Source: an uncultured Trueperaceae bacterium
GTDB taxonomy: Bacteria; Deinococcota; Deinococci; Deinococcales; Trueperaceae
Assembly: GCA_913057165.1 (NCBI GenBank)
Contig: CAJXNS010000017.1
Span: forward strand, 1 to 32,001
Direction: 5' to 3'
DNA: 32,001 nucleotides
Part shown: one piece after another, positions 1-32,001 of the stretch
Layout of the letters: each line of letters starts with the position of its first letter
How positions within the stretch are numbered: position 1 is the stretch's first letter
Translations under genes and position numbers: made by a program
The notes under the pieces: generated by a model
What the model was told of the DNA's origin: nothing
Database searches by the model: none
Seen by the model: only the letters and a program-made list of their open reading frames with translations

Positions 1-1
1 G

Positions 2-370
2 GGCCTCTCCAACGACTTGCGTGATGTGCAAGCAGCCATGGACAAAGGCAACCCCAACGCCCACCTTGCGGTGGACGCCTACACCTACCGAATCAAAACC
101 ACGGTCGGAGCGTACGCAGCTGCCCTTGGTGGTCTCGACGCCATCGTCTTTGCAGGTGGGGTGGGTGAGAACAACCCGCTCGTAAGGGCCCGCTCGCTTG
201 AAGGTTTAGAAGGTCTGCTCGGACTTGGGCTCGACACCCAAGCGAACGAAGCCAACAACGAACGCATCCACGCCCTGGACTCCCGCGTCGCCGTTTGGGT
301 CATTCCGACGCACGAGGAGGCCATGATCGCCACATGGACCGCTGAAACGGTCCGGGAGGAGCTTACGTGA
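2..370 (+). CDS. ackA: Acetate kinase, C-terminal part (5' end outside window)
   Basis: This is the last 122 codons of acetate kinase, which interconverts acetyl phosphate plus ADP and acetate plus ATP in the cytoplasm. The visible part begins with GLSNDLRDV, a conserved AckA segment, continues with HLAVDAYTYRIKTTVGAYAA, and has the FAGGVGENNP nucleotide-binding loop of the ASKHA fold; THEEAMIA near the end is also typical. The reading frame is open to the window edge, so the start lies upstream. Its TGA stop overlaps the GTG start of the following sugar kinase by 4 bp (GTGA), suggesting translational coupling in an operon. Family assignment is strong from the motifs; propionate kinase activity cannot be excluded. 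Confidence 0.93.
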   Translation, partial: GLSNDLRDVQAAMDKGNPNAHLAVDAYTYRIKTTVGAYAAALGGLDAIVFAGGVGENNPLVRARSLEGLEGLLGLGLDTQANEANNERIHALDSRVAVWVIPTHEEAMIATWTAETVREELT

Positions 371-1257
371 CGACCCTCGGTATTGACTTGGGTGGCACCA
401 AGATTGCAGCCGCCATTGTTTCAGAAGGCCGCATTCTTAAGCAGGACCGGCGTCCGACGCCCCAGACCGGCTGGCCGGACGTCCGCGACGCCATGGTGGG
501 CATGGCCGAGGAACTGCTTTCGAATACCGACGCCACCGCCGTGGGTGTGGGTTCGCCCGGGCCCTTGGACTTTGATGAAGGAAAAATCCTTTTCGCCCCC
601 AATATTCCTGGTCTAGAGAACGTGCAGCTGGTGCATGAACTTAAAGAGCGCCTGACGCTACCGGTGTTTCTTGAAAACGACGCCAATGCCGCCGGCTTTG
701 CCGAACATCGCTACGGCGCTGCCCGCGGGTACGCGTCCAGTGCTTACGTCACCCTCTCGACCGGAATTGGTGGCGGGCTCTTCATCGGCAACACGATCGT
801 ACGTGGCGCCCACGGCGTGGCCGGCGAGATTGGGCACATGACCCTGCTGCCAGGAGGGCCGGTCGGTGGTGACGGACACGACGGCTCGTGGGAGGCGCTC
901 GCCGCCGGGCGGTCGATTGCGCGTGACGCCAGTTACGTCTACGGACGGTCCATGCAAACCGCTGAACTGTTCCAATTGGCGCATGACGGCGACCGAAAAG
1001 CCGAACGCATCCTCGATAACGCCACGCTTATGAGCGGGATCGGTTTAGCGAACCTCGTCAAAGTCTTCGACCCAGCCGTATTCGTGCTTGGGGGAGGCAT
1101 GGCGAGCGACGAACAGTACCGCGCGAAGGTGGAAGCGGGCATGCGTCGCTACCTTGACGGTTGGCCGGTTCCCGATGTCGTGCCGGCCGAACTTGGGTCG
1201 GACGTCGGCGTCATCGGCGCTGCATCGGTCGCTGAAGTGGAGTCCAGTCAAGCGTGA
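367..1257 (+). CDS. ROK-family sugar kinase (probable glucokinase) lacking the zinc cysteines
   Basis: A 296-residue ROK kinase, probably phosphorylating glucose or a related sugar. The N-terminal LGIDLGGTKIAAA (residues 4-16) is the phosphate-binding loop, FLENDANAAG (101-110) holds the likely catalytic Asp, and STGIGGGLFIGN follows. The substrate/zinc signature GEIGHM (153-158) is present, but the usual CxCGxxGCxE reads G-G-D-G-H-D-G-S-W-E at 167-176. All three structural cysteines are therefore replaced, while the His and final Glu remain. The GTG start overlaps the upstream stop by 4 bp, and the gene's own TGA overlaps the next GTG in the same way, so all three genes are probably co-transcribed. 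Substrate is inferred from family only. Confidence 0.88.
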   Translation: MTTLGIDLGGTKIAAAIVSEGRILKQDRRPTPQTGWPDVRDAMVGMAEELLSNTDATAVGVGSPGPLDFDEGKILFAPNIPGLENVQLVHELKERLTLPVFLENDANAAGFAEHRYGAARGYASSAYVTLSTGIGGGLFIGNTIVRGAHGVAGEIGHMTLLPGGPVGGDGHDGSWEALAAGRSIARDASYVYGRSMQTAELFQLAHDGDRKAERILDNATLMSGIGLANLVKVFDPAVFVLGGGMASDEQYRAKVEAGMRRYLDGWPVPDVVPAELGSDVGVIGAASVAEVESSQA

Positions 1258-1784
1258 CCGTATCCCTCGCCCTGGCGGCGTTGTCGATCTTTGCACTGAG
1301 AATTGCGGACGTGACCCTCGGCACGCTGCGGATTGCGGTACTGGTCCGCGGTCGCTCAAATTTGGCGGGCGTCCTCAGCTTCTTTGAAAGCCTCGTCTGG
1401 CTGCTTGCCGCAGCCCAAGTGCTCACGAATTTGGACCGACCTCTACACTTCGTGGCCTACGCAGGAGGGTACGCCGCCGGCACCATGCTTGGGGTGCACC
1501 TGGAGCGCTGGCTTGCGATCGGCGACGTGCTGTTACGGATTGTGGCGCCGATCTCGACGCCCCGCACCGCGGTGGCGTTACGGCAGGCGGGTTACATCGT
1601 CACCGAGATGAATGCCGAAGGTCGTGACGGGCAGGTACGGGTCAGTTTCGTGGTGCTACCCCGCCGGCGTGTTCGGCAGGCCATGAAGCTGATTGGTGAG
1701 ACAAACCCGGATGCTTTCGCGTCGGTGGAGTCCGCAACCCCGCTCCGTGTCGCCCCGAAACGGCCGGCCGCACCCATCAAATGA
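1254..1784 (+). CDS. UPF0316 / DUF5698-DUF2179 membrane protein
   Basis: A 176-residue protein of the UPF0316 family. The N-terminal half is hydrophobic with about three membrane segments (residues roughly 2-22, 38-58 and 62-82) and carries the family-typical ADVTLGTLRIAVLVRGR and FFESLVWLLA. The C-terminal half is a soluble DUF2179-like domain with alternating strand and helix character (TAVALRQAGYIVTEMNAEG, then VRVSFVVLPRRR). The biochemical role of the family is not known to me. It is the last gene of the three-gene + strand run, coupled to the kinase by a GTGA overlap, and it converges with the acyltransferase gene 10 bp downstream. Confidence 0.85.
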   Translation: MTVSLALAALSIFALRIADVTLGTLRIAVLVRGRSNLAGVLSFFESLVWLLAAAQVLTNLDRPLHFVAYAGGYAAGTMLGVHLERWLAIGDVLLRIVAPISTPRTAVALRQAGYIVTEMNAEGRDGQVRVSFVVLPRRRVRQAMKLIGETNPDAFASVESATPLRVAPKRPAAPIK

Positions 1785-1794
1785 CGGCACCGCG

Positions 1795-2652
1795 TTACTT
1801 GCCAGACGTCTTCTTCACGGGGTAGGCGGGGTTGCCAGCGCGCGCCTCAGGGGGCGCATCACGGCGGGCATCAACTGTTGGATTCGGGTCAGGGTTGGGA
1901 CGGTTTTTCCAGGCGCGCGGCCTGGCAGGGATACCAACCGCCACCACGTGAGGGTCCAAACTCTTCGTCGTGACGGCCATCGCGCCAAGTAACGAATCGT
2001 CCGACAGAACCGTGCCCGCCAGCAACGTTGCGTGGTAGGCCACCCGCACGCCACGACCAATGACGGTCCGCTTAAGCGTGACATCGTTGGTTTCCTCAAG
2101 CGCGTGCGTGTGGCTGTACACGTTGGCGTAGTCCGACAGGCTTGCGCCGTCATGAATCTCAACCCCGCCAATATCGTCGATAAACACGTTGCGGTGGATC
2201 ACCACGTCATCGCCGGCCAGGACGTTGTAACCAACCGAAAACTCCACGCCAGGAAAGATCTTAATGTTGCTTCCTACACGCCCAAAGACCCGCTCGGCAA
2301 GCATGCGCCGAAAGGCAATCCCGGATGGCATCGCCTGACCAAACGGCGTACCATCCACAACCTTCCAAGCCCACAACAGCGGCTTCACCGGCTGAAACCG
2401 CGCTTGGTCGGTCGCCACGTAATGCTCCGCCTCAAACGTCACGTTGTTGGAATCCAGAGCGAACGCCGCCATGGGGCTGGCCTGCTCAAGCTGGGCGTAC
2501 GGCTGGCCGTACACAAGTTCCGCCAAAAACTCTCTGACCGTCTCGTTTCTCGCGCGGTTCGGGTCGTCCAGCGCGTCAGCCAATCGGGCGATCTGATCAT
2601 CGATGAACGCTTGGGATGCGGCGGGAATGGGGCGTTCTTGAAGCCAGGACAC
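1795..2652 (-). CDS. Left-handed beta-helix (hexapeptide repeat) acyltransferase
   Basis: A 285-residue protein with an N-terminal helical part (about 1-125) and a hexapeptide-repeat beta-helix domain (about 128-245). Repeats such as IKIFPGVEFSVGYNVLAGDDV and VVIHRNVFIDDIG are followed by YSHTH, which supplies the His expected in xenobiotic/maltose O-acetyltransferase-like enzymes, and the helix ends with VAVGIPARPRAWKN, a common terminal motif of this family. The C-terminal tail (last 40 residues) is rich in Pro, Asp and Lys/Arg. It probably transfers an acetyl or acyl group from CoA to a sugar or similar acceptor; the acceptor is unknown. The GTG start was chosen because a -10-like TAAGGT lies exactly 7 nt upstream and no Shine-Dalgarno is visible. 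Confidence 0.82.
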   Translation of the reverse strand: MSWLQERPIPAASQAFIDDQIARLADALDDPNRARNETVREFLAELVYGQPYAQLEQASPMAAFALDSNNVTFEAEHYVATDQARFQPVKPLLWAWKVVDGTPFGQAMPSGIAFRRMLAERVFGRVGSNIKIFPGVEFSVGYNVLAGDDVVIHRNVFIDDIGGVEIHDGASLSDYANVYSHTHALEETNDVTLKRTVIGRGVRVAYHATLLAGTVLSDDSLLGAMAVTTKSLDPHVVAVGIPARPRAWKNRPNPDPNPTVDARRDAPPEARAGNPAYPVKKTSGK

Positions 2653-2659
2653 GGCGCTT

Positions 2660-2665
2660 ACCTTA
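2660..2665 (-). promoter_or_regulatory. -10 box of a leaderless promoter for the acyltransferase
   Basis: On the minus strand TAAGGT is followed by 7 nt (AAGCGCC) and then the GTG start. This puts the expected transcription start at or next to the first codon. No TTGACA lies at the usual 17-bp distance (one sits only 9 bp upstream of the box), so the call rests on the -10 match and its spacing, which recurs before other genes in the window. Confidence 0.5.
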
Positions 2666-2689
2666 GCGTACGCGTGTCAAAGGAGCACG

Positions 2690-3304
2690 TTAAAAGGAAG
2701 ACGCCACCCGAGTCACCCGAGACTCAGCGTCCACAAACATCGTGTCCAAATCAGACGGGTTGGATCCATGGGTAGCCTCAGAGAGCGGCTGGTCGTCGGC
2801 ATGAATCACCAGCGGGGCCGCTTCAAGCGCTACGGAACCGGACGCCCTAAGGCGTTGCAGCACCGCGTCTAGTGTCCACGCCTTAAGCCAGGTATCACGC
2901 ACCGCAAGCAGGGTCGGTCGGCCTGACTTCACCACAACCCCCTCCTGACCGAGCCGGCGGACACGCACCGTCGCTGGAAGTCCATCCAGCGCTTGGTACA
3001 GCGCGTCCACCCACACATCCATCAGGGAATGCTGCCGAATCAGGGTTTGTGCGTCATCAATCAGGTCCTCAACGTCATCCTCGTCCGGGTCGTGCTCCAA
3101 GACGTCAGCAAAATGGTGGGTGAGGCGCAACGGAAGATTATTGAGCCGGTAAAACGCCTCTTCGGCCTCACGGGGCACCCAAATGCGGGGCGCAAGCCGC
3201 TGTGGTGCCTGGATGGCATGCCAGGCCTGAACCTCAGCGTGTGGGTCGTTGGGTACATCAGACCGGTACAACGTGGGGGCGCCAAGGCCGCTCAAATCAC
3301 TCAC
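2690..3304 (-). CDS. Uncharacterised 204-residue protein
   Basis: I do not recognise a family. The predicted protein is soluble, without signal peptide or membrane segment. It has an N-terminal region with PRIWVPREAEEAFYRLNN, an acidic stretch (DPDEDDVEDLIDDAQ, about residues 71-85), an alpha/beta-looking middle (VRVRRLGQEGVVVKSGRPTL), and a C-terminal part containing PLVIHADDQPLSEATHG. Codon usage matches the neighbours and no other strand offers a better reading. The GTG start is supported by TAGCAT 6 nt upstream on the minus strand. It lies upstream of the acyltransferase in the same direction, with 37 bp between them, although that gene seems to have its own promoter. Confidence 0.7.
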   Translation of the reverse strand: MSDLSGLGAPTLYRSDVPNDPHAEVQAWHAIQAPQRLAPRIWVPREAEEAFYRLNNLPLRLTHHFADVLEHDPDEDDVEDLIDDAQTLIRQHSLMDVWVDALYQALDGLPATVRVRRLGQEGVVVKSGRPTLLAVRDTWLKAWTLDAVLQRLRASGSVALEAAPLVIHADDQPLSEATHGSNPSDLDTMFVDAESRVTRVASSF

Positions 3305-3310
3305 GGTCGT

Positions 3311-3316
3311 ATGCTA
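3311..3316 (-). promoter_or_regulatory. -10 box of a leaderless promoter for the 204-residue protein
   Basis: TAGCAT on the minus strand, then ACGACC (6 nt), then the GTG start at 3304. There is no Shine-Dalgarno between them, so transcription would begin at the start codon. Confidence 0.5.
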
Positions 3317-3344
3317 CACGGCACCGTTTGGGTCGTCCGTCACG

Positions 3345-3353
3345 TGATACCTT
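3345..3353 (+). promoter_or_regulatory. Extended -10 promoter for the PASTA protein gene
   Basis: TGATACCTT fits TGn followed by TANNNT. No good -35 is visible, as expected for an extended -10 promoter. The predicted transcript would carry a leader of about 30 nt with a small CCGAC/GTCGG hairpin (3362-3376) and then the ribosome binding site AAAGGGG. The same TGATAC element precedes the ThuA-like gene and carA. Confidence 0.45.
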
Positions 3354-3392
3354 GCATCGGCCGACCGGCGTGTCGGTGAAAGGGGTCGACTG

Positions 3393-4649
3393 TTGCTTCG
3401 GGCTGCCGCCATGATCGTCACCGCCGTGATTGCCGCGGTTGTTCTGGGTTGGCTTGCTTTCGTCGCCTACGTGCGTACGGACATGACGGTCGTCCCCGAC
3501 GTGTCGGGCATGACGCTGAACGATGCGTACGATGCCGTCTTCGAGGCTAATCTTGAGCTTGATTGGTACCCCGTCCCGTCGAGTAGCAACGCAGGCGAAG
3601 CCATTCTCGAGCAAACCCCACCGGCGGGGGAGCAGGTACGCACCGGCCGGGTGGTCAACGTCGGGGTTCGCATTCCAAGCGCCCGTTCGCGACTTCCGGA
3701 CGTTGTCGGTTTAACGCTGGCGGAGGCGGAACGTCGCTTTGCGGACGCCGGTATCGGCCGGCCCGATGTGCGTTTTGTTGACGACAGCGCATGGGCGGAA
3801 GGTGTTGTCGTGGCCCAAGAACCCGAGCAAGGCACGTCGCTAAACGCCGGTCAGCGGCCGGCCGTGATCGTCAGTCGCGGTGTTGAAGACCAGCAAATCG
3901 AACCCCCCAGTGTGGTCGGGTTGAACTTGCAGCAAGCCGAAGAAGTGTTGCGGCAGGCAGGCTTCCGGTACATCGTGCGCGAGCCCGCACCGGCGAGCGA
4001 CACCAACGTCGGTCGCGTCGTCAACCAGAAGCCAAGCGGGACACCTGCCAGCACCCAAGACCCCGTGATACTCACGTACGGCACAGCCGGCCGCGGCTTT
4101 GTGCGCGTGCCCGAGGTGGTGGGTCTCGGCGAATCGGCGGCTCGCACACGGCTTCAGCAAGCAGGGTTGCAGGTCCTAGACGTCCGCACGACCGCACGAT
4201 CAGACCGACCGGCGGGCGTGACCGCTGTCGCGCCAAGCGGCGTCACGATCGAAGGATCGGGTGTGCTTCTCACCATCAATCGCCCCCCAGCTGCCACCGA
4301 CCCAACGCCTGACAGCAGTCCTGACGGTGATCAGGCGGCGGTGACCACACCGCCCGAGACCGCATCTTCTGAACCGACCACGATTCAAGCCACTGCGCCG
4401 CTGCGGCAAAGTCCTAGCGAGAGACGCGTTGAGTTTCGCTTCGATCCTGCAGACGTGGCGCTCGCAACGCTGCAAACCCAGCCGTACCAGCTTGAGCTCG
4501 TCTTAGACGACGCAAACGGCTCCCGGTCGCTGTTCGATACACGTGTTCCCGGAGGCGTTGCGGTTGAAGCCACCGTGTTCGTCGAAGGGGACGATGCGCT
4601 ATTACAGACGTTCGTGAACGGCGTGTTTTTCCAAGCTTGGCGGCCTTAG
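3393..4649 (+). CDS. Membrane-anchored protein with four PASTA domains
   Basis: A 418-residue protein with a short cytoplasmic N-terminus, one membrane helix (about residues 7-27) and an extracytoplasmic region. It holds four PASTA domains at about 32-94, 99-163, 170-230 and 237-296, each opening with a VPDV/LPDVVGL/PPSVVGL/VPEVVGL motif. A Pro/Thr-rich linker (298-343) leads to a C-terminal domain of about 75 residues that I do not recognise. PASTA domains bind muropeptides or beta-lactams in PknB-type kinases and some penicillin-binding proteins, but there is no kinase or transpeptidase domain here. The protein may therefore be a cell-wall-binding sensor or scaffold. The TTG start is preferred over ATG 3411 because AAAGGGG lies 7 nt before it. 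The gene ends in a 4-bp convergent overlap with pspC. Confidence 0.85.
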   Translation: MLRAAAMIVTAVIAAVVLGWLAFVAYVRTDMTVVPDVSGMTLNDAYDAVFEANLELDWYPVPSSSNAGEAILEQTPPAGEQVRTGRVVNVGVRIPSARSRLPDVVGLTLAEAERRFADAGIGRPDVRFVDDSAWAEGVVVAQEPEQGTSLNAGQRPAVIVSRGVEDQQIEPPSVVGLNLQQAEEVLRQAGFRYIVREPAPASDTNVGRVVNQKPSGTPASTQDPVILTYGTAGRGFVRVPEVVGLGESAARTRLQQAGLQVLDVRTTARSDRPAGVTAVAPSGVTIEGSGVLLTINRPPAATDPTPDSSPDGDQAAVTTPPETASSEPTTIQATAPLRQSPSERRVEFRFDPADVALATLQTQPYQLELVLDDANGSRSLFDTRVPGGVAVEATVFVEGDDALLQTFVNGVFFQAWRP

Positions 4650-4906
4650 GCAGGCTCGGACGGAAGCAAAAGCCAAAAGGCAAGATACCCACCCACGGTG
4701 ATAAACAGCGACAGCGGGATCGACAGGACAAAGACGGTTCGCACGACGCCGACGGGATACCCCGTGAATTCGGCAATGCCGCCCGCCAATCCGGCAATGA
4801 CGCGTCGCTGCCGTGAGCGCCTGAGACGCTCGGGTGCTCCAGCAGGCCGGCGGGCCCGGCGTTGCACGTGCTGTAGAGGATCGTTTTGCGCGGCGGGTTC
4901 CTGCAT
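4646..4906 (-). CDS. PspC domain membrane protein
   Basis: An 86-residue protein. The first 33 residues are basic and soluble; the rest is a PspC domain: RRVIAGLAGGIAEFTGYPVG, then VVRTVFVLSIPLSLFITVGGY and AFWLLLPSEP, with a hydrophobic segment around 52-80. PspC-domain proteins are membrane proteins linked in some bacteria to envelope-stress responses (the phage-shock system), but no PspA or PspF homologue is in this window. It follows the DUF309 gene by 3 bp in the same direction, so the pair is probably one transcript. Its stop overlaps the convergent stop of the PASTA gene. Confidence 0.85.
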   Translation of the reverse strand: MQEPAAQNDPLQHVQRRARRPAGAPERLRRSRQRRVIAGLAGGIAEFTGYPVGVVRTVFVLSIPLSLFITVGGYLAFWLLLPSEPA

Positions 4907-4909
4907 GCC

Positions 4910-5242
4910 TTATTCTTCCCTGCGTGGCACGACAGGGGTGTGTGCCAGGTCGCGAAGCGCCGCGTGCGTGACGGCTTCAAGCTCGCGTATGTCAACGCCC
5001 CGCCAAACGTCCGGGACGCCCGATAGCGCCATCAATGCTTTGGCGTAATTGCGGCGCCCGCCCCGAGCGCTGCCCATATGGCGGGCCTTGTGTAGCGCGG
5101 CGGCCAGCAAAATGACGCCGTGAAGCGCGTCGCGTTCTTCACCATCACTCTGCATCCACGCCGCCTCCAACGCCTCGTGGCACTCCCAAAACTGCCCGTC
5201 GTTAAATAGTGCAATGCCGTGTTCCCAGGCTTCTTTGGTCAT
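4910..5242 (-). CDS. DUF309 family protein
   Basis: A 110-residue helical protein with the DUF309 signature at the N-terminus: GIALFNDGQFWECHEALEAAW, then the second helix pair LHGVILLAAALHKARHMGS. The family is widespread in Deinococcus-Thermus, Bacilli and cyanobacteria; its function is unknown to me. The ATG start is supported by TAGTGT exactly 6 nt upstream, with no Shine-Dalgarno. It is divergent from ubiX with only 44 bp between the start codons, and both directions show leaderless-type promoters. Confidence 0.85.
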   Translation of the reverse strand: MTKEAWEHGIALFNDGQFWECHEALEAAWMQSDGEERDALHGVILLAAALHKARHMGSARGGRRNYAKALMALSGVPDVWRGVDIRELEAVTHAALRDLAHTPVVPRREE

Positions 5243-5248
5243 CGCGTC

Positions 5249-5254
5249 ACACTA
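5249..5254 (-). promoter_or_regulatory. -10 box of a leaderless promoter for DUF309-pspC
   Basis: TAGTGT on the minus strand is followed by GACGCG (6 nt) and the ATG at 5242. No recognisable -35 box. Confidence 0.5.
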
Positions 5255-5274
5255 TCGTGGCCGCCCTGGGCGGG

Positions 5275-5280
5275 TACCAT
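5275..5280 (+). promoter_or_regulatory. -10 box of a leaderless promoter for ubiX-ispD-ispE
   Basis: TACCAT is followed by GCGGCC (6 nt) and then GTG 5287. It sits 20 bp from the divergent -10 box of DUF309, so the two promoters share a very compact intergenic region. Confidence 0.5.
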
Positions 5281-5286
5281 GCGGCC

Positions 5287-5871
5287 GTGACACAGCATCC
5301 CCAACGAATCGTGGTGGGCGTCAGCGGTGGCAGCGGCATGGCGTACGCGTTCGATCTACTTGAGACGCTATCAACGACCGATGCGGAGACCCACCTCGTG
5401 GTCACGGCCGGAGCCAAGCAGGTCATCCCAAGCGAGGGCAGCCGGACGGTGCACGACATGATCGCCCTCGCCGACGTGGTCCATGACGACCGCGATTATG
5501 GCGCCTCGATTGCATCGGGTTCGTTTCAAACGGACGGCATGGTGATCGTGCCGTGCAGTGCTGGCACCCTCGCGAAGGTCGCCCAAGGGTTCACCGATAA
5601 TCTGGTGTCACGATCGGCGCACGTGATGCTTAAAGAACGCCGGAAGCTGCTCATGGTGGTGCGCGAAGCGCCTTACTCACGTCCCATGCTGGCGAATATG
5701 CTTGCGGCCAACGACGCCGGTGCGGTCATCATGCCGGCCTCCCCAGGCTTCTACCACCGGCCGGAATCCGTGAGCGACCTGCTTGGAAGCGTCACCGCAC
5801 GGACGCTAGACCACTTTGGGGTGGCCCACGACCGAAGCCCCCGCTGGAAAGATGACGACCCAACCGCGTAG
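5287..5871 (+). CDS. ubiX: Flavin prenyltransferase UbiX
   Basis: A 194-residue UbiX/Pad1-like flavoprotein that attaches a dimethylallyl group to FMN, giving the prenylated cofactor of UbiD-type decarboxylases. Visible features are the N-terminal FMN loop VVGVSGGSGMAYAFDLLETL, IASGSFQTDGMVIVPCSAGTLAK, the LVSRSAHVMLKERRKLLMVVREAPYS segment carrying the conserved RD/RE motif, and PASPGFYHRP. The frame is open further upstream, but homology begins just after GTG 5287, which also has TACCAT 6 nt before it. No ubiD is nearby. The gene overlaps ispD by 20 bp; the link to isoprenoid genes makes sense because the enzyme uses a dimethylallyl donor. Confidence 0.9.
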   Translation: MTQHPQRIVVGVSGGSGMAYAFDLLETLSTTDAETHLVVTAGAKQVIPSEGSRTVHDMIALADVVHDDRDYGASIASGSFQTDGMVIVPCSAGTLAKVAQGFTDNLVSRSAHVMLKERRKLLMVVREAPYSRPMLANMLAANDAGAVIMPASPGFYHRPESVSDLLGSVTARTLDHFGVAHDRSPRWKDDDPTA

Positions 5872-6514
5872 CGCTGGACTGATTCCAGCGGCAGGCATGG
5901 GTGAACGCCTCGGCTTGGGGCCCAAAGCGTTCATTCAGGCTGGTGGGTTAACGCTTATCGAGCATGCTGTGGCGCGTTTGGCGCCCGCCGTGGACCGCGT
6001 CGTGGTGGCACTACCCGCGGGTGGTTGTGACACCAAACCGGCCGGTCTGGCTGAGGTGCCATGTATCGAAGGTCGCGCGAATAGGCGCGCCACCGTGCGG
6101 GCCTTACTGGAGGCGGTGGACGAGCCGTGGGTGGTGATCCACGATGCGGCCAGGCCGTTCACGCCGACCGACGTGTTTACGCGCGTCCTCAACGCCGCCT
6201 ACACGACGAATGCGGCGAGTGCTGCCCTGCCTGTGGCAGACACCCTCCATCACGCAGGCCGCGACATGCCCGTGGACCGTCACGACTTGATGGCCATCCA
6301 AACCCCTCAAGCGTTCAACCGCGAGACGTTGCTGCAGGCCCACCGCAACCCGGCGCATCAAAACGTTGACGTGACCGATGACGCGCAACTGGTGAGGATC
6401 GATGGGGGAACCGTCACCCTCGTGCAAGGCAGCCGTCGGTCACACAAAATCACGTTTCCTGAAGACCTGCCGTTTGTCGAGGCCCTGATGCGTGGCTGGA
6501 CGCCCAGCCCATGA
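5852..6514 (+). CDS. ispD: 2-C-methyl-D-erythritol 4-phosphate cytidylyltransferase
   Basis: A 220-residue enzyme of the MEP isoprenoid pathway that joins MEP and CTP to give CDP-ME. The nucleotide-binding loop GLIPAAGMGERLGLGPKAF, the HDAARPF motif, the ADTLHHAG region and TDDAQLV are all as expected for IspD. ATG 5852 is chosen because it starts right before the nucleotidyltransferase core; an upstream in-frame ATG (5816) would only add residues with no family match. It overlaps ubiX by 20 bp and its TGA overlaps the ispE ATG (ATGA), so ubiX-ispD-ispE form a tight operon. Confidence 0.92.
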   Translation: MTTQPRSAGLIPAAGMGERLGLGPKAFIQAGGLTLIEHAVARLAPAVDRVVVALPAGGCDTKPAGLAEVPCIEGRANRRATVRALLEAVDEPWVVIHDAARPFTPTDVFTRVLNAAYTTNAASAALPVADTLHHAGRDMPVDRHDLMAIQTPQAFNRETLLQAHRNPAHQNVDVTDDAQLVRIDGGTVTLVQGSRRSHKITFPEDLPFVEALMRGWTPSP

Positions 6515-7407
6515 CCCAACAACACACCGTGCGGTTGGCCGCGCCAGCGAAAATTAACGCCCTACTGAGGGTTACAGAACGTCGCGATGACGGTTACCAC
6601 GCCATCGATACCGTATTCGTTGCTTTGGCTTTGGCCGACGAGATCACCCTGAGTAAAGAACCATCTGGGATCCGAGGTGCCACCCACATGCTCGACCCGC
6701 GCCTGCCATCACACGACCTTCGCGGGATGGACCCAGACAACTTGGCGTACCGCGCGGCGCAGCTTTGGCTTGAGGCCGCCGGTTTAGACGCAGGGGTCCG
6801 CATTGAGGTGGGCAAACGCATCCCCATTGCAGGTGGTTTGGGTGGCGGTAGCTCCGACGCTGCAGCCGTCCTTCAAGGCATGAACCGACTCTACGGTGCG
6901 CTGGATGAGGACGTCTTAGGTCGCGTGGCGCTCGCGCTGGGTAGCGACGTGCCGTTCTTTCTGTCCGGCTGGCCGGCGGCGCGCGGCCGTGGGCGCGGTG
7001 AGCGTTTAGAGGCGGTGTCACTGCCACGCCGCTCCATTGTGCTGGCCAACCCCGGTGTCGCCGTGTCGGCCGGTTTTGCCTACCGCCAACTGGAAGGGTT
7101 TGGCCAACCACTCGATGCTGCGTTGGCTGGCCTGTGGGAAGGCAAGTCGCAACAAACAGCACCACGCAACGACCTTGAACGTGGCGTCTGCCAGCACGTC
7201 AGCGAGGTTCAGACCGCACTTGGTGCCCTACAGAAGGCAGGCCTTGATGAGGTCACCCTTTCTGGCTCCGGTGCGACCGTGTTCGGTCTCGCGGCTGGGC
7301 CTGACGAGGCCGAGCGCGCGGCTGAGGCCATCACGAACCGCCACCCAAACTGGTGGGTGGCGGTCACGGAAGGTCCGGCTATTCCCGACGCCGAAGCGTC
7401 TTTTTGA
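6511..7407 (+). CDS. ispE: 4-diphosphocytidyl-2-C-methyl-D-erythritol kinase
   Basis: A 298-residue GHMP kinase that phosphorylates CDP-ME in the MEP pathway, the step after IspD (IspF is not in the window). The N-terminal LAAPAKINALLRV carries the catalytic Lys, PIAGGLGGGSSDAAAVLQG is the ATP-binding glycine loop, GSDVPFFL follows, and VTLSGSGATVFGLA is the C-terminal GHMP motif. The start overlaps the ispD stop (ATGA). The final six codons form an intrinsic terminator hairpin, so the operon ends with this gene. Confidence 0.93.
   Translation: MTQQHTVRLAAPAKINALLRVTERRDDGYHAIDTVFVALALADEITLSKEPSGIRGATHMLDPRLPSHDLRGMDPDNLAYRAAQLWLEAAGLDAGVRIEVGKRIPIAGGLGGGSSDAAAVLQGMNRLYGALDEDVLGRVALALGSDVPFFLSGWPAARGRGRGERLEAVSLPRRSIVLANPGVAVSAGFAYRQLEGFGQPLDAALAGLWEGKSQQTAPRNDLERGVCQHVSEVQTALGALQKAGLDEVTLSGSGATVFGLAAGPDEAERAAEAITNRHPNWWVAVTEGPAIPDAEASF
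7387..7405 (+). terminator. Intrinsic terminator inside the last codons of ispE
   Basis: GACGC-CGAA-GCGTC followed directly by TTTTT; the next two bases complete the TGA stop of ispE. The stem and T-tract thus encode the last residues Asp-Ala-Glu-Ala-Ser-Phe. On the minus strand the same stem would have a stable UUCG loop but no T-tract, so termination of the convergent ThuA-like gene there is less certain. Confidence 0.75.
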
Positions 7408-7413
7408 GCGACG

Positions 7414-8163
7414 CTACAGGATGTGTTCCTTGGTTGGGTTCGGCACCGGCTCAAACGACGTTTGGTTGGGACTGCCGGCTGCATCGCGCCTGACGCGTGC
7501 TTTGGCCCAGTCGGCCGCTTGCACGATGATCCGCTGGATTAACGGATTGTGGTACGTCGGGTACGTTTCGTGTCCGGGACGGAAATACACCACACGTCCT
7601 AAGCCTCGCTGCCAGGTGCAGGCGCTACGGAACACCTCACCACCTTGGAACCAGCTGATCATGAGGAGCTCGTCGGGCGTAGGAATATCGAAACGCTCGC
7701 CGTACATTTCCTCTTTCTCAAGCTCGATGTAGTCAGGAATCCCGTCCATGATGGGATGGTCTGGCCTCAGGTTCCACAAGCGTTCCTTTTCGTCAGCCTC
7801 GCGCCACACGAGCGAGCCGTACGTTCCCATCACGCGCGTAAACGGCTTGGAGTAGTGCCCCGAGTGCAGGGTGACCATGCCCATGCCGTTGAGGACATGC
7901 CGCTGCACCCGCGCGGCCACCTCGTCGTCAACCTCGTGGTGGGCCTTATGGCCCCACCAAAGAAGCACATCCGTGTTCTCAAGCACCTCTTCGGTCAGGC
8001 CGTGCTCAGGCTCCCGCAGGGTCGCCGTTTTGGTTTCGAACCCTCCGTGCTCCTTAAAGGCAGCGGCGAGCGTCTCGTGCATGCCTTCTGGGTAGATCGA
8101 ACGCACCTCGTCGTTCTCAACCTCGTGTAGGAACTCATTCCAAATGGTCACGCGTGTCGTCAT
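7414..8163 (-). CDS. ThuA-like domain protein (trehalose-utilisation family)
   Basis: A 249-residue protein with a ThuA-like, class I glutamine amidotransferase-like fold. Recognisable pieces are [14 protein letters not shown] at the N-terminus, [63 protein letters not shown], and [21 protein letters not shown] at the C-terminal end. Related proteins take part in the metabolism of trehalose and other disaccharides, but the reaction is not established, so the name should be treated as a family label. It has a strong ribosome binding site (AAGGAGA) 6 nt before ATG and an extended -10 upstream. It follows ilvD by 74 bp but probably has its own promoter. Confidence 0.87.
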
Positions 8164-8208
8164 GGGGGTCTCCTTCCCGCCGGGTCGTGCCCGTGTTCAA
8201 ACCGGAAG

Positions 8209-8217
8209 AGCGTATCA
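8209..8217 (-). promoter_or_regulatory. Extended -10 promoter for the ThuA-like gene
   Basis: TGATACGCT on the minus strand (TGn plus TACGCT), about 46 nt before the ATG. A TTGACG further upstream is 21 bp away, too far for a standard -35. The leader contains a CGGG/CCCG hairpin and the AAGGAGA ribosome binding site. Confidence 0.4.
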
Positions 8218-8237
8218 GCGCAGCGCGATGCGACGCG

Positions 8238-9920
<1,683 letters not shown>

Positions 9921-9937
9921 GGTGACTCCTAGGATCT

Positions 9938-10999
9938 TTAGGGGGCGAGATGATCGATGACGGCGCGGGTGAAGGCGGCTGTACCGCGCGAGCCACCCAA
10001 GTCGCGGGTGGCGTCTTCGCCCATGGCGGCGGTGACGGCAGCTTCCAGCCTGTCGGCAGCTTCAACTTCGTTCAAGCCGTACCGGAGCATCATGGCGGCG
10101 CTCAGCATCATTCCGACAGGGTTGGCGGCGTCTTGGCCGGCGATATCTGGGGCACTTCCGTGCACCGGCTCAAACAGTCCTGTGGTTCCGCCGACGCTGG
10201 CTGATGGGAGCACCCCAAGCGATCCAGGAATGACCGCGGCAAGGTCGGAAAGGATGTCACCGAACAGGTTGCCTGTGACAACCACATCAAAACTTGTGGG
10301 TTGGCTGACGACTTGCATGGCTGCGTTATCGACGTACAGGTGCTCAAGCGTCACGTCGGAAAATTCGGTATCGCGAATGCCGACCACCACATCACGCCAG
10401 AACTGCGAGACGTCCAGCACATTCGCTTTGTCGACGTTGGTGACATGGCCGCGACGCAGGCGTGCGGTTTCGAACGCGGTCCGGGCGATGCGTTCAACCT
10501 CGTGCCGCTCGTAGACCATCGTTGAGCGTCCCGTTTCAGCCGTGGCGTCTGATGGCTTACCGAAGTAAATGCCGCCGGTGAGTTCCCGCACGATCAGCAT
10601 GTCGGTCCCGCGCGCCACTTCCGTCTTGAGAGGGCTTAAGCCTTCGAGACCTTCAAACACCTTGACGGGACGGAGGTTGGCGTACGTGCCAAGTTCCGCG
10701 CGTAACGCGAGCAAGCCCGATTCAACCCGCTGTTCTCTCGGCAGGCGGTTCCATGCGTGGTCCTGCGGTCCACCGACCGAGCCGAGCAGCACGGCGTCTG
10801 CGGCGTGTGCTTCCGCCTTGGTGACGTCCGGGAAGGGCACACCATGCTCATCGATGGCGTGCCCACCAAACGGCACCTCGTGAAAATCAAACGACCAAGC
10901 TTGACCCGACGCCAAGGCGTTGAGGACATCGAGGGTGGCAGCGGTGACCTCGGGTCCAATGAAGTCGCCGGCCAGGACAGCAATACGGTAGCGGCTCAC
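9938..10999 (-). CDS. leuB: 3-isopropylmalate dehydrogenase
   Basis: A 353-residue NAD-dependent dehydrogenase that oxidatively decarboxylates 3-isopropylmalate in leucine synthesis. It shows the opening [14 protein letters not shown], substrate-binding [16 protein letters not shown] and [10 protein letters not shown], the [18 protein letters not shown] segment and the nucleotide-binding [17 protein letters not shown]. The GTG start overlaps the leuD TGA by 4 bp. Length and motifs are normal; the isocitrate or tartrate dehydrogenase alternatives are unlikely in this operon. Confidence 0.95.
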
Positions 11000-11622
11000 G
11001 CGGAGCGTCCACGCATCCCGTTGTGGTAGCCGAGCGCCTCAACCAGGGCCTTGGTGTCATCGGCTGCGGCCAGCAGGTCCGTTAGCGGGTCCCAGCGCCC
11101 CTCAAGCAGCGACTGTCGAGCCCCGCTCGGAAGCTCGGCTTGGAAGATCCGGTCGCCGGCCTGTACTTCAAGGGCTTCGACGTCAATGGTGACGTCAAGC
11201 GCTGGGTTTGACGTGAGGAGGTCTTGCAGTTCACGTAAGTCAGCAGGTTGCAGCGTGACGCAGGCCATCCCGAGGGTTGTCGCATTCCCGAAGAAAATTT
11301 CGGCGAAGCTGCCGGCGATGATGCCTTCAAAGCCAGCCTTGTGAATCGACTGTGGGGCGTGTTCACGGCTGCTCCCACAACCAAAGTTGTCACCTGAAAC
11401 CATGATGGTCGCCCCGTCCGCCCGGGCTTCGTTGAGCGGGTGCTCCTTCGGCTGGTCATCCTCATCAAACCGTTCGTCGCGGAACAGTTGCGGCCCCAGG
11501 TCGTCAAACGTGACGCACTTCAAAAAACGTGCGGGGATGATGCGGTCGGTATCGATGTCATCGCCGGGGACCACGACAGCTTGACCGCTGATACGCCGGA
11601 TAGGGGGGAGTGTCTGGCTCAT
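10996..11622 (-). CDS. leuD: 3-isopropylmalate dehydratase small subunit
   Basis: A 208-residue small subunit of isopropylmalate isomerase, which pairs with LeuC to convert 2-isopropylmalate to 3-isopropylmalate. The signatures [16 protein letters not shown] and [15 protein letters not shown] are clear, followed by [23 protein letters not shown]. The start overlaps the leuC stop (ATGA) and its own stop overlaps leuB (GTGA), so leuC, leuD and leuB are translationally coupled. Confidence 0.95.
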
Positions 11623-13052
11623 GCGACCACCTCAGGTTTGGACTCAAAAACGCGGCGGGCATCGGTGACGTGACCGGTGACGGCTGCCGCCATCACCATC
11701 ACAGGACTCATCAGCACGGTGCGCCCCGTGGCACTCCCTTGACGGCCTTTGAAGTTGCGGTTCGAACTGCTTGCGCACAACTGATCGCCGACCAGTTTGT
11801 CTGGGTTCATGGCCAAGCACATGCTGCAGCCGGCATCACGCCATTCAAAGCCGGCGTCCTTGAAGACCTGGTCGATGCCAAGCCGCTCGCATTCGGCCTT
11901 GACGAGCTGCGAACCGGGCACCGCGATCGCTTCGACGCCTTCGGCCACCTTGCGTCCCTTGAGGACGCTCGCGGCCTCCACAAAGTCACTCAGGCGCGCG
12001 TTCGTACAACTGCCAAAGAACGCCACGTCGATCGGGGTTCCTTCCATGCGGTGACCGGGATCAAACTGCATGTGCTCAAGCGCTTCCGTGATGGACGCGC
12101 GCTCCGCATCGTTTTCAGCTTCGGCGGGGTCAGGCACCGCTTCGTCAATGAACACCGCTTGGCCAGGGTTGATGCCCCACGTGACGGTGGGGGCGATGTC
12201 GGCCGCATCGATGACCACCACGTCATCGTAGTGGCAGCCTGGATCGCTGGCCAACGACCGCCAGCGCTCCACGGCGGCGTCCCACTCGGCGCCTTTCGGG
12301 ACGTATGGGCGGCCTTCTAAGTATTCAAACGTCGTTTCATCGGGGTTGACGTAACCGCAGCGCGCACCGCCTTCAATCGACATGTTGCAGACGGTCATAC
12401 GCTCTTCCATATTCATCCGGTCAAAGACGTCACCCGCGTACTCGTAGGCGTACCCAATACCGCCCTTAACGCCAAGCGTCCGAATAATGTGGAGAATCAC
12501 GTCTTTGGCGTACACGCCCGGCCGCAACTCGCCGTTCACCTCAATGCGGCGCACCTTGAGTTTGTTCATGACAAGCGTTTGGGTTGCCAGGACGTCACGC
12601 ACTTGGCTTGTTCCAATCCCGAAACCGATCGCCCCGAACGCGCCGTGGGTACTCGTGTGGCTATCCCCGCAGGCGATGGTGCTACCCGGTTGGGTGATGC
12701 CTTGCTCCGGGCCGACCATGTGCACGATGCCTTGATGGCCGGTCGTGATGTCGAACAACTCAATGCCGTGCGTGTCACAGTTCTTTCTGAGCTCACGAAT
12801 CATCTGGTCGGCAATTTCGTCTTCGAACGGTTCCACCCGGCTGTGCGTCGGGACGATATGGTCCACGGTCGCGAATGTCCGTTCAGGCATGAGGACGGGC
12901 AGGTCGCGGTCGCGCAGCATCCCGAACGCCTGCGGACTGGTGACCTCATGGATGAGGTGCGTCCCAATCAGCAGTTGGGTTTGGCCACCTGGGAGTTCGC
13001 GCACGGAATGCGCATCCCAAACCTTTTCAAACAAGCTTTTTGGTGGGTTCAT
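11619..13052 (-). CDS. leuC: 3-isopropylmalate dehydratase large subunit
   Basis: A 477-residue aconitase-family large subunit carrying the 4Fe-4S cluster. Visible are [29 protein letters not shown], and the cluster-ligand segment [18 protein letters not shown] followed by [12 protein letters not shown]. The frame is open upstream to 13103, but the start is placed at ATG 13052 because AAAGGA lies 6 nt before it and homology begins at [12 protein letters not shown]. It is the first gene of the leuCDB-ilvD operon. leuA and ilvBNC are not in the window. Confidence 0.95.
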
Positions 13053-13080
13053 TGAACGTCCTTTCATGGTTGAGAAACAC

Positions 13081-13119
13081 AAAAAAATACCGCCACGTTG
13101 CACCGGAGCGCTCGGGCGG
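13081..13119 (-). terminator. Intrinsic terminator in the leuC leader (attenuator)
   Basis: On the minus strand CCGCC pairs with GGCGG, then CG with CG past a bulged U, and GCGC with GUGC around a UCCG tetraloop; the stem is followed by TATTTTTTT. It lies between the leader peptide stop and leuC, 28 nt before the leuC start codon. A terminator in front of its own operon implies conditional readthrough. Confidence 0.75.
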
Positions 13120-13154
13120 CCTGATCTGGGCGCGGCACACGGACGTCCGCGCGG

Positions 13155-13235
13155 CTACGAACCAGCCCCCTCGGGCGGCGTTAGGTACACCCGTTGACGC
13201 GCTTGAATGACCCGCAGACGGCGACGAAAAATCAT
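13155..13235 (-). CDS. Putative leu operon leader peptide (26 residues)
   Basis: A short open frame starting ATGATTTTTCGT and ending TCG TAG, encoding Met-Ile-Phe, three Arg, Leu-Arg-Val-Ile, then QARQRVYLTPPEGAGS. ATG 13235 lies 7 nt after the -10 box, where the transcript should start, so it would be translated without a Shine-Dalgarno; an in-frame ATG two codons earlier (13241) is probably upstream of the transcript start. Branched-chain codons are Ile2, Leu7 (CTG), Val9, Ile10, Val16 and Leu18 (CTA). The codons after Leu18 contain one copy of a decamer that recurs in the terminator stem. Function as a control peptide is inferred from position and architecture. Confidence 0.55.
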   Translation of the reverse strand: MIFRRRLRVIQARQRVYLTPPEGAGS

Positions 13236-13242
13236 TGCCATG

Positions 13243-13271
13243 AACGTACCGCACGGTCAGGCGACTGTCAA
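13243..13271 (-). promoter_or_regulatory. Promoter of the leuCDB-ilvD operon
   Basis: TTGACA (13266-13271), a 17-bp spacer, and TACGTT (13243-13248) on the minus strand: a perfect -35 and a TANNNT -10. It begins 29 bp after the pilB-like stop codon. The predicted transcript start coincides with the leader-peptide ATG at 13235. Confidence 0.75.
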
Positions 13272-13299
13272 CGAACGTGAGGCCCGAGGAGCACGCGTT

Positions 13300-14706
13300 T
13301 TATGCTGCCTGAGCACGCACCTCAGCGAGGGTCGTGAGGCCTTCTGCAACTTTCGCTTGTCCGTCCTCCATAAGTGTTTCCATGCCCCCCGCTTCCGCCA
13401 ACTCGCGCAGGCCATCCACCCCTTGGCCACTTTGGACGCCAGCGCGGAACGCACGGTCGGCCTGCAGGAATTCGTGCAACGCCATCCGGCCTCTCAGGCC
13501 ACTGCCGTGACAGGCGTCGCAACCTTCACCCCGGCAGGCCTTGCACGTCCGCCGCACCAGCCGCTGCGCGAGCACGCCACCCAAGGCGGCCGCCAGGTCA
13601 ATGGCCTCGACGCCCATGTCCAGCAGCCTCGAGACGGCCGTGACGGCATCGTTGGTGTGCAGCGTTGCGATCACCAGGTGCCCAGTCATCGCCGCCCGGA
13701 CCGCCATTTGCGCCGTTTCACGGTCGCGAATCTCGCCGATCATCAACACGTCAGGGTCCTGCCGCAGTAAAGCCCTCAGCCCCGCAGCAAAATCAAGACC
13801 TGTTTTACGGTTCACCTGGGTTTGGTTTAGACCTGGCAGTTCATACTCAACCGGATCTTCGAGGGTGCAGGCGTTGATGGTGGATGTCGCCCGCCGCTTC
13901 AAGGCGGAGAAGGTGGTGAGCGACTTGCCTGAGCCCGTCGGTCCGGTGATGAGCAGCAGGCCGTACGGACGTTCAAGCACCTCCAGGAACCGGTCCAGGT
14001 TTTGCTCGCGAAAGTCCAGGGCGTCCAGGTTAGGGATGGCAGCATTTGTCTTCAGTAACCGCAAGACCACCGTCTCCCCATGCAAGGCCGGCAAGGTGGA
14101 CACGCGTACGTCGACAGGTGGCCGTGACGCATCAAAGCGAAACCTGCCATCTTGCGGGGACCGGCGCTCTGCAACATCAAGGGCTGCCATGACCTTTAAC
14201 CTCGCGGTGAGCGCCGGTTGGGCTGCCTGGGGCAGTTGGCTCACGACAAGCAGCCGTCCGTCCACCCGGAAGCGGACGGCCAGGCCTTGCCGTCCGGGCT
14301 CTAAGTGCACGTCGGACGCGTCCATCGTGACCGCCTGGGTGAGCAGGTCGTCCACCACGCGGATCACGACGTGATCGTCGCCCGTGGGTGTGTGGTGGGT
14401 CGTCGGCATGCCTTGTAGCCGCTCGGCCAACTCGTGCATCAGTTCGCCGCGTACGGAAGCGCCCACCAGGTCGGTGCCGTACACCTGCTCCACAGCCTCC
14501 TGAAAGTGAGGGGCGGGGACGGGTTCGACGGTGACGTCGCAGCCGAGCATCCACGACAGCTGGCGTCGTACGTCGGTGATGTCAACGCCGACACGCGTCA
14601 AAAAATGGTCAGCGTGCGTGCCGGTTGGATCCACGACCGCACCCATGAAGTCGGCCTGCGAACGCTCGAAAGGGGGTGTCAGTAAGTTGGCGGTTGTGGG
14701 TTCCAC
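13300..14706 (-). CDS. PilB/GspE-type secretion ATPase
   Basis: A 468-residue type II secretion/type IV pilus assembly ATPase. After a short, divergent N-terminal domain, the RASDVHLEPG-like segment TMDASDVHLEPG (128-139) opens the N2 domain. The Walker A loop GPTGSGKS (255-262), an Asp box (TLEDPVEYELPG, 281-292), Walker B (DVLMIGEIRD, about 319-328) and the His box (TGHLVIATLHTND, 341-353) follow. Zinc cysteines are C388, C391, C396 and C399. At 468 residues it is shorter than usual PilB (about 550-570) and lacks most of the N1 region. The GTG start is fixed by AAGGAGGA 5 nt upstream; that site is buried in a long hairpin. No other pilus or secretion genes are close, so whether it drives a pilus, competence or secretion machine is open. 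Confidence 0.88.
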   Translation of the reverse strand: MEPTTANLLTPPFERSQADFMGAVVDPTGTHADHFLTRVGVDITDVRRQLSWMLGCDVTVEPVPAPHFQEAVEQVYGTDLVGASVRGELMHELAERLQGMPTTHHTPTGDDHVVIRVVDDLLTQAVTMDASDVHLEPGRQGLAVRFRVDGRLLVVSQLPQAAQPALTARLKVMAALDVAERRSPQDGRFRFDASRPPVDVRVSTLPALHGETVVLRLLKTNAAIPNLDALDFREQNLDRFLEVLERPYGLLLITGPTGSGKSLTTFSALKRRATSTINACTLEDPVEYELPGLNQTQVNRKTGLDFAAGLRALLRQDPDVLMIGEIRDRETAQMAVRAAMTGHLVIATLHTNDAVTAVSRLLDMGVEAIDLAAALGGVLAQRLVRRTCKACRGEGCDACHGSGLRGRMALHEFLQADRAFRAGVQSGQGVDGLRELAEAGGMETLMEDGQAKVAEGLTTLAEVRAQAA

Positions 14707-14709
14707 CGC

Positions 14710-14793
14710 GGTCCTCCTTGCTGCATGGGCCAGCGTGATGCCCACCTGCCGCCCACCATCCAACACAGCAGCAGACCCATGCAGCAGGAGGCC
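14710..14793 (-). promoter_or_regulatory. 5' leader hairpin burying the ribosome binding site of the PilB-like gene
   Basis: Arms 14776-14793 and 14710-14729 are near-perfect inverted repeats separated by 46 nt. In the minus-strand RNA, GGCCTCCTGCTGCATGGG pairs with CCCATGCAGCAAGGAGGACC: 10 bp, a bulged A, 6 bp (CCTCCT with AGGAGG), another bulged A and 2 bp. The AGGAGG Shine-Dalgarno lies wholly inside the stem and the GTG start follows 6 nt after it. There is no T-tract, so it is not an intrinsic terminator. Control of translation by occlusion is inferred. Confidence 0.65.
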
Positions 14794-14838
14794 GGATGGC
14801 TGCCTAGGCCGGCTGGGCGGTGGTGTTGCCTGGGGTGC

Positions 14839-15315
14839 CTAACGCACCAGGCGTTGCAACAAGCGCGCGACGATGGGTGCCCTCGAGGGGGCCAGAGGAT
14901 TCACCAAAATCGTTTGCATCCCAGCCGCCGAGCCGCCCACCACGTCCGTCCACCATTGGTCACCGACCATGGCGATGCGGTGCCTCGGCATCCCAAGGCG
15001 GCGTGCTTCCCGCGCGAACGCGAACGGGAGCGGCTTACCGGCCAGCGGGCGTGCTGGTACGCCGGTGACGCGTGCCACCAGGGCCACACGATCGGGCCGA
15101 CCGTTCGTCACGAAGCCAAACGGCACTTGCGCCTGACGGAGCCCCTCAAGCCACGCCAGCACGGCGGCATCCAGCGCCTTCTCACGTGGCGCCAGCAGGG
15201 TGTTATCGACATCCAGCAGTAGGCCGTCAATCTCCCGCTCCTGAAGCCATGACACCGTTAGCTCGGTCACGGAGGACACCCGAAACGTCGGCGAGAAGGC
15301 GCTGCGCCGTGTCAC
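14839..15315 (-). CDS. YqeG-family HAD phosphatase
   Basis: A 158-residue HAD-superfamily IIIA phosphatase. The nucleophile motif is GLLLDVDNTLL, motif II is FGFVTNG, a conserved Lys lies in LAGKPLPFAF, and motif III/IV is IAMVGDQWWTDVVGG. This matches the YqeG group (about 170 residues), whose substrate is not well defined; phosphatidylglycerophosphate phosphatase activity is known for related eukaryotic proteins. The GTG start overlaps the stop of the upstream alpha/beta hydrolase (GTGA). The PilB-like gene follows after a 132-bp leader with the SD-blocking hairpin. Confidence 0.87.
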   Translation of the reverse strand: MTRRSAFSPTFRVSSVTELTVSWLQEREIDGLLLDVDNTLLAPREKALDAAVLAWLEGLRQAQVPFGFVTNGRPDRVALVARVTGVPARPLAGKPLPFAFAREARRLGMPRHRIAMVGDQWWTDVVGGSAAGMQTILVNPLAPSRAPIVARLLQRLVR

Positions 15316-16169
15316 GACCTGCCGAAACCTTGCAAGGCTTCCTGAAGCAGTGGGAAGAAGGTTTCAGGATCGTCCAACCATGGGTAGTGCCCGCCCTGCA
15401 CCATGCCGGTTGTGGCTTGCGGAAGACGCGCCAGCCCCAACTCAGCCTGCTCCGGCATGGCGGTTCCATCCTCGGTGCTAAAGAGCGTCACGACCCCGCA
15501 GCGCACGTCATCTAAGTGCGGCAGGGCGTCCGCCGTCCACGTATCGAGCGGCACGCTGCGTTCTTGCGGCCCGTAATGGGCGATCGAGTCGATGTGCTCA
15601 AGATGCATCAGCGAGGCGGGGTTGGGGAACTCAAGCGAATCGAACAGCGTTTTCGGGTCGCTTAAGGCGAACGCTTCGTCAACCGCTTGTGCTGGATCAT
15701 CCGGTGCGTCGCCGGCGCCGCCTGCGTCCGAGTCCGCGGCATGGGTGGCCGTCCGGTGCAGCACCTTGGCAAGCGCAGGCATTGAGAACCACGGGTTAAT
15801 CAGCACCAAACCGTCCACCCGATCTGGGTGAAACGCGGCGACCTTCACCGCCACGAGCGCCCCAAAGCCGTGAGCCAGCAGGGTTGCTGAGTCGCGTTGG
15901 GTGGCGTCAAGGACCGTGATGGCGTCCGCCACCAGGTCGTCTGACGTAAAGTCGCCGTCGGCATAACTGCGACCACCGCCGCGCTGATCGGCGTACAGCA
16001 TGCGCCACTCGCGAAGTTCATCACCCACCAGGTCACGAAAACTAAACGCGTTGTAGCCCGGCCCGCCGTGCAGGTACAGCACCGACGCCGCATCTTGCGG
16101 CCCGACCTGTTCAACGTACAAGTCCGCGTTACGCCCTTGGATGGTGATCGGTGTATCGATGACGCTCAC
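15312..16169 (-). CDS. Alpha/beta hydrolase (proline iminopeptidase-like) with Gly in place of the nucleophile
   Basis: A 285-residue alpha/beta hydrolase fold protein. The oxyanion-hole motif LYLHGGPGYN (31-40) and ADQRGGGRSY (60-69) resemble proline iminopeptidase-type hydrolases. The nucleophile elbow, normally GxSxG, reads A-H-G-F-G (99-103): residue 101 is Gly (codon GGC; Ser AGC would differ by one base). The expected Asp region (TLFSTEDGTAMPEQ) and catalytic His region (GGHYPWLDDPETF) are kept. The protein may be inactive as a hydrolase or have another function. It is coupled to the small gene upstream (ATGA) and to yqeG downstream (GTGA). Confidence 0.82.
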   Translation of the reverse strand: MSVIDTPITIQGRNADLYVEQVGPQDAASVLYLHGGPGYNAFSFRDLVGDELREWRMLYADQRGGGRSYADGDFTSDDLVADAITVLDATQRDSATLLAHGFGALVAVKVAAFHPDRVDGLVLINPWFSMPALAKVLHRTATHAADSDAGGAGDAPDDPAQAVDEAFALSDPKTLFDSLEFPNPASLMHLEHIDSIAHYGPQERSVPLDTWTADALPHLDDVRCGVVTLFSTEDGTAMPEQAELGLARLPQATTGMVQGGHYPWLDDPETFFPLLQEALQGFGRS

Positions 16170-16399
16170 GCGCGCGCCTCCGTCTCTTCGCGCGTAAACC
16201 GCCAGACGCGGAGGTCGTTGTGCTCCAGTGCAGCATCAAAGCATGCGCCGTCAATCATCAGCAGACCGACATTGGCTTGCTCGCTTCCACGCCAGCGACT
16301 GACGGTCCAACCCGAGGCGCGCAGGTCAGCGGCAATCGTCATCAACAGGTGACCGTGATCGCCTTCGGTTTCAACGAACGTAACTTGTTGGCTCTCCAT
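16166..16399 (-). CDS. Uncharacterised 77-residue protein
   Basis: A small soluble protein I do not recognise. It starts MESQQVTFVETEGDHGHLL and has an alpha/beta pattern (LMTIAADLRASGWTVSRW, then ANVGLLMIDGACFDAALE), ending in a charged helix. Its stop overlaps the hydrolase ATG by 4 bp, a sign of translational coupling, and TACGCT lies 7 nt before its ATG. It is thus the likely first gene of a four-gene transcript reaching the PilB-like ATPase. Coupling and position argue that it is real despite the short length. Confidence 0.65.
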   Translation of the reverse strand: MESQQVTFVETEGDHGHLLMTIAADLRASGWTVSRWRGSEQANVGLLMIDGACFDAALEHNDLRVWRFTREETEARA

Positions 16400-16406
16400 G
16401 ACGCCC

Positions 16407-16412
16407 AGCGTA
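16407..16412 (-). promoter_or_regulatory. -10 box of a leaderless promoter for the 77-residue protein operon
   Basis: TACGCT on the minus strand, then GGGCGTC (7 nt), then ATG 16399. No Shine-Dalgarno is present. Confidence 0.5.
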
Positions 16413-16444
16413 ACGGGGCGGCCCCATTAGGGTGGTAGCGTTCT

Positions 16445-16450
16445 TACGGT
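16445..16450 (+). promoter_or_regulatory. -10 box of a leaderless promoter for the DUF4258 gene
   Basis: TACGGT, then TCGCACC (7 nt), then ATG 16458. It is divergent from the 77-residue gene, whose own -10 box lies 32 bp away. Confidence 0.45.
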
Positions 16451-16457
16451 TCGCACC

Positions 16458-16874
16458 ATGCCCGCAGCCAACCCCACATCCCGCAAGGCGAAGAAACGAC
16501 GCACGCTTGAAGACCTCAAGCCTCACGTTCGTGACGGGCGTTACCGGCTTGCACGGCATGCGGTTCGGCATGCCACCGCAGAAGGGTTCACCGAGCAAGA
16601 TGTGGTGGCCACCCTCTTAATGGGGCGCGAGTTGGTCCGCTACCTAGAGGATGAGCGGCTGTTGGTGCTGGGCTGGTTCGCTGTCAGCCCCAGCGTTCGC
16701 GTGCCCCTCCATGTGGTCGTGGAATTCTCAAAACCCCGGTTTGTGGACGTCGTCACCGCCTTCATTCCAGACGATCCACATCGCGCGATCTCCCGAGAAC
16801 GCCTTGCAGAAGTGCTCAGGTGGGACCGCGCCCGCCTCGAGTCGGAGGTTCAGGGCCGTTCAAGCAGCGACTGA
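16458..16874 (+). CDS. DUF4258 domain protein
   Basis: A 138-residue protein. A basic N-terminal tail (residues 1-25, with SRKAKKRR) is followed by a DUF4258-type domain: YRLARHAVRHATAEGFTEQD, VVATLLMGRELVRYLEDERL, LVLGWFAVSPSVRVPLHVVV and VDVVTAFIPDDPHRA. DUF4258 has a small RelE/BrnT-like alpha/beta look, but this is not evidence of toxicity and no antitoxin partner is adjacent. The last 25 bp overlap the 3' end of the convergent tatD gene. Confidence 0.75.
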   Translation: MPAANPTSRKAKKRRTLEDLKPHVRDGRYRLARHAVRHATAEGFTEQDVVATLLMGRELVRYLEDERLLVLGWFAVSPSVRVPLHVVVEFSKPRFVDVVTAFIPDDPHRAISRERLAEVLRWDRARLESEVQGRSSSD

Positions 16875-17635
16875 GGGAGACCATAAAACCGGACGGTGTT
16901 GCGGTCGGTTGTACGCTCCAGCTCGCTTGCCGTCACCCCGCGTGTTTCAGCAACAACGGCAAGGGTCAAGCGAACCCGCGAGGGGGTGTTCGGCTTGCCG
17001 CGGTACGGCTCCGGTGACAAAAACGGCGCGTCGGTCTCAACCATCAACCGGTCCTCTGGAATCCAAGCCGCCATGTCACGCAAGTTTGAAGCGCTCTTAT
17101 AGGTGACATTGCCAGCGAACGACACCATCCAACCAAGGTCCAGGGCGGTTCGCACAAGGCCTTCATGGCCGTTGCAGCAGTGCAGCACGCCACGCACGTC
17201 CGGATGCGCAGCAAGGGCGTCGATGCTCGCTTGGGAAGCATCGTCGGTACCTTGCCGGTCACGCACGTGAAGCACCAGCGGTAACGCGTGCCGCACGGCC
17301 GCATCCGCGTGCCACTCAAAGGCGTCCCGCTGCGCCGCCAGTTGCGTGTCATCCCAATGCGTATCAAAGCCCGTTTCGCCGAGCGCCACGACCTTCGGTT
17401 CGGACAGCAACGCCTCAAGCGCCGCCGTTTCGCCTTCGATACCGAGTCGGTCGGCATCGGTGGGGTGAAGCCCGACAGCCGCGAACACACGGTCATCTTG
17501 CCTGGCCAGTTCCACCGCTTTGGCCGCCCTCGCAGCGTCGGTGCCTACCGTCACGGCGGCAGTAAGACCCTCTAAGCTGCTCTTGAATTCTTCGATGCGG
17601 TCAAGGTGGCAGTGGCTGTCGATCACGAGCCGCAT
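16850..17635 (-). CDS. TatD family metal-dependent hydrolase (DNase)
   Basis: A 261-residue TIM-barrel hydrolase. Metal-binding signatures are IDSHCHLDRIEEF at the N-terminus, VALGETGFDTHW, LPLVLHVRDRQG, GVLHCCNGHEG and VETDAPFLSPEPYRGKPN; this order and length fit TatD/YcfH enzymes, which act as 3'-5' exonucleases in DNA quality control and possibly in other reactions. The ATG start directly precedes the first metal motif. It overlaps DUF4258 tail to tail and is divergent from rlpA, 70 bp away. Confidence 0.9.
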   Translation of the reverse strand: MRLVIDSHCHLDRIEEFKSSLEGLTAAVTVGTDAARAAKAVELARQDDRVFAAVGLHPTDADRLGIEGETAALEALLSEPKVVALGETGFDTHWDDTQLAAQRDAFEWHADAAVRHALPLVLHVRDRQGTDDASQASIDALAAHPDVRGVLHCCNGHEGLVRTALDLGWMVSFAGNVTYKSASNLRDMAAWIPEDRLMVETDAPFLSPEPYRGKPNTPSRVRLTLAVVAETRGVTASELERTTDRNTVRFYGLPQSLLERP

Positions 17636-17693
17636 GCTACCGGTTGCGGCGGGGTCTCACGGCTGGGTCTAGGCAGGCGCACCTTGGCATGCG

Positions 17694-17699
17694 TACGAT
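17694..17699 (+). promoter_or_regulatory. -10 box of a leaderless promoter for the RlpA-like gene
   Basis: TACGAT, then GCGTGT (6 nt), then GTG 17706. No Shine-Dalgarno and no clear -35 box. Confidence 0.5.
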
Positions 17700-17705
17700 G
17701 CGTGT

Positions 17706-18563
17706 GTGAAGCGCTGGACACCACGTCTCATGACCCTCCTGGTGGTGGGCCTTGCTTTGGCGTCATCGTGCGCCCCACGCACGGCCACCCCAAGCGCGCC
17801 AGCGGCTGTGCCACCGCAACCCGAGCCCACCGTTGAAGCCCAACCGGCCGAACCGGAAGAAGACGCCCCCGTGTTCACGCCAACAGCCACCGCCCCTGAA
17901 GGCTCAAACCTGCCTGCGTTGCCGCGCCCTGAGTTGAGCCCGCCGTCCAGTCTTGTGCCGGTGATCCCTGGGCGTGACCCGGCCATCCCTCGCACCTGGT
18001 TTGAGGAAGGGGTGGCGTCCTGGTACGGCCCTAACTTTGTTGGTAGGCCAACCGCGAACGGTGAGATTTTTGATCCCTCCGAACTCACGGCGGCCCATAA
18101 GTTTCTGCCGTTTGACACCCGCGTGCTTGTGACACACCTGACGACCGGCCGCAGTGTGGTGGTGAGGATCAACGACCGCGGCCCGTTCGTGGGCGACCGC
18201 ATCATTGACCTTTCGCGCGCAGCAGCTGAAACGATCGACATGATTGGCAGCGGTACCGCTCGCGTGCGGCTTCAAGTGGCGCCGCTTGCAAGCGGTGAAC
18301 ATCCCGTCCTGCCCGATGATCGGCTGCAGGGTTACGACGCGATCGTGCCCGGCATGCGGGAAGGTGACTTGGTGGTCGCAACAGGGCGTGACGGGCGGCG
18401 GACGGTGCTTCGCAGCGTGGCGACCCAACCCCCGACCGCTCCCGGTTTAGATGGCCAAGAGGTGTGGGTTGCGCCAGCGCTTGCAGAACGTTTTGGCACC
18501 AGTGTCTACATCGACGTGGAAGGCATCCCACTGGGAGGCGAGCAGGCCGACTCCGGCCGCTAG
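17706..18563 (+). CDS. RlpA-like lipoprotein with double-psi beta-barrel domain
   Basis: A 285-residue secreted lipoprotein. The signal peptide MKRWTPRLMTLLVVGLALA ends in the lipobox A-S-S-C with Cys at residue 22. A Pro/Ala/Glu-rich linker (about 25-95) leads to a double-psi beta-barrel of RlpA type: GVASWYGPNFVGRPTANGE, SELTAAHKFLPFDTRVLVTH and VRINDRGPFVGDRIIDLS with the catalytic-type Asp. RlpA in Gram-negatives is a septal lytic transglycosylase on denuded glycan. The C-terminal 70 residues might be a SPOR-like domain but I cannot confirm it. Lipidation would depend on Lgt, also encoded in this window. Confidence 0.85.
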   Translation: MKRWTPRLMTLLVVGLALASSCAPRTATPSAPAAVPPQPEPTVEAQPAEPEEDAPVFTPTATAPEGSNLPALPRPELSPPSSLVPVIPGRDPAIPRTWFEEGVASWYGPNFVGRPTANGEIFDPSELTAAHKFLPFDTRVLVTHLTTGRSVVVRINDRGPFVGDRIIDLSRAAAETIDMIGSGTARVRLQVAPLASGEHPVLPDDRLQGYDAIVPGMREGDLVVATGRDGRRTVLRSVATQPPTAPGLDGQEVWVAPALAERFGTSVYIDVEGIPLGGEQADSGR

Positions 18564-18567
18564 CGCG

Positions 18568-19358
18568 TCAAGCGTCACGCACGCAAGCAGACCGGATCTC
18601 ATGGGCGAGGGCCGCCACGTCACCACCGTCGCCTGCCGTCTTGACGATGGCACTTCCGACGACCACGCCATCGGCCACATCGGCGACCGGTTTGGCGGTG
18701 GCGGCCCCACTGACGCCAAAACCGACGGCGACCGGCAGGTCGCTGACGGCCTTCACCCGCCGCACGAGATCGGGGACGTCCGCCGGTAAGGCGTCGCGGG
18801 CGCCGGTGACGCCGGTCACCGATACGGCGTATATAAACCCTCTACATGCGTCTGTGACACGCTTTAGACGTTCTTCGGTGGAGGTAGGTGCCACCAGAAA
18901 CACCGTATCTAAGTCCACGTCACGGGCTGCCTGAATCAGTGTGTCACCTTCATCGGGAGGTAGGTCAGGGAGGATCAGGCCTGCTGCACCAGCTGCCTTG
19001 GCTGCCTGCACAAAGCCGGCTTCGCCGCCATCCTCGTAGCAGTAAATCGGGTTGTAGTAACTCATGATCACGACCGGTGTGGACGTTTCAGCGGTGAGGT
19101 CGCGCACCATGTCCAGGACATCTTGGGTGGTGACGCCCGAAGCCAGCGCTGTTTCGCTGGACCGCTGAATGGTGGGTCCGTCACCGAGTGGATCGGAGAA
19201 CGGCAAACCAACCTCAAGAACGTCAGCAGCCTCAAGCAGCGTCTTGGCGTTGCGCATGAACGCACGGCGGTCTGGGAAGCCAGCCGTCATGTACGGCACA
19301 AAGGCCGAACGGCCGTCGCTGGCGGCCGCCTCGAAAGCCCCGCGTAGTCTTCCAGCCG

Positions 19359-19362
<4 letters not shown>
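18568..19362 (-). CDS. trpA: Tryptophan synthase alpha subunit
   Basis: A 264-residue TIM-barrel subunit that cleaves indole-3-glycerol phosphate to indole and glyceraldehyde 3-phosphate. The motif [13 protein letters not shown], then [19 protein letters not shown] with the catalytic Glu, and [12 protein letters not shown] with the catalytic Asp are present; phosphate-binding residues follow in [13 protein letters not shown] and VAVGFGVSG. The GTG start overlaps the trpB stop (GTGA), the usual coupled arrangement for the alpha2beta2 enzyme. Only 4 bp separate its stop from the convergent rlpA stop. Confidence 0.95.
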
Positions 19363-20576
<1,214 letters not shown>

Positions 20577-20620
20577 CAGGCAACACCTTTCAGTGCTTTG
20601 TGTATTGAGGGGGAGGTCAG

Positions 20621-20692
20621 AAGGTATGGATCAACGCTTACAGCGCAGAATCCGGCTCGGTCGCACATGAAGGCCTATTCACCAGCGTTGAT
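20621..20692 (-). promoter_or_regulatory. Possible trpBA attenuation structure
   Basis: In the minus-strand RNA, AUCAACGCU (20684-20692), which covers the His-Gln-Arg codons and the first base of the Trp codon of the leader peptide, is perfectly complementary over 9 bp to AGCGUUGAU (20630-20638). Two nt after the second arm, AUACCUU (20621-20627) can pair (one G-U) with AAGGUGU (20583-20589), the trpB ribosome binding site. AGCG of the second arm can also pair locally with CGCU over a GUA loop. No T-tract is seen, so control would be translational. Which fold is ON cannot be decided by eye. Confidence 0.5.
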
Positions 20693-20735
20693 GGCGAATC
20701 TTAAACGCGCGTGGGGTGCGAACGCGACCGCTCAT
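20679..20735 (-). CDS. Putative trp leader peptide (18 residues, ends in Trp)
   Basis: ATG 20735 to TGA 20679 encodes MSGRVRTPRAFKIRHQRW. The only Trp codon is the last sense codon. The ATG lies exactly 6 nt after a TAAGAT box, so the mRNA would start at the ATG and be translated without a Shine-Dalgarno. The reading frame is far too short to be significant alone; the support is promoter placement, the terminal Trp, the adjacent inverted repeat and its position 103 nt before trpB. Confidence 0.6.
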   Translation of the reverse strand: MSGRVRTPRAFKIRHQRW

Positions 20736-20741
20736 GTCCCA

Positions 20742-20771
20742 ATCTTAGCGACTGCGACTTCGGGCTGTAAA
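20742..20771 (-). promoter_or_regulatory. Promoter of the trp leader and trpBA
   Basis: TTTACA (20766-20771), an 18-bp spacer and TAAGAT (20742-20747) on the minus strand. The -35 matches TTGACA at five of six positions. The predicted transcript start falls on the leader-peptide ATG. Confidence 0.65.
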
Positions 20772-21027
20772 GCGGCACACAACCTTGTCGTACATCTCTA
20801 CCTCTAGGCTGACCTAGCCTGTCAGCGAACAGGTGTTTACTGCAGTCGCCACGGTCAACGTAATCGGGAATGGCCTTGGTCCACGCATCTGCACCAACAG
20901 CAAAATTGTTTGGTGGACCTCGAGCGAAGCCTTGTCGGTATTGGGGTGATTAATTGTTTATGGCGACGAAAAAGTTCGGTTCAACCAAATCGTTGAGCTC
21001 TAGACGTGTTTTTCTTTTGTGGTTTGT
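20772..21027. other. Non-coding stretch between the trp promoter and the BspA-like gene
   Basis: No intact gene is seen here. The base composition is less GC-rich than the flanks. A CTAGGCTGACCTAG palindrome (20804-20817) overlaps a GCTGAC/GTCAGC inverted repeat (20808-20826), without a T-tract. On the minus strand the frame from 20949 to 20704 stays open for 82 codons and reads protein-like at FARGPPNNFAVGADAWTKA and IPDYVDRGDCSKHLFADR, but has no start codon and runs into the trp promoter. It may be the remnant of a gene I cannot name. No tRNA-like structure was found. Confidence 0.35.
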
Positions 21028-22416
21028 TTAAGGGCATTTGCCCCAGCTTGGTTTTTGCGTCCATGCTGAGGACGTGTTGTCATCAAACAGCAACGGCTCT
21101 GAAGAAATTTCTGCCACACACCAATTGCTGATGTCTTGGTTAAAAGCGTCCGCGTAATAAAACATGGAGCCCATGCTTTTGACGTTGGTGGTGTCCCAAC
21201 CGCCTATAGGCTGGTCAAAACTCTTGGTGTCATGAAACATGTAATTCATGTCTAGGACGTTGCTGGTGTCCCACTCGCCGATGGGTTGGTTGAAGGCATC
21301 TGCGCTGTCAAACATGCCTGTCATGTCTAGGACGTTGCTGGTGTCCCACTCGCCGATGGGCCGGTTGAAAGCATCTGCACCGTGAAACATGCCTTTCATG
21401 TCGGTGACGTTGCTGGTGTTCCAGCCGCCGATGGGTTCGTTGAAGGCGTTGGCTTTGAAGAACATAAAAGTCATGTATTCGACGTTGCTGGTGTCCCACT
21501 CGCCGATGGGTTGGTCGAATTCATCTGCATCGTAAAACATGCCTGTCATGTCTGTGACTTTGCTGGTGTCCCACTCGCCGATGGGTTGGTTGAAGGCATC
21601 TGCGCTATCAAACATGCCTGACATGTCTTCGACGTTGCTGGTGTCCCAGTGGGTAATGTTTTCGTTAAAGGCGGTTTTGTCCAGAAACATGTTGTGCATG
21701 TCGGTTATTCCGGACGTGCAGGTGGTGCTGAGTTGATTCAAGCCGTTTGGTCCCGCGCCATTTCCGATCAGTTGGTCAAGTTGGTTGCGGGTGCGTTTGG
21801 TGTAAGTGATGAGCGTGTCACCGTTGAGGGCGAGGAGGCCTTCGTCACCTGGTGTGGCGTCTTCACATTTGATGGTGATGCCGTTTGGGTGGATGTAGAA
21901 GCCATTGGTGGTGGGGGTGCGTTCAATGTCGAGTGTGTTGGTGAGGGGTTGGTTGTTGAGTGTAGCGGTGAGCCTAATGTCGCCTTTTCCGAGGGGCTTG
22001 TAGGTGGCGGTGTAGGTTCCGTCGCCATGGTCGGTGGTGTTGCCGATCTGGCCTGCTGCGGCGTTGATGGTGAGCGTGCCGCCGCTTTGGGTGTAGGGGT
22101 TGTCGTATTGATCTCTTAGTTGAACGGTGATGGTGATCTTGTCAATGCCGTTGCTGGTGACGGTGGGGCTGTCAGTGGCGATGGTGCTTGTTGATAGGGA
22201 TGCTTCTGCAGGTACTTCTGCCGTTGCTTGGTTGGCGTCTTGGATTTCTGTTGAGGCGGTGAAAGAGGCGTAACCGCAGCTTGTGATGGCTGTAAGGCTA
22301 ACCAAGTAGAAAACGACGTTTACGAGTCGCTCAGTTCGTTTGAGAAAGAATTTGTTCAACAACACCAGCGAAAACTTACCACTAGTTGTAAGGAACAGTG
22401 AGTTGGTGGCTGCCAA
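21028..22416 (-). CDS. BspA-like repeat surface lipoprotein with an Ig-like domain
   Basis: Up to 462 residues. A hydrophobic segment (NVVFYLVSLTAITSC) ends in the lipobox I-T-S-C, Cys 47, indicating a lipoprotein. Residues about 78-165 resemble an invasin-type bacterial Ig-like domain (DKITITVQLRDQYDNPY, GDGTYTATYKPLGKGDIRLT). Eight 25-residue DUF285/BspA repeats follow (237-436), with the pattern V-x-D-M-x-x-M-F, then A-F-N-Q-P-I-G-E-W-D-T-S-N. The end carries two cysteines (NWCVAE and GKCP). The TTG 22416 start lacks a ribosome binding site; TTG or GTG codons at 22359-22365 would give a more normal signal peptide, so the true start is uncertain. Such proteins mediate adhesion or surface interactions. 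Less GC-rich sequence and isolation suggest acquisition by transfer. Confidence 0.8.
   Translation of the reverse strand: MAATNSLFLTTSGKFSLVLLNKFFLKRTERLVNVVFYLVSLTAITSCGYASFTASTEIQDANQATAEVPAEASLSTSTIATDSPTVTSNGIDKITITVQLRDQYDNPYTQSGGTLTINAAAGQIGNTTDHGDGTYTATYKPLGKGDIRLTATLNNQPLTNTLDIERTPTTNGFYIHPNGITIKCEDATPGDEGLLALNGDTLITYTKRTRNQLDQLIGNGAGPNGLNQLSTTCTSGITDMHNMFLDKTAFNENITHWDTSNVEDMSGMFDSADAFNQPIGEWDTSKVTDMTGMFYDADEFDQPIGEWDTSNVEYMTFMFFKANAFNEPIGGWNTSNVTDMKGMFHGADAFNRPIGEWDTSNVLDMTGMFDSADAFNQPIGEWDTSNVLDMNYMFHDTKSFDQPIGGWDTTNVKSMGSMFYYADAFNQDISNWCVAEISSEPLLFDDNTSSAWTQKPSWGKCP
21109..21708 (-). repeat. Eight tandem 75-bp units encoding DUF285/BspA repeats
   Basis: The eight 25-codon units in the lipoprotein gene are also similar at DNA level. 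The block GTGTCCCACTCGCCGATGGG recurs in several units on the plus strand, and units 2 and 6 are nearly the same (both encode DMSGMFDSAD- or DMTGMFDSAD-AFNQPIGEW). Such similarity allows changes in repeat number by slippage or recombination. Confidence 0.85.
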
Positions 22417-22559
22417 CGGACCGTTGACGTTGTGGGTGTGGTGACCATGCGGTGCGTCCGCTCCCTTTGAGTATTCCTTGGTTTCAGTTAATCAGTTAGA
22501 TGAATCTTGAATTACGTATGGCATCCACGAACCACTGCGGATGAAATTCGTAGCTCGGG

Positions 22560-23549
22560 TTAGTGAGACGACCTTGTTATCTGCGCCAGATCGTCAGCGC
22601 GGAGCATAATGTCATGCGTTTTCATGGTGGTGGCTTGCGCAAACCTTGCAATCAACGCCGTGGGGGAGAGCGCATCAGCGGTCGGCGTAAGGCCAAGCTG
22701 GTTGGCGACCCAACCGCGAATAAGGGCGGCGCTCGCACCTTGAGCGCGCAACGCTTCGAGCGTCCACTCACCCCGGCGCTTAGAAAGGCGCGTTCCTTCG
22801 CTGTCCACCACAAGCGGAAGATGCACCCAGGCGGGTTCCCGTGCGCCAAGCACCTCGCCGACGGTGGCTTGTAAGGCGGCGTCACCCCATAAGTCGTGGC
22901 CCCGCACCACATGATCAACACCCATCTGGTGGTCGTCAATCACGGTGGCCAGCTGGTAACCAAACATGCCGTCGCGCCTGTAAAGCACCGGATCACCCAG
23001 TTCTGCTTCGAGGTCCACGGTCCTAGCACCTCGCAACCGGTCTTGAACCGTGCGGCGTTCACCGTTGAGCCGAAAGCGCACAGCGGGTGCCATGCCGTCT
23101 GCTTGGCGTTGCTGCGCCACGGCATCTGAAGCTTGGCGTTCTTGCGGTCCATACGGTTGTGGATGGCCGTGCGGGGCCGACGCTAATTCGCTTAAGTCCT
23201 TGCGTGAGAGCCAGCACTGCGCCGTGCGCCCAGCCTCGGTTAGGCGTTGCAAAGCAGCTTGGTACTGCTCGCTGCGCTGCGATTGCCGGTACGGCGCGTG
23301 GGGTCCACCACGGTCAGGTCCTTCGTCCCAATCCAAGCCGAGCCAGGCGAGCTCATCAAGGACCATCCGGTCGTACTCCGGTCTGCAACGCTGGGTATCA
23401 AGGTCATCCATGCGCAACACGAAACGGGCGCCCGCCGCGCGCGCGATGCCCCACGCCGCGAGAGCCGTGAGTGCGTTACCGAGATGCTGACTGCCCGTTG
23501 GGGACGGAGCGTAACGGCCGCACGTCCAGTTTGGGTCAATCACCTTCAC
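22560..23549 (-). CDS. gluQ: Glutamyl-Q tRNA(Asp) synthetase (GluQRS-like)
   Basis: A 329-residue paralogue of the glutamyl-tRNA synthetase catalytic domain without an anticodon-binding domain. GluQRS charges glutamate onto queuosine-34 of tRNA(Asp). The HIGH-like motif is RYAPSPTGSQHLGN, followed by LRMDDLDTQR; VIDDHQMGVDHVVRGHDLW lies in the middle and the KMSKS-like motif is TRLSKRRG. The E. coli enzyme has zinc ligands CxC...YxxxC; here only one Cys (QCWLSRKDL) and a Tyr remain. GTG 23549 is chosen because the homology starts just after it; GTG 23543 is equally possible. It overlaps xpt by 14 bp and ends the sucC-sucD-xpt-gluQ run. Confidence 0.8.
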   Translation of the reverse strand: MKVIDPNWTCGRYAPSPTGSQHLGNALTALAAWGIARAAGARFVLRMDDLDTQRCRPEYDRMVLDELAWLGLDWDEGPDRGGPHAPYRQSQRSEQYQAALQRLTEAGRTAQCWLSRKDLSELASAPHGHPQPYGPQERQASDAVAQQRQADGMAPAVRFRLNGERRTVQDRLRGARTVDLEAELGDPVLYRRDGMFGYQLATVIDDHQMGVDHVVRGHDLWGDAALQATVGEVLGAREPAWVHLPLVVDSEGTRLSKRRGEWTLEALRAQGASAALIRGWVANQLGLTPTADALSPTALIARFAQATTMKTHDIMLRADDLAQITRSSH

Positions 23550-24129
23550 GCACCTGCACGAGCCCTGTCTGCTCGTCCATGGCGTCCACGCAGGCAAGCG
23601 CCACAATCGGGACGCGCAATTCAGCCAGCCGGTCCCGGCCTTTCTCAAAGCCTTTCTCAATCACGCCGCCAACGCCCACCACGTCGCTGCCGCTTTTGTG
23701 AATCAGCCCAGCCACCGCCATGATGGTGCGTCCGCTCGCCAGGAAATCATCAATGATCAACACCCGCCGGTTCGTCCCGACCGCCTCTGCGTCAAGGGTC
23801 ACCGTCGCCATGTCACCCTTCGTGCGACTGGGCACGGTTGTTTCAAGAGCGCCGTCGCCCATCGTGAGGGGGCGACGCTTTCGGGCGTATACCATCGGAA
23901 TTTGGTACGCAGCTGCAGTGGCCAGTGCTGGAGCGATGCCGGACGCCTCAACGGTCACGATCAGATCCGGTGCGGCTACACCCTGGTCCTGAAAGCGGCT
24001 GGCGAAGTGCTCGCCCATGGCCAACGTCAGTGCCGGATCAAGCCGGTGATTCAGGAAGCTGTCCACCTTAAGCAATCCGCCAGGAAGCACAGTGGCCTCC
24101 CGGCGGATGGTGTCAACAAGGGCTTGCAT
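23536..24129 (-). CDS. xpt: Xanthine phosphoribosyltransferase
   Basis: A 197-residue type I phosphoribosyltransferase for purine salvage, making XMP from xanthine and PRPP. It follows the Xpt pattern: MQALVDTIRREATVLPGGLL, LKVDSFLNHRLDP near the N-terminus, then IVTVEASGIAPALATA, and the PRPP-binding motif RVLIIDDFLASGRTIM. Length matches the B. subtilis type. The gene follows sucD by 9 bp, so it is not behind its own purine riboswitch, unlike many xpt genes. Xanthine rather than another base is inferred from the N-terminal motif. Confidence 0.88.
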   Translation of the reverse strand: MQALVDTIRREATVLPGGLLKVDSFLNHRLDPALTLAMGEHFASRFQDQGVAAPDLIVTVEASGIAPALATAAAYQIPMVYARKRRPLTMGDGALETTVPSRTKGDMATVTLDAEAVGTNRRVLIIDDFLASGRTIMAVAGLIHKSGSDVVGVGGVIEKGFEKGRDRLAELRVPIVALACVDAMDEQTGLVQVREGD

Positions 24130-24138
24130 GACGATGGC

Positions 24139-25077
24139 TCAAAGAAGGCCGGCCTGCTGCATGGCCTTGGTCATGGCGCCACCCATGTCGCTCGGTGTGT
24201 CGGCCACGATGACGCCGGCATCATGAAGGGCCGCAATTTTGGCGTCGGCGGTGCCTTTACCGCCAGACACGATGGCGCCGGCATGTCCCATACGCTTGCC
24301 AGGAGGGGCGGTGGTGCCAGCAATAAAGCCAGCGACGGGCTTATCGAAGTTGGCCTTGATCCACTCAGCGGCGTCCTCTTCAGCCGTGCCACCGATCTCG
24401 CCGATCATGATGACGCCTTCGGTTTGCTCATCCGCTGCAAACATTTTCAGTGCGTCCACAAAGTTCGTGCCGTTGACCGGGTCGCCGCCAATGCCGATGG
24501 CGGTGGTCTGCCCGAGACCCACGTCCGTGAGCTGCTTGACCGCTTCGTACGTCAGGGTGCCTGAGCGGCTGACCACGCCGATGCGGCCAGCATGGTGAAT
24601 GTAGCCGGGCATGATGCCAATTTTGCATTGGTGCGGCGTGATGACGCCGGGACAGTTCGGCCCGATGAGGCGCGTGTTGGTGCCCTCAAGCGCCCGCTTG
24701 ACCACCACCATGTCTTGCACGGGAATGCCTTCGGTAATCGCAACGACAAGCTCCAGGCCCGCCTCGGCAGCCTCAAGGATCGCGTCGGCTGCACCAAACG
24801 GCGGGACGTAAATGACGCTGGCGTTCGCGCCGGTCGCCGCAACCGCGTCACGCACCGTTTCAAACATCGGCACGTCCACCTCGTAACGGTCGCCACGGCC
24901 TGGGACGCCACTTTGATCCACGTCTCCTTCGAAGCGTAGCGAGGTGCCCCCTTTGCCTGGGTGAACACCGGCGACGACTTGCGTGCCGTAGGCGATGGCC
25001 TTATCGGTGTGAAAACGACCGGCGCTGCCCAAACCTTGTACGAGCAGCCGGGTGTTGACGTCAACCAATACGCTCAC
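24139..25077 (-). CDS. sucD: Succinate-CoA ligase alpha subunit
   Basis: A 312-residue alpha subunit of succinyl-CoA synthetase in the TCA cycle, which makes succinate with substrate-level ATP or GTP formation. The CoA-binding N-terminus has [20 protein letters not shown] and [26 protein letters not shown] follows, and the phosphohistidine lies in [18 protein letters not shown]. It is slightly longer than the usual 290 residues because of an insertion near 50-65. The GTG start overlaps the sucC stop (GTGA). Confidence 0.94.
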
Positions 25078-26297
25078 GATGCGGCCTCCACAATTTTCGT
25101 TGCGCCGTCGCGCATGTTGTCGGCGGTCAGGACATTCAGTCCCGATTCATCAATGATCTGTTTGCCGAGTTCCACGTTTGTGCCTTCGAGGCGGACGACC
25201 AGCGGGACCTCAAGGCCGACCTGCTTGACGGCCTCCACAACGCCGTTGGCGATGGTGTCGCAGCGCATGATCCCACCGAAGATGTTCACGAAAATGCCTT
25301 TCACGTTCGGGTCGCGCGTGATGATCTTAAACGCGGCCGTGACGTTCTCGGTGGTGGCTCCGCCCCCCACATCCAGAAAGTTGGCGGGCTCGCCACCCAC
25401 TTGCTTGATGGTGTCCATGGTGGCCATCGCCAAACCGGCACCGTTCACCAGACAGCCGATCGAGCCGTCAAGCTTAATGAAGCTAAGGCCGTACTCGGCT
25501 GCCTCAAGCTCGGCTGGGTTTTCTTCCGTCTCGTCACGAAGGGCCGCCACGTCGGGGTGGCGGTAAAGGGCGTTGCTGTCGAAGCCCACCTTTCCGTCGA
25601 GCGCCATGACGCGACCGTCTTCGGTCACCACCAGCGGGTTGATTTCGATCATGTCGGCATCGAGCTCTTTCGCGAAGACCGCAAGCGCCTTCATGAACCG
25701 CATGCCGTTTTTAAGGGCGTCACCGCTTAAGCCAAGGCCAAGGCCAAGCCGTTTGGCTTGAAAGTCTGCCAGGCCAACGGCAGGATCGATCGTCTCCCGG
25801 AGGATTTTCTCGGGGGTTTCCTCGGCCACCACCTCAATTTCGGTACCGCCTTCGGTGGACGCCATGAGCAGGTTTCGTCCCGTCGTCCGGTCCAGCAAGA
25901 CCGACAGGTAGAGCTCGCGCTCAATGGCGATGCCTTGTTCCACGTAAAGCCGTTGAACCTTCTTGCCTTCAGGGCCTGTTTGCACGGTCTCAAGTGTTGA
26001 ACCAAGCATCCGCTCGGCCAGGTCACGCACCGCGGCTTCGGTGGCTTCAACGCCGCCCTTGATGCCGTCTGTCACGACGTTCACGCCGGCCAGATCGGGG
26101 TGCTCATGAAAGCGTCCCTTGCCTCGCCCACCGGCGTGGATTTGTGACTTGACGACCACCACGGGGTTGCCGGTGGATTCGACCAGCGGACGAACCGCCG
26201 CCACGGCTTCGTCGATGGTGGTAGCCATGCGTCCTTCGGGCACATCAAGACCCCGCTGGCGCATCAGCTCTTTGGCTTGATACTCATGAATGTTCAA
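25074..26297 (-). CDS. sucC: Succinate-CoA ligase [ADP/GDP-forming] beta subunit
   Basis: A 407-residue beta subunit with an ATP-grasp domain. [20 protein letters not shown] is the classical N-terminus, [17 protein letters not shown] the nucleotide-binding loop, [13 protein letters not shown] holds metal ligands, and the C-terminal domain has [13 protein letters not shown] and [13 protein letters not shown]. The start codon is TTG, supported by GGAGGT 7 nt upstream and by homology beginning there. It heads the sucC-sucD-xpt-gluQ run. Confidence 0.95.
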
Positions 26298-26465
26298 GGC
26301 GTAACCTCCAAGCGTTCATTCCGCCGGCAAGGGTAACGCCTTTCGATTCACCAAGGGTCGCGTGGGCCGTGTTGTCCTGGTGTACCCATGGTTGAATGCC
26401 GACATGCGACCGGGTTCATGCGACCAGGCAAAGCGGGCGCCTCAAGATCACCCCGGGGGACCGCG

Positions 26466-26957
26466 GTGGAACTGACCGTACAGGTGCTTGCCTACCTCAT
26501 CATGGCAGCCTCGTTGGTGGTGGCTGCCGTGGGCGTCGTGCTTCCCGTGCTGCCGGGCGTCCCCCTGGCTGCTGTGGGGGCGGTTGCCGCAGCCTGGGTG
26601 CGCGGGTTTGACGTCGTGGGCTGGAGCCCTGTTGTGTGGACGGTCTTACTGGCGGTCCTGGCACAGGCGCTTGATGTGGTGTCCGCGGCGTGGGGTGCCA
26701 AGGTCTACGGTTCCCGCCGGGCTGGCCTGTGGGGTGGCGCCATAGGCTCCGTTGTGGGTCTGCTGTTGTTCCCGCCGCTGGGATTCCTTCTAGGCGCCCT
26801 AGCCGGTGCGGTTCTCGCGGAACTGTGGACCGGTCGTGCGCTGCGTGAAGCGACACGCGCGGGTGTCGGGGCATTGATTGGCACCATGGGCGGCGTGGTT
26901 GCCAAGTTGGCGATCGTGATTGCGATGGCGTTCGTCATGCTGCCAGCCTTGCGTTAG
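26466..26957 (+). CDS. DUF456 family membrane protein
   Basis: A 163-residue protein with at least four membrane segments, rich in Ala, Val and Gly. Family features are VLPVLPGVPLAAVGAVAAAW near residue 25, VLAQALDVVSAAWGAKVYGSRR in the middle and GAIGSVVGLLLFPPLGFLLG after it. Function is unknown for the family. The reading frame is open upstream to an ATG at 26388, but GTG 26466 is preferred because a GGGGGA element lies 5 nt before it and the family match begins right after it. It lies 36 bp before lgt, which has its own extended -10. Confidence 0.82.
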   Translation: MELTVQVLAYLIMAASLVVAAVGVVLPVLPGVPLAAVGAVAAAWVRGFDVVGWSPVVWTVLLAVLAQALDVVSAAWGAKVYGSRRAGLWGGAIGSVVGLLLFPPLGFLLGALAGAVLAELWTGRALREATRAGVGALIGTMGGVVAKLAIVIAMAFVMLPALR

Positions 26958-26959
26958 TT

Positions 26960-26968
26960 TGCTAGCAT
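26960..26968 (+). promoter_or_regulatory. Extended -10 promoter for lgt-glmU
   Basis: TGCTAGCAT (TGn plus TAGCAT), just after the DUF456 stop codon. The leader of about 20 nt holds GCGAGGT, a ribosome binding site before the GTG start of lgt. Confidence 0.4.
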
Positions 26969-26993
26969 CGGCCGACTGGAAGCGAGGTAAGTC

Positions 26994-27905
26994 GTGGACC
27001 CGATCATGATCGAACTCGGCCCGTTGGCCATCCGCTGGTACGGCGTGCTGATTGCCCTTTTCTCACTCGCAGGACTGTCCTGGACGCTACGCGAAGCCCG
27101 CCAGCGCGGGATGGACCCTGACGCCATCATGGACCTCACACCCTGGATGGTGTTCTTCGGACTGGTCGGGGCCAGGCTCGTGTTTGTGGTCACCAGCCCG
27201 CAGTTGTTCTTCGGCCCAGGCCGCCAGCCACTCGACGCCCTGGCCGTGTGGCAAGGAGGCATCAGCATCCACGGCGGCATCCTGGGTGTCATGCTCGCTG
27301 TCTTTCTTTTCGCGCCGCGCAAAGGACTGCGCCCGTGGTCTGTGCTGGACGTCATGACGCCCGTGGCCGCGTTAGGGATCATTGGCGGCCGTATTGGCAA
27401 CATCATGAACGGCACCGATACGGGAGGCAGGCCCACGGACTGGGCGATCGGCTTTAACTGGCCAGCACCGGGCACCGACACGTTCGGGGCGTTAGGGCGC
27501 GTGGTGTTCGACAACCAAATGTGGCAGTTCGCACCACCCGCCTGCCAAGGCGCCATGGGCGACTGCGTCGTGCACTTCACGCCGGTGTACGGCGCGATGG
27601 TCGGGGTACTCCTCATTCCGATCCTTGCGTGGGTGTTCCGCCGCAGCGCCACGCCCGGCGTGGCCTTCGCCACCTTTGCGCTCGCCTACTCGCTGCTCAG
27701 GAGCGTCATCGAAGAACCGTTCCGCGACAACCCGCTCTTCCTGCCGGTTTACGAGAACCTTTCAGCCGGTGTTGGACTCTTCACCCTCACCCAACTCGTG
27801 TCGATTCCCATCATCTTGGTGGCAGCGATTGCGTTGGCCCGTCTGGATTGGAATCAAACGGACGCAAGCCACGTCAAGCAGCCAAGCCAACGCGCGGGCA
27901 CGTAA
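26994..27905 (+). CDS. lgt: Prolipoprotein diacylglyceryl transferase
   Basis: A 303-residue integral membrane enzyme that moves diacylglycerol from phosphatidylglycerol to the lipobox Cys of preprolipoproteins. PLAIRWYGVLIALFSLAG is the N-terminal helix with the conserved R-W-Y-G; SIHGGILGVMLAVF carries the conserved His-Gly-Gly; the signature region is GGRIGNIMNGTDTGG, where the usual Glu after Asn-Gly is Thr; PVYGAMVGVLL and RSVIEEPFRDNP follow. Substrates in this window would be the RlpA-like and BspA-like lipoproteins. The TAA stop shares a base with the glmU ATG (TAATG). Confidence 0.93.
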   Translation: MDPIMIELGPLAIRWYGVLIALFSLAGLSWTLREARQRGMDPDAIMDLTPWMVFFGLVGARLVFVVTSPQLFFGPGRQPLDALAVWQGGISIHGGILGVMLAVFLFAPRKGLRPWSVLDVMTPVAALGIIGGRIGNIMNGTDTGGRPTDWAIGFNWPAPGTDTFGALGRVVFDNQMWQFAPPACQGAMGDCVVHFTPVYGAMVGVLLIPILAWVFRRSATPGVAFATFALAYSLLRSVIEEPFRDNPLFLPVYENLSAGVGLFTLTQLVSIPIILVAAIALARLDWNQTDASHVKQPSQRAGT

Positions 27906-28876
27906 TGGCTGGGGCGGTCATCCTCGCGGCCGGCCATGGCACGCGCATGCGTTCACAACAACCCAAGGTGCTGCATCACGTGGCAGGAAGGGCGATGGTT
28001 GAGCATGTCGTCCGCACCGCCATGGAGGCCGGTCTGGCACCCGTGGTGGTCGTGGTGGGTTACGGCAGCGACGCCGTCAGGGCTGCGTTGGGTGACTGGG
28101 ATGTGACGTTCGCAGAGCAGCATGAACAACGCGGCACGGGCCATGCGTTTCAAACGGCCTTGGACGCGGTTGGCCCGGAACTTGAGACCACCTTCGTCCT
28201 CAACGGCGACGGTCCGCTCTTGCGTGCCTCAACGCTTAAGGGAATGCTGGAAGCGCACCGTGAGAAGGCAGGCGGCAAGGGCATGGTCATGGCCACGCTG
28301 AATACCGATCGGCCGTTCGGGATGGGCCGCGTCGTGCGTCACCAAGACGGCTCGGTCGCTCAAATCGTCGAGGAGAAAGACGCCTCCCAACAGCAGCGCG
28401 CCATCACCGAGGTCAACCCAGGCATCTACCTTTTCGATGGGCGTGCCCGAGAGCGTGTGGTGGCGCTCCGGTCAGACAACGTCCAAGGAGAGCTGTACGT
28501 CACCGACCTGATCGGGATGTACGCCACTGCGAACGATCCGGTGCTGGCCGTCCCGCTTGAGGATCCCAGTGAGGGTTGGGCCGCCAACGATCGCGCCCAA
28601 CTCGCGGTGCTTGAGGCGGAAGCCCAACGGCGCCTGCGCAACGCCTTCATGCAGCAAGGCGTCACCATGCAGCAACCTGAATCGGTATGGCTGGCAGCCG
28701 ACGTCAGCCTGGGTGACGATGTGACCCTTGAGCCCGGGGTGGTCCTCAAAGGGGCCACGCGTGTGGAGGCTGGCGCGACCGTGGGTGCCGGTTCGGTCCT
28801 TGACTCGTGCGTGGTGACACGCGATTCGGTCGTGCCGCCGCTCACCGCCGCATCGGGCAAGACGCTACCCGGCTGA
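27905..28876 (+). CDS. GlmU-type UDP-GlcNAc pyrophosphorylase lacking the acetyltransferase domain
   Basis: A 323-residue protein. The N-terminal uridylyltransferase domain is GlmU-like: ILAAGHGTRMRSQQPKVLH, EQHEQRGTGHAFQTA, LNGDGPLLRASTL, EVNPGIYLFDG, DNVQGELYVTDLIG and NDRAQLAVLEAEAQ. After the linker helix, only about two turns of the left-handed beta-helix remain (VSLGDDVTLEPGVVLKG to VGAGSVLDSCVV). A full GlmU is about 450 residues and has its acetyltransferase active site in the missing part. There is no frameshift rescue: the convergent sucrose gene begins to overlap right after the stop. It could make UDP-GlcNAc from GlcNAc-1-P but not acetylate GlcN-1-P; another sugar-1-P substrate is possible. 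It starts in a TAATG overlap with lgt. Confidence 0.82.
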   Translation: MAGAVILAAGHGTRMRSQQPKVLHHVAGRAMVEHVVRTAMEAGLAPVVVVVGYGSDAVRAALGDWDVTFAEQHEQRGTGHAFQTALDAVGPELETTFVLNGDGPLLRASTLKGMLEAHREKAGGKGMVMATLNTDRPFGMGRVVRHQDGSVAQIVEEKDASQQQRAITEVNPGIYLFDGRARERVVALRSDNVQGELYVTDLIGMYATANDPVLAVPLEDPSEGWAANDRAQLAVLEAEAQRRLRNAFMQQGVTMQQPESVWLAADVSLGDDVTLEPGVVLKGATRVEAGATVGAGSVLDSCVVTRDSVVPPLTAASGKTLPG

Positions 28877-28885
28877 CGCCGTCGC

Positions 28886-31081
28886 TTAAGTCCAACCGAG
28901 CTTGGTAAGACCCTCAAGTACCCCGCGGGCATGCGGTTCGGACGCAAAAAATACCTTTCGGCGCCCGCGCAATGGACTCAACTCAGGATGATGGTTGCCC
29001 ACCACAATGCCGTGGTAGCGACGGTTCAGCATCTCGAGGTCGTTGCCGCTGTCACCCGCCACCGCCACGCGGTTGGGGTCCAAACGCCATTTCCTTACTA
29101 GGTAGTCGATCGCCTTGCCTTTGCCGGCACGGCGCGGGAGCACGTCAAGGTAGCGACCGTGCGACCACACCACATGCGCTGCCAAGCGCGCGTCCTCGAG
29201 GGCCTGCCGGGCATCGTCGGCATCATGGTCGGACGTCACGATGTAACTCAGTTTGCGGGCCGACTGGTTCTCCTCAGCTTGCGGCTTCAGGCCTAAGGCG
29301 TCTAAGCGTTCGCGGATCGCTTGCGGCTTCCAGCCAGCATCCACGTGACGTTGGTAACCCCGGTCCACGCGCCGCTGACGCCCGTAACGAATCTCGGTGC
29401 CCACATCGGTAATCAGCACCACCGGGTCGGGAAGACCGAAGTCGCGGATGGCTTGCTCCACCAACGCAAGACGCCGTCCGGAGGCCAAACCGAACGCCAC
29501 ATCGCGTCCGGCAAGGGCCTCCCCGAGCGCCTCAAGGGCTTCGCGGTCAGGCTCACCATCGACCAGCGTGCCGTCAATGTCGCTGATGAGCACGAGGTCG
29601 CCGGCTGCCAGACCGTCGTTCTGGACGCTCTTGGGGCGGTCCGGTTGGCGCTTCGTGCCCGCCACGAGTGGCGCTAACGCTTCTAAATAGCGGTCGACGT
29701 GCGCCCGCCACGAGTAATGCTTTCTGACCCCAGCGATGCCGTTTCGGGAGTGGCGATCCCACGCCTCGCGGTCGGTCAGCAACGTCTTTAAAGCCTTTTG
29801 GATGGCGGCGGTATCCGTGGCGTCCACCAGAATGCCTGAATCGCAGTGCGCCAGGATGTCCTTCGGGCCGCCGTGGTCGGTGGTGACCACCGGCAGGCCG
29901 CTTGCCGATGCCTCAATGACGGTAATCCCGAAGTTCTCAACCAGCGCAGGGTTGATAAACACACCGTGCCGCGCGGCTGCAAGCCGGTACAGGACCGGAA
30001 TGTCGGTGTCTGGGTCGTGCTTTTTGGGTAGTGCCAAGCGTCCGTACAGGTCGTAACGGTCCATCCGCAGTAGCAAGTCGGTGAGGACCTCACGCTCGTT
30101 ATCGCTCATGCTCTCGATGTCCTTGCGGACGCCCGCAAAAACCGCCAAGTTGGCGAGCTGCTGCAGCTCCTTGTCTTCACCGTAGGCTGTGACCAGACCA
30201 TCGATGTTCTTGCGTTTATCGGGCCGACTAATCGCGAGAATGAGGGGTTTGTTGGCGTCGATTAGGAACCGGTCCAGCTCCCGTTGCACCCGAACGCGCG
30301 CCTCAATCACCGCGTCACCGAGGTCCACCGCCTCATCTTGGTCGTGGTACCACGGGTAGAACCGGCGCACGTCCGTGCCGGGTGGCAGCACCTGGAAGTT
30401 GGCGTTCGCCTGCTGTTCGTACAGCGCGTAACCGCGTTCAACCTCGTGGTCGGTACTGGCGATCACCAAGTCTGCCTGCTTCAGCAGGTCCTCCTCGACG
30501 CCGATGCGGTGCGCGATGTGGTACCGCGATTCGATCGCCTCATCGCTCAGGCCAGCATTTTTCAGGACCTCAACTTTATTGCGTCCGAGCGAATGGCCGG
30601 TGAACACAAGAGGGGTCTTCAGGGCCGTGGCAAGCTCCATGGCGACATAACCGGCATCGGCGTAGTGACCGTGCACCAGGTCGGGTACCACCCCTTCGGT
30701 CTGTGACCACTGAAGCACCCCTTTGACGAACTCATCAAGGTACGGCCATAGCGTTTCCTTACGCCGGTAACGTCCACCCCCTGCCTTAATGCGGACGATT
30801 TCGGCCCCTTCGCCGAGCGTTTCTTGTGGCTGTGCGTAGTCGCTTGAGACGCGATCGTCATCGATCAAGCGGGTGAACAGCACCACGCGGCCGATGCGTT
30901 CGTGTCGGCCGAGCGCCCTGGCAAGCTCCACGACGTACGTGATCTGGCCGCCCGTGTCGGCGTCTCGTCCTAACTCAAGATCGTGACCTCGCACGAGGCC
31001 GTGGACACTCAGCATGAACAGTGTCAGGCCGGCGTCGGACGAGGTGTGGGTGTTCTCTTCGTGGCTTGGTAAGGCCGTCAT
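28886..31081 (-). CDS. Bifunctional sucrose-phosphate synthase / sucrose-phosphate phosphatase
   Basis: A 731-residue fusion. Residues about 18-475 are a GT4 glycosyltransferase: MLSVHGLVRGHDLELGRDAD, DTGGQITYVVELARALG, LVHGHYADAGYVA, LPPGTDVRRFYPW, ISRPDKRKN, and the E-x7-E motif in ENFGITVIEASASGLP (Glu382, Glu390). This pattern fits sucrose-phosphate synthase, which uses UDP-glucose and fructose 6-phosphate. Residues about 495-731 are a HAD-IIB phosphatase with DIDGTLVDGEPD (Asp501, Asp503), GLASGRR, and AVAGDSGNDLEML, so all the catalytic motifs are present and the second step looks active too. The ATG has GGGAGGA before it and a TACCAT -10-like box at 31100-31105. Sucrose is a known osmolyte; that role is inferred. 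It is divergent from carA. Confidence 0.88.
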   Translation of the reverse strand: MTALPSHEENTHTSSDAGLTLFMLSVHGLVRGHDLELGRDADTGGQITYVVELARALGRHERIGRVVLFTRLIDDDRVSSDYAQPQETLGEGAEIVRIKAGGGRYRRKETLWPYLDEFVKGVLQWSQTEGVVPDLVHGHYADAGYVAMELATALKTPLVFTGHSLGRNKVEVLKNAGLSDEAIESRYHIAHRIGVEEDLLKQADLVIASTDHEVERGYALYEQQANANFQVLPPGTDVRRFYPWYHDQDEAVDLGDAVIEARVRVQRELDRFLIDANKPLILAISRPDKRKNIDGLVTAYGEDKELQQLANLAVFAGVRKDIESMSDNEREVLTDLLLRMDRYDLYGRLALPKKHDPDTDIPVLYRLAAARHGVFINPALVENFGITVIEASASGLPVVTTDHGGPKDILAHCDSGILVDATDTAAIQKALKTLLTDREAWDRHSRNGIAGVRKHYSWRAHVDRYLEALAPLVAGTKRQPDRPKSVQNDGLAAGDLVLISDIDGTLVDGEPDREALEALGEALAGRDVAFGLASGRRLALVEQAIRDFGLPDPVVLITDVGTEIRYGRQRRVDRGYQRHVDAGWKPQAIRERLDALGLKPQAEENQSARKLSYIVTSDHDADDARQALEDARLAAHVVWSHGRYLDVLPRRAGKGKAIDYLVRKWRLDPNRVAVAGDSGNDLEMLNRRYHGIVVGNHHPELSPLRGRRKVFFASEPHARGVLEGLTKLGWT

Positions 31082-31127
31082 TGGCGTCCTCCCGGCCGCA
31101 TGGTAGCCGATGTGGCCGGTGCACCCC

Positions 31128-31150
31128 GGCCGGCTGCACGACGACCGGCC
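31128..31150. repeat. Inverted repeat upstream of carA
   Basis: GGCCGG and CCGGCC, 6 bp each, flank an 11-bp spacer in the divergent region between the sucrose gene and carA. It lies where the -35 of carA would be. It could be an operator, but short GC palindromes are common in GC-rich DNA. Confidence 0.25.
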
Positions 31151-31156
31151 TTCAGG

Positions 31157-31165
31157 TGATACCCT
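31157..31165 (+). promoter_or_regulatory. Extended -10 promoter for carA
   Basis: TGATACCCT (TGn plus TACCCT), 18 bp before the ATG. A GGGAGG ribosome binding site lies between them (31173-31178). The element is almost the same as the one before the PASTA gene. Confidence 0.45.
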
Positions 31166-31183
31166 CGCGTGCGGGAGGCTTGC

Positions 31184-32001
31184 ATGCCGCTGCTCAGCAA
31201 ACCGCCGGCCGTACTTGCCCTTGAGGACGGAACCGTCTACTACGGCTACGCCTTTGGATACGAAGGTGAAACCGTCGGTGAGATCGTCTTCAACACCTCA
31301 ATGACCGGCTACCAAGAAATCCTCACGGACCCGAGCTACCACGGCCAAATTGTCACGATGACGTACCCGCACATCGGTAATTACGGTGTCAGCGTGTACG
31401 ACATGGAATCCAACCGGCCGTACGCGAAGGGGTTCATCGTTCGTGAGTTCTCCCGCGTCGCAAGTAACCACCGCGCCAACCAAGACCTGCAGAGCTTCAT
31501 GCAGCAACACCAAATTGTGGGGATTGAAGGCATCGACACCCGCGCGCTCACACGCCGCCTAAGAACCGGCGGGGTGGTCAAGGGCGTCATTAAGCACGGC
31601 GACGTATCCAAGGACGACGAGGCCGAGTTGGTCGCCCGGGCGGCCGGTCATGTCGATATTGACGGACGGGACATGACCCCCGAGGTCACCACGCCGCTGC
31701 CGTACGCACGCCCAAGCTTCAAGGACACCCCACGCGTGGTCGTGATCGACTTCGGTATCAAACACTCCATCGTCTACAAGGTCGAGCAGGCCGGCGCGGA
31801 GGTGATTGTGGTCCCCGCGCAGACCACCCCCGCCCAAATCATGGCGCTGGACCCTTACGGTCTCGTGTTGTCGAACGGCCCGGGTGATCCAGACGGCCCC
31901 AAGTACGCCCACGACACCGTCTGGCAGATGCTCGGCCTGGTGCCGACGTACGGCATTTGCATGGGACACCAACTGCTTGGTTTGGCGGTCGGTGGCAAGA
32001 C
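31184..32001 (+). CDS. carA: Carbamoyl-phosphate synthase small subunit, N-terminal part (3' end outside window)
   Basis: The first 272 residues of the glutamine amidotransferase subunit of carbamoyl-phosphate synthase, which supplies ammonia for arginine and pyrimidine synthesis. The N-terminal domain has [35 protein letters not shown] and [25 protein letters not shown] follows; the class I amidotransferase domain opens with [24 protein letters not shown], and [16 protein letters not shown], where the Cys is the nucleophile. The His-Glu end of the triad lies beyond the window. ATG 31184 has GGGAGG 5 nt before it. carB is presumably downstream or elsewhere. Confidence 0.95.

Follow-up and report, generated by a model that had tools for sequence, protein, structure and literature searches.

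The trpBA operon of an uncultured Deinococcota bacterium is preceded by a short leader gene, and comparison with relatives indicates that selection acts on the amino-acid sequence of the leader, the conserved element being the peptide. As the best explanation of the whole, to which we give a probability of roughly 60%, we propose that the leader peptide, through its specific sequence, keeps the ribosome at the peptide's end and averts premature transcription termination.

The trpBA leader and its promoter

The window (the whole stretch of 32,001 nucleotides that was analysed) comes from a draft genome of 1.78 Mb whose host belongs to the Trueperaceae, Deinococcota; the closest named relatives of its TrpB are Trueperaceae and Truepera MAGs, followed by Thermus. 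On the minus strand it carries trpB (tryptophan synthase beta, 19359-20576; TIGR00263, E 3e-182) and trpA (tryptophan synthase alpha, 18568-19362; TIGR00262, E 3e-72), with AAAGGTG at 20584-20590 as a candidate Shine-Dalgarno sequence for trpB. The leader gene lies 102 nt upstream of trpB on the same strand (20679-20735; 18 codons, MSGRVRTPRAFKIRHQRW). Its single Trp codon, TGG (20682-20684), is the last sense codon and is followed by a TGA stop (20681-20679), and the conserved core of the peptide, RVRTPRAFKIRHQRW, as delimited by invariance and pN/pS, is encoded at 20682-20726. A -35-like TTTACA (20766-20771) is separated by 18 bp from a -10 element, TAAGAT (20742-20747), which lies 6 nt upstream of the ATG at 20735; the transcript is predicted to start at or adjoining this ATG, i.e. 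to be leaderless. Also encoded in the window, at 21028-22416 on the minus strand, is a protein that matches TIGR02167 and NF045896, families of PARCEL-repeat surface proteins.

Re-reading of the minus strand confirmed all that the initial annotation had stated of the sequence here (promoter, frame, TGG codon and the arms of an inverted repeat). Its claim of a genuine leaderless leader peptide also stands: because relatives keep both the frame and the leaderless promoter, these are far beyond chance. All 75 leaders that we extracted have TANNN[T/C] 5-10 nt upstream of the start codon, at a spacing of 6 in 42 of them; as the motif was itself an extraction criterion, what carries information is how tight the spacing is and how few candidates were lost. 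By the same Pribnow-like TANNNT criterion, about 40% of genes in Deinococcus-Thermus are leaderless (PMC3160421), and the trpBA leader, judged by its sequence, has such an element at the expected place, about 10 bp before the start codon.

Conservation and distribution of the peptide

The peptide was first spotted by eye 5′ of trpB in relatives and then turned into a profile. Strong matches were obtained in 31 of 39 family genomes (E 2.9e-8 or better, range 1e-8 to 1e-12), the next match being at 0.018, with one leader per genome except for a contig-edge duplicate in G013. Across the phylum the profile search found the leader in about 80 of 111 genomes, a set to which Deinococcus proper does not belong, including Marinithermus-like, Meiothermus-like and Thermus-like genera (labels beyond the named MAGs were assigned by kinship). 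None of 25 genomes from other phyla gave a credible match; one genome of the non-Trueperaceae set had two at E 0.04-0.05, which were taken as chance. Among 28 genomes from named records, solely the two Trueperaceae had the leader.

For most family genomes in which the leader is missing, the assembly contains no full match to trpB, and in G005 the region upstream of trpB is lost at a contig edge. In G008, trpB has its own leaderless start and the leader is absent; nor did the profile search find the leader in Thermus parvatiensis or in groups f2 and f5 of the phylum set. The leader is thus dispensable, being missing in some relatives. Where downstream DNA was read, the leader precedes trpB or, at one locus (L137), an EamA-type transporter gene and then trpB, and therefore marks the operon, not just the gene. 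The EamA-type gene, which was named by resemblance and lies in genome G021, suggests a tryptophan-related transporter under leader control. Two further profile matches (L181 and L183) were discarded as chance, since they lacked both trpB and a leaderless promoter.

The leader follows the consensus R-x-R-T-P-R-x-[FY]-K-x-x-H-Q-R-W, which is kept across Deinococcota. The residues R, R, T, K, H and W never vary among the 31 Trueperaceae leaders; the invariant Arg uses five or six codons, Thr uses all four, and the stop codon varies, lying 0-16 codons past Trp. Codon identity in these leaders is 81-82% at positions 1 and 2 and 53% at position 3, with a pN/pS of 0.27 for the true frame against 1.4-1.65 for the shifted frames. 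Over the Trueperaceae, Meiothermus-like and Thermus-like groups pN/pS ranges from 0.12 to 0.27 in frame (0.15 in Meiothermus-like leaders) and exceeds 1 out of frame. It is only 0.46 in group f3, where the end of the peptide is altered (HQRFW; KWAFHHG). The spacing from RTP..[FY]K to H and W is constant in Trueperaceae, with a shifted end in f3. The leader thus shows a sequence feature of arrest peptides of the TnaC and SecM kind, in that amino acids rather than codons are kept, at a fixed spacing from the putative arrest point.

Trp codons, termination and control of trpBA

The window leader has one Trp codon, Trueperaceae leaders have 1-3 and Meiothermus-like leaders 2-5, and a position near the leader end, as the initial annotation had it, is usual in relatives. 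By its Trp codon the window leader resembles a trpL-type attenuator. The codon proved to be invariant in Trueperaceae but not beyond them: in Thermus-like leaders the terminal Trp is replaced by Tyr or wholly absent, with the other residues kept, and six of these leaders (e.g. MRVRTPFAFKRKHGRYRGPGLFPVGLRR, then stop) have no Trp codon at all and still show a pN/pS of 0.12. That the peptide is kept in such leaders suggests that the peptide, and not Trp codons alone, controls the genes, and it is mainly because of them that we propose a role for the peptide beyond presenting Trp codons. Zero-Trp leaders could respond to another signal, or could be constitutive. The trpB leader L267, of the Thermus-like genome G043, has diverged (MRVRTPFACTRWHGWYRP, then stop); its FK motif is gone and two Trp codons have been gained, which may reflect a swap between peptide-based and codon-based control.

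In Meiothermus-like genomes T1, a hairpin rich in GC that carries a U-tract, begins within a few nucleotides of the leader stop, and a second hairpin (T2; CUCGAGG-loop-CCUCGAG-U5) lies 3′ of it. Four pairs of T1 are changed on both sides and 93% of cells are paired; none of 500 shuffles was equally good, and slid versions were poor. As a candidate antiterminator set by ribosome position, pairing of the T1 3′ arm with the T2 5′ arm was suggested by eye alone, and the alternative pairings of the window are not conserved. Intrinsic terminators supported by covariation are thus found in the Meiothermus-like members and not in Trueperaceae. Among the latter, strong hairpins immediately 3′ of the stop occurred only in g14 and L135 (z about -3, without U-tracts), and an intrinsic terminator was rejected as a general feature of the family.

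In the 55 nt after the leader stop of Trueperaceae, C minus G is +0.20, against +0.01 in 142 upstream background segments (p = 7e-10), a compositional signal drawn from related, non-independent sequences and set against a background that includes promoters. These 55 nt are also less structured than the background. In the window, the stretch between leader and trpB at 20589-20628 (minus strand) has 16 C and 3 G in 40 nt and is a candidate Rho loading region. A rho gene is present in 42 of 46 genomes, the window's included, and the C-rich, G-poor RNA together with the presence of rho fits Rho-dependent attenuation in Trueperaceae. The window gave no Rfam match, including to the T-box family RF00230 in the leader, and no T-box or other Rfam element was found at trpB in relatives, the T-boxes of these genomes sitting elsewhere. 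Many of the genomes have T-box-like elements at a distance of about 1 kb from rho, on the other strand (e.g. G053:C5, G050:C22, G011:C120, G000:C18).

In the model that we favour, the nascent R-x-R-T-P-R-x-F-K-x-x-H segment in the exit tunnel would slow or stop the ribosome at Q-R-W, and the terminal Trp codon or codons of most members would make this slowing depend on charged tRNA-Trp, whose scarcity, or another signal, would prolong the pause. The parked ribosome would cover the RNA just 3′ of it and block premature transcription termination, so that trpBA would be expressed when tryptophan is short; once a ribosome had finished and left the leader, transcription would stop. In Meiothermus-like genomes the stop signal would be the intrinsic terminator, whose first arm starts at the leader stop codon and, from the geometry, would be covered by a ribosome on the last codons or the stop. 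In Trueperaceae, including the window, it would probably be Rho-dependent termination. We put forward only tentatively the stronger proposal that R-x-R-T-P-R-x-[FY]-K-x-x-H-Q-R-[WY] represents a new class of nascent-peptide sensor, leaderless across Deinococcota, arresting by tryptophan status or another trpBA signal independently of Trp codons and with interchangeable outputs (intrinsic or Rho).

Classical attenuation by charged tRNA, in which the Trp codon or codons alone matter and the other residues have been kept by chance or shared ancestry, would account for the 1-5 Trp codons near the end of all Trueperaceae and Meiothermus-like leaders and for the terminators that follow the latter. 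The same phylum also has classical WWW leaders before trpE. We nevertheless consider it rather unlikely, as the non-Trp residues are under strong selection while synonymous change is free, and as the peptide is kept in the six leaders with zero Trp codons. The trpE leaders themselves are an internal control for the peptide-level conservation of the trpBA leader: outside Trueperaceae they are classical leaderless Trp runs that keep little else (MKRFAVRFWWWPG, then stop; Thermus-like MSPLPALWWPG, then stop), at a pairwise identity of 14%, in contrast to 75%.

Conservation at the amino-acid level, in a basic, Arg-rich peptide, is also what would be expected of a small trans-acting product that binds, for example, RNA or protein, and such an action has been reported for the leader peptide peTrpL of Sinorhizobium meliloti (PMC7298713). 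The strict linkage to the trpB operon with no second copy elsewhere, and the variable C-terminal extension of 0-16 codons past the core, make this improbable here. Even less probable is a leader that merely boosts translation of trpB by ribosome delivery or reinitiation. Leader genes close to downstream genes have been proposed as reinitiation aids, in Deinococcus-Thermus too (PMC4833913), but the gaps of 49-379 nt seen here exceed the 10-11 bp peak of that study, and the conservation of the peptide would be left without explanation.

The initial annotation had proposed a translational switch, in which a ribosome positioned on the Trp or stop codon would release or prevent pairing of two 9-nt arms and hence change access to the trpB start. 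The arms do exist on the minus strand, AUCAACGCU (20692-20684) being perfectly complementary to AGCGUUGAU (20638-20630), 45 nt apart, and AUACCUU (20627-20621) could pair with AAGGUGU at the trpB start. However, 16 of 300 dinucleotide shuffles of 20583-20771 (about 5%) also yield a perfect helix of 9 bp or more, which makes the inverted repeat weak evidence by itself. The minimum free energy fold lacks the helix and pairs the second arm locally with GGAUUCUGCGCU instead; forcing the helix costs 4.9 kcal/mol, its pair probability in the isolated RNA is about 0, and the overall fold of the leader region has z = 0.17. The longest match of the H-Q-R-W codons to the RNA separating the leader from trpB is 9 in the window and 3-6 bp in 28 Trueperaceae relatives, the level of shuffles, and the arms are unique to the window among 29 leaders, the nearest relatives lacking them. 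In relatives 49-379 nt separate the leader stop from trpB (968 in a single genome, where a gene intervenes), the intervening RNA has no structure in some (L141, MFE 0.0), no pairing that would gate the Shine-Dalgarno sequence is conserved, and the control output of Meiothermus-like members is a terminator. At the level of sequence, a conserved switch of this geometry is excluded and one specific to the window is unlikely, which leaves the translational reading with a very slim chance. A local hairpin over the Trp codon (CAUCA/UGGUG) was not counted, since it is largely dictated by the codons CAY-CAR-NNN-UGG-UGR.

Known systems and sister leaders

Leader-peptide attenuation and arrest peptides are already known as kinds. 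Like classical trp attenuators (E. coli trpL; Corynebacterium and Streptomyces trp, PMC1262725), the trpBA leader is a short Trp-codon ORF before trp genes, and the terminator after the classical leader is matched by the Meiothermus-like members; unlike them, it is read from a leaderless mRNA, is conserved along the entire peptide, sometimes lacks Trp codons, and in Trueperaceae is not followed by a conserved intrinsic terminator. TnaC of the E. coli tna operon (PMC8429421, PMC10941005) likewise has conserved residues spread through a short leader, and its ribosome arrest with a Rho-dependent output is the analogy that we propose. The two sequences are unrelated, and TnaC switches on a catabolic operon at high Trp, whereas trpBA is biosynthetic and its Trp sensing putative. 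The leaderless cysteine leader ORFs of mycobacteria (PMC4633059, PMC1262725) share the leaderless layout, a conserved sequence and no obvious intrinsic terminator, and Rho-dependent attenuation has been proposed for them (PMC1262725); they use runs of Cys codons, whereas the trpBA leader has one or zero regulatory codons.

The peptide did not turn up in a literature search on trpBA leaders in Deinococcus and Thermus; the search did not extend to the older subscription literature on Thermus trp genes, and a prior description is possible. In the papers searched, subscription titles aside, we found neither this peptide nor its leaderless setting nor its retention in the absence of the regulatory codon. 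A biosynthetic leader kept phylum-wide by its amino-acid sequence, even without a regulatory codon, blurs the boundary between codon-counting attenuation and nascent-peptide arrest. As natural variants with zero, one and three Trp codons exist, the contributions of peptide and codon are directly separable, with a short core and the Thermus ribosome as a standard structural object.

The leaders of trpB, trpE and leu point to leaderless leaders as a family, within a phylum on whose amino-acid regulation the literature searched says little. The initial annotation had noted the same leaderless layout at the leu leader of the window, and this holds, also for trpE operons. The leu leader (MIFRRRLRVIQARQRVYLTPPEGAGS, then stop) precedes leuCDB-ilvD at 13235-13155 on the minus strand, with TTGACA-17-TACGTT-7-ATG. 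It is a conserved peptide as well: relatives have R-R-R-L-x-x-I-x-x-R before leuC with the same -10 spacing, several followed by strong GC hairpins, and the window itself has a hairpin with a T7 run after the leader, at about 13118-13083. The peptides conserved in the leu (RRRLRVI) and trpE (SWTGVLGRWR) leaders of Trueperaceae differ from that of trpBA. In six Trueperaceae trpE leaders (L214, L222, L224, L225, L227 and L232) the conserved leaderless peptide is S-W-T-G-[VA]-L-G-R-W-R; sister families have plain WWW leaders before trpE.
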